Source of the DNA: Lycorma delicatula
Lineage: Eukaryota > Arthropoda > Insecta > Hemiptera > Fulgoridae
DNA length: 64,000 bases
Reading direction: 5' to 3'
Assembly: GCF_047948215.1 (NCBI RefSeq)
Contig: NC_134460.1
Coordinates: forward strand, 150,220,049-150,284,048
Under the pieces are notes generated by a model, which was not told the DNA's origin, did no database searches, and was given only the letters and a program-made list of their open reading frames with translations. Each line of letters opens with the position of its first letter. The first letter of the stretch is position 1. The translations under genes were made by a program, and so were the position numbers. Of this stretch, positions 1-64,000 are shown one piece after another.

Positions 1-139
1 GATTAAAATAAAGAAAATTTAGAAAAATTTGAATTTTATTTACAATAGACCAAAGTGCATTATAGGTGCCAGTTTATAATAAATGTTCAAAAATAAGCCT
101 GCCATTTTAAACAGATTTCTTGACACGCTTCGGTACCGC
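1..139. other. A+T-rich left edge
   Basis: Short A+T-rich flank in front of the first transposase remnant. On the minus strand it lies just beyond the decayed C-terminus and may be the 3' end of that element. I see no inverted repeat to prove this. Confidence 0.3.
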
Positions 140-690
140 TTTTGTTGCGTTTTTTAGTCCTTCATTTTTGTCCTAAGTTGCTCAACCGCATCCATAATGC
201 GGACAATTAATTCCTCACGAGAATGCATTTTTGTTTTATATACAATATTTTTCATCTATACTCAAACGCAAAAATCGAAGGTGTTAGATCAGACGATCCT
301 GATGGCCAGGAATTAGGACCTCACGACCGATCCATTTTTAAGCTAGTGGAATCGCTGCAAGAGAAGCTGGGAGACGCGCCATCGTGCTGGAAGTATACTT
401 TGCGTTTCAGCGCTAGAGGAACATCTTCAAGCTGCTGCGGCAATTATTCTCGAAGAAAGTACAAGTAGACCTCATTATTTAAGCGGCCGGTTAATATAAA
501 CGGTCCAAACAGCTGATTGTGAAGAAGGCCGTACCGTACATTGACGGTAAACCGGTTTTGAATGTTGCCTTACACCGTATCATGAGGATTTTCTTCTGGC
601 CATGTATGCTCGTGACATATGTTGTTGACCATTTCAAGTGAAATTTGCCTCGTCGGTAAAATAAAAAATATATATTTATATTGAATTGGT
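140..690 (-). pseudogene. IS630/Tc1-superfamily transposase remnant
   Basis: Minus-strand fragments in alternating frames give the C-terminal half of an arthropod DDE transposase of the IS630/Tc1 superfamily. Read from about 690 down to 140 they are: an FTDEANFT-like block with the first catalytic Asp, WPEENPH, a block like VGPFILTGRL, LPQLLEDVPLAL, HDGASPSFS with the second catalytic Asp, and a weak match to WPPRSPDLTP. The downstream part (KNIVY-like, then MDAVEQLRTKM) is the usual C-terminal helix region. The frame changes several times and stops occur, so no intact protein can be made. The N-terminal DNA-binding domain is not visible upstream. No terminal inverted repeats (TIRs) were found, so the element boundaries are unknown. 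Assignment rests on ordered conserved blocks; the exact family is uncertain. Confidence 0.68.
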
Positions 691-699
691 TGTTTATGA

Positions 700-1139
700 T
701 AAGGATAAAACTTGTTTTGTTTTAAACCTTCGCTAACGAAGCGCAGTTCGCAGTACCCGATATACTTAATGTACCTCACAGAACGATTTAAACACTAATA
801 CAGTATTGCGCATTGTTGACCACTTGTTATTTTATTGTCGACTTTGAAATAATAAGTTTTCAAATAATTTATTGTATTTTTGCAATTAATAAAAAAAATC
901 ATTAAGTTATTTTTATTCTATAATTGTTGTGTTGTGTTTTAACAGTAAATTTCGTTTTCCACAAATTTTTTACATCGGCAAAAAAGAATTTGGTTTTTGT
1001 TTACATTAAATAAGTACTTTTCCAGTAAATGTAGTAATATACTGTTTCTAAATAAAATTGGAATTCTTTCAACCTTTCTTTGTTTTATTCAGCTTATCTT
1101 TAACCATTTTGTTAAGAATTAAATTCTCTACAAGTTTTT
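700..1139. other. A+T-rich DNA, nothing recognised
   Basis: Long T and A runs and no coding pattern. The only structure is homopolymer tracts leading into the repeat that follows. Confidence 0.4.
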
Positions 1140-1525
1140 TTTTTGTTTAACTTTTTTTTTTACGTCAAACGTAAAAAAATATTTTTACCCCAAATTTTTA
1201 TTGGTTTTCACCCCAAATTTCTCAAAAAATACTGCAGATAAGGTTCTGGGACCTATTTTATTCGATTTTTCAGGTCAAAATTCAGATGTTTATCGCTAAT
1301 TCTGTCTTTTAATTAACGTCCTAAAAATTTGAGTACGACCTCATTTTCACCGGGGTAGCTGAAATCCGTGCGAAACGTTTATTAGCTGTAATTCGCAAAC
1401 GAAGCATTTGATAAAATATGAAGTTTTTACATATGAAGTATACGATATATGAAGTTTTCCATTATTTTCACGAGTAAAATAGGTTATAGAAGTCCCAGGA
1501 GAACGTCGTGATACATTCTGTGTAA
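1140..1525 (-). repeat. Interspersed repeat family G, copy 1
   Basis: About 385 bp that aligns in reverse complement with 20735-21030. Shared landmarks on the minus strand are a block about TTTTCGTGAAAATAATGGAAAA, a block ending TTTTTAGGACGTTAATTAA, then CCTGAAAAATNNAATAAAATAGGTCC. There is no coding potential, no clear TIR and no target duplication. It is probably a non-autonomous element or part of a larger family. A 74-residue minus-strand reading frame over it is incidental. Confidence 0.7.
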
Positions 1526-1529
1526 ATAA

Positions 1530-3068
1530 AGAGATAGGCCTATTATATATTTTAGTTACCCAAAGTAGCATTTTTCTTTTTTTTCATTTCATTCTAATTT
1601 TTTTAATTATTTCTTATTTTTACTTATGTCTTAAAAATGAAAGATATGTTATTGTGATGATCCGAATGTTTTTCTTACATTTTTGCCATCTTCACGTGAA
1701 AATTTATTAAATGCTATAAATCTGTTTTTTTTTTGTTGCTTTTTTTAAACAAGTGCGTACATTACAGAGAAAGATTCTTTGGTCTTATAATAATATTTTT
1801 TGAGTTTATCTATAATACATTCATCTACTCGGAAATTTGTTTGATTTTGTTATCGTTATCATAAGGCACTATATCTTCTCAAAGTACAGTTAGAGATTTT
1901 TATCGGCAAGAATATTAACAATCGCGTTCCGATTAATATTTTTCTACCGAAAACGTTCGAGTTATTTATTTAGCGTCTTAGATTGACGAACCTTAAAACG
2001 GGAAAGTCTCAATTTCTGAACCGAGTCGCTTTTTAGTCATCAAAATTTATATACGAAAGATCATAATGCTAAAAAGTAATTTAAAATTTTCCTTATGTCG
2101 ATTAATAAATTCCGATCAGGTTTTCTATAAATGAATCGATTTGTTTTGTAGAATAATAATAAATATTGAAGACAGATCTTATATACTTAAGCAGTCAAAT
2201 AAAATTAAACGATCGCTTTTTATGTTTAAATGTTTTATTTATAAGATAAAGCAAAACGGGAATCTTAGATGATTAAATCAAAATTAGCTCGTAGTTCTGT
2301 AGAATTCCCGCTTTGATCTGTCTATGAGTATTTGTGAAATGCGTGATGCTGAAAATAAAGCTTTTATTTTTGTCTTTATTAGTAGCGTTTATATTAAAAA
2401 AAGGTTTGAAATTTGATTATCATTCTTTATTTCATTTTTTTCTTCTTTTTTTATGTAGTTATAATTTTAGCGTTTAAAATGTGAACATTAGTGTCGTTTC
2501 AATAAAAATCTTAAAAGATAATTTTACTTGGGTACTATATGTAGTTAGAGTTACCGCAACAATTGTTTAAGCAGTAATTCGAATTTATCAGTTTTGAAAA
2601 CGGTTTACGTGATTGCCTATTAATTATTTCAGTTGTTCTTTAATATGGGATAATTTACGTTTGAATCCGGCCGTTTGTTATTAAATTCTGTTTGTTTGTT
2701 TGTGCTACCGATGTACTACAGTCGTTTTAGTTAATTTAACCGTAATATTAATAAGCTTATAAACTACTGAACCGAGTTAACTGTCGGTTAGATTGAAGAT
2801 TTTAATAGAATCGACTTAAATTTATTCTAAAAGTTGAAATCTGTTCTAACATTGAAAATATATTTACGGTCTTCTTTTAGTTGGTAAAACCAAATTAATT
2901 AAGGATTTATAAAAAAATTAAAGGTTTTTATTTTTTATATAATTTTATTAATAATAAAATAACAGTGTATTTTTTTATTATTTCTCATTAATAATAAAGA
3001 TTTAAAACTGAATTATTAAAATTAAATAATTAAAAACGAAAAGCTATTATTATTAACATAATAGATTC

Positions 3069-3099
<31 letters not shown>

Positions 3100-4439
3100 T
3101 ACTTGATAGTTAGCAGTTGTACTTAAAGGTTTCATTATTTAAACAAGCGTTAATTATTATTATATAAAATGATCCGTTAAGTTGATAATATATGTATAAA
3201 ATATTTTTAAAAATCCAAATATTAAAAAATAATACATATGTATCCTGATTGTATGGATTATATAGATTGTAATTAGGAGCTATATCTTTAACGAACCGTA
3301 GAGAATTTCTCCATTAGATCCTTCGTATATCCTGAAGGATAATATCCTTTAATTAACGAAAAGAGACGTTTCAAACAATATTCATTTCAGCGACTGAAAC
3401 GGAATATTAATTAGAGTGATATAATTCCTTTTATAATATGTTGTATTATGTAATCAGACCGTACACATCAGTCTTCTTATAAACCGTGTTTTATTCCGTG
3501 ATATATATAAACATTTTCTCTTTTATTGTTATATAATACAAAAATTTCACGCAACTTTTCTCCCCTTTTTTGTATATTGTAACGTAGAATAAACTACCCT
3601 CTAATGTTGTTGTATTGTTATGCTTAAAGCTGTTTCTTTTTTTTTTAAATTCCATTATAACAAAATACTCCTCGTACCGTTGCTGGAATTCGTTTCATTT
3701 TTTTGTTTACATACCATTACATTGATTGTAGCCGGCAATGTATTTAAATACTAAGGCGTTCTTTTACCCCGACAGATTCCAGTCGAGGTTATTTGGTGAA
3801 GAGTGAATTATCGACCGAGTTTATTTTCTACACTTATATAACACCATTACAATTATATATATGTATATTTTATTTGTAGTTTTATATTAAATAGTTATTT
3901 TGTTGATAAATTATTTTATAAAAGAATTCCTTATGTTATCTAAATTGATTTGCTAATTTATTTACGTATGATTTTAATAAGATAATATACATTTACCATA
4001 ATAAATGTTTTAAGTAAGTGTAATTAATAGTAGATTTCTGTACTTTTTTCTTGATTAAAAGCTGTGATAATTATAAATTATTAAAGGACTTCATCATTAG
4101 TTAACAGAAAGAATCTGAACATCTGTTCAGATTTTGAATAATTTTATTATCTTGATTTCAAAGCAAGTTCTTTTACACGACTGCTCAAAAAGGAGTGTAA
4201 TGTATTTAGGGTATATGTATGTTCTACTCAACGGCTGAACCGATTTATATTTATGTTCCCGCGCTGGAATCCTTACGTTACCGGGAGTGTCATAGTCTAT
4301 ATAAATATATATAAATTAATACGCGTTTAAATAAATTCAAAAAATTATACTACAGATTGTTCATTAAAAATGGTTGGTTTTAAACATGGATTTTATGAAA
4401 ACAAAATTACTTACAGCTGATGTTGTTTATTTACCGAAT
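1530..4439. other. A+T-rich intergenic DNA with an (AT)n tract
   Basis: About 2.9 kb of A+T-rich DNA with no convincing exon, RNA gene or named repeat. It holds a pure (AT)n tract near 3078-3101 and many short A or T runs. A possible old repeat near 4190-4330 (a block around ACGGCTGAACCGATTTATAT) could not be paired with another copy here. Confidence 0.4.
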
Positions 4440-4449
4440 TTGTCACATC

Positions 4450-5562
4450 AAACATGTTTTATTACCTAACTAATAAATTTCAATATTCGCTCGGCAGATG
4501 TCCAATCGATACTAGGTTTCTGTCCGTACCCGAATCAACATATTTTCTGTTATGGTTACAATCGCTTCATTAATATTTTCCTTTAAGTAACATAGGTCGC
4601 GTATTTTTCGCGAATAAATAATGTGTTACCACAAGGAAAAATGGCAAGGTGTCAGGTGTGGACTCCTTGGAGACCAGGCTATAAATCCTTTCTGAAGTAT
4701 TATCTGAAAGGTAATTACCGGAGGCTGAACAGGAAGAAGAAAGCTCTAAAGGGTATAGATCCTTGCCGGCCTATCCATCGATGTCCAAATTTTCTATTCA
4801 AAGCCTGGCTTACGAATGCATTGAAGTTCAGGGGTGCGCCATCTTGTCGGAAATGAAATCGTTGTATGTTTTCGAGTTTATCCGGTTGAAAAGCAGTAGT
4901 CCTTTATCTAGATAAACATTTCCATTAATAGTCTTTTCGGCGAAGAAAAAATTCCCGATTTCACGATTATTCATTACACCACACCAAACATTAACTTTAG
5001 GCGTGCCACGTTGTTTCTCGAAAATTACATATGGGTTTTCAGATCGCCGTAATTGTGAATCGTGTCTGTTATAACACCCATAAATATGGAATGTGGCTTC
5101 ATCCGTAAAAATTATATCGTCTAAAAATGGTTCTTTTTCATTAATTTTGTGAAAAAATTTCAATAGCGAAATTGAAACTGTTTCTTCACCAGATTTCAAT
5201 TCCTGCAGTTGCTGGATTTTACTACATGCTTGTCATTTCAGTCTTGTGTAAACCTTTGTGAATTGTTGTTTTCGTAATATATAACTCGAGGCTTCGACGG
5301 GAGATAGATTTGTTAGAACTTCTGATCGTGATTACAAATTGTCTAATTCGTTCGATAGTTTCGTGTGATACTCGAAGTCTGCCGGTTGTTTTTTCCTTGA
5401 GAACAGATCCAGTTTCTTCGAACCGTTTGATCCTACATCTATATTACTTTCATGCGGTGACTGTTTTTCACGTTCAAGTCGAAATAAACGTTGAACTAAA
5501 ATTAAGGACTCTAATTCGGCCTGCCACAAAACGCACTTTGCTTTTTCTTGAACAGTGAACAT
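4450..5562 (-). pseudogene. DUF4817-type DDE transposase pseudogene
   Basis: Read on the minus strand, the protein starts MFTVQEKAKCVLWQAELES at 5562, the standard start of the DUF4817 helix-turn-helix domain. The catalytic region follows at 5199-4828: FTDEATFHIYGCYNRHDSQL (first catalytic Asp), PKVNVWCGVM, FFFAEKTINGNVYLD, then a DGAP block (second Asp) near 4835. Past a frameshift come HRWIGRQGS (about 4770), then the SINE fragment, then IAWSPRSPHLTPCHFSLW (about 4685-4630), and a tail with KIRDLCYLKENINEAIVTITE. The usual PRSPDLTPxDFFLW motif has D changed to H twice here. The linker between the DNA-binding and catalytic domains is badly degraded. The gene is dead, through substitutions, frameshifts and the insertion. 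Confidence 0.8.
4691..4753 (+). repeat. SINE1 3'-tail fragment nested in transposase
   Basis: The 63 bases match only the tail of the SINE1 family (CTGAAGTATTATCTGAAAGG, then ACCGGAGGCTGAACAGGAA and a short A-rich end). It is flanked by TATAAATCCTT (4680-4690) and TATAGATCCTT (4754-4764), an 11-bp target duplication with one mismatch. Removing it rejoins the transposase blocks WIGRQGS and IAWSPRSP. It is therefore a 5'-truncated retroinsertion that landed in the transposon. Confidence 0.8.
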
Positions 5563-5829
5563 AGTAACGATCTAAACACACCTCAGCAACAATACAGAAA
5601 CCGGTGTGGTGGTTTGAACTGTTGTTACACAAATCTTTGAATCGTAGGGTATCAGGGTTACCAACATAACTCCTCAAAATTTCCCTACTGCCTTGATATG
5701 AATTATAGAAACACCACCGTTCTTTTAAGAAGACTCCGTATATACAAATCCTATATATTAAATTGTCACCCGCACGCTCTTTAATTATCCTATATTAAAG
5801 AGTAATTTTTGAAACGCAAGCTCAAGTTG

Positions 5830-6180
5830 TTGCAAATGATGAGGGTTATGAGGACGAGTGTGGCGATTTACTTTATATGTACGAGAGTGAAATCGTTACA
5901 ACTAGTATAATACCGATTGGCACAGATGTACGAAATATGATGTTTCCGACGACCGTCCGATACCAGTTGATCAGTTGAAGCGGTAAAACAGCTTCTCCCG
6001 TATATAGCGATATGAGAGAACAAAGGACAGAGAAATTGCCCTTCTTCACCTTTTGATGCGTAATATTCGAGGGATTCAATCGTATTGGCATAAAGCATTA
6101 ACGGATCTAATGGCAACGCTCCGAAAGTTAGGGGCTACGGATTTCTACATTACACTGTCGTGTAATGATCTGCACTGACC
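5830..6180 (+). pseudogene. Helitron-like Rep/helicase fragment
   Basis: Plus-strand reading gives, from about 6052, MRNIRGIQSYWHKALTDLMA and then LRKLGATDFYITLSCNDLH. This resembles the Helitron_like_N region (pattern: NIRGSxxYW, several residues, LGxPTxFxTLSxxDLxW). Upstream, 5830-5990 in another frame reads as an acidic segment followed by IIPIGTDVRNMMFP, also reminiscent of Helitron proteins. No HUH motif, helicase motif, 5' TC or 3' CTRR end was found, so this is only an internal shard. The short minus-strand frames over the same bases are antisense shadows. Confidence 0.5.
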
Positions 6181-6324
6181 GTACATCCTATTTTTTGGGG
6201 GAGTTCTTTATTCGTGTTTTTTTAATTTTTAACAGATTTGAAACCTATTTTAATAAATCAATTTCTTTAGAAAGAAAACTTCAGATGTATTTGTTTAAAA
6301 GAATAATCCTGAAGAATCTAATTT

Positions 6325-6971
6325 TTTTTTTTGTCTTCAGTCATTTGACTGGTTTGATGCAGCTCTCCAAGATTCCCTATTCAGTGCTAGTCGTTTCATT
6401 TCAGTATACTCTCTACATCCTACATCCCTAAGAATTTGTTTTACATATTCCAAACGTGGCCTGCCTACACAATTTTTCCCTTCTACCTGTCCTTCCAATA
6501 TTAAAGCGACTATTCCAGGATGCCTTAGTATGTGGCCTATAAGTCTGTCTCTTCTTTTAACTGTATTTTTCCAAATGCTTCTTTCTTCATCTATTTGCCG
6601 CAATACCTCTTCATTTGTCACTTTATCCACCCATCTGATTTTTAACATTCTCCTATAGCACCGCATTTCAAAAGCTTCTAATCTTTTCTTCTCAGATACT
6701 CCGATTGTCCAAGTTTCACTTCCATATAAAGCGACACTCCAAACATACACTTTCAAAAATCTTTTTCTGACATTTAAATTAATTTTTGATGTAAATAAAT
6801 TATATTTCTGACTGAAGGCTCGTTTCGCCTGTGCTATTCGGCATTTTATATCGCTCCTGCTTCGTCCATCTTTAGTAATTCTACTTCCCAAATAACAAAA
6901 TTCTTCTACCTCCATAATCTTTTCTCCTCCTATTTTCGCATTCAGTGGTCCATCTTTGTTATTTCTACTAC
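6325..6971 (-). mobile_element. RTE-like LINE, 5'-truncated copy 1
   Basis: Minus-strand non-LTR retrotransposon keeping only the 3' end of its polymerase ORF and a short A tail (T run at 6321-6332 on the plus strand). The 9-bp direct repeat ATCTAATTT at 6316-6324 and 6972-6980 is the target-site duplication. It is of the same family as 43856-45598 and 55036-55915, and all three share the 3' end beginning GTCTTCAGTCATTTGACTGG on the plus strand (diverged in the 43.9-kb copy). The duplication is perfect and the encoded frame is still open, so this copy is relatively young. Confidence 0.87.
6337..6915 (-). pseudogene. C-terminal domain of RTE-like endonuclease-reverse transcriptase
   Basis: An open frame of 192 residues encodes the C-terminal part of the LINE polymerase, downstream of the reverse-transcriptase fingers and palm. 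Visible blocks are EEFCYLGSRITKDG, KCRIAQAKRAF, RKRFLKVYVWSVALYGSETW, FEMRCYRRMLKIRW, TNEEVL, GHILRH, EGKNCVGRPR and, at the end, LNRESWRAASNQSND. This is the standard C-terminus of insect endonuclease-reverse transcriptases of the RTE-like group. The catalytic FADD and the endonuclease are absent because of 5' truncation, so the copy cannot act alone. The 192-residue frame has no stop, consistent with recent insertion. Confidence 0.88.
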
Positions 6972-7264
6972 ATCTAATTTATATGCGGTTATTTTATTTT
7001 TGGCTGTTTTGGTGTATAACAAACGAATATCCCCTTTTATTGTTGCTACCTTTCAAAAAAATTTAGAACCACGTACTGTATAGAATGTATTATTAATTTC
7101 TTTATCAGAGCCGAAGAAATCCGTTAGATTATTTCTGTTTTACTACCGGATGTACAACTAAGACGAACGGAGCCGGTTTGGTTTTCAACTTTAACGCTCA
7201 TACCGTCATTACTAGTGTATGGTAATGCATTATTTATTGTTATCATCTGTAAACTGTTCGTCTT

Positions 7265-7490
7265 TCATTAAAGTTGTTGAAAAGAACATTCGTTATTTGG
7301 AGTTGTTGTCGAAGCAAAGATTTGGTAGTAACTTATGTGCGTTCTGAATCCTTTCAAGAAACGGATGAAATATTCACGGAAAGATTTCCGAATCCCAATA
7401 TCTCAGCCAGGGTCGTATCCAGCTTAAAACAGAAGGCGAGCGGCTTTCCGAATTTGTTTGTAATTTCTTTCGTGGCGGAACGTAGTTGAT
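7265..7490 (+). pseudogene. Possible transposase N-terminal helix-turn-helix fragment
   Basis: A plus-strand frame contains DLVVTYVRSESFQETDEIFTERFPN followed by SARVVSSLKQKASG. The spacing of the aromatic, Phe-x-Glu-Thr and Arg-Phe-Pro residues resembles the N-terminal helix-turn-helix of insect IS630-like transposases. No catalytic domain follows. It may be an isolated remnant or a chance match. Confidence 0.35.
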
Positions 7491-7499
7491 GAGAGGGTT

Positions 7500-9130
7500 G
7501 CTATGCAATAATACACAATAACAAAAGGAAGAATAAAGATTTATTTTTTTAAAAAATTCTGTAATTTTGTAACAATAGTTTGCTAGGATCAGATGCAAGT
7601 TGTCTAACTACAGCATCTCGTTACCGAATGTTGTCGGTGAATGCTTAACATAGGTAACCCGTTTAACCTGTTTACACTAATGGTGCTTTTTAGCGGTATT
7701 TTATTTCGATGAAGGGAATTAAATGAACGCCTGAATAGTACTTTTGCAGGGCCCAGTAGAATCTGAAAGCAATATCAGTAGAGCCTTTCCAATAGTTACG
7801 AAAAACGATTCACTTTTTATTAAAGCTTCAGTTACGTTTGGCTTTCCTGTACTTCATTCCACATTTTGAACCAGAATTTCCTTTCTCCTTCAATGCCTTG
7901 TAAAGTTGCGGAAGACGAAATACTTTCACTCCATTCCTTCAAAGAAACACACCGCTCGTGTTACTCGGTTGAAAATTTTTCGATGATAATTCAGGCGATT
8001 TGTTTGCAGAAAATATGTCTTCCCAAATGTTTCTAGTCGCGATTTATTTTTGTGGTGTTATGTGAATTTGAGAATTGCAGGACGCTCATTTCGATTATCT
8101 TTTGTAAAAATATGATAAATATAATCGTATATAAAGTAAATTGAATTTAATCCAATTTACGGTTTTATTTTTTTCAGTCTGCTGAGCCATAACCTTTGAT
8201 AGAATCATGAAATTTGATCCGGTTGCTTGCATTGTAAAAATATGGAGTTTAATTATTTATTTTTAGTTTTTTTTTATCCGATTTAGACCTAATACCGACT
8301 TTTGTATCGTTGACAATAAATATTTTGTTTGCATAGTTTAAGCGAACAAAAAAAAAAATTTCCAACGTAGAATTTATGAATACAGTATTAAAAAGACTAA
8401 TAATTAGACGTAAAATAGAAATACCAACTTAAGAAACAAAAAAAAAAATAATAATTGAAAAAAATTATCTATCCAGTCCCTTTCAATTTCAACTTCTTGA
8501 AGTCAACTCAAAATTTGAAACCGCTATCGATAACTTAACCGATCCTTAATTTGACGGAAAGTTCATATAGTGGAGATTAGAAAAACTGAAGACAATATAT
8601 TCACTTTTTTGTGCGAATTTTGAGATTGTTTATTAATATTTTTTTTATTTTTTCACTTATAACGAAATCTCTACATTTGTTTATGTAATAAAAGTTAATA
8701 CCGGAGTCTGTTTTCACGTATCATAATAAAATGAGGTATCAATTTCTTAGACGATAAAATCTTTTTTCCTTTAAGTTTTTTTTTAATAGTTTTCAAAAAT
8801 CCTGCATTACAACTTTTATATTTTAATGAAAATATGTTTTTAAGAAGTTTAATGAAGCAACTCGTACAGTACACACATTTTCACATTTGATAAACCAACA
8901 AAATCGTTGAAAGAAAATTGTATTACAAACCCTATAGAACCAGAGAAATAATATTAAATAGGAATTATGTAAATAAATTATCAGTTCACAAAAAATAATA
9001 TTAAATAAAATACCGCGATATTAATTTAATAATTAAAAAAATCAATTAAATAATTCAAAAAATAATTAAACCGTTTGTAAAATGTAACAAAAAAGGAAAT
9101 GGATTTAAACAAAAATTATAAGAAAAAAAT
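7500..9130. other. A+T-rich DNA, nothing recognised
   Basis: About 1.6 kb of A+T-rich sequence. Minus-strand fragments between 7600 and 8000 do not assemble into a family I know. Confidence 0.35.
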
Positions 9131-9239
9131 TGATGTGGACACCACGTGACTTCCTTGTACGCCTATAAATTACGTATACTCATTTTTTTTTAAATGACAA
9201 GTACATTAAATTTTATTTCATTAATAACTTACGATATTT

Positions 9240-9280
<41 letters not shown>

Positions 9281-9820
9281 AATTGTTATTATTTATTGTA
9301 ATGTTTTTTTACACTCAGAGGTTAATAGTAATTAATAAAAAAATATGTAAATTAAAAAAAAGTATAAAAAAGGAGATTAAGTCAGATTCGAACCGATGTG
9401 CCTTCCCCGTGTAAGGTCCAAATATTTCATTAATTAAACTTTTATTTGGCTATAACTGTGGAACCAATGAAAATAAGTAGTACATCATATATGGTTGAAA
9501 AGCTCTCAATAAGGGCTTATTTTCATAAGCCCTCATTTGTTAAAAAGTTTTTTTGATAAAGGAAGAGGGCTTTTTTGGCTCAACTAGATGTTACAACAGT
9601 CCTAAATCCAAAATTTCAACGTTTTCCGGCTAATCGTTTTTTGAGTTATGCGAGATACATACGTACGAACGTACATACATTCGTACTTATGTACAGATGT
9701 CACGCCGAAACTAATCAAAATGGATTCAGGGATGGTGAAAAAGGATATTTTCGTTGAAATTTGAAAACCGAAATTTTTCGCGATCACAATACTTCCTTTA
9801 CTTCGACCAAGGAAGTAAAA
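9131..9820 (-). mobile_element. Non-autonomous repeat family B, copy 1
   Basis: About 690 bp with related short inverted ends: GACTTCCTTGTACGCC near 9148 and, in reverse complement, ACTTCCTTGGTCGAAG at the right end. Two more copies occur, at 25795-26497 and at 53560-53842 plus 56594-56945, both in the opposite orientation. A (TA)n tract at 9244-9278 lies inside. There is no protein coding; the 60-residue frames over it are fragments of the repeat. It is best read as a MITE-like non-autonomous DNA element. A target duplication is not clear, so the superfamily is unassigned. Confidence 0.75.
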
Positions 9821-9885
9821 ATAGTATAACTTAAGAAAATGTATGTAAAGTTAAATCGAAACCAATAAATAAGTCGGTTCAAGAC

Positions 9886-10757
9886 AGAAAACAAAGCTGA
9901 TAACACATTTGTACGACTTTACTGGAGTTTTATCCGCGTACCGGGAAAATCCTACAGCTGAGGGTTGTTTCCGATGCACGGCTTACATACGCATACCCAC
10001 ACACAATTAAAAATATTTTTCATTTTATTTATATATAATAGTTTTTCGGTTATTTAATTCAATGATTGTAACTATAGCGCGAGTGCTTACCGTATTTAAT
10101 TCGCACGGGTGTGGCAGTACTAGGGGCGTCGGTCGGCACCAATTAAACTAATGTAATTTCACAACTTACAGTCGGCAGACCGATGTAGCCGCGAGGCTTA
10201 ACGCACCAGGTACTGGGCCATCGATTTCGAGATACGGCCATACCGAGATACTTTTTAACGCTTAAATATTATTCATTTATTTAATTCTACCGCTCAACTG
10301 TGACGTCATAGGGCAGCAGTATTTTTTGGGGTAGGATTGCGATTTTACAGATACCTATTATTTTTTTAATTATTAAAAAATGCACCTAACAAAAATATGA
10401 CCTTATTTAGGCGAAATCTCGAGGTACCCAGGGTGACCTTGCTCTACAGCCTCACCCGCTTGATCTCTTTAAGTTGAAAATTTAATGACATCGATACCCC
10501 ATGTATAGAAGCATTCCTGACCAAGTTTGGTCAAATTTCAGTCCAGTAATTTTGGATATATCAGGTGATTTAGAGGCCGACACCGAACACGTACTCAGCT
10601 ACATACGAACATGAACATCCAGAAAATTTACATATTGTTTTTGGGTTTCTAATGGGGTCAAAACCTAAAGATCGGATGAAAACCGCGATGCCCAAATCGG
10701 ACCGATTACAATAATTTCCCTTCTAGAGCTATAGCACTAGCCAAGAAAGTAAAAAAC
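9886..10757 (+). mobile_element. Long-TIR repeat family C, copy 1
   Basis: The left end AAAGCTGATAACACATTTG matches the terminal sequence of the palindromic copy at 16722-17398. It continues through a GC-richer segment (10100-10250), a TGACGTCA-containing block near 10302 and a block starting CTCGAGGTACCCAGGGTGAC near 10428. All of this recurs in reverse orientation at 31620-32197. The segment near 10170-10260 looks tRNA-like. No protein is encoded. Confidence 0.7.
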
Positions 10758-10759
10758 CG

Positions 10760-11790
10760 TTAATTTGTTAACGAACTTAATTTACTGTAACATTAATTAT
10801 TATTTGTATCAAGATATAGATATCCGTGACCCGAATTTTTCGATGAATCAGAAAAGGCACTGTACTCAAGAATACAGCGCCTTCAGAATATAAAAAAAAG
10901 TGTTATGTTTAAAATTAAATGCACACATATACGCACTCGTTCCTTGTAAATACATATAAAATTATTTTAATTGAGATTTATCTGTGACTATCATTTACAA
11001 GGTCAACCCCTATTGCTACTTATTAACCCGTATTATCAAACCCTATTTATTTTTAAAACGCCGCACATCACATACAATAAATTAAATCATTGCAGACATA
11101 GTTATAGAGTACTATTTAACCGTTAAAAATATCTCTGGGAATATGACTCATTAGATGTTGCGTGTGTCGGTTAACAGATTATACTCGTATGCAATGTAAA
11201 GGTGGTGTGTCGTTGCCGGTCGGAGAGGGGGTGGGTCTTCCGGTGAGATCAGCTACAGTGATGTCATCACTTACGGTAGTTGCCAAGGTGTTAACATTGT
11301 ACTTGTAATACATATATAACCTAACTATTCTTTTAAAAGTAAAGAATCCATTTACGAATAGAAAAAAAAGAACGCCGGTCATTTATTTATTTTTTTTTTT
11401 TTTGTGTGTTTACGGTATTTATGTACTATAATATCAAGAATTATTTTCTTGTTTTCTCTTATCTATTTTGATACGTCTCAAATTTCTTATCGTTTTTAAT
11501 CTTATTATTTACTCTAGGATAGGCCTTTGTTTATTACACGTAAAACGTTGTATAAGCGACTTGCTTGCGGCGTTGTATAACATGTATTCTTCCTAATCTT
11601 GTGTGTATCCCTTGGTAATTGGTACGTGCAGTATTATTTATGTTTTCCCTTATAGTTCAAAATGACGTTTACTAATTTATAATAAATAAAAAAATTGTAA
11701 TTTCGTTGAAAAATATAACGAAATAAATTAGCAAAACAACCCTGGGATAACGTTAGAACGGTCAGGTGTTAGTTTATTTATTCGACGGTC
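10760..11790. other. A+T-rich DNA, nothing recognised
   Basis: One kb without a supported gene. A G+C-richer patch at 11200-11260 sits in a 67-residue minus-strand frame that resembles no family I know. Confidence 0.35.
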
Positions 11791-11794
11791 TGAA

Positions 11795-12351
11795 TTCGGC
11801 TGTTGTCTTAGACAACGCCCCTTATCATTCATGTAAAACGGAAAGAATTTCTGCCGTGGAAAAAGAATATCAAAATGCGGCTTAGTTCAATAGGAATTAC
11901 TTTTGAAGAAGGTGTGCTTAATATCTGATTATCGCAAAGGGTTACCCGTGTTAAAAGTAATTTTAATGTCTATAAAATTGATGAGTTAATAAGATCGAGT
12001 GGTAAAACCGTGCTTCGATTATCTCCCTATCGTTGTGAACTCGACTCGATCGTATTAATTTGGAGACAAATCAAAAGTTACGTAGCGTCAGAAAATGCTA
12101 GTTATAAAATATCCGATGTTAAAAATGTACGCTTAAAAGTCATCGATAGAACGGGCCAGCAGGAATACATAAAATGTACTAATATAAAACATGTAAAGGG
12201 TACTGTTGAATCGAAATATTGGGAATCGGATAATATAATAGAAAACAAAATTCAGCCTCCCGTTGTATCTCTTAATACTTACAGCACTATGAATTTCTCG
12301 CAATCAGATGACGAAAACCAAATTGAATTAATTATTTGGTTATTATCATAG
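11795..12351 (+). pseudogene. Tc1-like transposase C-terminal remnant
   Basis: Plus-strand fragments cover the second half of a Tc1-like DDE transposase. VVLDNAPYHSCKTERISAVE (about 11800) carries the second catalytic Asp. ITFEEGVLNI follows after a frameshift, then KFNVYKIDELIRSSGKTVLR-like sequence, then the final open segment VLRLSPYRCELDSIVLIWRQ from about 12010, ending near 12351 with an Asp/Ser-rich tail. The family normally has NPIELIW, whose Glu is the third catalytic residue; here that block reads DSIVLIW, so the acid is gone. It belongs to the same broad family as 54100-56352. The N-terminal half and the terminal repeats are not visible. Confidence 0.77.
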
Positions 12352-13777
12352 AAATTTAATCTAAGATAATAGTGAGCTTTTACTGTTAGCGGACAATTGA
12401 CTACCTCATAACTCAAGTCTTGATTTATTTAAATTTAAAATATATGAATTTTTTGTATAACATAATAGCGCTTGGTTATTTAATATAAACGTCGCTTAGT
12501 TTCTTTATGTACTTCAGGATTTACAGAAGATGCTTCTGAATCGGCCGCCTGACCACTCGTACGCGCAGTCTATTTAAACTCTAACTGAATTAGGTATAGA
12601 ATCTGAAGATTTTTAACTATTTATAATGAGCGGCGAAAAAAAAATGCTCTGTCACTCGAAGGTTGCAGTGTAAGATTAGTATATCGGTTATACTCGTGTA
12701 CTTTCAGTATTCCTTTTAAAACATCGATAGACGGAAGGTTTATTTTATGCGTGAACAACGAGAACAACGGAGTTTTATTACCGCTTGATAAATAAATGCA
12801 ATAAAATTTGTATTACTTGTTACTTATAAATAAGAAATATTAAAAAGCTATCGAGTAACTTAATATTAAAATTTTAACGGAAAACTCTACGCGAACCTTC
12901 ACAAACGAATGATACTACCAAAACGTGTATCAGAATTAAGCATTATTAATTACATTTTTTTCACGAAATTTTTTCTGTTCGACTATTAATAACTATGTCT
13001 TTGATCGGTTCACAAATTAACTGCTCAACTTCTTAATAGAATGAAGATTTTTTTTTTTTTAAATCGAATTAAATTCGTTTAAATATCTTTAATAAAAAAA
13101 TAAATTCTCCCTTACATAAGCCACGTGGTATGCTCTCGCTTACTGTACCTAAGGTACCGTATTTGATTAACGGTTACGTACGAAAACATTTTACCGGATC
13201 AACCTTGATCCCCGATGTCTCAAACTTGTTGATCGTTGAAATGAAATGATTAGGAACGGGTTTATAAATTTTTTTCGTAACTGTTTATACTAAATGACTA
13301 ATTATTATATTATTACATGAATTAGTTTTATAAAAAGAATTTAATCACTTTCGTTATACATATATGCGTATCAGATATGATATTTTCTATATATTTATAG
13401 AGTAATTAAGGATATAATTAAATCTTTATTTGTTATCGTCACTCGTAAATTGTTATGTTCTATTTTTTAAAACAAAAATTATCTGAAGCGAATTAAAATA
13501 ATTAAATTTAGCATTCAAAAGAAATTTTAAAACTGGATTTTAAATATTTTTGGGAATAATTGTTTAACTGTATGTTTATGGCCACTCAACATCACGTAAT
13601 ATTAATTTACATACTTTTTAATTCTTAACCTTGGCCGTTTTATATATATATGTGTGTTTTGTTTAACATTTAAATAGATCTACTATAACAAATTTTAAAA
13701 AAAATTATTTTTTTAAATCATCAACTAGTGCGTTTAATTAAATTACTGCAATAACCTTGTTGTGTATATTATCTTAG
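12352..13777. other. A+T-rich DNA, nothing recognised
   Basis: About 1.4 kb of low-complexity A+T-rich DNA with no coding or repeat signal that I could pair with another place in the window. Confidence 0.35.
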
Positions 13778-14400
13778 ACGGCTTGTTTAAAAAGTTCCGA
13801 TAAACGTGCATTCTATGTTCTCTCGGCTATTCGGTTATCAAACGAAGAACAAACTTTGCTGCGACTCGATACGTGTTTAATTTTTTTCAGTTAAAATGCA
13901 ACGGCTTGATGCGATCGAGATTCTAACTTCTTCTGCAAGTTCTCTGACAGTCGATCGGCGATTTCAACGCACCACATAGTTTATTTTCTGAACGCGGGTG
14001 TCATCGGTTGAAGTAGAATGCCTTTCCGGTCAAGGGCCATCTTCGATCGACTGATGACTGCTTTTAACTCGTGAAAACCAGTCGTAACCTTGCGTGTACG
14101 ACCCAAAGTATCGTCTCCGTAAACTTGTTTCAAAAGTCAGAACGTTTTTGTGAAAGTTTTTCCCAGTTTCACGCAAAACTTTACGTTGTATCGTCGCTCC
14201 CGAAAATCGCATATTACAAAAATCGTTACTAACATTAAAACACTTTGTACTCAAATAACAATAATACGAAAATTAAACGAGTTATCAACAATTCAAGAAC
14301 ATGTGGTTACCGATGAGGGTATGCGGAACACAGTGCTGCCAACGGCTTGTCACTAAATATCTCCCTTAGCGCGTAAAGTTATTTTCTAAACAGACCTTGT
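13778..14400 (-). mobile_element. Internally deleted mariner, family 2, copy 1
   Basis: About 620 bp with weak inverted ends: GGCTTGTTTAAAAAGTTCCG at the left and, in reverse complement at the right, AGGTCTGTTTAGAAAATAAC. On the minus strand 14254-14030 encodes the N-terminal helix-turn-helix of a mariner transposase (FSGATIQRKVLRETGKNFHK, then FGSYTQGYDWFSRVKSSHQS and EDGP). The frame then decays through a segment like AAKFVLRLITEEQ and stops; the catalytic domain is missing. The right 130 bp closely match 24640-24780, so both are copies of one family. It ends only about 12 bp from the next mariner. Confidence 0.7.
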
Positions 14401-14411
14401 GTGTATATATA

Positions 14412-15698
14412 CGAGGTGTGATCAAAAATACGGTGAATAATTTTTTATTAAAAAAAGTAATAAGGTTACACAGAATTCGATTTAATCTCCTTCAAAGTAC
14501 TGTCCTTGGCTAGCAATGCACTTATCCCAACGTTGACTCTATGACTGGAGGCATTTCTGGTAGGCGTCTTTCGGAAGGGCTTTCAGCTGCTCGGTCGTGG
14601 CCCTCTCAGTGTCAGCAATGGTGTCAAAACGTTTTCCTTTAAGCACAGTTTTAATTTTTGGGAAGAGCCAAAAGTCGCATGGTGCTAAATCCGGTGATTA
14701 TGGCGGATGTGGACAGACAGGAACACTTTTTTCGGCCAAAAACTCGCGAATGAGAAGCGAGATGTGACACGGCGGTCGCTTTTCTTTCTTTTTCTGGTCG
14801 CTTTCTTCGTACGTCGTTTCGCAAATGTTGCAGTACACCCTTATAAAATTCAGAGTTTACAGTTGTTCCCCTAGGAACGAAATCTCATCGTACTATGTCC
14901 TCACTATTGAAAAAAAACGAGCATGACCTTGATGTTGGATTTTGACTGACGTGCCTTTTTAGGGCGAGGAGATGAACTGGTTTTCCATTGGGAACTCTGC
15001 ATTTTGGTCTCCGGGTCGTAGCCGTAGACCCAACTTTCATCTCCAGTTACAATTTTGGCCATGAAGTCCGGATCTGCATGAAGACGACCCTTCAACTCCG
15101 TGCAAATTGACACACGATTTTCCTTCTGTTCATCACTCAAAAGTTTGGGAACAAATTTTGCACTCGCTCGTCTCATTTGCAATTCATTAGTTAAAATGCT
15201 TTGAACGGATCCGTACGAGATGTTAAGGTCTTCCGATAGCTCTCGAATAGTCATTCGCCTGTTTGAATGAACCATTGTTTCCACTTTTTGCACGCTTTCA
15301 ACTGTTTTTTGAGGTTACTGGACATCCCGCACGCTGCTCGTCTTCAACAGACTCATTTCCGTTTTTAAATCGGTCATACCACTTGTACACAGTCTTAAAA
15401 GTTACATTATCGCCGTACACCGATTCTAACATTTCGTGAGCTTCTTTGGCACTGTTTTGCAACTTAAAACAAAACTTAATGTTAATGCGTTGTTCAAAAT
15501 CCATGTTGCGCGACAGACACGATAAACACAACTTCACTTTAGCGGCTCTGGCAGCTGACCGGCAAGCTCGAAAGTGTTACAACTTGTTCCTGTCTGTCTC
15601 AGTTATTGGACGCTATTGGACGAATTACAGCATATGGATGTAGCGTCGGCAGTTGTCGCTATAAAAATTCATTCACCGTATTTTTTGATCACACCTCG
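14412..15698 (-). mobile_element. Full-length mariner transposon, family 1
   Basis: A complete 1287-bp mariner. It is flanked by TA dinucleotides (14410-14411 and 15699-15700) and bounded by inverted repeats of about 27 bp beginning CGAGGTGTGATCAAAAA. The two repeats differ by one A. Length, TA duplication and TIRs are all typical of mariner. The transposase lies on the minus strand and is inactivated, so the element could move only with help. Because both ends are nearly identical, it was probably active fairly recently. Confidence 0.93.
14482..15504 (-). pseudogene. Mariner transposase pseudogene
   Basis: Start chosen at 15504 (MDFEQRINIKFCFKLQNSAK), which gives the normal mariner N-terminus. 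The domains run in order: paired-type helix-turn-helix (YGDNVTFKTVYKWYDRFKNG), second helix-turn-helix (NRRMTIRELSEDLNISYGSV), and a catalytic region with VTGDESWVYGYDPETK, where the Asp is the first catalytic residue. The frame slips near 15295, so the protein is split there. After 14904 it decays: the usual HDNAP block is damaged and its Asp is lost, leaving PPCHISLL. In the PYSPDLAPCDF motif the Tyr codon is now a stop, although SPDLAPCDFWLFPK still follows. The last coding block ends QYFEGD before a stop at 14482. It is non-functional. Confidence 0.9.
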
Positions 15699-15700
15699 TA

Positions 15701-16721
15701 TATATATGGAAAATACATTTTAAGTAAATTGTATTTTAGTACTCGTATTTCAAAACGTGAAATTTAATTTTTTAAAGGGGTGAAATTAAATTTTACCCCC
15801 CTCAATCCCACCGTGCGACCGAAAGTAATACTGTAAAATTTGAAAAATCGGTAAAAATACAGAACTTGTTTCAAATAATAACGGGTTTATTGTGCATTAA
15901 AAATATGATGTTTTTGATTTCTTCATTTTTTTCATTTATAAGCAGATGTACTTATCAGTGTTACACGATGGTCATTTATATTTAATATTTCTTAAGAATC
16001 GTTTAATTTTATCTTTACCTTTAAATTTTATTTTAAAATAAAAACTTTACCTAAGCCCCTTTAATTCTTTGACTGTTGTTTAGGAAAACGTTTGTAGTTA
16101 CATGATATAGATCTATATAATATAATCTTATTTTGATTTTATTTATGAATCGTAAAATATTAAGCATCGTCAGAGGGTTTATTGAAAAAGTTATTTTTAA
16201 ATTTTACTGTTGTTCACAGCTGGATGAAATCATTCCCTCTCGATACAACGAAATTGATTATAGCTTCTATTCAAAACATAACATCCTTGACAAAAAGCAA
16301 TAACCCTTCCGTAATCACGCTCTTCATTATTATTATTGTTATTATTACGGATATTATGTTATTTATTGATGTAGGGTGATTTATTTAGAATGATTCTTCA
16401 GGCCCTGGTTTATCCAAAAATATAATTCTTTATTCTTAGATTATATTACAAGTGAAAAATTCAACATAATATTAGCTTAACCGTTATACTAATGTATGCA
16501 GTAGTTTCTAATATAAACGATTACAAACTCTTAACGGTTTTCATAGTATTAAAAATACAAATAGTTACAATTAATCTAGTTAAACATTTTAATATAGTTT
16601 TCTACGCTCCCTGACAGTTATAAGTATTTCGATTTCCTTTTTATTTAAATAAATAAATTCCGCAACAAGAAATTAGTTTTAAAGATAACAGTCACCTAAC
16701 ACGTATGAAGTATCATAAAAA
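15701..16721. other. A+T-rich DNA, nothing recognised
   Basis: One kb of A+T-rich DNA. The 65-residue plus-strand frame at 16182-16379 is hydrophobic low-complexity translation of A+T-rich sequence and is not supported as a gene. Confidence 0.35.
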
Positions 16722-17398
16722 AAGCTGACAACACAGTTGTAGGACTTTCCCGTCACGCGGCTAATGTCGCCTTCCTGGAATTTCCTACAGCTGTGATTTT
16801 TTGTGATGCACGACTTATTATATACACAACTTAATTAAAAATATTCATCATTTTATTTAAACGTAATACTTTTTCGTTTATTTAATTTACCGATTCTAAC
16901 TAAAGCGCGCGCGCATACCGTATTGTAATTCACTCGGGTGTGGCGGTACTAGCAGTGACGATCGGCACTGACTGAAGTAATCTAAATAAACTATTGGCTA
17001 AGTGGGTACAGTGTGTCATTAGTACCCCCTCTGAACATAAGGAGCGCTAGTGTAGCACTGACGTACAACTCTTCTAATCGTCTTTCTTTTTCTGTAGCCT
17101 CCGACACCGGCTATTTTGTAACGTCACAGGTGAATTAAATAAGAAAATATAGAATTAAATAAGTGAATAATATTTAAAGAGTAAATAATTTTACGTGGCT
17201 GCTATTACCGCCACACCCGCGTGAATGAAATTTGGTATGCGCGCGCCCTTTAGTTGGAATCATTGAAGTAAATAAAAAAAAAAATAAATAAATAAATAAA
17301 ATGGTAAATATTTAAAATTAAGTTGTGTGTGTTAGCCGTGCGTCAGAAAAAGCCGCGTGGCAAGAAAATCCTACAGCTGTGTTGTCAGCTTTTTTTGT
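16722..17398. mobile_element. Family C copy 2, palindromic element with long TIRs
   Basis: About 675 bp whose left and right thirds are inverted repeats of roughly 250 bp each. The left end reads AAAAAGCTGACAACACAGTT and the right end is its mirror. Each terminal repeat carries an internal hairpin (left: CACAGTTGTAGGACTTTCCC against GGAATTTCCTACAGCTGTG), a GCGCGCGC tract and a conserved GGGTGTGGCGGTACTAG segment. The centre (16990-17100) is unrelated and ends in a 30-bp SINE1-tail-like piece. There is no coding capacity. It looks like a foldback or MITE-type element. Confidence 0.82.
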
Positions 17399-17399
17399 G

Positions 17400-18580
17400 T
17401 TGTTGATCCTATTGGTGTTCGAATTTTGAAAAAACCGGAAATATCTTTTTAAATATAAATTTGAAGAAAATTCCTCGAAAAATCAAATTCATATCTCAAT
17501 TCGTTGCCGAGAAATGCGTAAAATTGTAAAATATAAAAAAAATATTTACCACCTTTCATCCCGCCGCGCCTTGCACGAGCTCTATGGTTGCTTGCGTATC
17601 CCGTCGCGTTCAGGGGATATTTAGCCGGTTATAGTTCGCTTCGCTCTCCCTTCCCGTCTAGCCAGAAGGTTTTGCCCCTTGGACTCACTCCTCTGTGTTC
17701 CTTAAAGTCATGCTTGTAAGAATAGTATATTGTTAAATAAAAATTAAAGCCCGTTCAGTTTATAAAAATCTCGGTGTATTGTAATTTCTTCTTCAAAGCG
17801 CTATTTGGTCCGTATAGGACCCGAAACTTTAGTGATTTACGAATGTGGGTTTTAGAAGATCTTAAAATTACTAAACATCCATCTTAAAAATACTAGTCAT
17901 AACTGGCTACCCGTACTTCGTATGTATAAAAATATATTTTGCCCGGTTCTAGCATTACAGCACTAGGAGATGACCGTAGCTCGTTTTTTTTATTTTTTAA
18001 TTACTTTTATGTTTTTTGATAAAGTAACCGGATGCAAGTGCAGACAGCCAGTCCCATCTTACTTATAATAACAGTGGGTATGTTGTTGCGTCGCCGCGCC
18101 TTCCATCGTCACACCCCTTAAAAAGTCGGAATTAAAAACAAAAACTGTTTTTAGAATATTTATCTGAAGAATATTTGCAAGCCTCAATCTAATAATATCT
18201 CGTTTAGATTAGTCGGAAACGGGGAAAATTGCAATCATTCTACAATTTTTTTCTTTTCTTCATCCTTTCACGGTCTAATTTCGAAAAATCTACTAATTTG
18301 TTTTTAGACATTTACTTGAAAATTACACACACCTAAAATCAAGCGGATATCTTTGTTTGTTACCGAGAAATTAAAAAAAAATAATAATTTCATTGTTACT
18401 CCATTTTAACCCGTTAATTTCGGAACTTCAAAACTTCGTGTGTATTTAGACTTTAAGGAGAACCAGTACACAAATTTTTATAACTTTATAATTTGCTGGT
18501 TTTTATAACTAATTTTTGCTGGTCATTGATTAATCAGTCAGGACGAGTTACTTTATAGGTATAGATATACTATGTACATT
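17400..18580 (+). repeat. Interspersed repeat family D, copy 1 (longest)
   Basis: About 1.2 kb that recurs, with different internal deletions, at 26505-27015, 32400-32580 and 35283-36150. Shared blocks are GGATATTTAGCCGGTTATAG (17617), GCCAGAAGGTTTTGCCCCTT, GTATAGGACCCGAAAC, AAGTAACCGGATGCAAGTGC (18022), an AATATCTCGTTTAGAT block and a 3' end with CTGGTCATTGATTAATCAGT and then an A+T-rich tail. The constant 3' end with A+T-rich tails would fit a LINE-like or SINE-like 3' region. No protein block is recognisable. Confidence 0.7.
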
Positions 18581-18589
18581 TATGTTGAT

Positions 18590-19935
18590 TATGATAACTG
18601 AATGAAAGAATGTATGTAGGAAGAATTCGATATAATGAAAATACTATTTTCAGGAGAAGTTGGTAATTATGTTAAAATTGACGAAAACCTTTATGTACTC
18701 CTTAAAAAAATAATTTAGAGAGAAAATTGCCCCAGCAATGAATTTTTAGCGAGATTTCCCGATAAACAGATTAATCTGTAAAGGTTTTGAAACAAATTGC
18801 AGTAATTCTGATACCGATAACCAAGGAAATTTAGGTTCGGTAAGATTATTTATTGTAACTGTAAAATTCGTATCAAAATCTATGGTAAAAAAAAGTACGA
18901 GCACTATACAGAAAATCAGTAATCGTAAATTTTTGGTTCTAATCTCTACTCTTAATACATACAATCAAATGAGCGGAGGTAGTAAATGGTCCGGTTAAAT
19001 GTGGTAATTAAAAATTAAAAGAAAGATGTCCAAGGCTAGATTTTTATTCGGTCAAATGTATGTGGAGACAACAGTAGTCATTCATTTATTAGTATTTTAC
19101 GTAACATTAAAAAATGTCAAGAATCGTTTATTAATGAAGGTAATCATAATTTTTATAAAAAAATATATATTACTGTTTTGTTTTATGTAATAAAAACATT
19201 AAATCTTTTATTTCATATTTTGATGATGATGATGGTGGTGCTGATAATACAGCAGTTTTTGAATTAATTATGTTTAACTCCGTTTATGTTGAATAAATGA
19301 TAAAATGCTTTGTTACCCGTTACATAATTTTCGTATACCGATGTCGGTGGATGGGGATGTAAATTACATGTATATAAATAAACTTTATCTTGTTGGAAGT
19401 CTCACGGCCCGCTATTTCTACTTCATGAATGACGAATTATAGCTGATCGATAGTGATCGGTTATCACTTCATTTTCATTTTTATCATTATTTAATTATTT
19501 AAATTTATATTTTATTGCTCTCTCCCCCCCCCTGTGTATTTACTAAATTTGTGGAAAAATGGAAGTAGCTATTAAAATCTTATGTAACTGTAAATAGTTC
19601 TAATTGAGTTACATTTTTAAAAATATTTTAATTTACTTAAAAAATTAATTTTATTTTTTTATTCAACTTTTACTTTTATTTTTACAGGTAGGTGTGTTTT
19701 CAAGCAATTTTCTTCATCATTAATCGATTTCTGTGAGTACTGTTTTGCATTTAACATTAATATTCTTATTCTATAGTCAACGTTACTTACTGTGTTCAAC
19801 GCAAGAGCTATCCTAGCTGTTGTTTGTAGTAGTGAGATTTTATTGCAGCGTGTGCGATTGTGTTAGTGCAGTAATACGCCGGTTGACTCGATTTTTTAGT
19901 TCACACCAGTATTTAAATAATAATTTTATCGTATA
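18590..19935. other. A+T-rich DNA, nothing recognised
   Basis: About 1.35 kb with a short (GAT)-like run near 19221 and a C run near 19524. No gene or repeat is supported. Confidence 0.35.
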
Positions 19936-19950
19936 TCTGTTTTTGTCAAC

Positions 19951-20234
19951 CCACCGGGTCGGTCTAGTGCTGAAGTCGTCATCGCAAATAAGCTGATTTC
20001 GAACTCGACAGTTCTAAGGTTCAAATTCTAGTAAAGGCAGTTATTTTTATACGAATTTGAATACTAGATCGTGGATACCGGTGTGTGTTAACGATCTGGT
20101 TTCAGTTAACCACACATCTCAGGAACGGTTGACCTGAACTGTACAAGGCTACACTTCATTTACGTTCATACATATCATCCTCTGAAGTAATACTTTACGG
20201 TGGCTCCGGAAGCTAAACAGAAAAAGAAAAATCG
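19951..20234 (+). repeat. SINE1 full-length copy
   Basis: A 284-bp tRNA-derived SINE flanked by a perfect 13-bp target duplication TGTTTTTGTCAAC (19938-19950 and 20235-20247). The head CCACCGGGTCGGTCTAGTGC contains an A-box-like motif and GGTTCAAATTCTAG (20020-20033) is B-box-like. A conserved tRNA-unrelated body follows (GATCGTGGATACCGGTGTG and CACACATCTCAGGAACGG). The tail ends in CATCCTCTGAAG, a ...GGAAGCTAAACAG block and an A-rich run. It has a number of substitutions relative to the 59.5-kb copy. Confidence 0.9.
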
Positions 20235-20390
20235 TGTTTTTGTCAACAGCGATATAACTTTAAAAATATATCTGCCGTGAAATTAATTCCTATATAACTT
20301 TGATTAATCAGTCGGCGCGAAATATCAATGATATAAGGGATCATAAATCAAATATAAATCCTCAAAAGTAATTTATAATTGTAACTTTAG

Positions 20391-20460
20391 GGTCAGTCTA
20401 TTATAACGTCGGGCGGTTTATACACAACTTTAGCTGTTTAAAATGAATCGAGTAAACCTA
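20391..20460 (+). repeat. Shared terminal-like block (IS630 family 3)
   Basis: About 65 bp (GTCTATTATAACG, a GCGGTTTATA-like block, then GAATCGAGTA) matches 51669-51740. There the block leads into an IS630-like transposase remnant. It may be the solo end of that family. Confidence 0.5.
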
Positions 20461-20734
20461 CATAGTGTTCTAGATCTGTGTGACTCATGGATCTCAAGGT
20501 CTCAGTCACCTGGAATAATTAATTTTGCATGTTAGTTTATCCAGTACTAGTTTTCAAACTCTGAAATAGATCTTAATAAAATGATTTAAAAAGTAATTTT
20601 TTAAGTAGATAATAATCCTAGTTGTATTGTTATTGTTATTCATTTGATAAGTTTTTCTTCCGATTATTCCTTTCCGTTTATTCAATAAATACAATTATTG
20701 ATTAAACAATATACGTCCATTGTTCATTATACTG

Positions 20735-21030
20735 GGTGTATCATGAATTTATCCTGCTATTTTCAGAACCATTCTACTTGTGAAAATAATGGAAAAGGTT
20801 TATATAAACATGTGTCCTAAAATGCTTCGAATTCTGCTAACCCGGTGAAATTAAGACGTACTGAAATTTTTAGGACGTTAATTAAGGATAAAAATTAGTG
20901 ACTTCTGGTTTTTCACCTGAAAAATTTAATAAAATAGGTCCGGAACCGTATCTGCATTAGGTTTCGAGTGAAAATTGAAGTAAAAAATACTGTTTTTTAT
21001 GTTTGACATACAATAACTTTGTCAAAAGGG
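20735..21030 (+). repeat. Interspersed repeat family G, copy 2
   Basis: Reverse-complement partner of 1140-1525, with the same ordered landmarks (ACTTGTGAAAATAATGGAAA, TTTTTAGGACGTTAATTAAG, CACCTGAAAAATTTAATAAA). It is shorter by deletion in its first half. It is non-coding. Confidence 0.7.
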
Positions 21031-21039
21031 AAATAAACG

Positions 21040-21567
21040 CATACTGGAAAAATTTATTATTATATTAAGATTTAGCAAGTATAGATTTATTTATAGATTT
21101 TTAAAACGCCGTTTTGAAAGAATCGTTTAGTGTAAGAATACAAAATATTTGTGTAGTTTAATGTAAATAAAAAATATATGCTACTACTTAAGCTTACTAG
21201 ATTAATTCACCTCTAATATCACAATGTAAATGCAGGTGTCTGTCATTTCAACTGAAAGCAAGCAAATTATGCGACCGTAATGCAGCGATGTTTACTCGCG
21301 CTAATTCAAGTCGAAAGGTAATGTTACCTTGAAATCCGTAGACGTCTTCATTTTCCTATTTATTAATATGTTACAAATATTTAATCTTTATTACGTAATA
21401 ATAAACATTTTAAGATTTATATTCGTATTAAGAATACCTCTGAATGCGAATTGGTAGTATTTTATAATTTATTTACGTTATTTATCTAATTATCAGCTTA
21501 CTTATTCAGTATATATACAATTATTAAAATTATATATATATATATAATATATATATATATATTATAT

Positions 21568-21603
<36 letters not shown>

Positions 21604-22770
21604 GGATTATCCTTTTGTTTTACTGAAGATAAATAACGAAAAAATGTCAAATCCTTGGTAGGAATCATACCCGCCAATCGGTTGAAATCGTATTCTTTAC
21701 GTTTGAGGTCTTTTCATTGCTCTAATACCTCTTTCTTTATATGTTAAGTTTTCGTGTTAAATTATGTTATTCGGAAAACATTACCGATAATTTTGTTGTA
21801 TAATTTGGATTCATAATTGTGCGTAACTGTACTCTTTAGTGATAAATTACATTACTACTGTGAACTTTATTACACACGTGTTTTTGTTTTAGGTATTGTT
21901 TACCTCGATGACTTCCTTTTTTTATCTTGACGTTTTGTTTGTTCTACGGTTTTTCTTGTAATCGTTTCCTTGATAACTAATCGTAGTTCTGGATGAAATG
22001 AATAGTTATTCTTCTATAAAATTAGAAATCGATTATCCGAGTCCCGTCCTTCAATATTATCTTAATCGCTTGACTTGGAATCGTAAACGACAGACCTAAC
22101 GGCTTAAAATAAAGGTTTACATTGTAAACGTGAGATAACATAACTTAAATGCAATAGGTCGTAGTATTTTCCATAGAATAAAAAGAATTTTTTACTGAAT
22201 TTCATAACGTTTGTTACAAAGTTTAAATATAGAATAGCGTTTGATATTTCTATCTTCTTTGTTTAATTTTTTTTTTCATCGACAACTTGTCATGAGGTTA
22301 GTTTTGCTTCATAAGAATTTATTATGATGGTTCATGTTCCTGGTTAATATTACCGACAACTAAAAAGTATGAAAAATAATTTATTTATAGTTATATAAAT
22401 ATGTTTTACGTGGTGTATTTACATTCCCGTTCAATCGCGTAAAATATTCTTTAATAATAATATATAATTAATAGTTTATAACTGATTCATTTTTTTTTAA
22501 TGATATAAAGAAAATCTTAAATAACAGGAAGTGTTTGTCAGAAAGTAATTTGAAAGCGTTCCTGCTTAACCGAGGCAAAGCTTGTTTTACTCAATTTTTG
22601 TCTTAGTCTTTGTTTTTCAATTGCCGTCCAACCCTTTTTTCGATTTTTTATTTAATTTTGTAATAATAACATTCCGTACTTATTGGTGGAACGATATATG
22701 TTAATTTTTTTTTAATGAATTTTATTATTTTAAAACGGCGGCTGCTCTCTCTCTTAGATTTGGTGGATGG
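21040..22770. other. A+T-rich DNA with a (TA)n palindrome
   Basis: About 1.7 kb with no gene. A 70-bp run of alternating TA with phase breaks (21531-21602) is self-complementary. Nothing else is recognised. Confidence 0.4.
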
Positions 22771-22777
22771 ATGGTCT

Positions 22778-22806
22778 AGCGGTGGGGAAGTTTCTTCCCC
22801 ACCGCT
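22778..22806. other. Perfect 13-bp hairpin
   Basis: AGCGGTGGGGAAG and its exact reverse complement CTTCCCCACCGCT are separated by a TTT loop. This stem is G+C-rich inside A+T-rich flanks. It is too short for a standard miRNA precursor and is not next to a recognised gene. Confidence 0.7.
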
Positions 22807-23006
22807 CCTATCTTCATATACTGTTTTTGTCTTTTAGCGGCCGTAGGTTAGATACTTCATTCTTTAACGTTTTATTTCACTTATTAATCTAACGGCTGTC
22901 CGAAATTCTTCTGCTACTACTATGCTATGCAAATTAAACGGGACAAAGCAAAAAAAAAAAAAAAAAAATACTTTCAAAAACGATTTCTTTTATTCATTCT
23001 CTGCCT

Positions 23007-23275
23007 TTACATTTGCTGATAAATACATGTATTAGTTCGAAGTATGTTTCCGTTAGAAAAAATAACCACTTGAAGACATTTTGGCATCGATTCTACTAGA
23101 TTAGGACACGTATTCTTGACTTCATCGTCGTGAAACCACGCTTTTACACCGTTAGTTGTAACGGGTTCTTTTGTATACCTAAACATCTCTTCAAAATATT
23201 CCACAAGTTGTCAAGGGGATTTAAGTCTGGTGAATTTCCAATCCGGTCGAGCACATTAATTTGATTTTAGCTTCA
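23007..23275 (-). pseudogene. Tc1 transposase C-terminal tail
   Basis: Minus-strand fragments read NSPDLNPLDNLWNILKR (about 23240-23190) and, in the next frame, CPNLVESMPKCLQVVIFSNG (about 23110-23050). Both are hallmarks of the end of a Tc1 transposase (NSPDLNPIENLW, then LVESMPRRLQAVI). The third catalytic Glu of NPIENLW is Asp here and a frameshift separates the two blocks. The rest of the transposon is absent. A 9-bp stem palindrome (TTAGCTTCA/TGAAGCTAA, 23266-23287) lies next to it. Confidence 0.75.
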
Positions 23276-23419
23276 CAGCTGAAGCTAAGGTGACTACTTC
23301 ACTTTTAAAGCCGGTCAAACTGCTGTTTTATTGTCAAGGTCGAACAGCCGTACCACCTCAAGGCAGATAAAATCGGTTTAAGGCGGTTTCAGACATAACT
23401 GGCTATCGCTTAGCAATTT

Positions 23420-24316
23420 AGAGAAAAAATAGTTTGTCCCAATTAATGTGCACAATATGGTACTACTGTATTGTTCCTTTATTAGGGCATCATTAATAAA
23501 TGTGTAATATTTCTTATTTACTTTTGAAAAAATTGAAAGTTGTAAAAAAAATTAAAATACGTTTAAAAATACCTTCTACAGTATCGTCAATCGGAAAGAA
23601 AATAAAACAAGGATATGTAAAAAAAAAAAAAAAAAACAGTAAAATCTTGTGATTTGGAGATGTGGTACATATAAAACATTTCAAATATCTTATTTTGGTG
23701 AATGCCGCCCGTAAGGAAACTATACGATTGCATCATACTATGGACGTACAGTACCTGAGGTAATACGTATTAAATTTGAAGCTAACGGAAGTCAAATTGG
23801 ATAAAAGTAGAGTTTAATTAAATAGTAATAAAAATAGAAGTAATAGTTATTTTAAATGGTTTTGTGATAAAAAGAATCGTAGATATCAGGTTCTTTAAAG
23901 TTTTTGTGGCATTCAGTAATGCATCTTTACTAATATAGGGTTCGGAAAAATACAAGGAACTGATTCTTTATATCGCATGATAATTGATTACTACAGCGAA
24001 TAGATGGAATCGATTGGTTGATTTATTAATACAGCTTCTCAACTTTTATAGCAGTTGTATGATCCTACTGAACACAGTCAAACTTAGCGTAATTAGATAT
24101 AAATTAACTTCAGTTTCTATATTTTTGGATAATCACTACAGTTGTCTTAGTATTATCGTTGAAAAAGAAACGGAGAAAACCAACTGCTGTACTAGCCGGC
24201 ATATAGCCCGTTAAAAGAAAATATAATTATGAATATAACCATCTTTTTGTCAGTTTATTAAAATTGCCTAGCATATTAAATGTAAATAGGTATTGTATCT
24301 CGGTTACTTGATAAAT
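23420..24316. other. A+T-rich DNA, nothing recognised
   Basis: About 0.9 kb with A runs and no supported gene. The 76-residue plus-strand frame at 23984-24214 has no recognisable domain. Confidence 0.35.
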
Positions 24317-24317
24317 A

Positions 24318-24783
24318 CCAGGTCTGTTCAGAAAATAACCGAACTGTAGTTTTTTAATCTTTATTATTAATTTTACAGATTATTGGTCCTTTTCTCCTTC
24401 AAAGTACTTCCTTCCCCTATTCACACACTTTTCCCAGCGGTGTTTCAACTTCGCGAAGCAGTCCTGGATAACTTCATTTGAAATAGCCTTTAAGGTTTTT
24501 GGCGAATTCGCTTTAATGTCATCGATAGTCTCAAATCGGCGTACTTTCATCACCGATTTTAATTTCGGAAACGAGAAAAAATCGCAAGGAGCCAGGTCTG
24601 GTGAGCAGTAAGGCTGAGGGAGGACACATTTCACTCAAATAGCAATAATACGAAAACTAAACGAGATATCAACGATCCATGAACACGTGGTTACAGAGGT
24701 GGTTATGCGGAACACAAAACGTCACTAAATATCTCAGTTGGCGCGTAATTAAAAATGTTCGGTTATTTTCTGAACAGACTTCT
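24318..24783 (-). mobile_element. Internally deleted mariner, family 2, copy 2
   Basis: A 466-bp element flanked by TA (24316-24317 and 24784-24785). Its inverted ends share GTCTGTTCAGAAAATAACCG. On the minus strand it keeps the last third of the transposase (24634-24380): CSPDLAPCDFFSFPKLKSVM with the third catalytic Asp, then FETIDDIKA and, at the end, NRGRKYFEGEK. The right 130 bp is the 5' leader shared with 13778-14400. Everything between is deleted, which makes it a MITE-in-the-making. It cannot encode an active enzyme. Confidence 0.88.
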
Positions 24784-24785
24784 TA

Positions 24786-25794
24786 TATGTTATGTCACTC
24801 TTAAAAAAGCGCCCCAGTTATTCTGAGGTATAATCATGTATAGTTCGCAGTCTTAGTAGAAAGTAAGGAGGGAAGTGGTTTCCCGTTTCCTTAATCACAG
24901 AGTTAAAAATACTAATGCATATCAAGATGCCAAGTTTCTATATTGCGAGAAGTCGTATTCAGTCTTACAAGCGACATATTCGATATGTTAGCTTAGGAGT
25001 TGACCGTATAATTAACATCTCTACTCTTGTAGATAGAAAGTTTACTTAATGCTATTTATACTTTAAACGGTACGCATATAATGCATTACAATAAACATTA
25101 AAAGATTTCCGTGCGAAGCAACAGATTATTGAGTTTCTTTGTGTGGGAAACAAACGGCACTTAGTACGAAATTCACATCGTTCCCACTCTGTTATTATTT
25201 AAGTATCGCTTAAATAATAGATAGAAAGTATTACTATTATTTAAGCAGTACTTCACGAAGATCGTTTTGATGTTTTCATTTATATTTTATTGTTATTATT
25301 AAATGTTATATAATTGCTAGAGTATGTTTTTAATTATATATACTTTCATCACCTAATTTAAAACGGTTTGTTTGCGTGTTTCACTTAAAGAGCGTGACTT
25401 GTATAACATTATATATTATATCAGATAAATGTCGTTATTTATTTTTATCGTGTAATTTTGCTGAATTGTGTTTAATGTATTAGGCTGTCATTATTTTATA
25501 TTTTCAGTTATTCTTAAAGCTTCTAAAATTAAAAAAAAAAAAAAAACAAAAAAAACCCTTATTTAATATTATTTCCGCACCGAGAATTCAAATAGCTTGA
25601 TCAGGAACATTTTTTTTTCATTTTATTTTCTTTTTAAATAGTTGTTAATCTCCCGACAGTTAAATAAAGCTCGAAGTTTTAACGTTATCACGAAATAATA
25701 AAGTTGAAACATTCTTACTCTTTAATTTTTTTTATTTAAGAGAAGTAAATAAAAATGGCCTAAAGTTTTTCTCAAAAATAATTAAAAAATAGGA
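24786..25794. other. A+T-rich DNA, nothing recognised
   Basis: About 1 kb. The segment 24850-25020 has weak similarity to 40300-40400 (a GTGGTTTCC block followed by a TGC/ATAT-rich stretch), possibly an old shared repeat. No gene is supported. Confidence 0.35.
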
Positions 25795-26497
25795 GAAAAT
25801 AATTTTTCCTTCCTTGTACGAAGTAAAGAAAGTATTGTGATCCTGAAAAATTTCGGTTTTAAGATTTCAACGGAAATATCCATCTGGGCCATCCCTGAAT
25901 CTATTTTGACTAGATTCGGTGTGACGTCTGTACGTATGTCTGTATCTCGCATAAGTAAAAAACGATTAGCCGTAGGATGTTGAAATTTTGGATTTAGGAC
26001 TACTGTAACATCTAGATGTGCACCTATCCTTTTGATTGCAATCGACTGAACCAAGACTGCCCAAAAAAAGCCCAAAATCCAAAAAATCTGGATTTTGGAC
26101 TTTTTGGTAACTGTAGTTAATCTGCCCACATCGACAGATTATCGATATATCATGTACTACTTATTTCCATTGGTTCCAGAGTTATAGCCAAATAAAATTA
26201 TAATTAATGAAATATTTGGATCTTACAAGGGGAAAGCACATCGATTCGAATCCGATTTAATCTCCTTTTTTAATTTTTTTTTTTTAATTTACATATATTG
26301 ATTTATTAATAATTATTAACCTCTGATTGTAAAAAAAATTACGATAAATAATAATTCAATAATAACAATAAAAAATGAAAATAGATCAGAAATTATTAAT
26401 AAATTTTTATGTACTTTTTATTTAAAAAAAAAAAAAAGTTTATATGTAATTTAATAGGCGTTCAAGGAAGTCATGTAATGTCCACAGTAGATTTTTT
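25795..26497 (+). mobile_element. Non-autonomous repeat family B, copy 2
   Basis: About 700 bp, inverted relative to 9131-9820, beginning CTTCCTTGTACGAAGTAAAG and ending GGAAGTCATGTAATGTCCAC. It includes a 53-bp-scale local palindrome near 26068-26107 built on AAAATCC/GGATTTT. The 115-residue minus-strand frame 25782-26129 translates the repeat and is not a gene. Family D copy 2 begins within a few bases of its right end. Confidence 0.77.
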
Positions 26498-26504
26498 AGT
26501 CAGA

Positions 26505-27015
26505 TCATTGGAGGCAGGTGCAGCCAGTCGCGTCGCACAGTAACAGTGGCAGTGACTTTGCGTAAGATGAGCCGCTGCGCCTTGGCACCGTTTGCATAAA
26601 CTCCATGGCACCGTTTAAAAAATTGAAACCTGAAGAGTATTTGCGAGCCCAAATTTAGTGAATATCTCGTTTAGTATAGTCGGAAATTGGAAAATTAGCA
26701 TTCATCTTTCTAATTTTTTTTACCCCTTTCGATTCTTCATCCCTTTCAAGGTCGAATTTCGAAAAATCCAGAAATTTCAAATTGATATCTTAGTTTGTTT
26801 CCGATAAATTAAAAAAATAGCCGGGTTACAAAAAGAAACATTTAAATCCATTTTAACACTTAGCTCGGAATTTCAAAAAGTTCTTTGTTGGTGTGCATTT
26901 ACAGCGTAAGAACAACTTTTATACAAATGTTCGATTTATTTTCAGTGGTTTCTGCTAGGCGTTGATTACCTATCGATCAAGACATGTTCTTTTATTTATA
27001 TATATAGATCAGCCT
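26505..27015 (+). repeat. Interspersed repeat family D, copy 2
   Basis: This starts at GGAGGCAGGTGCAGCCAGTC, the internal block also seen at 18028 and 32517, and runs to the common end TGCTAGGCGTTGATTACC and an A+T-rich tail with a TATATATATAGAT run. The front half present in copy 1 is missing. Confidence 0.7.
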
Positions 27016-27019
27016 TCTT

Positions 27020-28480
27020 CATTTTTACAATTTTTTATACAATTTTACTGAGTTGAAAGTTTTTAATTTGAGTGCATAATTTTAGTTACATAATTTTGTG
27101 AAAACATTCCTTTTAGGAGTTTCAATTCTCTGTTGGAACGATTTCTTATTTATAAAGAAAAATATTTTTATTTTTTATTTTTTTGTAAAATACTTAACTT
27201 TCTCGACGAAAAATTATTTATAAACATTGACGGGATCGTCTATCATTCATATCAATCAAAAAACCTTTGATACCTTTTTTTCTAATGTTGCAGATATTCT
27301 GTCTATCATTTGTTATTTTCTTCTCCTTTCTTATCCCTCCATTTTTTCTTCATAACATTTATCTTGATCCTTGCCGAGAAAAAAAATACTTTATGGAAGA
27401 ATGCGGTCTCTATTATCAACTGATTGATGTGAACGGTTGGAGGGGGGGGGGGGTAGACCTGTTAAAGGATTGTTTTCTATTCGACGGTAACTCAGTAAGC
27501 CTTATAAATGTCTATACAGTAAATTTAAACCTAATACAACTTTTGAAAGCAGAACATACATTTATTTTTATTTTAAATTATTGTAACGTTTAAAGAATAA
27601 TTCAACATAAATACGAGAAAATAATATACACGAGGAACATAAGTAGAAATAATTAAAAAAAAAAAAAAAACGAAATAAAGCCAGATTGTAAATGATAGTT
27701 ACGGTAGCTAAATATTGCGTGTAAAAATGTCTACCCTTTATCCATGCGCTTATTCGTATATAATACAAACAACTAATTTTATTTATTTATAAAACATGCG
27801 ATAAAACATCCTTGTAAATTTCACTCTGACATATTGGAACAATTTGTTAACGGTGTTTTAAAAAATATTTATAAATACTAACTCAGGATGGTAATAATTT
27901 GTTTCTATTTGGGTCTTTAAGTTTACTGGTTGTTGCCAAAAAGCCCATTTCTATAATATGTTTGCACACATTTACCGTATAATTATATCCCTGAAAAACA
28001 AACTTTCTTGTTATTCGTACTTTGCGTTTCTTTACGTAATAACAAATAATATGGAACTTCTTTTATTATTATAAAAAACCGGAAATCCTGCTGTTATTTT
28101 GCTTAACTTGCTTTGTTTATATTTTAAACAAAAACAAGTCGATGTATCAAATTTTTTCCTAGCTCGGTTTTTTGCAGATTATTTTTATGTAGAAACAAAA
28201 TGGTTTTCTAACACGATGTAGAACCGTAATCGAAATTAATATTAATCAGAAATTACTGAGAGCATCAGTTATTATATTTTTTTGATTTTGATAAAGATGC
28301 TTTACTTGTTAAAAGAGCCGAAGAAATTAAAAAGAGAGTAGCCTATTTTAATAGATTAATTTGTGTGAAGTAATGGAAATCTGCAAACATCTAGGTCCAA
28401 CTTTCTCGGTTCAGAGCTTAGAATGTTGAAAAATATTGAATTTTAGTGGAGCAGATCATATCGGATTTTCAAGTTTGCTA
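27020..28480. other. A+T-rich DNA with a G12 tract
   Basis: About 1.45 kb. A 108-residue plus-strand frame (27267-27593) runs through a G homopolymer at 27443-27452 and resembles no family; I do not call it. Poly(A) runs are frequent. Confidence 0.35.
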
Positions 28481-28524
28481 ACCCCCCCCCCACACACACA
28501 CATAATATAATATGTATGTGTATG

Positions 28525-28555
<31 letters not shown>

Positions 28556-28556
28556 T
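28481..28556. repeat. (C)n-(CA)n compound microsatellite
   Basis: A C9 run, (CA)n, a TATGTATGTG segment, then a second (CA)n of about 13 units, directly abutting the family E element. Confidence 0.9.
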
Positions 28557-28559
28557 ATT

Positions 28560-30195
28560 ATATAAGGAAGAAAAGGGTTATTGTTTGTTTAGATAAACAA
28601 AAAAAACTACCCCATCAATCACAACCAAATCTTACCCCATGCTTCTCAGCATAACTGAGAAGGTTGTTAGATGTATTTTATCTTGAAAAATCTCAAAGAA
28701 CAACCGATCGAGTGCTTTCAAATTTTCTGGACACATTTGTATTATACCATAAAGGTTTTAAGCTACGGATCAGAGGCCCTAGCTCCGTTGAAGGTTAAAA
28801 TGTTAAAAATGTTCATTATTTCTTCACCCTCAAGGAGGGTGAAGTTGTAAATTAAAAATATTCATCAAGGAAAAAATAGAGAGATTAATATAATTACTTA
28901 GTAATTATATTTCTACCAGCGTGGCAAAGAAATAAGTTATGAATTTTTCGGCGTCAAAGATATGTGTACTTTAGTTACCGTAGCTACTGTTATTATATCT
29001 TTTGTAATTTAGTTTCAGGTTTCTGAATACTTTGATTGTTACGTATCAGTATTACTCTGACGGTCATGAGGATAATGCCAGTACGGAGGTCCAGGGAGCG
29101 AAGCCCTCTGGGTAAACGGGATTGGCGACCGAAGCGAGCTCTGCGGCCCTGGGATAGGTCCCTGAGGGTCCAGGTTCTGACCAGGCGGGCCGGCTAATGT
29201 GTGTCTGTGTGTGCAATATTTACCCGTCGTTGAATCGTAATGGATTAATACAAAATCGTCGTGTGTTGTATATAGCAATTTGTTATATAACATTTTTCAT
29301 TATAGCATTTCGTTCCCTCCACAAAATACAGACTCGGTTAGTTCAATGGCCTATAAACTTGAATGTAACGTTGCGTAAATATAATGGTTCTGTTAAATAT
29401 TAGGGATCAGCAGTTATTATTTTTTTAATTTTTTTTCTAATAGTATATTTAAATAACAATTTAGTCTTTTAACATCTTGCTTTAATTTTTATTTTACGAA
29501 TTTAAAGAAAAAAACATTATTTTGTTATTCTTTTAAGTAGTAAATCATTTGACTTATTTGTTTAATATATATATATTTTTTTTAAGAAGTTCACATTTTC
29601 TTAAGGAAGTTATTTTTAATAAGTACTTCATGAATTGTTTATACTTAGAATGTAGGTTTCAAAATATTCTATTAATTATTTTTCGGAATTAGCTATTCAT
29701 TTTTAAGTTACGGAAAGTTAGAAAACAATTTTAGTTACCGCTAAAATTTATTTTCCGATTGAAAACTGTCATGAGCATTATAAAATGATATTTAATGTTA
29801 TTTTTTTTAAATCTTACTAGCCTAGTCTATCCAGAACCTGGACCAGGGCCCAGATCGGCCCACGCGAACTGCGGAGCCAGCTGAGGGGCTTTAATTTACA
29901 CTTAATGTAAATTAAAGATACCTGGGGGTGAAGAAATAATGAATATTTTTAATATTTTAACCTTCAACGGAGCTAGGGCCTTGATATGTGGCTTATAACT
30001 TTCCATGGTATAATACGAATGTGTCCTGAAATTTTGAAAGTAATCGATCGATTGGTTCTTCGAGATTTCTTGAGGTGAAATATATCTAAAAACCTTCTCA
30101 GTTATGCCGAGAAACACGGGTAAAGATTTGGTTGCGATTGATTAATTTTTTTTTTTAATACTGAACAAACAAAAATCTACTTCCTCTTTATAGAT
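28560..30195. mobile_element. Family E foldback-like element
   Basis: Two inverted arms of roughly 300 bp (28560-28860 and 29880-30195) share, in mirror orientation, AACTGAGAAGGTTGTTAGAT/ATCTAAAAACCTTCTCAGTT, a CGGAGCTAGGGCC block and a CTTCACCC block. Inside each arm is a G+C-rich patch (29080-29190 and 29820-29895) with the shared core CAGAACCTGGACC in inverted orientation. The remaining centre (29200-29800) is A+T-rich. No protein is encoded. Either one long-TIR element or two inverted copies of one repeat would explain it; a third partial arm at 32930-33085 shows that arms can occur alone. Confidence 0.65.
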
Positions 30196-30387
30196 ATAGA
30201 TTGATTTATTCAAACAATAATATTGTAACGTAATTTTATACATCTTTTGATATATTATAATCAGATATAAAATCCGGCAATAAATTTGTATAGGAGACAT
30301 AAGTTTGCAGCCTATGTTCAAAAATTTTGTATTATAACAAAAGAAAAGAAAAATTTTATTTTCTAAATTTTGAAGGTTTCACAGTCA

Positions 30388-30388
30388 A

Positions 30389-30442
<54 letters not shown>

Positions 30443-30482
30443 GTGTGTGCGTGTATGCGCACGCGCGTGTGCACGTGTGCGA
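30388..30482. repeat. (CT)n-(ATCT)n-(TG)n compound microsatellite
   Basis: A (CT)n run of about 10 units passes into (ATCT)n of 9-10 units and then a TG/CG-alternating segment (GTGTGCGTGTATGCGCACGC), the latter a purine-pyrimidine alternation that could adopt Z-DNA. Confidence 0.9.
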
Positions 30483-30519
30483 TTAACAAATATAGGATAC
30501 TGTAGGCTGCCATTGTGAT

Positions 30520-31270
30520 CTGGAGGTTTGCTAAATAACTGTTCGAGTTTACTGGCGACTATGTGTTTCTACATTAATACTTCATTTAATATCAGTAAAA
30601 TTGATAATTGTATCAGTTAATTAGGTTTTTATCACAGATAAGGAAAATGTAACCGGTACTACACAGCATAACAATCGACTTGAAATACCTTTACGTGTAA
30701 GCCTACCGTCAAGTAAGTCAAAACGGGTCATTCGACTGCTATAGGTCTACTAATATCGATTACGTGAGAGTGAAGTATCGAATTGTGAAACGAATGTAAA
30801 AGGTAGTTCAAATGTAAATCAATCACTCGATTATCAATTTATTCCATTGCACGTTGTAATAATTTTTATATTCCCACAAACAGCGTATGCAGCTGCTACC
30901 TACTATGTGTTTAAGACGTTTTTACCTCTCGGAGAAAATTAAATACGGTTAAAATATGGATTTTCAAAACATAAAAAAAATTATAAATCATAATATATTT
31001 TGAAAATTACATGATATCAATTAAAAAAGGTTCTCCTATCATTTTAATTCAGCGAAGTTATTAATTAAGAAAATAAACGAGGTATTACATAAATTATAAT
31101 TTTAATTGACGATAAAATAAATCTCCCACTACTCTTTTACTTCTCCATACCAGTTCAGTAGAACTGCTGTGGTATTTTTTTTATATAACATACTCGTACA
31201 TGAAAACACATATATGAAAATAAAGTTATTTAATTTTATGAAATAAATAAGTACGAAATAATTTCGTAAG
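30520..31270. other. A+T-rich DNA, nothing recognised
   Basis: About 750 bp with no supported gene or paired repeat. Confidence 0.35.
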
Positions 31271-31271
31271 T

Positions 31272-31543
31272 CTTCCCAAATCAGCTGATTTGGAAGTCGA
31301 GAGTACCAGCGTTCAAGTCCTAGTAAAGCCAGTTATTTTTACATGGATTTGAATACTAAATCGTGGATACCGGTGTTCTTTGGTGGTTGGGTTTCAATTA
31401 ACCGCACATCTCAGGAACGGTCAAACTGAGAATGTACAAGACTACACTTCATTTACATTCATACATATTATCCTCATTCATACTTTGAAGTATTATCTGA
31501 ACGGTAGTTACTGGAGGCTAAACAGGAAAAAGGAAAAGAAAGG
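31272..31543 (+). repeat. SINE1 copy lacking the A-box head
   Basis: It starts at TCTTCCCAAATCAGCTGATT, missing the first 25-30 bases (A-box). The B-box CGTTCAAGTCC (31310-31320) and the full body and tail are kept, with a duplicated CTCATTCATACTT-like insertion near 31470. No clear target duplication. The overlapping 110-residue frame is translation of the SINE. Confidence 0.88.
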
Positions 31544-31619
31544 CAATCATCAATCAACCATACAAAGAACACGCAGAACAAAACAACACGTAACAACAAT
31601 TATCAAGAGAATGATAACA

Positions 31620-32197
31620 ACCAAGAACGATGTCATTAAGTTTTCAACTTTAAGAGATAAAGTGGGTGAGGCTGTAGAGCAAAGTCACCCTCAGTATCTC
31701 GAGATTTCTTGAGATAAAAATAACAATATTTGCAAAATCCACACACTCCATAAAATACTGTTGTAGTCGCCTGTATGTTATGACGTCACAATTGAGCGGT
31801 AGAATTAAATAAATGAATAATATTTAAAGTGTAAAAAAGTAACTCGGTCTGGCAGGGTCTAGAACTCGATCGCCTGGTCGACTAGGTACCTGGTGCGTTA
31901 AACCTCGCGGCTATACCAATCTGCCGACCGTACAAGCGGCATTTTTTCTATGAAAGTTGTGAAATTACAAATTACATTAGTTTCGTTAGTGCCGACCGAT
32001 GCCTCTAGTACCGTCACATCCGCGCGACTTAAATACGGTACACGCGTGCGCTTTAGTTAGAATCATCGAATTAAATGAAAAAATATATATTGTATTTAAA
32101 TAAAACTATGTATATTTTAAATTAAGTTGTTTGAGTAGGCCGTGATCAGAAATAACCCGTGTTCCGGGAAAGTCCTATTACTGTTGTCAGCTATTTT
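31620..32197 (-). mobile_element. Long-TIR repeat family C, copy 3
   Basis: Reverse-orientation partner of 9886-10757. It runs from a GGGTGAGGCTGTAGAGCAA block through TGACGTCACAATTGAGCGGT (31780) and the tRNA-like segment (31850-31930) to the terminal GTCCTATTACTGTTGTCAGC at about 32190. Only one terminal arm is present. Confidence 0.72.
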
Positions 32198-32399
32198 TTA
32201 ATGTGTAAGAATTAAATTTATTACTGGTTTGTACACCTGGCCAAAGCATATTCATTTTCAACTTTTTGTTAGGTTTATTCTTGTTGTCGCCGAACCAAAT
32301 TATGCAACTAAAACTCATAAAAATCTGTTGCATTAATTGAGAAAGAAAGAATCTTGCGCATTTTGTAAAAAGACATCGAACGGCCCCTAACTTTTGTCG

Positions 32400-32900
32400 T
32401 GGTAACTATATATATACAAAATAGATCCCGTTGCAGCTTCGCCCGCGCTATATGGTTACTTGCATTTTCCGTCGCGATCATTTTTTTTTTATTTTACGTT
32501 CTTTCGTAAAGTAACCGGAGGCAGGTGCAGCCAGTCGCACATCCAGTAATAATGTCAGTGGCTGTGTTGGTTGCGAATACCCCATTTGAATTTTGAAAAT
32601 CGGACGATTTTATTTCGGCAGATTTATTTATTATCAGGTCACCTTATCCCATCTTCCAAAACAGCGTTTTTGCCGGTTGACGGTGATGATTGGTGTAGCC
32701 TCCCACGAGGTGCTCGTATACCTCACCAGTCTAGTATCACGCGGAGCCCCCACGGAAAGCCCATTACTGTTAAACAGAATTTTTTTAAATTTAATTCTAT
32801 TATTTTTGTAATATTATTCATTCGATTGATTCGAATCATTTAGTTCAAACACAGCTCACACAGCGATAGAGACTCATAGTTGATTCCCGGTAATTCAATT
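32400..32900 (+). repeat. Family D copy 3 (partial) and unassigned flank
   Basis: Matches to family D are a TATATGGTTACTTGCATTTT-like block and GTAACCGGAGGCAGGTGCAG (32511). After about 32580 the similarity fades, and 32580-32900 contains a G+C-richer patch (32690-32765) that I cannot assign. Confidence 0.55.
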
Positions 32901-32929
32901 CATTAAAGCGTGTGCTTCAACCGGCAAAT

Positions 32930-33085
32930 CTCCACTGCTAGATGTATTTTTTTTTCGAAATTAAATATATGTGAAAACCTTTTCAGTTATACCAAAAAAC
33001 GAGGGGTAAAAATTTGGTTGCAACTGATCGAGTAGTTTTTGTTTATCCCTAACAAAAAAAAGACCTCTTCCTCATTATATATGAA
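32930..33085 (-). repeat. Family E arm, partial copy
   Basis: About 155 bp that matches the outer part of the right arm of 28560-30195 (AACCTTTTCAGTTATACCA, then AAATTTGGTTGCAACTGAT and the terminal CTTCCTCATTATATA). The inner arm is absent. Confidence 0.65.
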
Positions 33086-33089
33086 ATTT

Positions 33090-34370
33090 AAAATTGTCTA
33101 CAATGATTTTGTAAGTTTTTTAGCGTTCATATTCCGTAAGTATTCATAAAAATAATTTGAACTACACTGGTTTCCGTCCGAATAAGATATTGGGGGATAC
33201 CATGCAATTGATATTATTTATTTTCTTATTCATAAGTTATTAATTTATAAATTTTGCTACGATCTTATAATGGGTGGTATAAATTCTAATTTCAGGAGAG
33301 ATTCTTAATATTATTATAAGAAAGTCCGAGGGAACATTTGATTTCGTACAGAATAAGGTTTCTATTATAGTAACCAATGTTCACTTATCCTGACCGTACG
33401 CAGAAGGGGAATCACAAGATTTTCGTAAACAAAATTTGTCAAAATTTACTACTTGTTCAATTTTTTTCTGGCTTCTATGTTTTTATGAAATCGTAACAAA
33501 AAGAAACTATGTCTATGTAAAACGTTAGGAAATTTTACTGGTTTCAAGTTAATTTGTTATCGGGAAGTTTTTATTAAATACAACTGAAGTTTTTGTATGC
33601 ATCTTCGTTAACATTTCATCTCTCACTCATATATAATTTTGACTGCAGTTATTTTACTCTGTTGCTGTATTTTTTAAAATCACCGTATTATAATCTAAAG
33701 GAAGATTACGAGAGTTTATATTTCAAGAAAAAGAAGTCTGTACTTTTTTGTATTAAAACATATACTTAAATAGAGGGAAATATTCCAACGTTTGTTTAAT
33801 AAATGAAAATAAAACCGTATAACGTAATCGGTTAATAATTTGTAATTCATATATGTATATACATTTATTCTTCGCTTTCTATTGATTTAAATAAATGTAC
33901 GAGGCAGTACAAGAAATAATGATACCTTAGATTACACAGGAGTCAGCGTCTTTAGAATACTAACGTGTTTTTCGTTCTTTGTTTGTTTGTAAATTCTACA
34001 AGTAGGCTACATAATCTTTTCGGTGCGATTATTTCACGTTCGTTGCTTTGCGTAGTTCTTATATTGTACGATACATTATTTTATAAATTATTTTGAGAGA
34101 TTTTGTCTGTATATCGAAATACATTTTACTTACCGTTTTAAGGTCTTGTTTTTAAAATTTTATCGTATAATAGTGTTTCATCACATAGTCTATAGCATTT
34201 TTTTCTTCTCTCTTTCTGGTTTTTTTTCTACAAGTAATAAAGGTGGTCATCAGATTTTGATGAAATTTTCGCTGGCGGAAAACAGTTTTTTTTGCTTCTG
34301 TTTGTTATTATAAATGTACGATCTTTGTAACACTGGTTACTTATTTTTTTTGAAAATAACTATATCCACA
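33090..34370. other. A+T-rich DNA, nothing recognised
   Basis: About 1.3 kb with no coding signal or repeat pairing. Confidence 0.35.
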
Positions 34371-34387
34371 TTTACCAAACCAGACAA

Positions 34388-34673
34388 ACTTTCTTTCTTT
34401 TTTCTGATTAGCCTCCGGTAATTACCTTTCAGGTAATACCTAACAGGATGATATGTATGAGTAAATGAAGTGTAGTGTACAGTGTCACTTCGACCATTCC
34501 GGAAATGTGTGGTTAATTGAAACCCAACCACCAAAGATCACCGGTATCCACGAGCTACTATTCAAATCCGTATAAAAATAACTTACTTTACTAGACTTGA
34601 TCGCTGGAACCTCTCGATTTCCTAATCAGCTGATTTGGGAAGACGCGTTCACCGCTAGACCAACCCGGTGGGC
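34388..34673 (-). repeat. SINE1 full-length copy
   Basis: A 286-bp minus-strand copy with a perfect 15-bp target duplication TACCAAACCAGACAA (34373-34387 and 34674-34688). All parts are present: head CCCACCGGGTTGGTCTAGCG, the TCAGCTGATT block, the GTGGATACCGGTG block and the tail CTGAAAGGTAATTACCGGAG. The perfect, long duplication marks it as a recent insertion. Confidence 0.93.
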
Positions 34674-34689
34674 TACCAAACCAGACAAC

Positions 34690-35282
34690 TATTTTCGTTT
34701 AACTCAACGCACTTCTACGAGGCTTACGAGAAACGGCTGTAAATGTTTTCGTTGCCATTTTCAATTAATTGCTTACCTTTTTGAAAATACTTCTCACCGA
34801 TTTATTTAAAATACAATTAAAATATTTTTGTTTACGGAAACAGTATTACGCTATTGTTGAATTTTTTAAATAATACTAATTAAAACAAAAAGCACGCTAT
34901 TTCCATATCCCGTTCAACGTGAATATGTGTTGAAAGTATTTTTCATAGTCTGAATTGTAGATTATTTATTGTAATGTTTTATATTTAATGAATTTACTAC
35001 ATATTTCTATTTAAATAATTATTGTGGACTTTAAATACATCTACTTTTTATCTTATATGTTTTATATCTAGCAGATCAGGGCTCACAATCTAGACGAGGG
35101 ACTTCACCTTCTGGACCCCTGACGCGTTCGTTATCCTTATGGTTGTGGAAATATTAAATATTTTACAGATATTCATTAAAGAAGAAAAAAAGTAGTCATT
35201 TTTCTTCATTATAGTTCTGTCGCCTTGGTCACAGAAATATAACCTAATAAAGGATACAAATATTAATTTACGGTTATTTAAT
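34690..35282. other. A+T-rich DNA, nothing recognised
   Basis: About 600 bp. A slightly G+C-richer patch at 35070-35130 is unassigned. Confidence 0.35.
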
Positions 35283-36150
35283 GAATTTCTAGCATCCGCG
35301 CCTCGGTAAGGGTATATTTAGCCGGTTATGGCTCGCTTCCGCTCGCCCTTCCCGTCAAGCCAGAAGGTTCTGCCCCTTGAACCTGCTGTGTTCATTAAAC
35401 TCATGCTCTCTTCTTTCTTTTTAGCCTCCGGAATCACCGTAAGCTATTACTTCAGAGGATGATATGTATGATGTTAATGAAGTGTAGTCTTGTACGCTTT
35501 CAGATCGAACGTACTGGAGACGTGTAGTTAATTGCCAATGAATATCGGTATCCACAATCTAGTATTCATATCCGTATAAAAGTAACTGCCTTTACTAGGC
35601 TTTGAACTTTAGAACTCTTGTGAGAATAATAATGATAAATAAAAATTAAAACCTGTTCACCTTATAAAATGTATCAGTGGATTGCAATTTCTTCAGAGCA
35701 GCAGTTAGTATAGGACCCGAAACGTTTGATCGAAGAATATATGTTTCAAAACAGCCGGGCTCCATCTTAAAAATATTACTTATAACTGGTTACCCGTACT
35801 TGGTATGTGTAAAAATGTATTTTTCCGGGTTTCTAAAAATATTAAAAATCTATTTTAACGTTTTAGACTCGGAATTTTAAAGAATCTAGAATTTAATTTT
35901 TAGATCTTCACATGCAGTTATACACAAAAAAATCAAACTGATATCTTCATTTGTTACAGAGAATTTAAAAAAAATAGTAAATCTCATTATTACTCCATTT
36001 TCACTCTTTAAACTTGGAATTTCGAAAAATCCTTTTTTTAGTGTACACTTACACCGTAAGGAGAACGAGCATACCGATTTTCATGAAACTATGTTCATTA
36101 GATTTTGCTGGGCGTTGATAAATCGGTCAGGACATGTTTTTTTATACTCG
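35283..36150 (+). repeat. Family D copy 4, interrupted by SINE1
   Basis: It starts GCATCCGCGCCTCGGTAAGG and continues through TATTTAGCCGGTTATGGCTC and GCCAGAAGGTTCTGCCCCTT. After the SINE at 35412-35614 it resumes at GTGAGAATAATAATG, passes GTATAGGACCCGAAACG and ends with GGGCGTTGATAAATCGGTCA. The middle 18000-18250 segment of copy 1 is deleted here. Confidence 0.75.
35412..35614 (-). repeat. SINE1, 5'-truncated, nested in family D
   Basis: A minus-strand copy truncated just upstream of the B-box. The tail CTTTCTTTTTAGCCTCCGG is at the left. CTCTT on both sides (35407-35411 and 35615-35619) is a short possible target duplication, and removing the insert restores continuity with the 17.7-kb family D copy. 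Body and tail carry many substitutions, so it is an older copy. Confidence 0.78.
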
Positions 36151-36159
36151 TAGGTGCAG

Positions 36160-37195
36160 ATTTATCTTAATCGACATAATTTTTATAGAATTACGTTGGG
36201 ATCACAGTAAAGATTTGTTTAATATCAGTTAAGTAATATTTCAGAAATATGCCTGGAACGTCACTCTCCTACGCAGTTCTTAGTGAAAAACGGTTTTTGC
36301 CGTTTTCCCAATACCTGCAATTTTAATTTTTGTTTGAAGCATATTAAAATCTCAAAATGAATCTTCCCCTCTCACGGGAATATCAACTTTTTTATTATTT
36401 TTTTCCTCATAATTTACTTATTCAAAAATTTATTAGGAAAAAAAAATTAAAGCCTACATTTTTTCAACACATCTTGCGTAACAAGAAAACGTTTTAATAT
36501 TGCTTGGGAATTTAGTCCTGTAAATGATAACAAAGTCGTTTTTGTTTATTATTTTTTTTAAGAGGTGGAGGAACCCCATTTACGAGCTCCTAGGTATTGT
36601 TGGGCTTGCTTAGAGGTTCCGCAAGATGTTATTAAATGCGTATGTGTTCCTGCGCACTACCGACTAAACCTCCACTCCTGGCTACCCACTCTTCTTGGTA
36701 CAGCTGGTGTTCATTACTTCAGGAAGGGGGAATACACACGCATTCAGACTCCAGTCAACGGACACCGACCTCACATCACAAGATACCAAACATCAGACTA
36801 AAATGTCACCACACACTCCACGATATCCAAACATCAGTCAGAATACATACCTCACGCCGCACACTCCACACATCACATCAAATCACATAATCGCTTTGGT
36901 CTCTTTTAACTTCGAATAACTTTTTCGCCTTTTTCTAACAAAATCTTGGACAATATTATTTCCTATGTAATTGTTGACTGGAAAAAACGTTTTAAAGTTT
37001 TCCAGATTTTATTATTATTTAAAACAATTTTGGAAATACTAGTTTTTTTAAGATGTAAATTATTAACATTCTTGCTGTCATGAGTGCTTCTTATGTTAGT
37101 TATTTTTCGGAGTAAATTTTACCTTTACGCTAACTATTTTCACAAAAGTTCTTTAATCAATATATAATTTTTATTTATTAATTTTTCTTGATGAT
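36160..37195. other. Unassigned, with a G+C-richer patch
   Basis: About 1 kb. The patch 36563-36900 is G+C-richer and ends in a CA-rich stretch (ACACTCCACACATCACATC). Overlapping plus-strand frames of 74-84 residues all cross it, which suggests low-complexity openness and not a gene. I do not recognise it. Confidence 0.35.
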
Positions 37196-37199
37196 GGTC

Positions 37200-37580
37200 T
37201 TTCGATATGTTCTTAAATCAGACACAATGTTACAAAGAACTTTGTTTCAACCCCGAAGTGCATAAAAAGGAGTTAGATTCTACATTAAAGAATTATTCCC
37301 CTTCGTTTTCGACGGTAAAAAATAGTGCGCTGCTGAATTTAAACGTGGTCGTACATCTATTGAAGATGATGAACGCCCGGGGGGCGCCCACAAACCGTTA
37401 GTGACGAAACCACCACCAAAATCCACAATGTCGTATTAAATGATCGCCGATTGATTCTACGGGAGCTTGCTGACTGCATATATCAGTTAGATCTTGTTCA
37501 CTTTACGGCGATTCGAAATTGCACGGAAATCTCTCGGGAAATGATTCTACAGCCAAAAATAAGGACAAAAGTTGACGTAA
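37200..37580 (+). pseudogene. Mariner transposase N-terminal fragment, family 3
   Basis: Plus-strand reading gives LDSTLKNYSPSFSTVKNSA, then, one frame over, EFKRGRTSIEDDERPG. Later comes a block like SYILNDRRLTLRELADCIY (about 37440-37480). This is the order of the two helix-turn-helix regions of a mariner transposase; the IEDDERPG linker is diagnostic. The catalytic domain and TIRs are missing. It differs in sequence from both mariner families at 13.8-15.7 kb. Confidence 0.75.
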
Positions 37581-37689
37581 ACAAAAGTCAGAAAACTGTT
37601 CGTTATCGAGTTTCGGCTTGTGATACATCTAGCCTGCTTTCTGCTCCCTCTGTAAAATTAAATCGTACTAAAATTATTGGGGTACAAAT

Positions 37690-38410
37690 TTGATGTTTCT
37701 TTATGGTTTTTGATGTAAAAAATTGAATAAAGGTTATCCAGGACCTCTAACTCGCTTAGGTTTTAAATAAAAACACGAAAACGTTTTGTCGGAAAATACA
37801 CTTTTTAGGTTCGGAATAAAGTCATTTTGTTTATCTATAAACAAATTAAGATTATCTTTGTAGAGAATATAACGTTGAGAAAATTTATTAAGTATCGTGT
37901 ATTAAAATTAAACAAAATTCGACAAGTTCAACTTTAATTAAACAAAACACACAGATCTGATCGGAAAAGTAATACGATTTTAAACGGAATAATTTACTTA
38001 CAAATGTTCAAAATTTTGAAAATCATCCTTCTAAAACGTAATAAAACTTTTTTTTCATAGGTTAGCAATGGCAGTTTATCAAAAATAAAGTTTAGCGTCT
38101 AGAATTTGAATATTCATTTAAACGGTGTGTGTGCTGTTATTAGCGACACAAAAGACGAACTTTGTTTGTCGGAACCGCTTCTTGTCTCATCTCTTCCGAG
38201 CAAAGAAGACTGGTTATGCGGCGAAATTTTAATTCCAAAACTTTTGATGACGCGACAAGAAAATCTCAGCCCCGGGATCAGAACTACCTTACCGCCGTCT
38301 GACGTTCTCTAAATCGCTACGAAGGGTGTGACGAGGTGCAAAACAAACATAGCTGAACGGAGGGTTCATCGAGGGGGACACAAGATGTCGGTGCGGAAGG
38401 AATCGGAACT
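37690..38410. other. A+T-rich DNA, nothing recognised
   Basis: About 720 bp. The 68-residue plus-strand frame at 38106-38312 has no family I recognise. Confidence 0.35.
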
Positions 38411-38418
38411 ACGAACAC

Positions 38419-38598
38419 CTTTTTTTTTTAGCCTCCCGGACCACCGTTAGGTATTGCTTCAGAGGATGAAATGAAATTTTATACTCGTTATTGCAGTTTT
38501 ATTTTTGTGTGAAAATGCCATTCCTGATCGGGATTTGAACCCGGGACCTCCGGATGAAAGGCCGAGAAGCTACTACCACTCGCGCCGCGGCGGCCAGC
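38419..38598 (-). repeat. SINE2, complete copy of a second tRNA-derived family
   Basis: A 180-bp minus-strand SINE flanked by ACGAACAC (38411-38418 and 38599-38606). Its head is tRNA-like: GCGCGAGTGGTAGTAGC (A-box region), a CTTTCATCC loop, and the near-consensus B-box GGGTTCAAATCCC (about 38534-38546). The tail CATCCTCTGAAGCAATACC, an AACGGTGG block and GGGAGGCTAAA, then an A run, is closely related to the SINE1 tail. The acceptor stem is not intact, so it is not a working tRNA gene. Confidence 0.87.
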
Positions 38599-38609
38599 AC
38601 GAACACTTC

Positions 38610-40475
38610 CTGGTATGCTGCCAGATGATACATTCCTGCTCTACGACTAGCTGATATAAAACGACGAAAAATATATCTACGTAGCCGAGTATTGGAAGAA
38701 TCAAAGTAATCCGCTTTGCGGATACGGAAACAGAACATATTTTAACGAGAAACGGAATAAATTTGTACCAGGAAACCCATAAGAAGTCGTTATTTAATAT
38801 TATTTTTCGTGTATTGTCTTTGTACACTATAGTTTCCATAGATACTTTACATTTTGATCTTGTTCTAAAAAATATTTTGCTTTATTTCTCTATTTAAAAA
38901 TTTAAGTAAAATTAAATAATACTTTCTGGAATAAAAGAAAGAAAAGATAAATGTATATCGCGTAGAGGTTTTAAACAATAGTACAGTGCAAAAAAAATAT
39001 ATTAGATGCGCTTATTCTATCATTAATTTTTCGCACACTAAATTTTATAATTTATGTTTAGTGATTATTGTTACTGTAATAAAAATATTCTTTATCGGTT
39101 TCGTGAGTAATATATTTTTACCTACGGTATATTTAAAAAATTGCAAAGAATATGAAAATGAATTATCGGAACATCTTCCTCGGTACATTACCGCCTAATA
39201 CTTTATATATAAAACTGGATTAACAGATATATGGTTTCGAGAATGTAGCGTATAAAATACAAGGTTATATTAACCTTTTTTTAATATTATTTATTTAAGT
39301 ATCACTCCTTTAGTAGGATAATAATTCACATTATCCGAATCCTATTATGTTGTATGTATATTACATATTCTCTCATTCCGTATTCATTTATAGTCGTGCA
39401 AATCATGCGGGTAACTTGTTCTATAATCTCCCTTAATTTATTCCGCAATTTATTAAATATAATATAAATTTTATTTTACCTATTCTTTGATAATAAATAT
39501 TATAAAAATATCGTTTTTAAATTTTACGATTGTGTTTTTTTTTAGATTGATTATTTACGAATGTCTGTTTTCATTCTAACGGTAGGATTACGATAAATTT
39601 TGTATGTGTATTTGTATTTTAAAGGTTATTACTAAGCCCCAGGTGTTCAGCGATAAAGTTCACTAATTGCTCCTAACATATCGCATCAAAACTACACCGG
39701 TTCTGAACATCCTGGTTTCGTAAGCGTGATTTTAACGGTGATCTGGCAAACCTAAAGATTACTCGATAGGAAAGAATGGATTCAAGGTTACGAAAAATAG
39801 GAAAACGGTGAGAAAGGACGACCTTGGAAAAATTGTAATGCGAGACCGGCGCCTAAGTTTGAAGTTCATTCTAGATATCCAGATATTTTTCCTGAATCAA
39901 AGTAGGGGCATTTTTATCCAAAATCTAAAGCATCGACGTGGTTAACTATTTCGTTGTCGTCTGGGTTAAGTGTATGCTGTGAAAAAATGTTTTTCTTCCA
40001 TCGGTTAAATAGATCTAAAAGAAATGGATATTTCCTGAACTAATACCTTTGTTCATGCGTGGAATTTGCAAGTATCGGATTGAACAAAACTGAAGAAAAT
40101 TTACTATTTGTTGATGGACAAATTTATGGATCATGTTTTTTTTTACTATTCCGTCGGAATTATGTTGATAAATCTTTATCGGTTGCTATAATTGTACAGT
40201 TATATGCGACTCGATATGAATCGAGCTATTACTGAAATCGCCTTTACACTATCAAGAATAATACGATTTTTTTGGTAGGATTACTAAGGAAAATAAGAGG
40301 GCAGTGGTTTCCGATCGCCTTATCAACGGAATGATAATACGGTATATATTGCTGCATATTAGCTAGCCGATACCATTTACATCTAATTCAGTTAGCTTAT
40401 AGAGTTGAACTAAAGTAGTTGCGCGTACGAATGTTGAGGCGGCTGATTCACAAGCATCTCCTGTAAATCCTGATG
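38610..40475. other. A+T-rich DNA, unassigned
   Basis: About 1.9 kb. 39640-40300 is slightly more complex and in one frame reads NLLFVDGQIYGSCF, vaguely like a pogo-type DDE block. I cannot support a call. 40300-40400 weakly resembles 24850-24950. Confidence 0.35.
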
Positions 40476-41101
40476 CATATTGTTACCACATATATGCGTA
40501 ATTTAATATCGGCGGGCGAACACGGTAGCAACAATGTGAGCACACAGTATACGTACGTGCTATACAAGCATCACTACCTCCGCGTAGATGACCGCGCAGT
40601 TCTCTTACCATAGCGGCACTACAGCCCCACCACTCTCAGCTCCAATAAAACAGTGTGCACGAGAGTGAATTTTCAAATCAACGTCGACCACCGCCTGGAG
40701 AAGATCAAGAAGACAGAAGAACTTCCCTGGCCGCCTTAACGTGGGACCTCGCGGCGGATGCCAACATCCTTTCTGGAGCAGCAGGCCTGGCCAGCACGCC
40801 GAGGAAGCCGCTGGACGCGGACGCTACCTTCCCGCTCCAGCTCGCCGGGCTTCAATCGCCCTGGTCGGCGGAATCAGCAGCAGTAGCCGGCCCAGCGTGG
40901 GATCGCTCGGGGAGAACCGAACCGAACCGGCGAAGGTCGACCGACACTGTGGGGCTCTGGGGGCCACCGCTGCCACGCTGTATTGGGTACCCCTGCCGAT
41001 GAGGGAAAGCGGTAACTTTAATGGAGAAGCCGCAACTCCCCGACTTCGCCGGAGACCAGCTTCCGGACCCAACATCTCTTTTCAGAGCTAACGAAAAAGA
41101 C

Positions 41102-41117
41102 GGCCCTTTTCAGGGCC
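41102..41117 (+). promoter_or_regulatory. Histone-type 3' stem-loop, unit 1
   Basis: GGCCCTTTTCAGGGCC is a perfect 6-bp stem with the TTTC tetraloop, preceded by an A-rich AACGAAAAAGAC and followed by ACCAC. All of this matches the metazoan histone mRNA stem-loop bound by SLBP. At 41138 a GAGCTGTGGAAG motif lies 21 nt downstream, where a U7-pairing histone downstream element would be. Confidence 0.82.
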
Positions 41118-41161
41118 ACCACAAGTTTATGAATTACGAGCTGTGGAAGCCATTCGACAAC

Positions 41162-41176
41162 AGCCTTCTCAGGGCT
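41162..41176 (+). promoter_or_regulatory. Histone-type 3' stem-loop, unit 2 (degraded)
   Basis: AGCCTTCTCAGGGCT followed by ACCA. Relative to unit 1 one C of the stem is missing, giving a shortened stem with a G-T pair. A related downstream block AAGCTATCGATGCC starts at 41199. Confidence 0.65.
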
Positions 41177-41228
41177 ACCATAAGTTTGTGACTACAACAA
41201 GCTATCGATGCCAATCGATGACACAGAC

Positions 41229-41244
41229 GGCCCTTTTCAGGGCT
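41229..41244 (+). promoter_or_regulatory. Histone-type 3' stem-loop, unit 3
   Basis: GGCCCTTTTCAGGGCT has the same tetraloop with one terminal G-T wobble, followed by ACCA. ACGTGCGGTCGAAGCC begins 22 nt downstream, aligned with the GAGCTGTGGAAGCC of unit 1. Confidence 0.75.
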
Positions 41245-41299
41245 ACCATAAGGTTAGTAAGTGTCACGTGCGGTCGAAGCCATTCGGTAACAACATATA

Positions 41300-41810
41300 T
41301 ATGAATATATATGAGGGATTGATGGCATTAAAATCTGGAAAGTTTGAAAATTTTTCCCTTTGGAAATTAAAAAGTTGTGGCATGTAAAATTCTTTTATCA
41401 TTAATAGTTCCGCAAATGTTATTTTTATCGAAATATATTTTTTTTAAATACAATATTAAATCGTTTATTGTAAACAAAATGATACCTCATTTATTCAAAT
41501 CCATTGTTAAATAGCTGCAATATGGCTGAAATTGTTACAGTAGAACACCAAAAATATGCTACGTAATCTAAATGTTAAAAAAAATTGTCAAAATGCATGA
41601 TTTCCATTCGCATCTCTATAAATTTGAAGATATCGGATTTTACGTTTAGTAGTTTTCTTCTAATACATTAAAAAGATCTTATGTTAATGCTCTACATTTA
41701 ATTAAAATGTCTCCTTGTAATACAAATAATAATTTAGTAGTTTAGTATTGTTTTAATGAATTCAAATGTTCTTGACAATATAACCGTATTGCTCCACTAG
41801 CTTATCAAAA
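41300..41810. other. A+T-rich DNA, nothing recognised
   Basis: About 500 bp between the LTR and the next transposon with no features. Confidence 0.4.
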
Positions 41811-41812
41811 AT

Positions 41813-43018
41813 ACAGTAGCCCTGAAAAATCTGAACCCCGGGTAATGTGAACTCAAAAAAATATTAAAAAAATTAATTTTACATTGGTATTTTCCAAATT
41901 TACAAGAAGCCGTGTGTTTATTACGTTCCTCTCTATCCTTTGCGCTAACATTACTGGTAATCATAAATTACAACTTTTGTAAAGTAAAGCTAAAAATCAA
42001 AGGGCGTTTAGAAATTTTTTATCGCCGATCAAATATACAAATCAAGTAAATGCTTAGATGAATGTTCGCATTTAAAATCCATAAATTTGGAAGAAAAAGC
42101 TCTGTTAATTGATAATTATCCAGGACATCCGAACCTGGAACAGGGTTGACTAGTGAAGATGGAAAAACAACCGCTTTGTTCTTGCTAACAGATTGCAGTC
42201 ACTTTAAAACCGACGGACCAAAACGTGATCCAATCGATTAAAATTAAATACAGAAAAGACCTTTTCCAACTCATTTCCCAAAATGATAACATAGTAGCAT
42301 ATTAAAAAAATTAATCGGAAAAATGTTGTGATTTCTCTTGCTGTTGTTTGGGATTCCATTGACAAGGAATTTGAGCGTCATGGGAAAACTTTTACCTACT
42401 ACGACTAAAGGTAATGAAAATGTAGACACTAGTCTCAGTAAACAAATAGAAAGCGTGGTAGAAGTGACTACAACTGTTAACCTTGAACCGGAATAAGAAA
42501 AGAAGATATTACGAAACGGAGTAACGTAGACGCGAAAAGATGTTTCCGAATTAAATCCGACGATGACACAATGAATCGGTACGACAAGGGCTAGGTGAAA
42601 ATTTTGAAAATGATGACGATGAAATTGAAATAGTAGCGAAGAGCGTAAAGCATGAAGAAGCAGTAAAATATTTAACACTTGTACTCAGTGGGGAACAGAA
42701 AATAACATTCCACCGCACAAATACTTTCATCGGCTCAAATAAGAAAAGACGCGGTAACTTCAATGAAACAGACAGAAATCACAGACTTTTTAAAGAAACA
42801 ATACTAAATCCATTTTTCCAATGTAAATATCAATACAGTAAGAAAACAAAAGCGTTATTTGTATACTAAGAAAGAATTTCAGCACTTATTTCGACTTCCA
42901 AAATAACAGATAACCTGTCCTGTACATTTTAAGTTGAACCCTCGATAAACCGAATTTTTCGTAATCTGAACAGCCACGGATTTTTATAAGTTCGGATTTT
43001 TCAGTGGCTTCTGCAATT
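41813..43018 (+). mobile_element. Tigger/jerky-like pogo element, 1.2 kb
   Basis: The left end CAGTAGCCCTGAAAAATCTG and the reverse complement of the right end, CAGAAGCCACTGAAAAATCC, form an inverted terminal repeat of about 25 bp, as in pogo/Tigger elements. The 1.2-kb span carries the C-terminal half of a DDE_1 transposase on the plus strand. It is an internally deleted element, separate in TIR sequence from the Tigger at 57840-61995. Confidence 0.78.
42070..42880 (+). pseudogene. Tigger/jerky-like DDE_1 transposase C-terminal pseudogene
   Basis: Plus-strand blocks: KALLIDNYPGHPN with an intact second catalytic Asp (about 42096-42135), TLKPTDQNVIQSIKIKYRKD (about 42190-42255), NVVISLAVVWDSIDKEFERH (about 42321-42380), then a Ser/Thr/Glu-rich stretch and, near the end, KIFNTCTQWG followed by ENN. 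These match the second half of the DDE_1 domain and the C-terminus of Tigger/jerky-like proteins. The usual LPPNxTxxxQPxDQxVI block is partly changed (KPTDQ). Stops and frame changes occur throughout, and the helix-turn-helix and CENP-B domains are deleted. A 135-residue minus-strand frame over this region is antisense. Confidence 0.78.
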
Positions 43019-43024
43019 CAAGGA

Positions 43025-43840
43025 AGAATGGAACATAAAATAGCAATTTCTAAGCTCTGTTCATGTAATTGTAAAATAGACAAACATGGACGTTCTCTCT
43101 TTTCTTCTTGTCCGTTGTAATCGACATATGTTAGCGGAAAGATCACAGTTACGTATACAGCGATTTGTTATTAATTAAACTTTTTAGAAATAAGGTTTAT
43201 AAGGTTTTAGAAATAAGGTTCATTCTCAACTGGTTTTGAGAATGAACCGCACGCTCTTGAACTTGGTATTTGATTACTCGGTACTTGAATACAACCGCAT
43301 TTAATTTCGGCCGATTGAAATAAGTTCTAAGTATATAAAAATCACTGTTAACTGATCATCTCAAATTTAACAAAGTGATGATAATTGGATATCCCAACTT
43401 TTTTGCGATCTGAATACAAAAATAGAATGGTGGTTGTTGACAAATAATTTTTGTGTGCAATGAAAAATCTTACAAACAAGTGTTTTGACTCTATGATAAC
43501 AGATTTTGAAACATGCGTGTACTATTTTATCCCACAATCAAAACCAGCAAGTAGGCGATGATAATTCAAACTCAACTCCACTGCGGATAGTAAAAAAAAA
43601 AACAAAAAAAATCAAATATTCATGTAGAAAAGTTAGCGGAACCATTTTATGGGATTAATCAGAGGAATTTCTTCAGATTTTTTATAGGATAAAGAACTAC
43701 CTGTATACTCTATACTCTGGTACTCAGAGAGCAGAACTTGGCTCTGCACTGCTACTCTTTTATTTTAAGCGTAGTGAAAAGTCCAACTTGTAATTCCTTC
43801 CAAAAGTAATCCATATTTTATACTTATTTCTTCTCGGAAA
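43025..43840. other. A+T-rich DNA, nothing recognised
   Basis: About 0.8 kb between the Tigger-like element and the LINE; no supported features. Confidence 0.35.
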
Positions 43841-43855
43841 TAATGCTTGCCCTTT

Positions 43856-45598
43856 TTTATTTTTTGACTTCATTCATTTGCTTAGTTTGATACAGCGCCC
43901 CAAAATTCCCTATCTAGTGCCAGTCATTTCATTTCGGTATACATCCTACATCTCTAACAATTTGTTTTACATATGCCAAACGTTGCCTGTCTGCACAATT
44001 TTTTTCATTTCCAATATCAATACGAATATTCCAGAATGCCTTATTATTTGGCTTTTAAGTATTATCTCTTTTAACTATATATTTCCAAATGCTTCTTTCT
44101 TCATCAATTTACCGCAACAACTCTTTACTTGTCACGTTATCCACCTATCTAATTTTTGACATTCTCCTATAGCACCGCATTTCAAAAGCTTCTAATCTTT
44201 TCTTCTCAGGTACTCCGATCGTCCAAGTTTCACTTCCGTATAAAGCTACGCTCCAAACATATTCTTTCAAAAATCGTTTCCTGACAATTAAATTAATTTT
44301 TGATGTAATTGAAATATATTACTGACTGAAAGCTCATTTCGCCTGTGTTATTCGGCGTTTTATATCACTCCTGCTTCATCCTTCTCTAGTAATTCTACTT
44401 CCCAAATAACAAAATTCTTCTACCTCCATAATCTTCATTTCATTTTTCATTTTTATATTCAGTGGTTCATCTACATTATTCCTATTATATATCATTACTT
44501 TCGTTTTGTTCTTGTTTATTTTCATGCGATAGTTCTTGCGTAGGACTTCATCCATACCGTTCATTGTTTGTTCTAAATCTTTTTTACTTTCAACTAGAAT
44601 TACTATGTCATCAGCAAATCGAAGCATCTTTATCTTTTCATCTTGTACTGTTACTTCGGATCTAAATTGTTCTTTAACATCATTAATTGCTAGATCTATG
44701 TAAAGATTAAAAAGTAACAGGGATAGGGAACATCCTTGTCGGACTCCCTTTCTTATTACGGCTTCATCCTTATGTTCTTCGATTATTACTGTTGCTGTTT
44801 GGTTCCTGTAAATGTTAGTAATTATTCTTTTATCTCTGTCTTTGAACCCTAACTTTTTTAAAATGCTGAACATTTTATTCCAGTCTACCGTATCGAATGC
44901 TTTTCTAGGTCTATAAATGCCAAGTATGTAGGTTTGTTTTTGTTTAATCTTACTTCTAATATTAATCTGAGACCTAAAATTGCTTCCTTTGTCCCTATAG
45001 TTTTCCTGAACCAAACTGGTCTTCTAAAACTACTTCCACTTTGCTTCTATATAGAATTCTAGTTAAGATTTGTTAAGCCAATTGTTCTGTGTTCTTCACA
45101 TTTATGTGCTCCTCCTTTCTTTGGTATTATGACAATAACACTCTTTTTGAAATCTGACGGAACTTTCCCTTTTTCGTAAATATTACACGCCAGTTTGTAT
45201 AATTTATATCGCCTCCTCGCATGCACTACGCAGTGATTCTGCAGGTATCCTACCTTCTATTCCACCGATTCATTTCACACCTTTTCTTCAGGTATTTAAA
45301 CTCCAATCTACATTTCATTATCACTAAATTATGATCACTATCAATGTCTACTCCTGGATGTTCTTTGCAGTCGAGGAGTTGATTTATAAATCTTTGTTTA
45401 ACAATGATATCTACCTGATACCTTGCAGTATTACCAGTTTTTCCACGTATATATTCTTCTATTATGATTTTTAAACTGGGTGTTGGCAATTACTAAATTA
45501 TATTTCGTGCAGAATTCAATAAGTCGGTCCTCTCTTTCATTACTTTTGTCCAACCCGTATTCACTCGCAATATTTCCTTCCTTGATTCATAGAGGGAA
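43856..45598 (-). mobile_element. RTE-like LINE copy 2, 1.74 kb
   Basis: Minus-strand LINE with a perfect 11-bp target duplication GCTTGCCCTTT (43845-43855 and 45599-45609). It is 5'-truncated inside the endonuclease domain, and its 3' end matches the other two copies with more substitutions. It is the longest LINE of this family here and the only one with part of the endonuclease. The A tail is short and interrupted. Confidence 0.88.
44376..45590 (-). pseudogene. Endonuclease-reverse transcriptase, RTE-like, broken
   Basis: Reading down the minus strand: an endonuclease C-terminus (45590-45250) with NTARYQVDIIVKQRF, then VDIDSDHNLVIMKC, whose SDH is a catalytic signature of the APE-type endonuclease; a degraded linker; then a 212-residue open frame (45014-44376). 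That frame holds RPRKAFDTVDWNKMF (the first polymerase Asp sits in AFD; family DLEKAFD), VRQGCSLSLLLFNLYID, and KMLRFADDIVILVE, in which FADD at 44607-44618 is the catalytic loop. It ends in EEFCYLGSRITREG. Below 44376 the C-terminal domain continues in other frames to about 43860. Stops between the domains make it inactive. No RNase H domain is seen, as expected for the RTE-like group. Confidence 0.88.
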
Positions 45599-45609
45599 GC
45601 TTGCCCTTT

Positions 45610-46914
45610 AACGAAATGAAAACAAAGGCTGCAAGACGTCTAAAAGACATCTTTTCTTTTGTGATCTAGAAGTGTATGATTTCTGTAACAAGGGGATCGC
45701 ACAAGTAGATGATTACATTGAGAATTACGCATTTTATAATTATAAAATTTTCCTTTTCTTCCTGGCATATTTTTAAGGGGTATGCAAATCCGCTAGAATA
45801 AATTTATTTCAGACGTTCAGTCTTATTTCTACTTACAGATGTTTCTTCGTTCAGAATGTAATGTTCCCCTTCGTTTGAAACATGAAGTCAAATGTATTCT
45901 ACAATTTAATAGAACTTACTTGTAGTTTTATACTCGCTGTAAATTAATAGTTTTATTTACCTAGAAAATACTTCACTTAACACTTTATGATAAATTATTT
46001 TTTTTAAATTATTATTGTTACTTTCTCAGCGGTGTATTTAAAAATGATTTTTTTTTTAACTGTTTTAAATCGTAATGTAGTTAAATTACTTTTTAACACC
46101 TCCAGCGTATTTATTTGCGCCTAGATATTTGGGACGTTGCCACTTATTCCATTTGCATCCGTTAAACTTAGTGACAAAACTTATTTTATGTGTTTTATTC
46201 ATTACTTTGTACGTTGATTATCTCATTCAAATTATTTTAAACGATTTATTTAGGTGTTCTTTAAAAACCTTAGCGACGAATCGTCCTATTTATCGAATTG
46301 AGCACCAGTTCGATGAAAGCTAGTAGTAAAATTAATTACTTATAACACCGCCTCGGTACGTAACCGTTTTTTTATCTCTCTCTCTCTCTCTCTTACAATT
46401 GAATTTCTATATTTATCGATGTTCTCACAATCTAATCTGGTACAGAGTTTATAATATTATTCGTTTCAAAATCTTTTCCTTCAAAAAACGTATAACCTAC
46501 GTCTTAATTTCATTTACTGGAACTATTAATATGCTGTATAAAATAAACGAATATGTTTACTATGCACATTAATATTTTTCACGGATTGTTTAATTATATA
46601 CCGCGTATTTTCCGTCATAATGTAGCTCAAATGCAATAAAAATAGGTATTTTATCTTAGACTACTACGCCTCCCTGTCTACTTAATTTAATTAATTTAAC
46701 GTTCATTCCACTGAAGTCCCTCCTCCAATAGTTTCTTGCATCACTCTGTAATTTAAATATCTTGGCAAACCAGCCCGATTGTATCTGAGTTGATCATTTT
46801 TTATTTTCGGGTATGTAAAATTTTACACTTACTGCTTTTATTTTTTCCTCAGAATTGACTAGTTTCAAGATCATCGGAAAATGTTTTTATAAAAATTTAA
46901 TAAAATAGTTATAA
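45610..46914. other. A+T-rich DNA with a (TC)n tract
   Basis: About 1.3 kb. A (TC)n run lies at 46375-46393. No gene is supported. Confidence 0.4.
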
Positions 46915-46916
46915 TA

Positions 46917-48053
46917 CAGGTCATCGAAAAAGTTTACAGCAGTTTAAAAAATCGTACCTCAGAAACTACTAGTGACAATCAAACGAGTATTTTTTTTTTA
47001 GAGATTCACCAACTCGGAACGTTTTATTTACATACCTTAATGTTTTAATATGAGCTCCGTGGGTCCGTCTGCAAACATCTATCCGGTAATCGACTTCTGC
47101 CCATCGTACGCGTAACTGTGGCAATAGCGGCGGTGATCCGTTCTCTTAAATGTTGTACATCCCTGATTTTTTCACTGTACGCAATGTTTTTAACATGATC
47201 CTATAAAAAAAAGGCTAGGGATGTCAAAGCTTGGTATCTCGGAGGCCAAAACACAGGACCGGCCCTATCGATCCAACGATTAGGGAATCTTAAATTAGGG
47301 AATCTTCATGGAGAGCGCGTCAAACGCCTAGCTAAAGTGCGGGGTTGCACCATCTTGTTGAAGCATTATTGTTTAATTGTTGTATACGGAGATTTCCCCG
47401 ACTGGAGCAGCTCAATAAAAATAATTTAGTTTGTCAAAGATTCCCAAAAAATAAACGTGTGGTGCAGTTTTATGTCCGATCGTATGATCGGCCCATTCAT
47501 GAGCCTACTATCACAGGGAATATTTATTTAGGGATGTTATAACCGCGTGTATTCCCGCAAGTTAACCAAATTGAACAAGAAAGTAACGTTGCTGTAACGT
47601 TTCAATAAGATGGTGCGTCCCCACAATTTAGCCTAGGCGTTCGACATGCTTTCCATGAAAGATTCCTTAATCGTTGGATCGATAGGGCCGGTCCTGTGTT
47701 TTGGCCTCCGAGAAGCCAAAATTTGATATCCCCACACCTTTTGTGTAGGGTTACGTTAAAAATTTTGTCTACAGTGAAAAAACTGGGATATACAGCATTA
47801 TGACGACGGATCACCGCTGCTATTGCCACAGTTACGGCTGCCTGTGATAATGCAGCAGACCTGGTCAGAAGTCGCTTATAGGTTGGATGTTTGCAGAGAA
47901 ACCATCGTAGCTCGTATTGAAACATTGTAAGCTACGTAAAAAAACTTTTTAAGTTGGTGAATTTAAAAAAAGAAATACTTGTTTGATTATCTGTTGTAGT
48001 TTCTCTCTGAGGTACGATTCTTTTGAATTGCTGCAAGTTTTTCCGATGACACT
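46917..48053. mobile_element. Palindromic Tc1/IS630-type transposon made of two 3' halves
   Basis: A 1137-bp element flanked by TA. Left TIR CAGGTCATCGAAAAAGTTTA; right TIR in reverse complement GTGTCATCGGAAAAACTTGC. Unusually, both ends are the 3' end of the transposase. On the minus strand 47360-47050 encodes the C-terminal third from DGATPHFS onward; on the plus strand 47400-47925 encodes NVWCSFMSDRMIGPF through DGASPQFSLGVRHAF to the C-terminus. The two arms mirror each other over about 300 bp, around a junction near 47365-47400. The 5' end and N-terminal domain are absent. Transcription through it would yield a long hairpin RNA. Confidence 0.8.
47400..47940 (+). pseudogene. DDE transposase, plus-strand arm of the palindrome
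   Basis: Blocks: LNKNNLVCQRF, KINVWCSFMSDRMIGPFMS (frameshifted from its neighbours), FPQVNQIEQESNVAVTFQ, a stop where the family has Gln, then DGASPQFSLGVRHAFHERFL with the second catalytic Asp, NRWIDRAGPVFWPPRSQNLI and a remnant C-terminus with ITAAIATVTA. SQNLISP replaces the family motif SPDLTP, removing its Asp. Multiple stops; non-functional. A 107-residue minus-strand frame here (47602-47925) is antisense. Confidence 0.8.
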
Positions 48054-48187
48054 ATATAAAGGAACATTAAAAAATTTAATTTTAAATAATCGTAAAAATA
48101 AAACAATTAATTTACATTTAGATAAATAATAATTTCTAATCGTTTTAAATTATATTGCCGTCACGTATAATTTCGGGAGTCGTCTTA

Positions 48188-49946
48188 TGCGGGTTAAACA
48201 CGTAAAACAGTTATTGGCGAGATGTATAAAAATTCTAGACAAGCTACGAGACCTTAGCAATATCAAGGGGGGAGCTGACCGATCATGTATTACGTTTTTT
48301 TTATTATTCTTTAGGTCGGTCCCGTTTGGATTATGGTTTTATCGTCTACTCTTGAGCGCGTCATGTCGTATTTAAGATGCTTGATTTTATACGCTATTTT
48401 ATTCTTCGTCTTGTCACTGGTCGGTTTAGATCAAGTCCTTTTCTTTCTTTTTCCTGTTTAGCCTCAGGTAACTACCGTTTAGATAATTCTTCAGAGAATG
48501 AATGAGGATAATATGTATGAGTGTAAATGAAGTGTAGTCTTGTACATTCTCAGTTCGACCGTTCCTGAGATGTGTGGTTAATTGAAACCCAACCACCAAA
48601 GAACACCGGTATCCACGATCTAGTATTCAAATCCGTGTAAAAATAACCGGCTTTACTAGGACTTGAACGCTGTAACTCTCGACTTCCAAATTAGCTGATT
48701 TGGGAAGGAGCGTTAACCACTAGACCAACCCGGTGACTTTAGATCAAGCCCTGTCGCAAGCGTACTTGTTGATTGCGGAGAGCCATCGCTTTGGGATGGG
48801 TGGGACCAGCTGCTGGGATCTTCCTTTGCCCGTCTTAAAGGACAACCAAATCGCCCGGTTCTTAAAGTGATCCTCGCAAACCCTGATTTCCAACGGTTTT
48901 AAAACCATCCGTGTAACACAGCACCGATGAGTGTCAGTACCCGGTTTTTAATGTACCCTTTAAATTTTGACACGCGTTCTATTTTCCTCAACCTATCCCA
49001 GTTCATATCTTCCTTGGAGACTCGACCCCGTAAATTTTAATTATAACCTCACCGTATATAATAAAAAAATTAACTCCTCTCATCTTTCAGCAAATATTTT
49101 ACCGTTTTCTATTTGAGATAAATTCCGACGCATTATTATACGCAGATGGGTGAAGCAGAATGATACCGCTTTAGCTTGGATGCGCTTTTGTTGTAAACGA
49201 CAGAAATTATGTGTTTGGTCTACTTGGTATTCTAAGTGTCTACAATGCTAAACTGTACGCCATCAATACGGCTTTAAATATCATTAAATCAAAACGTCTT
49301 CGTTTCTGTAGCGATTCAGCGATTCGTGTAGTGCTCTCCGAGCTTTAGAGGATTTGTATTCTAGACATAGTATGGTCACCGTGTTTCATAATACTATCGG
49401 TCGCTGAATCGAATCGTCACAACACCCGAGTGAATTTCTGCTACATCCCTAGCTATGCGGGAATCCTGGGTAATGAACGTGAGGATTACGCTGCTAAAGG
49501 TGCATTTAGCCGACCGTCTTTCATCACTTGAGTTGCAACTACCGATTTTATTAATTCTATTAATTATACGCTTCGGAGAAATTGGCCAGGTGACTGGATC
49601 GCTACAGCGGATAATAAACCGCGAAAAATCAAAGATTCTGTATTACTATGGGAATCTTCATACAAAAATATTCGCTGAGAGGAAGCTATCATGTGCCGAT
49701 TACCAAAGGGACATACCAGAACTACTCATGGATACCTGATGTTGACAGAAAGGCAGAAAACGCACCACTATGCGTACGATACGATTGCCGCTTGACTGTG
49801 CGCCGCATCCTTGTGGACTTCATATGTTATGCGGCCTTACGTCGAAAATTCAAATTATCGATGTTATTCGGCCCTTCCTAGGAAATAAGAATATACTAGA
49901 AGGGGTGTTGTTACTTCTAAGAAGAATCAATATACTTCATAAGATT
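48188..49946 (+). pseudogene. Jockey-type ORF2 C-terminal half with RNase H, broken
   Basis: The first part (48190-48420) reads KILDKLRDLSNIKGGADRSC and then, in another frame, ITGRFRSSPVASVLVDCGEP, reconstructed in order only across the SINE. After 48753 come LVDCGEPSLWDGWDQLLG and a decayed linker. RNase H follows: YADG at about 49138 (family YTDGS), AFVVNDRNYVFGLLGILSVY, NAKLYAINTALNII, FCSDSAIRVV with the catalytic Asp, and FCYIPSYAGILGNEREDYAA near 49435-49495. The end contains CVRYDCRLTVRRILVDFICY (49769-49830) and a final NKNILEGVLLLLRRINILHK. The order and motifs are those of insect Jockey-clade ORF2. Stops and frameshifts are scattered throughout. Confidence 0.83.
48440..48737 (-). 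repeat. SINE1 full-length copy nested in Jockey-like LINE
   Basis: A 298-bp minus-strand copy flanked by TTTAGATCAAGTCCT (48425-48439) and TTTAGATCAAGCCCT (48738-48752), a 15-bp duplication with one mismatch. Inner sequence: tail TTTCCTGTTTAGCCTCAGG at the left, head GTTAACCACTAGACCAACCC at the right. A duplicated ATGAATGAGGATAAT-like segment in the tail region also occurs in the 31.3-kb copy. The SINE is younger than the LINE it sits in. Confidence 0.93.
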
Positions 49947-50180
49947 TAATGATAAGCAATCAAAAATGTTATTTTTTCCTGTCACATGTTTTATCCTAGG
50001 GTTACGTTTCTTTTATTATTTTAGTTTTAATTTTGTTACTATCTTAGTTTTCATCTTAGTCCTGACCTTAGTTAGTATTTTAACATTTGAGAAAAGGCTT
50101 TTTTTGTTACTTTCTGACCCGGGCGATGATAACGCAAAAGCGTTTTCCCTCTCCGAAAAAAAAAATGGAAGTGTCTTAAG

Positions 50181-50320
50181 TCTTGATAGTCGTTACTTGA
50201 CACTATCAGTACTCGAGTATTGATAGTCTCAATACTCAAAGTATTGATAGTAAAGACTATGAATACTCAAGTATTGATAGTCTTTAGAGTCTTAATAGAG
50301 TAGAGTAGAGTCTTATGTTT
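50181..50320. repeat. Palindrome-rich minisatellite after the LINE
   Basis: Three to four imperfect units of about 28-34 bp built on AGTATTGATAGT, each also containing its near reverse complement (ACTATCAGTACT and AATACTCAAGTATT). A TAGAG-repeat follows at 50298-50311. It starts about 15 bp after the LINE A tail. Confidence 0.8.
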
Positions 50321-50324
50321 GATA

Positions 50325-51660
50325 GCCTTGAGATGGGGTTCTTGTGTCTTAAATCAAAACGCGCAATAACAGTGATGTAACGTAATTGTTATATTTAATA
50401 TTTCTTAGAGAGCAATATAGAATAAAATTCAGAGATAAAAATTGCAAAACATAATCTATAAAAAAATACGCTTTCAGTAATATTTAGAATCAATATAAAA
50501 AAAAAATTAAATTAAATTACGCTGATCGTTTTAGCGATAGTAAATACGTGTTTTCAATTATCGAAAACCTGCTTATAATAAAAACCAGTAGGAAAAGATT
50601 TAATTCCCTTACGTTTGAAAAATATACTTGATTAAAAAACAGCGTAAATTTAATTAATGACCAGCTGAAATATGAATATGAGTGGCCTTGATAAATTTAG
50701 TTTAATTTATAATTAATTAAAAATGTGTTTTAATGGAGCAGAAATTTTTAGTTAAGTTTACGAGGTTAGTCCTCGACATTGAGTCATACATTGACCTCCT
50801 CGACATTGAGTCGACGTAGTTGTTCTACATTGTCGAGAAAAGGTACAAAATTAATTTTATTAATATTCTGTTGCTAAGATAAAATTTTATTATCTATTTA
50901 TTATGTGCATTACATTAAAAAAAAAATCGTTTATATTAGATGTACACACACTTCATTTATTTGAGCTTGTCAAATAACCCCGCTTATGTATCATCATCCT
51001 ATTTTTGTCTTAACCTCTTAATCAGCTAGTAAAACGATGTGCAATTCTAATGATTCCCCTCTCGTTTTCTTACATTTCACTTATTTCTTATGACGTAATA
51101 TAAGTCATATGGATTTTATTTAATCTAATTGAATGTAAATTACATTTGTAATTTATATTTATAATTTTACATTATAAATGTAAATTACAGTTGAAACCAT
51201 TAAGTAAAATAAAAAAAGGAAGTAATATATTTTCATTATTACATAATTTAAATCTGCAATACTCCTATTCAATTATTTGTTTAATAACATTTTTTCCGAA
51301 TTTGTCCAGATAAAGGACTGCATACCAACTTTTATTCATTTTTTAGTATTTCTCGAATTTTATTCCTGAAGAGCCTAAAAAAAATTGTGAATTATTGGAA
51401 CAAATGAATCTTATTATTCATAATCAAATGTAAAAAAAGAACTTCGGTTTAGTCCCTTTTCGTTATTTTCTGTCCGGTTTTATCCTGGAGATTGTTTTTC
51501 TGGCGTTAATTTCATCTATCCGTTCTCTTCAGGGCACGACTTATTTATTTTTTTATCGCTAATTTTTCTGGTATAGATTCTACATAAGATTCAGTCTGTG
51601 CTAAATGAAAACGTCAAATAATAAATGAATCGTCCTTAGATTATTTACTTATTTATACGC
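50325..51660. other. A+T-rich DNA, nothing recognised
   Basis: About 1.3 kb. The only structure is a GTCCTCGACATTGAGTC-type direct repeat at 50770-50812 (TCCTCGACATTGAGT twice) with an inverted TGTCGAG nearby. Confidence 0.4.
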
Positions 51661-51668
51661 GTATCTTT

Positions 51669-52640
51669 CGAGACGGTCTATTATAACGCTACGCGGTTTG
51701 TTTATAATAGGGTAGATCTTAAAGTGAATCGAGTAGCAATAAAGTTTAAAAACCGATCGCAGATAACTTCTGCATATTTGTCCGTAAGTGGCAGATATGC
51801 TAAAAAAAAAAATTGTGGGGCTTACACGGTGTCAATGATTTCAATTTAAAAGTTATTTTAAATCGCTGTCGTTATTAAAATGCCAGGAAGACTTTTTTTG
51901 TTTCTTTTCCTCGACAAAACGTTTCCGATAAGTAGATAATTTCATTCAAAGACGCCGGTTTTAGAGTAACCGACAGTGTATATGAACAAAAACTGTACGG
52001 CCGGCCAACAGTTTTAAATCACGAAAATTTAGAAGTCCTTACATTCTTCAACGATCGCCTAGAAAGTCAGTAGAGAACATTATATCAGCAGATCAAAATA
52101 TGACACAGGATTGCCCGACTCCGGAAGAATTATATGTAATGGTTTATGCGTTTTGTTCGCGGCAGTATTCGGGTCTCGGACATTTTCTTTAGTGACGAGC
52201 ACGGTTTTGTTTTAAGGGTGACTATGTGAACAACCAGAACAACCGATGTTGGAGTGTAGAGAAGCCTCACTTTTTCCTCGATATTACATCGCATTCAAGA
52301 AAGATCGGAGTTCGGTATGCAATTTCTCAGAAAATAATAGGTGGTCCAATATTTTTTACGGAAACGGTGGCATCTGAACGCTACCAGCAGTTTATAACCG
52401 ATTTCATAGCGCTGATTAGAAGAAGATGAACGCAATTGCTGATCGTATCAAGACGAGCAAAGCCCGCATAGGGAATAAACAATGTTGCTGCTCATGAGAC
52501 CTTCGAGGAAAGGGATTCCTGCGGTCTATGGCCACCTAGGTCACCGGAGTTATATTCCGTGGATTTTTTGTATGTTTAGGATATTATTAAACTTTTAAGT
52601 GAATCATTTTCAACAAATTAATGAATTTTAGTAGCACCTA
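51669..52640 (+). pseudogene. IS630-like transposase remnant, family 3
   Basis: The element appears to start near 51669 with the block shared with 20391-20460. Plus-strand coding: weak N-terminal fragments (51900-52200, including MTQDCPTPEELYVMVYAFCS in a shifted frame), then an open segment 52226-52429 with NNQNNRCWSVEKPHFFLDIT, KIGVRYAISQKIIGGPIFF and ERYQQFITDFIALI. Next comes LWPPRSPELYSVDFLYV (about 52527-52575), in which ELYSVDF replaces the usual DLSPPDF. The QQDGA block expected in between is damaged. The gene is dead. The right boundary near 52640 is approximate. Confidence 0.72.
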
Positions 52641-52799
52641 AAGTAGTCTATATTCGTATATATTAGAATAATATTCTAATATCTATTAGAATAATATACG
52701 ACAAATATAAGAATATTACTCGTATATATTTTTTTATTAGACTGGTATACCATATTGCAGTGTCTAATAATACATGGTATATATATATTGGTATATATA

Positions 52800-53440
52800 C
52801 AGATCTAATTAGGTTGCTGCAATTTAAAAAACTCGTATCTCAGAAAGTACTAGAGATAATCAAAACGTTTTTTTTTTTACATACCTTAGAATGTTTCATT
52901 CAATATTCTCCGTCGGTCGATCTGCAAACATCCAGCAGATAATCGACTTCTGCCCAGGTCCCTTGGATCATCGCAGGCTTAACTATGGCGATAGCAGTGA
53001 TGATCCATGTTTCTAACTACCTTGAAGCAAGGAAAAAATAGTAAAATCAAGAACATGAGCATAAAAACATAAGAAAAAAATTAAACACCAAAAAACAATT
53101 CAGTAATAAAATATTATACTTAAATAAGGCTCGAAATTGTTACGTTAATTGTGAGGATGGGTCATATTTACCTTTTTGACAAATGCGCGCGTTTAGTTCC
53201 CACCACGGTCACCGCTCGATTGATTTCTTTTCAAACACGTTTAGAACACAGCGTTGGCTCCAGCTACTGAGAAGAATGGCAACGTCGCGCGCGTACGTAA
53301 AAATATATTTGAATTTTTAAACACACTGGGTCATTTTGATCCAACCTCAATGACGCCGAGTTAAAACGCGTTTTGATTATGTCTAGTAGTTTCTGAAATA
53401 CGATTTTTTTAATCTGCTGCAACCTTTTTTCGATGATCTG
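52800..53440 (-). mobile_element. Internally deleted Tc1/IS630-type element, sister of 46917-48053
   Basis: A 641-bp element flanked by TA, with right TIR CAGATCATCGAAAAAAGGTT (reverse complement) and a left end CAGATC, a small insertion and then GGTTGCTGCAATTT. Minus-strand 53010-52870 encodes the transposase C-terminus (ITAIAIVKPAM, then EVDYLLDVCR-like). The right 250 bp is the 5' leader, which is missing from the palindromic copy. It thus shows the normal order of the family: 5' leader, deletion, C-terminus. Confidence 0.77.
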
Positions 53441-53559
53441 TATAATCCGTAAATATCATCCATTGTGAGCGCCCTTCGTTGCCAAGGTTCTTTTTCTGAA
53501 GTCATGCCTTCCATTTCAAGAACTATTCATTAGAGAAAAAAGGTCCTTTTTACTTCCTT

Positions 53560-53842
53560 GTACGACGTAAAGGAAGCACTGTGATCGCGAAAAATTTCGG
53601 TTTTCAGATTTCAACGGAAATATTCATTTTGACCATCCCTGAAATCCATTTTGACTAGTTTCCACGTGACATCTATATACGTATGTATCTCGCATAACTC
53701 AAAAAAAGTTAGCCATAGGATGTTGAAATTTTGAATTTAGGACTGTTGTAACATCTAGTTGTGCACCTCCCCTTTTGATTGCAATCGACTGGACCAAAAA
53801 TGTCAAAAAAAAAGTCTCGACTCTTTTTTAACTGCAGTAATA
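53560..53842 (+). mobile_element. Family B copy 3, left part
   Basis: It begins ACTTCCTTGTACGACGTAAA and follows copy 2 to the CTTTTTTAACTGCAGTAAT block. There it is interrupted by the Tc1-like transposon. The right part resumes at 56594. Confidence 0.8.
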
Positions 53843-54129
53843 AGCCTTGTAGTTAGAAATGAGGTCTTTTGTCACGATTATATTTAGATCCATCATTCGT
53901 AGTACACAATGTGTGTATAAAGAAATAAACTTTAGTCCAGTTTATATCGTGGTCAGCGAAGGTATTTGGATAGCGTTTTTGTGCGGTCATATTATTTTAT
54001 AATTATTCATTGTTTTTTGCAATTTTTTTTTAATATGTTATTTTTTGTTTTATTTTTGTTCATGTGATATTAGTGCGGTTTTTATGGCAGAATTTTAATC
54101 CGTAGTTCAGAAAAAAATTTATAAGTCAA

Positions 54130-56352
54130 CCACGTGAAGTTTTCAATAATGTTTATGATTTTATGAAAAAAGTAGCTCTAAAAGTAGTTAAATTAACTGA
54201 CGACAAATATATAATTAGCATTCAAAAATGCGAAGAAATAACTGCTGCTGCTTGTGGGATATCAAGAACACAGGTTCAAAAACTTAGAAGAGAAAAAATA
54301 CATGATTCTTCAATCAGCATCCCAATCGTGTTCTTTCAGCACGCCGAAAAAGTGTAAATGACGTTCGAAACCTGTCAGTGGAGTGGACAGTTTTGATTTA
54401 GGTGCAGTTAAAAGAACAGTTAATGAATTTCATTCATAGAAGAATGGATTACCTATTTAAAAAAAAAATAAGACAAGAACTTAAGTCATCTGTTGATTTT
54501 TAAAGGTAGTGAATCAACTTTAGCTGTTATTTTGAAAGAGTTACGTTTCAAATGGCGTAAATTGACAATAACAGAAAACCTATCATTCAGAAATCCGATA
54601 TCAGATGGAAGAGAATTAATAGTTGCAGGCAGTGGCTAAGTACAGACAAAGCAATACTACAATTGTTTTTTTTGGATTAAACTTATGTTTTAAGTTCGCA
54701 TTGTTCGATGAAGTCGTGGTCTAATGGTATTGTTGAGGGGTACCGATTAATAAAGGTGACCGTTTAATAGTATTTCATGCTGGAGGATAAATCGGTTTTA
54801 TTCCGAACGCATTACTAACTTGGAGGGCCGCTTCGAAAAGTGGCGACTACCATGACAACATGAATACAGAAAAATCGAATCGTTAAAAATCGATTTCAAA
54901 TCTTCCACCAATGTCAGTAGTAGCTGTTGATAACGCCCCTTATCAACAGCATGATGCCTTTATCAATACAGGCATTGATAAAGCACCAATTCCTAACTTC
55001 AAAAGAAAAAATTGGCTGGAGAACCCATATTCCTTCTTTTTTTTTGTCTTCAGTCATTTGACTGGTTTGATGCAGCTCTCCAAGATTCCCTATCTGGTGC
55101 TAGTCGTTTCATTTCAGTATACCCTTCATCCTACATCCCTAACAATTTGTTTTACATATTCCAAACGTGGCCTGCCTACACAATTTTTCCCTTCTACTAG
55201 TCCTTCCAATATCAAAGCGACTATTCCAGGATGCCTTAGTATGTGGCCTATAAGTCTGTCTCTTCTTTTAACTATATTTTTCCAAACGCTTCTTTCTTCA
55301 TCTATTTGCCGCAATACCTCTTCATTTGTCACTTTATCCACCCATCTGATTTTTAACATTCTCCTATAGCACCGCATTTCAAAAGTTTCTAATCTTTTCT
55401 TCTCAGATACTCCGATCGTCCAAGTTTCACTTCCATATAAAGCGACACTCCAAACATACACTTTCAAAAATCTTTTCCTGACATTTAAATTAATTTTTGA
55501 TGTAAACAAATTATATTTCTTACTGAAGGCTCGTTTCGCTTGTGCTATTCGGCATTTTATATCGCTCCTGCTTCGTCCATCTTTAGTAATTCTACTTCCA
55601 AAATAACAAATTCTTCTACCTCCATAATCGTTTCTCCTCCTATTTTCACATTCAGTGGTCCATCTTTGTTATTTGTACTATATTTCATTACTTTTGTTTT
55701 GTTCTTGTTTATTTTCATGCGATAGTTCTTGCGTAGGACTTCATCTATGCCGTTCATTGTTTCTTCTAAATCCTTTTTACTCTCGGCTAGAATTACTATA
55801 TCATCAGCAAATCGTAGCATCTTTATCTTTTCACCTTGTACTGTTACTCCGAAACTAAATTGTTCTTTAACATCATTAACTGCTAGTTCCATGTAAAGAT
55901 TAAAAAGTAACGGAGATATTCCTTATAGTTAAAAAATTCTGAAACCACAGTTATATGAATCAGTAAAGTTACATAAAAATAAAATACAAAAATACTACTT
56001 GGATGAACTTTTGAAAAAACATGGGCATCGTGTTCTTAGACTCCCACCGTACTATTTTGATTTGAATCCGATCGACGTGGTATGGTCAGCCGTATAAATA
56101 AATGTGGCTAGTAATAACACAACATCTTCTTTCATAAATGTTGGACATTTAACTACGGAGAAAATTAATCCCATGAATGAAGATGACTGGCAAAATTGTG
56201 AAAAAGTAAAACATATTGAAAAAGAATATGAAAAACTGGAACCACTGATAGATGAAATGACAGAACGTTATATTATATGTGTAGACTCTGATAGTGAAAG
56301 TGACAGTGATTCGTTTAGCGAGGATGGTGAACTTGCTAGAAGTTTGAATTAG
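54130..56352 (+). pseudogene. Tc1-like transposase pseudogene split by LINE
   Basis: N-terminus: VALKVVKLTDDKYIISIQKC followed by EEITAAACGISRTQVQKLRR, a helix-turn-helix (54163-54300). Then decayed segments (LRFKWRKLTITENLS near 54540-54585; KGDRLIVFHAGG near 54752-54790; FIPNALLTWRAASKSGDYHD at 54796-54855). The second catalytic Asp is in VVAVDNAPYQQHDAF (54914-54960). The LINE follows. Then comes YESVKLHKNKIQKYYLDELL, the block HGHRVLRLPPYYFDLNPIDV, where the usual NPIE Glu is Asp, and an acidic/Ser-rich tail SDSESDSDSFSEDGE ending at 56352. Stops at several places; non-functional. The same family is represented by 11795-12351. Confidence 0.82.
55036..55915 (-). mobile_element. RTE-like LINE copy 3, nested in transposase
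   Basis: Minus-strand 5'-truncated LINE with a perfect 9-bp target duplication ATATTCCTT (55027-55035 and 55916-55924). The two open segments encode reverse transcriptase palm (55892-55557, KMLRFADDIVILAESKKDLE) and the C-terminal domain (55509-55126, RKRFLKVYVWSVALYGSETW onward), separated by a frameshift near 55550. About 95 percent or more identical by eye to copy 1 in the shared part, so both came from one recently active source. Confidence 0.92.
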
Positions 56353-56593
56353 ATGCATAAAGAAAATTCAAGTAAGCTTCTGTTCATTATTAAACATCAA
56401 TAATTTTGTTCAAATAAAGGTTGTAAAAGAATTAATTACTTATTTTTTATAATTAGTAAATGTAAATATGATAGTTATTACCGCCTACAATATGATAATA
56501 AGTAATACTTCGATATGATACTCAGAGTTGATGTTTTCAGGTCGAGTAGTAATACGCAGTCTGCTCGTGACGTCACAAGCTCCTACATAGGCT

Positions 56594-56945
56594 GGGCCAA
56601 GTATATCAAAATGGTATTTATTTTCATTGGTTCCAGAGATATACCCAAATAAAATTTTAATTAATGAAATATTTGGATCTTACAAGGGTAAGGCACATCG
56701 GTTCGAATCAGACTTAATTTCCTTCTTTTTTTTAATTTAAATATATCGATTTATAATAATTATTAACCTCTTGATTGTAAAATATTTTTACGATAAATAA
56801 TAATTTAATAAAAACAATGAAAAAATGAAAAAATCAGAATTTTTAATGAAATAAAATTTTATGTACTTTTCATTTTTAATAAAATGTGTATATGTAATTT
56901 AATAGTCGTACAGGGAAGTCATGTAGTGTCCACATCAAATTATTT
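56594..56945 (+). mobile_element. Family B copy 3, right part
   Basis: It resumes at TTTCATTGGTTCCAGAGATA and ends GGGAAGTCATGTAGTGTCCA, matching the end of copy 2 at 26497 and the reverse of 9131. Confidence 0.8.
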
Positions 56946-56949
56946 TATA

Positions 56950-57837
56950 TTTTTTTATGTTTTGGGTTTGGTTGTGTACAGTTGGTAGGTCAATTGTTCA
57001 ATGGATATATGCCAAAATTATCTCATTATTTTTTATTATATTCTACCGAGTTCTCGTGTAGTAAATTTATGAAGGGTAAATTTTTTAAAAATAGACAGTT
57101 TTTTATTTCAGCCTTTAATCACCTGTTTAATGCCATAAAAATAGCGCGATATGCTGCTCTATAATAGCTAATTATTATGATTAATGTTGATTATGTTCTT
57201 TGTAGTGATGAAAATTTATATCACGATAAATTTGTATATATGTTAATGAACTTTTTGTTATTAATACATTAAATCTAATTTCGTTATTTTATACAATTCT
57301 AAAATATCCAGACACGTTATGGAAATATTAATACGATCTAAAGAAAATTTTTCTTTGAAATGTGTTTGTTTTTATTTTGGAAATTTTTACATAGCCATTT
57401 AATCGTGTTTTATAGAAACAAATTCATTTAAATATTAACAACAAAAATTATAAACTGCGCTTCTGCTGCCGCTGCTACAAAAGAAAGTTCTAATTTATTG
57501 TTGATATATCCAAATTTAAATCAAGCTTCTTTGATGTACTTTCCAAACATAATATCGATACGGTAAAAATGCATATACATTTACTTTTTGCATAAACTTA
57601 GCTTCTTTTCTTAACTAAAATTTTTTTTCTTAATCTATTAATGTACAAAGTTTTGTAGTTCTAATTTTGTTATTCCGAATTCAAAATTCAATAAATTCAG
57701 GAATTTATTACTTTTTTTTAATTAAAGAAGAATTCGCGCGATTCAGTTTAATTTGTTAATTATTTGTTAAACATTTGGCACATTTGTAACATTTAAACAT
57801 TTTTTATGTATTAAAAAATTGAAGAGGAGAAAATAAT
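56950..57837. other. A+T-rich DNA, nothing recognised
   Basis: About 0.9 kb before the Tigger element; no supported gene. Confidence 0.35.
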
Positions 57838-58204
57838 TACAATCAAACTCCCATGTAGCAAACGTTAAAATTGCGAATTTTTCCGTTTAGCGAAACTTTT
57901 TGGAGAACGGGAAAATTTGGCATATTACATTAAAAATTTGTCTACTTAGCGAATTCGAATTTCTACATAACGAAGTTTTTTGTTGTAAATAATGTATGTT
58001 TACTGAGTATAATAAATGAAAATGACAAAAAAATTATTCGGATAAAAATAACCAATAAGTACTGTATTTTGTTTATATAGACCTACATTATTTTTTGTCA
58101 ATTAGTGTACTGTATGAACGACAGGAAGTTGGCAGCGACGGTACGTCGGCAGCTAAAATTGTTTCGTAATTCCTTTTTTTTTTTAATATTGCTTCCTCCA
58201 GTGT

Positions 58205-58960
58205 ATGTAGGTATGTGTTTGGTGTTTTTCTGGATATATCCGGGGCTTTCAATAGCTTATGGTGGCCCTCTGCCTTGTTTCAAATGCAAAAACATTGTTG
58301 TACGTGAATGAAATAAAGATTCTCTCAAGTTACTTCAGCCATCAAACCGTCGCCCTCTGTGATGGCAGCTCGGAAGTAGGGAAGACCCTACCAAAGGGTG
58401 CCCGTAGGGCAGTGTATTGAGTCTCCTTTGGATAATTGAGTTCGATTCTATGTTACGGTTGAGGTTGCCTAGTGGTGTCCGCATTATTGCTTATGCGGAT
58501 GATGGGCTATCGCTTCGTTGCCAGGAAGGCTGTTTCTGCCTTTTTTTGGAATTCGCAGAGTTATCCGTCGCGATTGGGGGTTATTCCGTCGCCGTACCAT
58601 ACGTTCCCTCTACAAGGGTGTCAGTAATGCTATTGTATTATACGCTGCGCCTGCCTGGGCCCATCGCATATTCTTTAGGTGTTACAGGGACATTCTTTTG
58701 AGAGCCCAGCTTCTCTTTCTGTTGGCAGTTGTCGGTGGTTACAGGACTGTGTCGCGGGAGGCAGACCGTGTTATAGGTGGCATTAAGCCGATAGATATTC
58801 TTGCCGTAGAACGTAAGGACCGTTATATTTCCAAACAGGATGGTCTTCTTACTTCGGAACTATAAGAGAAATTGAAGACCAGGTGGGATGACTCCCTTGT
58901 TGGTCGTTACACGCACGGTATACTTCCAATTGTGTCTGATTTGTGCGTGGTTAGGTGGAT
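58205..58960 (+). pseudogene. R1-clade reverse transcriptase C-terminal half, broken
   Basis: Blocks in order: VFFWIYPGLSIAYGGPLP, one frame from GVFLDISGAF-like, whose Asp is the first polymerase acid; GCP followed by a stop (family GCPQGS) then GSVLSLLWIIEFDSML (about 58399-58450); LRLPSGVRIIAYADDGL, with the YADD catalytic loop (about 58461-58510); then, shifted, RRDWGLFRRRTIRSLYKGVS, IVLYAAPAWAHR, LLRAQLLFLLAVVGGYRTVS and IDILAVERKDRY (to about 58830), ending TRWDDSLVGRYTHGILP. All are hallmarks of the R1 clade. A stop in GCPQGS and two frameshifts inactivate it. No gag or endonuclease is present. Confidence 0.87.
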
Positions 58961-59483
58961 TTTCCCCTCACCCGGCAGGGGGGGTGACTGCGCTACCGAG
59001 GATATGGTTATCCTTATAGCTGTGAGGTGTTACTTAGTCGGTGGTAGAGGCATTTACAGTCAAAAGCATCTGTATTAAAATTGTAGTAGGCGCGGGGTTC
59101 ACGTTTCCGCTGACTCGGTTAGCTAGTTCAGAGGGTGATATTGTAGGAAAAGAATAGTGAATATGTCCGAAGGAAGCCTAAAGCAAAGGCGGTGGCTAAG
59201 ATAATAATTTTTACTAACTTAAATGTCTACCGAGGCATTTCCATCGGTTGCACCGGACTGAGGACTGGCTGATGACTGTGAGATGTAATTAGTTAGAGGG
59301 TCTAAAGCCGACCTCCGGAAAAGCCCTTTGTGGTTTCAAACGGAGGGGGGTGGTGGGAGACTGGAATAGCCACAAGGTGGGTATCTTCCCCTACGGGATT
59401 GGGATTCCTTTCTTACCTTTGTCTTTTGCTACTGAAAAAGTAAGCCTAGTGCGTAAGCGAATTGCTATTTAGTATTCAGTCCT

Positions 59484-59772
59484 GACCCACCGGGTTGGTC
59501 TAGTGGTTAACGCGTCTTCCCAAATCAGCTGATTTGGAAGTCGAGAGTTACAGCGTACAAGTCCTAGTAAAGCCAGTTATTTTTACACGGATTTGAATAC
59601 TAGATCGTGGATACCGGTGTTCTTTGGTGGTTGGGTTTCAATTAACCACACATCTCAGGAATGGTCGAACTGAGAATGTACAAGACTACACTTCATTTAC
59701 ACTCATACATATCATCCTCTGAAGAATTATCTAAACGGTAGTTACCGGAGGCTAAACAGGAAAAAGTAAGAA
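59484..59772 (+). repeat. SINE1 full-length copy, best preserved
   Basis: A 289-bp copy with a perfect 13-bp target duplication AGTATTCAGTCCT (59471-59483 and 59773-59785). A-box TGGTCTAGTGG at 59496-59506 fits the Pol III consensus; the B-box-like CGTACAAGTCC is at 59554-59564 (31.3-kb copy: CGTTCAAGTCC). The body has TCAGCTGATTTGGAAGTCG, then GATCGTGGATACCGGTGTTC and CACACATCTCAGGAATGGTC. The tail has CATCCTCTGAAGAATTATC, ACGGTAGTTACCGGAGGC and an A-rich end. It is younger than the R1-like LINE and the Tigger around it. Confidence 0.95.
59496..59564 (+). promoter_or_regulatory. Internal Pol III promoter of SINE1 (A and B boxes)
   Basis: A-box TGGTCTAGTGG and B-box-like CGTACAAGTCC are separated by 47 bases, within the tRNA-type range. 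The B-box has lost the central TTCGA consensus (TACAA here), so this copy may be weak. Confidence 0.7.
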
Positions 59773-59984
59773 AGTATTCAGTCCTAATTTTCATACTGTA
59801 CGATACAGATGTAATAGTTTTGTTTTGTTCCAGTAGTGTTTCTGGGTGATTTTGTTTTTCTTACTGTGCGTACAGTAGTAGTATATTGCATTTTTTTTTG
59901 TTTTGAGTACCGTATTTCCCCGGGTTGTTTTTTGTGTTGTACAGTTGTTGGTGTTATCGTGTATGTTATTAAAAATTTCCAAAA

Positions 59985-61004
59985 AAATGCAAATAATCGA
60001 TGAATTTAAAAAAAGGAGGTAAGAAAAAAGATTGCAATTCTTTTCGGTAAACTGACGAATTGTCGTTCCACAACATTAGAAAATAAAGCTTCTATTAAAA
60101 AACACTAAATTTTTCTGATTTTCAAGTTAGTACCGGTCGACTTGAGTTTAAATTTCGGCTGCTCTTGTACAAAAGTTTTATGCGGCGAGGGTGCCGATTT
60201 GAAAGAGGAATGTATAACACGGAATGAAAACATCTTGCGTACCCTGGTGCTTGAATACAATGAAAATGATATTTTTAACACCAATGAGACTGGGTTGTTT
60301 TTTAAACGCCTTTCAAACAAAACGTTAGCTTTTAAGAATGAAAAATATTTCGGTGGAAAGTACAACAAAGAGAAGGTTACTGCAACGGTAAGTTCCCAAC
60401 GACCGCCACTGAGAAGCTCAAACTTTAGTAATCGGAAAGTCTCAGGACCTCCTTGATTTAAAGGCATCAGTTCGTTAGAGATAGATTACGATTGCAACAG
60501 AAAAACTTAGATGACGGCTGAAATTTATACAAAATGGTTATCAAAATTTGATGTTGAGACGTCAAGACAAAACCTATAATTCTGTTATTTATTTATAACT
60601 GCCCGGCCCGTCCCCGGCGTGTAAATGTAAACATAAAATCTGTAACTGTCGCTTACTTTCCGCTAGGTATGGCTTCAAAACTACAACCGATAGACCAAGG
60701 TATAATTAAAAGTTTAAAAGTTCACTACAGAAAACGAATTCTAATGAAGGTTTTTAAAGCTATCGATGACAATATTCCGGCTAAAAATTTAATAACTTTA
60801 AAAGAATGTACTGCTGAAATATTTAAAGCGCGGTCTCATGATGCAACCCCGAAACGATTTCAAAAAGCCGGGTTAAGTAAGAACGAGACAGTAACAGCCA
60901 CCAGTAACAATTTTACAACTGAAGGTGTAAATGAATTTGAAATTCCAGAATCTGTTGCTTATAACCGGAGTAAATTACAAAGCAACACGGAATTAAAATT
61001 GTAG
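59985..61004 (+). pseudogene. Tigger transposase pseudogene
   Basis: Plus strand, downstream of the nested LINE. KMQIIDEFKK near 59986 is the start of the helix-turn-helix. CENP-B-type domain end: GRLEFKFR and, after a shift, LCGEGADLKEECITRNENIL. DDE_1: NDIFNTNETGLFFKRLSNKT, where the first catalytic Asp of NxDETG is Asn; KEKVTATV; after decay, IYNCPARPRRVNVNIKSVTV (about 60592-60650), where the second catalytic Asp of IDNCPAHP is Tyr; then MASKLQPIDQGIIKSLKVHY (60669 onward) and YRKRILMKVFKAIDDN. The C-terminus ends at 61004. Two of the three catalytic acids are visibly lost, besides frameshifts. Confidence 0.87.
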
Positions 61005-61439
61005 TTTGATGAATATCTAATGATCGATGAGTAGCAGAGTGTCGTAACGATGAGAGAATAATCAGAGACGTAGTTACAAAAAAACTAGTAGACCCGCATT
61101 GGAAGATGACGTAGATGAAACGGATGTTTTATCGACCGTTAAGCCTACAAATGATGAGTTATTGCGATCGTTCGATACGATAAGAAGTGGCCTTCATTAA
61201 TTTGAAAATTTACCGGATATTATGTTTAATTGCTTGAATAACTGAAGAATCTTTTTTTGAAAATGAAATTATCTTAGGACTAAACAGTTCAAACAAAAAT
61301 TACAGACTTCTTTTTAGTAAGTTGTTTTACCGACTTTTAAACATATTGTACTCATTAATTTAACGTTTTTATTAATTTTTTTCATTTTATTGTCAATTAA
61401 AAAGGAATTATTGGATTAATATAACTACATTTTTTATTA

Positions 61440-61746
61440 ATAACAACTGATAAAATTAAAAATTTTTCAAAACCCACGAAGCCGTTTTGAATAAACATAT
61501 CTACTGCAGCGCCCCCTGGCAGCTTATAACCGTAAAACTAATCTAAGAACCTGCTATGAGATGATACCTATGTAACGCAAAAAGCCGCATCAAAATCGGC
61601 CAAACTGTTTTAGAGAAACACATGTACTGCAGCGCTCCCTGGTGGCCTGTAACCGTAAAACATGTTTTAAAGTGATACCTACTCGTATTTAATACAAAAC
61701 ACCGAATCGAAATCGGTCCAGTAATTTTTGAGAAAAACACACTCTT
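61440..61746. repeat. Tandem duplication inside the Tigger 3' region
   Basis: Two units with a 123-bp period: CTGCAGCGCCCCCTGGCAGC at 61504 and CTGCAGCGCTCCCTGGTGGC at 61627, each followed by TGTAACCGTAAAAC-like sequence and ending in AAATCGGNCCAN and a run like TTTTTGAGAAA. A half unit precedes the first. It is G+C-richer than the rest of the Tigger UTR, so it may be a foreign insertion. Confidence 0.75.
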
Positions 61747-61999
61747 ACCTTAAATGCCTTATACCGTTACCAATCTGTCTTGGGTAAAAAAAAGAAAGAC
61801 AATTACAGTACAGTACTTAAATATAGAACTTATAACTTAGTTTTTATATACAGTACATGTTTATTGAAGATTTCTTAATTTTAATAAAATTACAGTGTTA
61901 CTACTGTTAACACTGTAATTTCAATTTTACGAATTTTCCATTTAACGAACTTTTTAGCGGGTTCCGTGGTATTTCGTCATTCAGAAGTTCGACTGTTTA

Positions 62000-62460
62000 T
62001 AAACTTTATTTCTTTTGTTACAAAAGGCATAATTTTTTTTCTTTCATTGTTCAAAAGTAGTGTAACTGTCCTCCTACTGACTGGAAACTGTTATCAATAA
62101 GTACGTTTATTTTTACACTACTTGTCTTAGTTTCTTTTTTACGGCTGTGATACATTATAAACACGAGAAAGAGGCACGAGTCGCAGTTCCTTTATCGGAA
62201 AGTATTAATTTTCAATGTACAACTAGTCCCTCTGGTGAACAGAGTGAAGGTGTCGTGTAGAACTGAATGTAGTCTGTATTTACATGAGCTTGGCGTGCTG
62301 ATATTTAACAGTGCATTCGATTCAATAAAGAAAGCAACGGGAAACCGCTTCAATCATCAATTTTCTACTAAAAGCATAGGATTACTTGAAATTGTTGTCA
62401 TTTTTTGGAGTGACTTTTCTTTAATATGAGATCGCCCCAACAATCGGTATTACATTTTAA
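62000..62460. other. A+T-rich DNA, nothing recognised
   Basis: About 460 bp. No supported gene; a 64-residue plus-strand frame near 62235-62429 has no recognised domain. Confidence 0.35.
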
Positions 62461-62465
62461 AAAAA

Positions 62466-62548
62466 AGCCGACAACACAGTTGTAAACCTTTCCCACACGC
62501 GGCTTTGGTTAAAGCCGCATTCTGGGAAAGTCCTACAACTGTGATGTT
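62466..62548. repeat. Solo terminal hairpin of family C
   Basis: An 83-bp imperfect palindrome: AGCCGACAACACAGTTGTAA and a CTTTCCC block at the left, GGGAAAGTCCTACAACTGTG at the right, with central CGCGGCTTTGG/AAAGCCGC. It matches the end of the family C elements at 16722 and 9886 but has no body attached. Confidence 0.8.
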
Positions 62549-62819
62549 AAATTACATATTTTTATATTTATCAAACCGAATTATATAGCTTTAAAGCGTT
62601 TTAAATGAAGCTTGAAGCCAGTTATCATTAGTGAGATTTATTATTATTATTTGTGTAAAAACTATTACATCATGGGGCTATTTCAAAAGTCAGAACGAGA
62701 TTTCAAGATAAAAAATGAGCTGTCATTTGTTTGATCTGCGTTTAATTTCAGTAAACATGACTCATGTTGGTCGTTTTCTATTAAATTTAAAATTTTAACA
62801 TTTTCATCGATATATATAT

Positions 62820-62821
62820 TT

Positions 62822-62893
<72 letters not shown>
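62820..62893. repeat. (CT)n-(AT)n-(AG)n self-complementary microsatellite
   Basis: About 12 CT units, about 10 AT units and about 12 GA units form a near-perfect 72-bp palindrome able to extrude as one long hairpin. Confidence 0.93.
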
Positions 62894-62896
<3 letters not shown>

Positions 62897-62899
62897 TGT

Positions 62900-64000
62900 G
62901 GGAGAAAAATTACGTCTATATTCAAAAATACATAAAATTTAACGTATGTAACATCAAAGAACAGATTTTTCATGTTAGTACAGCAATTATATTGTACTAT
63001 GGTCTACAAGAAATGACCTTACATGCATCGTTATTTGATATTCTACATTACATTACCTTGATCAAATAATTTATTTAATTTAAAATTTAGATATCTGCTT
63101 TTTAAGAAACAGTATAACTCTGATGTGAGTTTTAAAAAATATTTTAATCATGTAAACCTGAATTTTATGCGTACACTCGTTCAACTGTTACTTAAGTAAC
63201 AATTGTCGAGTTAAAATTGATAAAATTCCGTGTCGATTTCATCTCTTTATCTTGACGTACATTCAGAACTGTTCTTTCGTAAAATTGTTATTTATATATT
63301 TTAATGTAGATTACGTAAAGTGTCTATTTATTGTATCGTATTAGTCGTAAATAATATGTAAAATTACTACGATGAATTCTTCCGTCTTTGTTACCCGTCA
63401 AGTTATTAATTGCAACTAAACCGTCTTTTAATGCGTGAAATACTCTATACGAGCGTACAGAACAAATATACGTTATGAAAAACACGACTTTTAATAATAA
63501 TAATAATAGCTTATATTTTCACTGCGAAGTGCAGTTATAATTATTTAATTACTCACGGTATAGCATATGTTTTTTAAATTATAAATTAAAGAAGTTTCAT
63601 TTTCGTAAAACTAATGTAATTAAAATTAAAAACGTACTTTAATTAATTAGAAAATAAATTTAATGGTCTTTTAAAAAAGTATTACATTCATTATGACCAT
63701 GTTTATTCTTAATATAGATTTTAAGGGTGTGGACTAAATCGACTAGGGTTATTGTTGTCGGCGAATGCCGGATATCACTCTGTAACTGCCGGAAGACAAA
63801 ATCTGTCGAGGCAGTATAAACTTCAGGCTACAGTAATGTGTATTAATGCAGTCTACATTTATACATAGTTGTTATAGAAACGAAGTATTTAGTTAAAATA
63901 CTGTAGAGATTGTTGACGGCGTAAAAAAAAATATGTTTTTATTCTTACACGCTTTATTGTCTTTATATATTCTATCGTGACATCATCCCCTATTTAATGT
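62900..64000. other. A+T-rich right edge, nothing recognised
   Basis: About 1.1 kb with an (AATAAT)n-like short run at 63493. A G+C-richer patch near 63740-63820 is unassigned. Confidence 0.35.

Follow-up and report, generated by a model that had tools for sequence, protein, structure and literature searches.

Histone-type hairpins are a hallmark of replication-dependent histone mRNAs. In a 64,000-nucleotide stretch of the Lycorma delicatula genome (C6:150220049-150284048 of a 2.20 Gb assembly of 14 contigs; hereafter the window), hairpins of this kind stand in tandem inside the LTR of a mobile element, which raises the question of what such a signal could be doing in transposon RNA and how it came to be there. 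The initial annotation had described three tandem stem-loops, the middle one degraded, at the end of a putative solo LTR. All three are present (SL1, SL2 and SL3 in Table 1), and a fourth hairpin, SL0, which had been missed, precedes them.

Table 1. Features of the window LTR and its hairpin array (window coordinates)
Feature	Position	Strand	Remarks
Solo LTR of Ty3/gypsy-type element	40481..41292	+	ends TGTTACC/GGTAACA; flanks ATAT / ACAT
AATAAA, predicted poly(A) signal	40644..40649	+	
Remnant of LTR-encoded Gag-like frame start, broken in window copy	40669..41088	+	open in other copies
SL0, ATCTCT-TTTC-AGAGCT in window	41074..41089	+	5/6 pairs here; 6/6 in many copies
SL1, GGCCCTTTTCAGGGCC, then ACCAC	41102..41117	+	identical to host histone H1/H3 hairpin
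Second hairpin of unit 1, GTGGAA-GCCA-TTCGAC	41143..41158	+	5/6 pairs; by eye, outside the 67 counted sites
SL2, shortened, AGCCTT-CTC-AGGGCT, then ACCAT	41162..41176	+	
SL3, GGCCCTTTTCAGGGCT, closing G-U, then ACCAT	41229..41244	+	
AAGGTT, core as in host histone downstream element	41250..41255	+	5 nt after SL3
Second hairpin of unit 3, GTCGAA-GCCA-TTCGGT	41273..41288	+	

The hairpins in the window LTR are genuine. A 20-base pattern derived from them, with up to three mismatches allowed, matched twice in the window against 0.02 matches expected from shuffles, and the base composition predicts about 4e-6 exact copies of either host histone 16-mer on the two strands of the window. Together with the synonymous and Markov shuffles described below, these figures led us to reject a chance origin. 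Generic 6-bp hairpins with a similar loop and a nearby CCA or ACC, counted as a loose control at 5/6 pairs or better, are common in the window (nine on the plus strand and five on the minus strand), so that the rare thing is the sequence match and not the hairpin as such. The Rfam model RF00032 gave 27.0 bits for SL1 (E 3.8e-5 over 1.2 kb) and 21.1 bits for SL3, both below the gathering cut-off of 34, and a gathering-mode scan of the whole window listed no match.

The window LTR, 812 bp long and of the TG...CA type, is a decayed copy whose flanks agree at three of four bases. A genome search with the 812-bp LTR, as the initial annotation had proposed, gave 3986 first-look candidates in 2.2 Gb, and the 40 of them that were scored are 78-83% identical to the window LTR, the window itself excepted; a random 201 kb of contig C1 contained no LTR match. 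We fetched 38 loci, representing 39 of the 40 scored matches (C9:5537785 was left out). The hairpin table and the AATAAA count cover all 38, the alignment and the diversity counts the first 18, and the Rfam scoring 14 of these 18. The 18 aligned copies, with LTRs of 809-871 bp, are on average 86% alike, and the family is therefore old. Most of the 38 loci start at or near TGTTACC, and many finish with GGCGACA or a near form. Both ends are readable in 23 of the 38, where the target duplications agree at 4/4 bases in ten loci and at 3/4 in another ten; a control pairing flanks from different copies gave 22% with 4/4 and 59% with at least three, targets being AT-rich. Among the 12 loci whose left flank is not ATAT, four are exact (ATCT, AGAT, TTGC and AAAT) and are clear duplications.

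Beyond the LTR, loci L055 and L048 continue into a primer-binding site, TGGCGCCCAACGTGGGGC and TGGCCCCCAACGTGGGGC, respectively, the latter one mismatch off; we take TGGCGCCCAACGTGGGGC to be of the tRNA-Lys type. Behind two copies, Pfam matches to reverse transcriptase and RNase H exceed the cut-offs (PF00078, 3.6e-7; PF17919, 1.7e-8), and matches to capsid and integrase lie below them (PF19259, 0.0015; PF03732, 0.009; PF00665, 5e-4). These Ty3-type domains are distributed across two broken copies, with no single intact element. The 4-bp duplications, the primer-binding site and the Ty3-type pieces behind two copies identify the family as a Ty3/gypsy-type LTR retrotransposon and bear out the LTR that had been suspected. 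In the other fetched loci, no primer-binding site was found within the bases read behind the LTR, and from these short inspected flanks they look like solo LTRs. One locus, L034 (C5:44765650-44767900), was considered as the LTR pair of a full-length element and rejected; it is a tandem duplication of 1153 bp in which an LTR copy is included together with its flanks.

The window contains several other repeats. The left flank of the LTR (40420-40480) resembles 12567-12506 on the minus strand, about 85-89% alike, with the likeness ending at the LTR border; judging from this likeness, the LTR may sit inside or adjoin another repeat. Three related stretches on the minus strand (6322-6979, 43851-45023 and 55032-55918; 84-96% alike) are likely to represent a retroelement family without LTRs, and 44376-45023 (minus strand) carries a reverse transcriptase domain (PF00078). 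A stretch at 14904-15576 (minus strand) looks by eye like a mariner-type transposase, with weak Pfam helix-turn-helix matches in 14904-15314 only, and 60109-61004 (plus strand) holds a DDE_1 domain (PF03184) at 60558-61001.

The other copies show how the array is built. In many of them, SL0 (AGCTCT-TCTC-AGAGCT) is followed 28 nt on by SL1 (GGCCCT-TTTC-AGGGCC), SL2 (AGCCCT-TCTC-AGGGCT) comes 63 nt after SL1, and SL3 (GGCCCT-TTTC-AGGGCC/T) 69 nt after SL2. By template match, with no more than 4/16 mismatches, SL0 and at least one further hairpin are present in 38/38 loci, a count that is partly ascertainment, since loci were picked by likeness to the window copy, and that includes some poorly paired hairpins (SL0 of L052 has 2/6 pairs). 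There are three repeat units in 25 loci, two in nine (L056 possibly being cut short instead) and one in four. The units contain a second hairpin, GTCGAA-GCCA-TTCGAC, inside what the initial annotation had noted as a related downstream block; among 67 sites picked by YGAAGCC, 29 form six pairs and 31 form five, a count made with no shuffled control. Variation among the commonest forms of SL0-SL3 is confined to pairs 1 and 4 and loop base 2, with the second-pair G constant. These forms retain the 3′ A, and one base separates their 5′ adenines from the stem (AAC-), an arrangement shared with host H2A, H2B, H3 and H4. The second-pair G, the A-rich 5′ flank and the 3′ ACCA of the histone signal are all found, except that SL0 is followed by AACG.

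The copies carry no sign of selection on the array. Among the 18 aligned, the four hairpins have a diversity of 0.09-0.14 (the SL0 interval beginning one base left of the hairpin) versus 0.11-0.14 for the spacers, and codon phases show no consistent difference in diversity. The compared copies decay neutrally and reflect the source element rather than selection on the array; hence stem conservation across copies, which had been suggested as a check, cannot decide the matter.

The host's own histone genes provide the most direct comparison. For H4, 16 matches identical to the query cluster on C1, and a five-gene histone repeat, L066 (C1:344553800-344562500), supplied all five host 3′ ends. In this repeat the hairpin of H1 and H3 is GGCCCTTTTCAGGGCC, with the loop TTTC, and that of H2A, H2B and H4 is GGCCCTTTTAAGGGCC, with the loop TTTA. 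In 5/5 genes, a downstream element RAGGTT (GAGGTT or AAGGTT) lies 12-14 nt past the hairpin, so that GAGCTGT, which the initial annotation had read as the U7 element, has to be abandoned. SL1 and the host H1/H3 hairpin agree at 16/16 bases, and the flanks match too, which upholds the histone type assigned to SL1. One copy, L028, agrees with the 3′ end of host H2A at 25/26 bases (AAAAC-hairpin-ACCAT, E 1e-6), one of the 25 matches being contributed by its loop TTTA, where other copies have TTTC. The LTR copies reach 30.6 bits with RF00032, versus 21.5-35.1 bits for the five host genes. The A-U closing pair and UCUC loop of SL0 and SL2 have no counterpart in the L066 histone genes. In host U7, the Sm site, AATTTGTCT, would be expected behind a stretch complementary to RAGGTT. 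Following the LTR hairpins, RAGGTT is found at 5 nt in 64/103 cases, at 4 nt in 1/103 and at 12-14 nt in 0/103; by this measure the AAGGTT of the LTR appears to stand 7-9 nt too close for a U7 element at its working distance. A search for host U7 with RF00066 gave no match at E<=0.001 and was uninformative, as 14 control genomes were likewise without a match.

The array also falls within a Gag-like frame. Open frames of 219 aa and 272 aa occur in the LTRs of L040 and L038, respectively, in a generally stop-poor sequence where other frames reach 232 aa on the plus strand and 151 aa on the minus strand. In L064 and L065 no stop interrupts the frame across the LTR end and the primer-binding site, and it runs on into a capsid piece of the Ty3 type, so that the start of Gag is LTR-encoded and the units repeat in codon phase. 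This arrangement spans L064:3504-4001 and L065:3198-4001 (minus strand); in L065 the start of gag is joined to a piece of integrase, probably through an internal deletion. No protein relatives were found at E<=1e-3 for the LTR-encoded frame among 919 candidates, nor for the gag-integrase piece among 253. When the codons of L028 were shuffled synonymously with the protein kept, four perfect hairpins arose in 0/20,000 sequences and three once, SL0 forming in 1.4% and SL1 in 1.6%; of 20,000 Markov sequences, 3 contained three hairpins and 0 contained four. As SL1-SL3 are one coding repeat, with usual spacings that are multiples of three, they have a single origin, and the synonymous shuffle overstates their independence.

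The explanation that we tentatively prefer, while giving it somewhat less than an even chance, is that the array in the LTR-encoded Gag leader mimics the histone hairpin and provides likely SLBP sites in element RNA, without cleavage. The minimal human SLBP site is described in PMC10388802 as the hairpin preceded by two adenines and followed by one, G7 (the second-pair guanine) being required. Host SLBP would bind the element hairpins, and several units would increase its occupancy. According to the mammalian-extract insertion experiments reported in PMC7026596, the distance between the element and the cut made by mammalian U7 is fixed. As the LTR AAGGTT is too near, U7 is predicted not to cleave, which would leave the RNA intact and let it travel in the histone mRNP; a failed cut at the shortened LTR spacer would be an extrapolation from these mammalian data. 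Bound SLBP would lend the Gag/genomic RNA a histone-mRNA-like, S-phase- and oocyte-linked stability, export or translation. Polyadenylation would proceed in the ordinary way, via AATAAA in the 3′ LTR, leaving the hairpins close to the 5′ end of a polyadenylated RNA. This position counts against SLBP mimicry, as histone hairpins act at the 3′ end of the RNA. The neutral decay of the compared copies, the single origin of SL1-SL3 and the closing pair and loop of SL0 and SL2 also weigh against it. A more specific history, in which the element captured a host histone hairpin, multiplied it and shortened the U7 spacer, so that its RNA binds SLBP uncut and is tied to S phase and the germ line, is conceivable but somewhat more doubtful.

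Alternatively, the hairpins might form part of a retroviral-type leader that the element's own Gag recognises as a signal for packaging, dimerisation or reverse transcription, with the histone likeness arising by convergence. Such a role would suit hairpins that adjoin the primer-binding site in 2/2 copies with internal sequence, units that range in number from one to three, and a second hairpin with five or six pairs at 60/67 of the YGAAGCC sites (a proportion with no shuffled control). However, it leaves unexplained the 16/16 match to the host histone hairpin together with its matching flanks, and we consider it unlikely.

A somewhat lower probability still is given to a histone-type 3′ end, the pathway that the initial annotation had proposed, in which SLBP and U7 would direct a cut after a hairpin in the 3′ LTR, yielding non-polyadenylated, S-phase-linked RNA with a very long R. 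SL1-SL3 lie inside the LTR, 48-190 nt from its end, where 3′ ends must form, and ACCA plus the host AAGGTT core come after the hairpin. Against this, the AAGGTT stands at 5 nt rather than 12-14, and the cut distance of mammalian U7 is reported as fixed (PMC7026596). An AATAAA lies within LTR 131-230, far upstream of the hairpins, in 35/38 copies, so that RNA ending solely at the hairpins is not the default, and gag would be cut short by the copy of this hairpin signal in the 5′ LTR. Of that proposal, the hairpin match has thus held, whereas the spacing of the downstream element and the upstream AATAAA speak against adoption of the pathway.

That the hairpins are codon-use by-products of a Gag repeat (about 21-23 residues) kept for its protein is the least probable reading, since the long open frames through the repeats (their length tempered by that of the other frames), the frame that in L064 and L065 continues past the end of the LTR and over the primer-binding site, and spacings in multiples of three would fit it, but the synonymous shuffles never reproduce all four hairpins, SL0 is in a codon phase different from that of the other hairpins, the flanks also match the histone site, and the closing pair alters on both sides between units (G-C in SL1, A-T in SL2, G-T in SL3), with the change from SL1 to SL2 made despite its amino-acid cost.

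If SLBP mimicry is the right explanation, a near-exact tandem copy of the histone hairpin in the LTR of a mobile element would mean that the histone pathway is open to parasitism. It would also be a natural case in which SLBP binding is uncoupled from U7 cleavage, and the fate of transposon RNA would be tied to DNA replication.

Within open-licence PMC text, none of the titles among the matches listed concerned an LTR element with a histone hairpin, and two pattern scans of viral contigs gave 4 and 0 matches, the 4 being taken as chance. In the case of Ty1 of yeast, the gag frame also begins in the LTR and crosses the primer-binding site, as in the present element; Ty1 belongs to another group, Ty1/copia, and is not known to carry histone-type hairpins. 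The Osvaldo lineage of Ty3/gypsy elements is described in PMC3286476 as having LTRs of 997-2055 bp, a tRNA-Lys primer and mostly 4-bp duplications, its woot relatives having unusually short LTRs. By this description, and not by phylogeny, the present family has in common with Osvaldo a long LTR, 4-bp duplications, the TGGCGCCCAACGTGGGGC primer-binding site and Ty3-type domains, whereas its LTR is shorter (809-871 bp in 18 copies); the excerpted text of PMC3286476 names no histone hairpin. SLBP has been reported on the frameshift RNA of SARS-CoV-2 in PMC12166091, where SLBP work on HIV-1 is also cited; that case is alike in placing SLBP on the coding part of a non-histone RNA, with copying of the histone hairpin not stated in the excerpted text. 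Another close known system is the histone mRNA 3′ stem-loop (RF00032) itself, with which the LTR hairpins share the stem, the loop, the A-rich 5′ flank and the 3′ ACCA, SL1 having the sequence of the host H1/H3 hairpin. They differ from it in lying in an LTR and a gag frame, in tandem, with a downstream element that is too close and with sub-gathering scores in the window.
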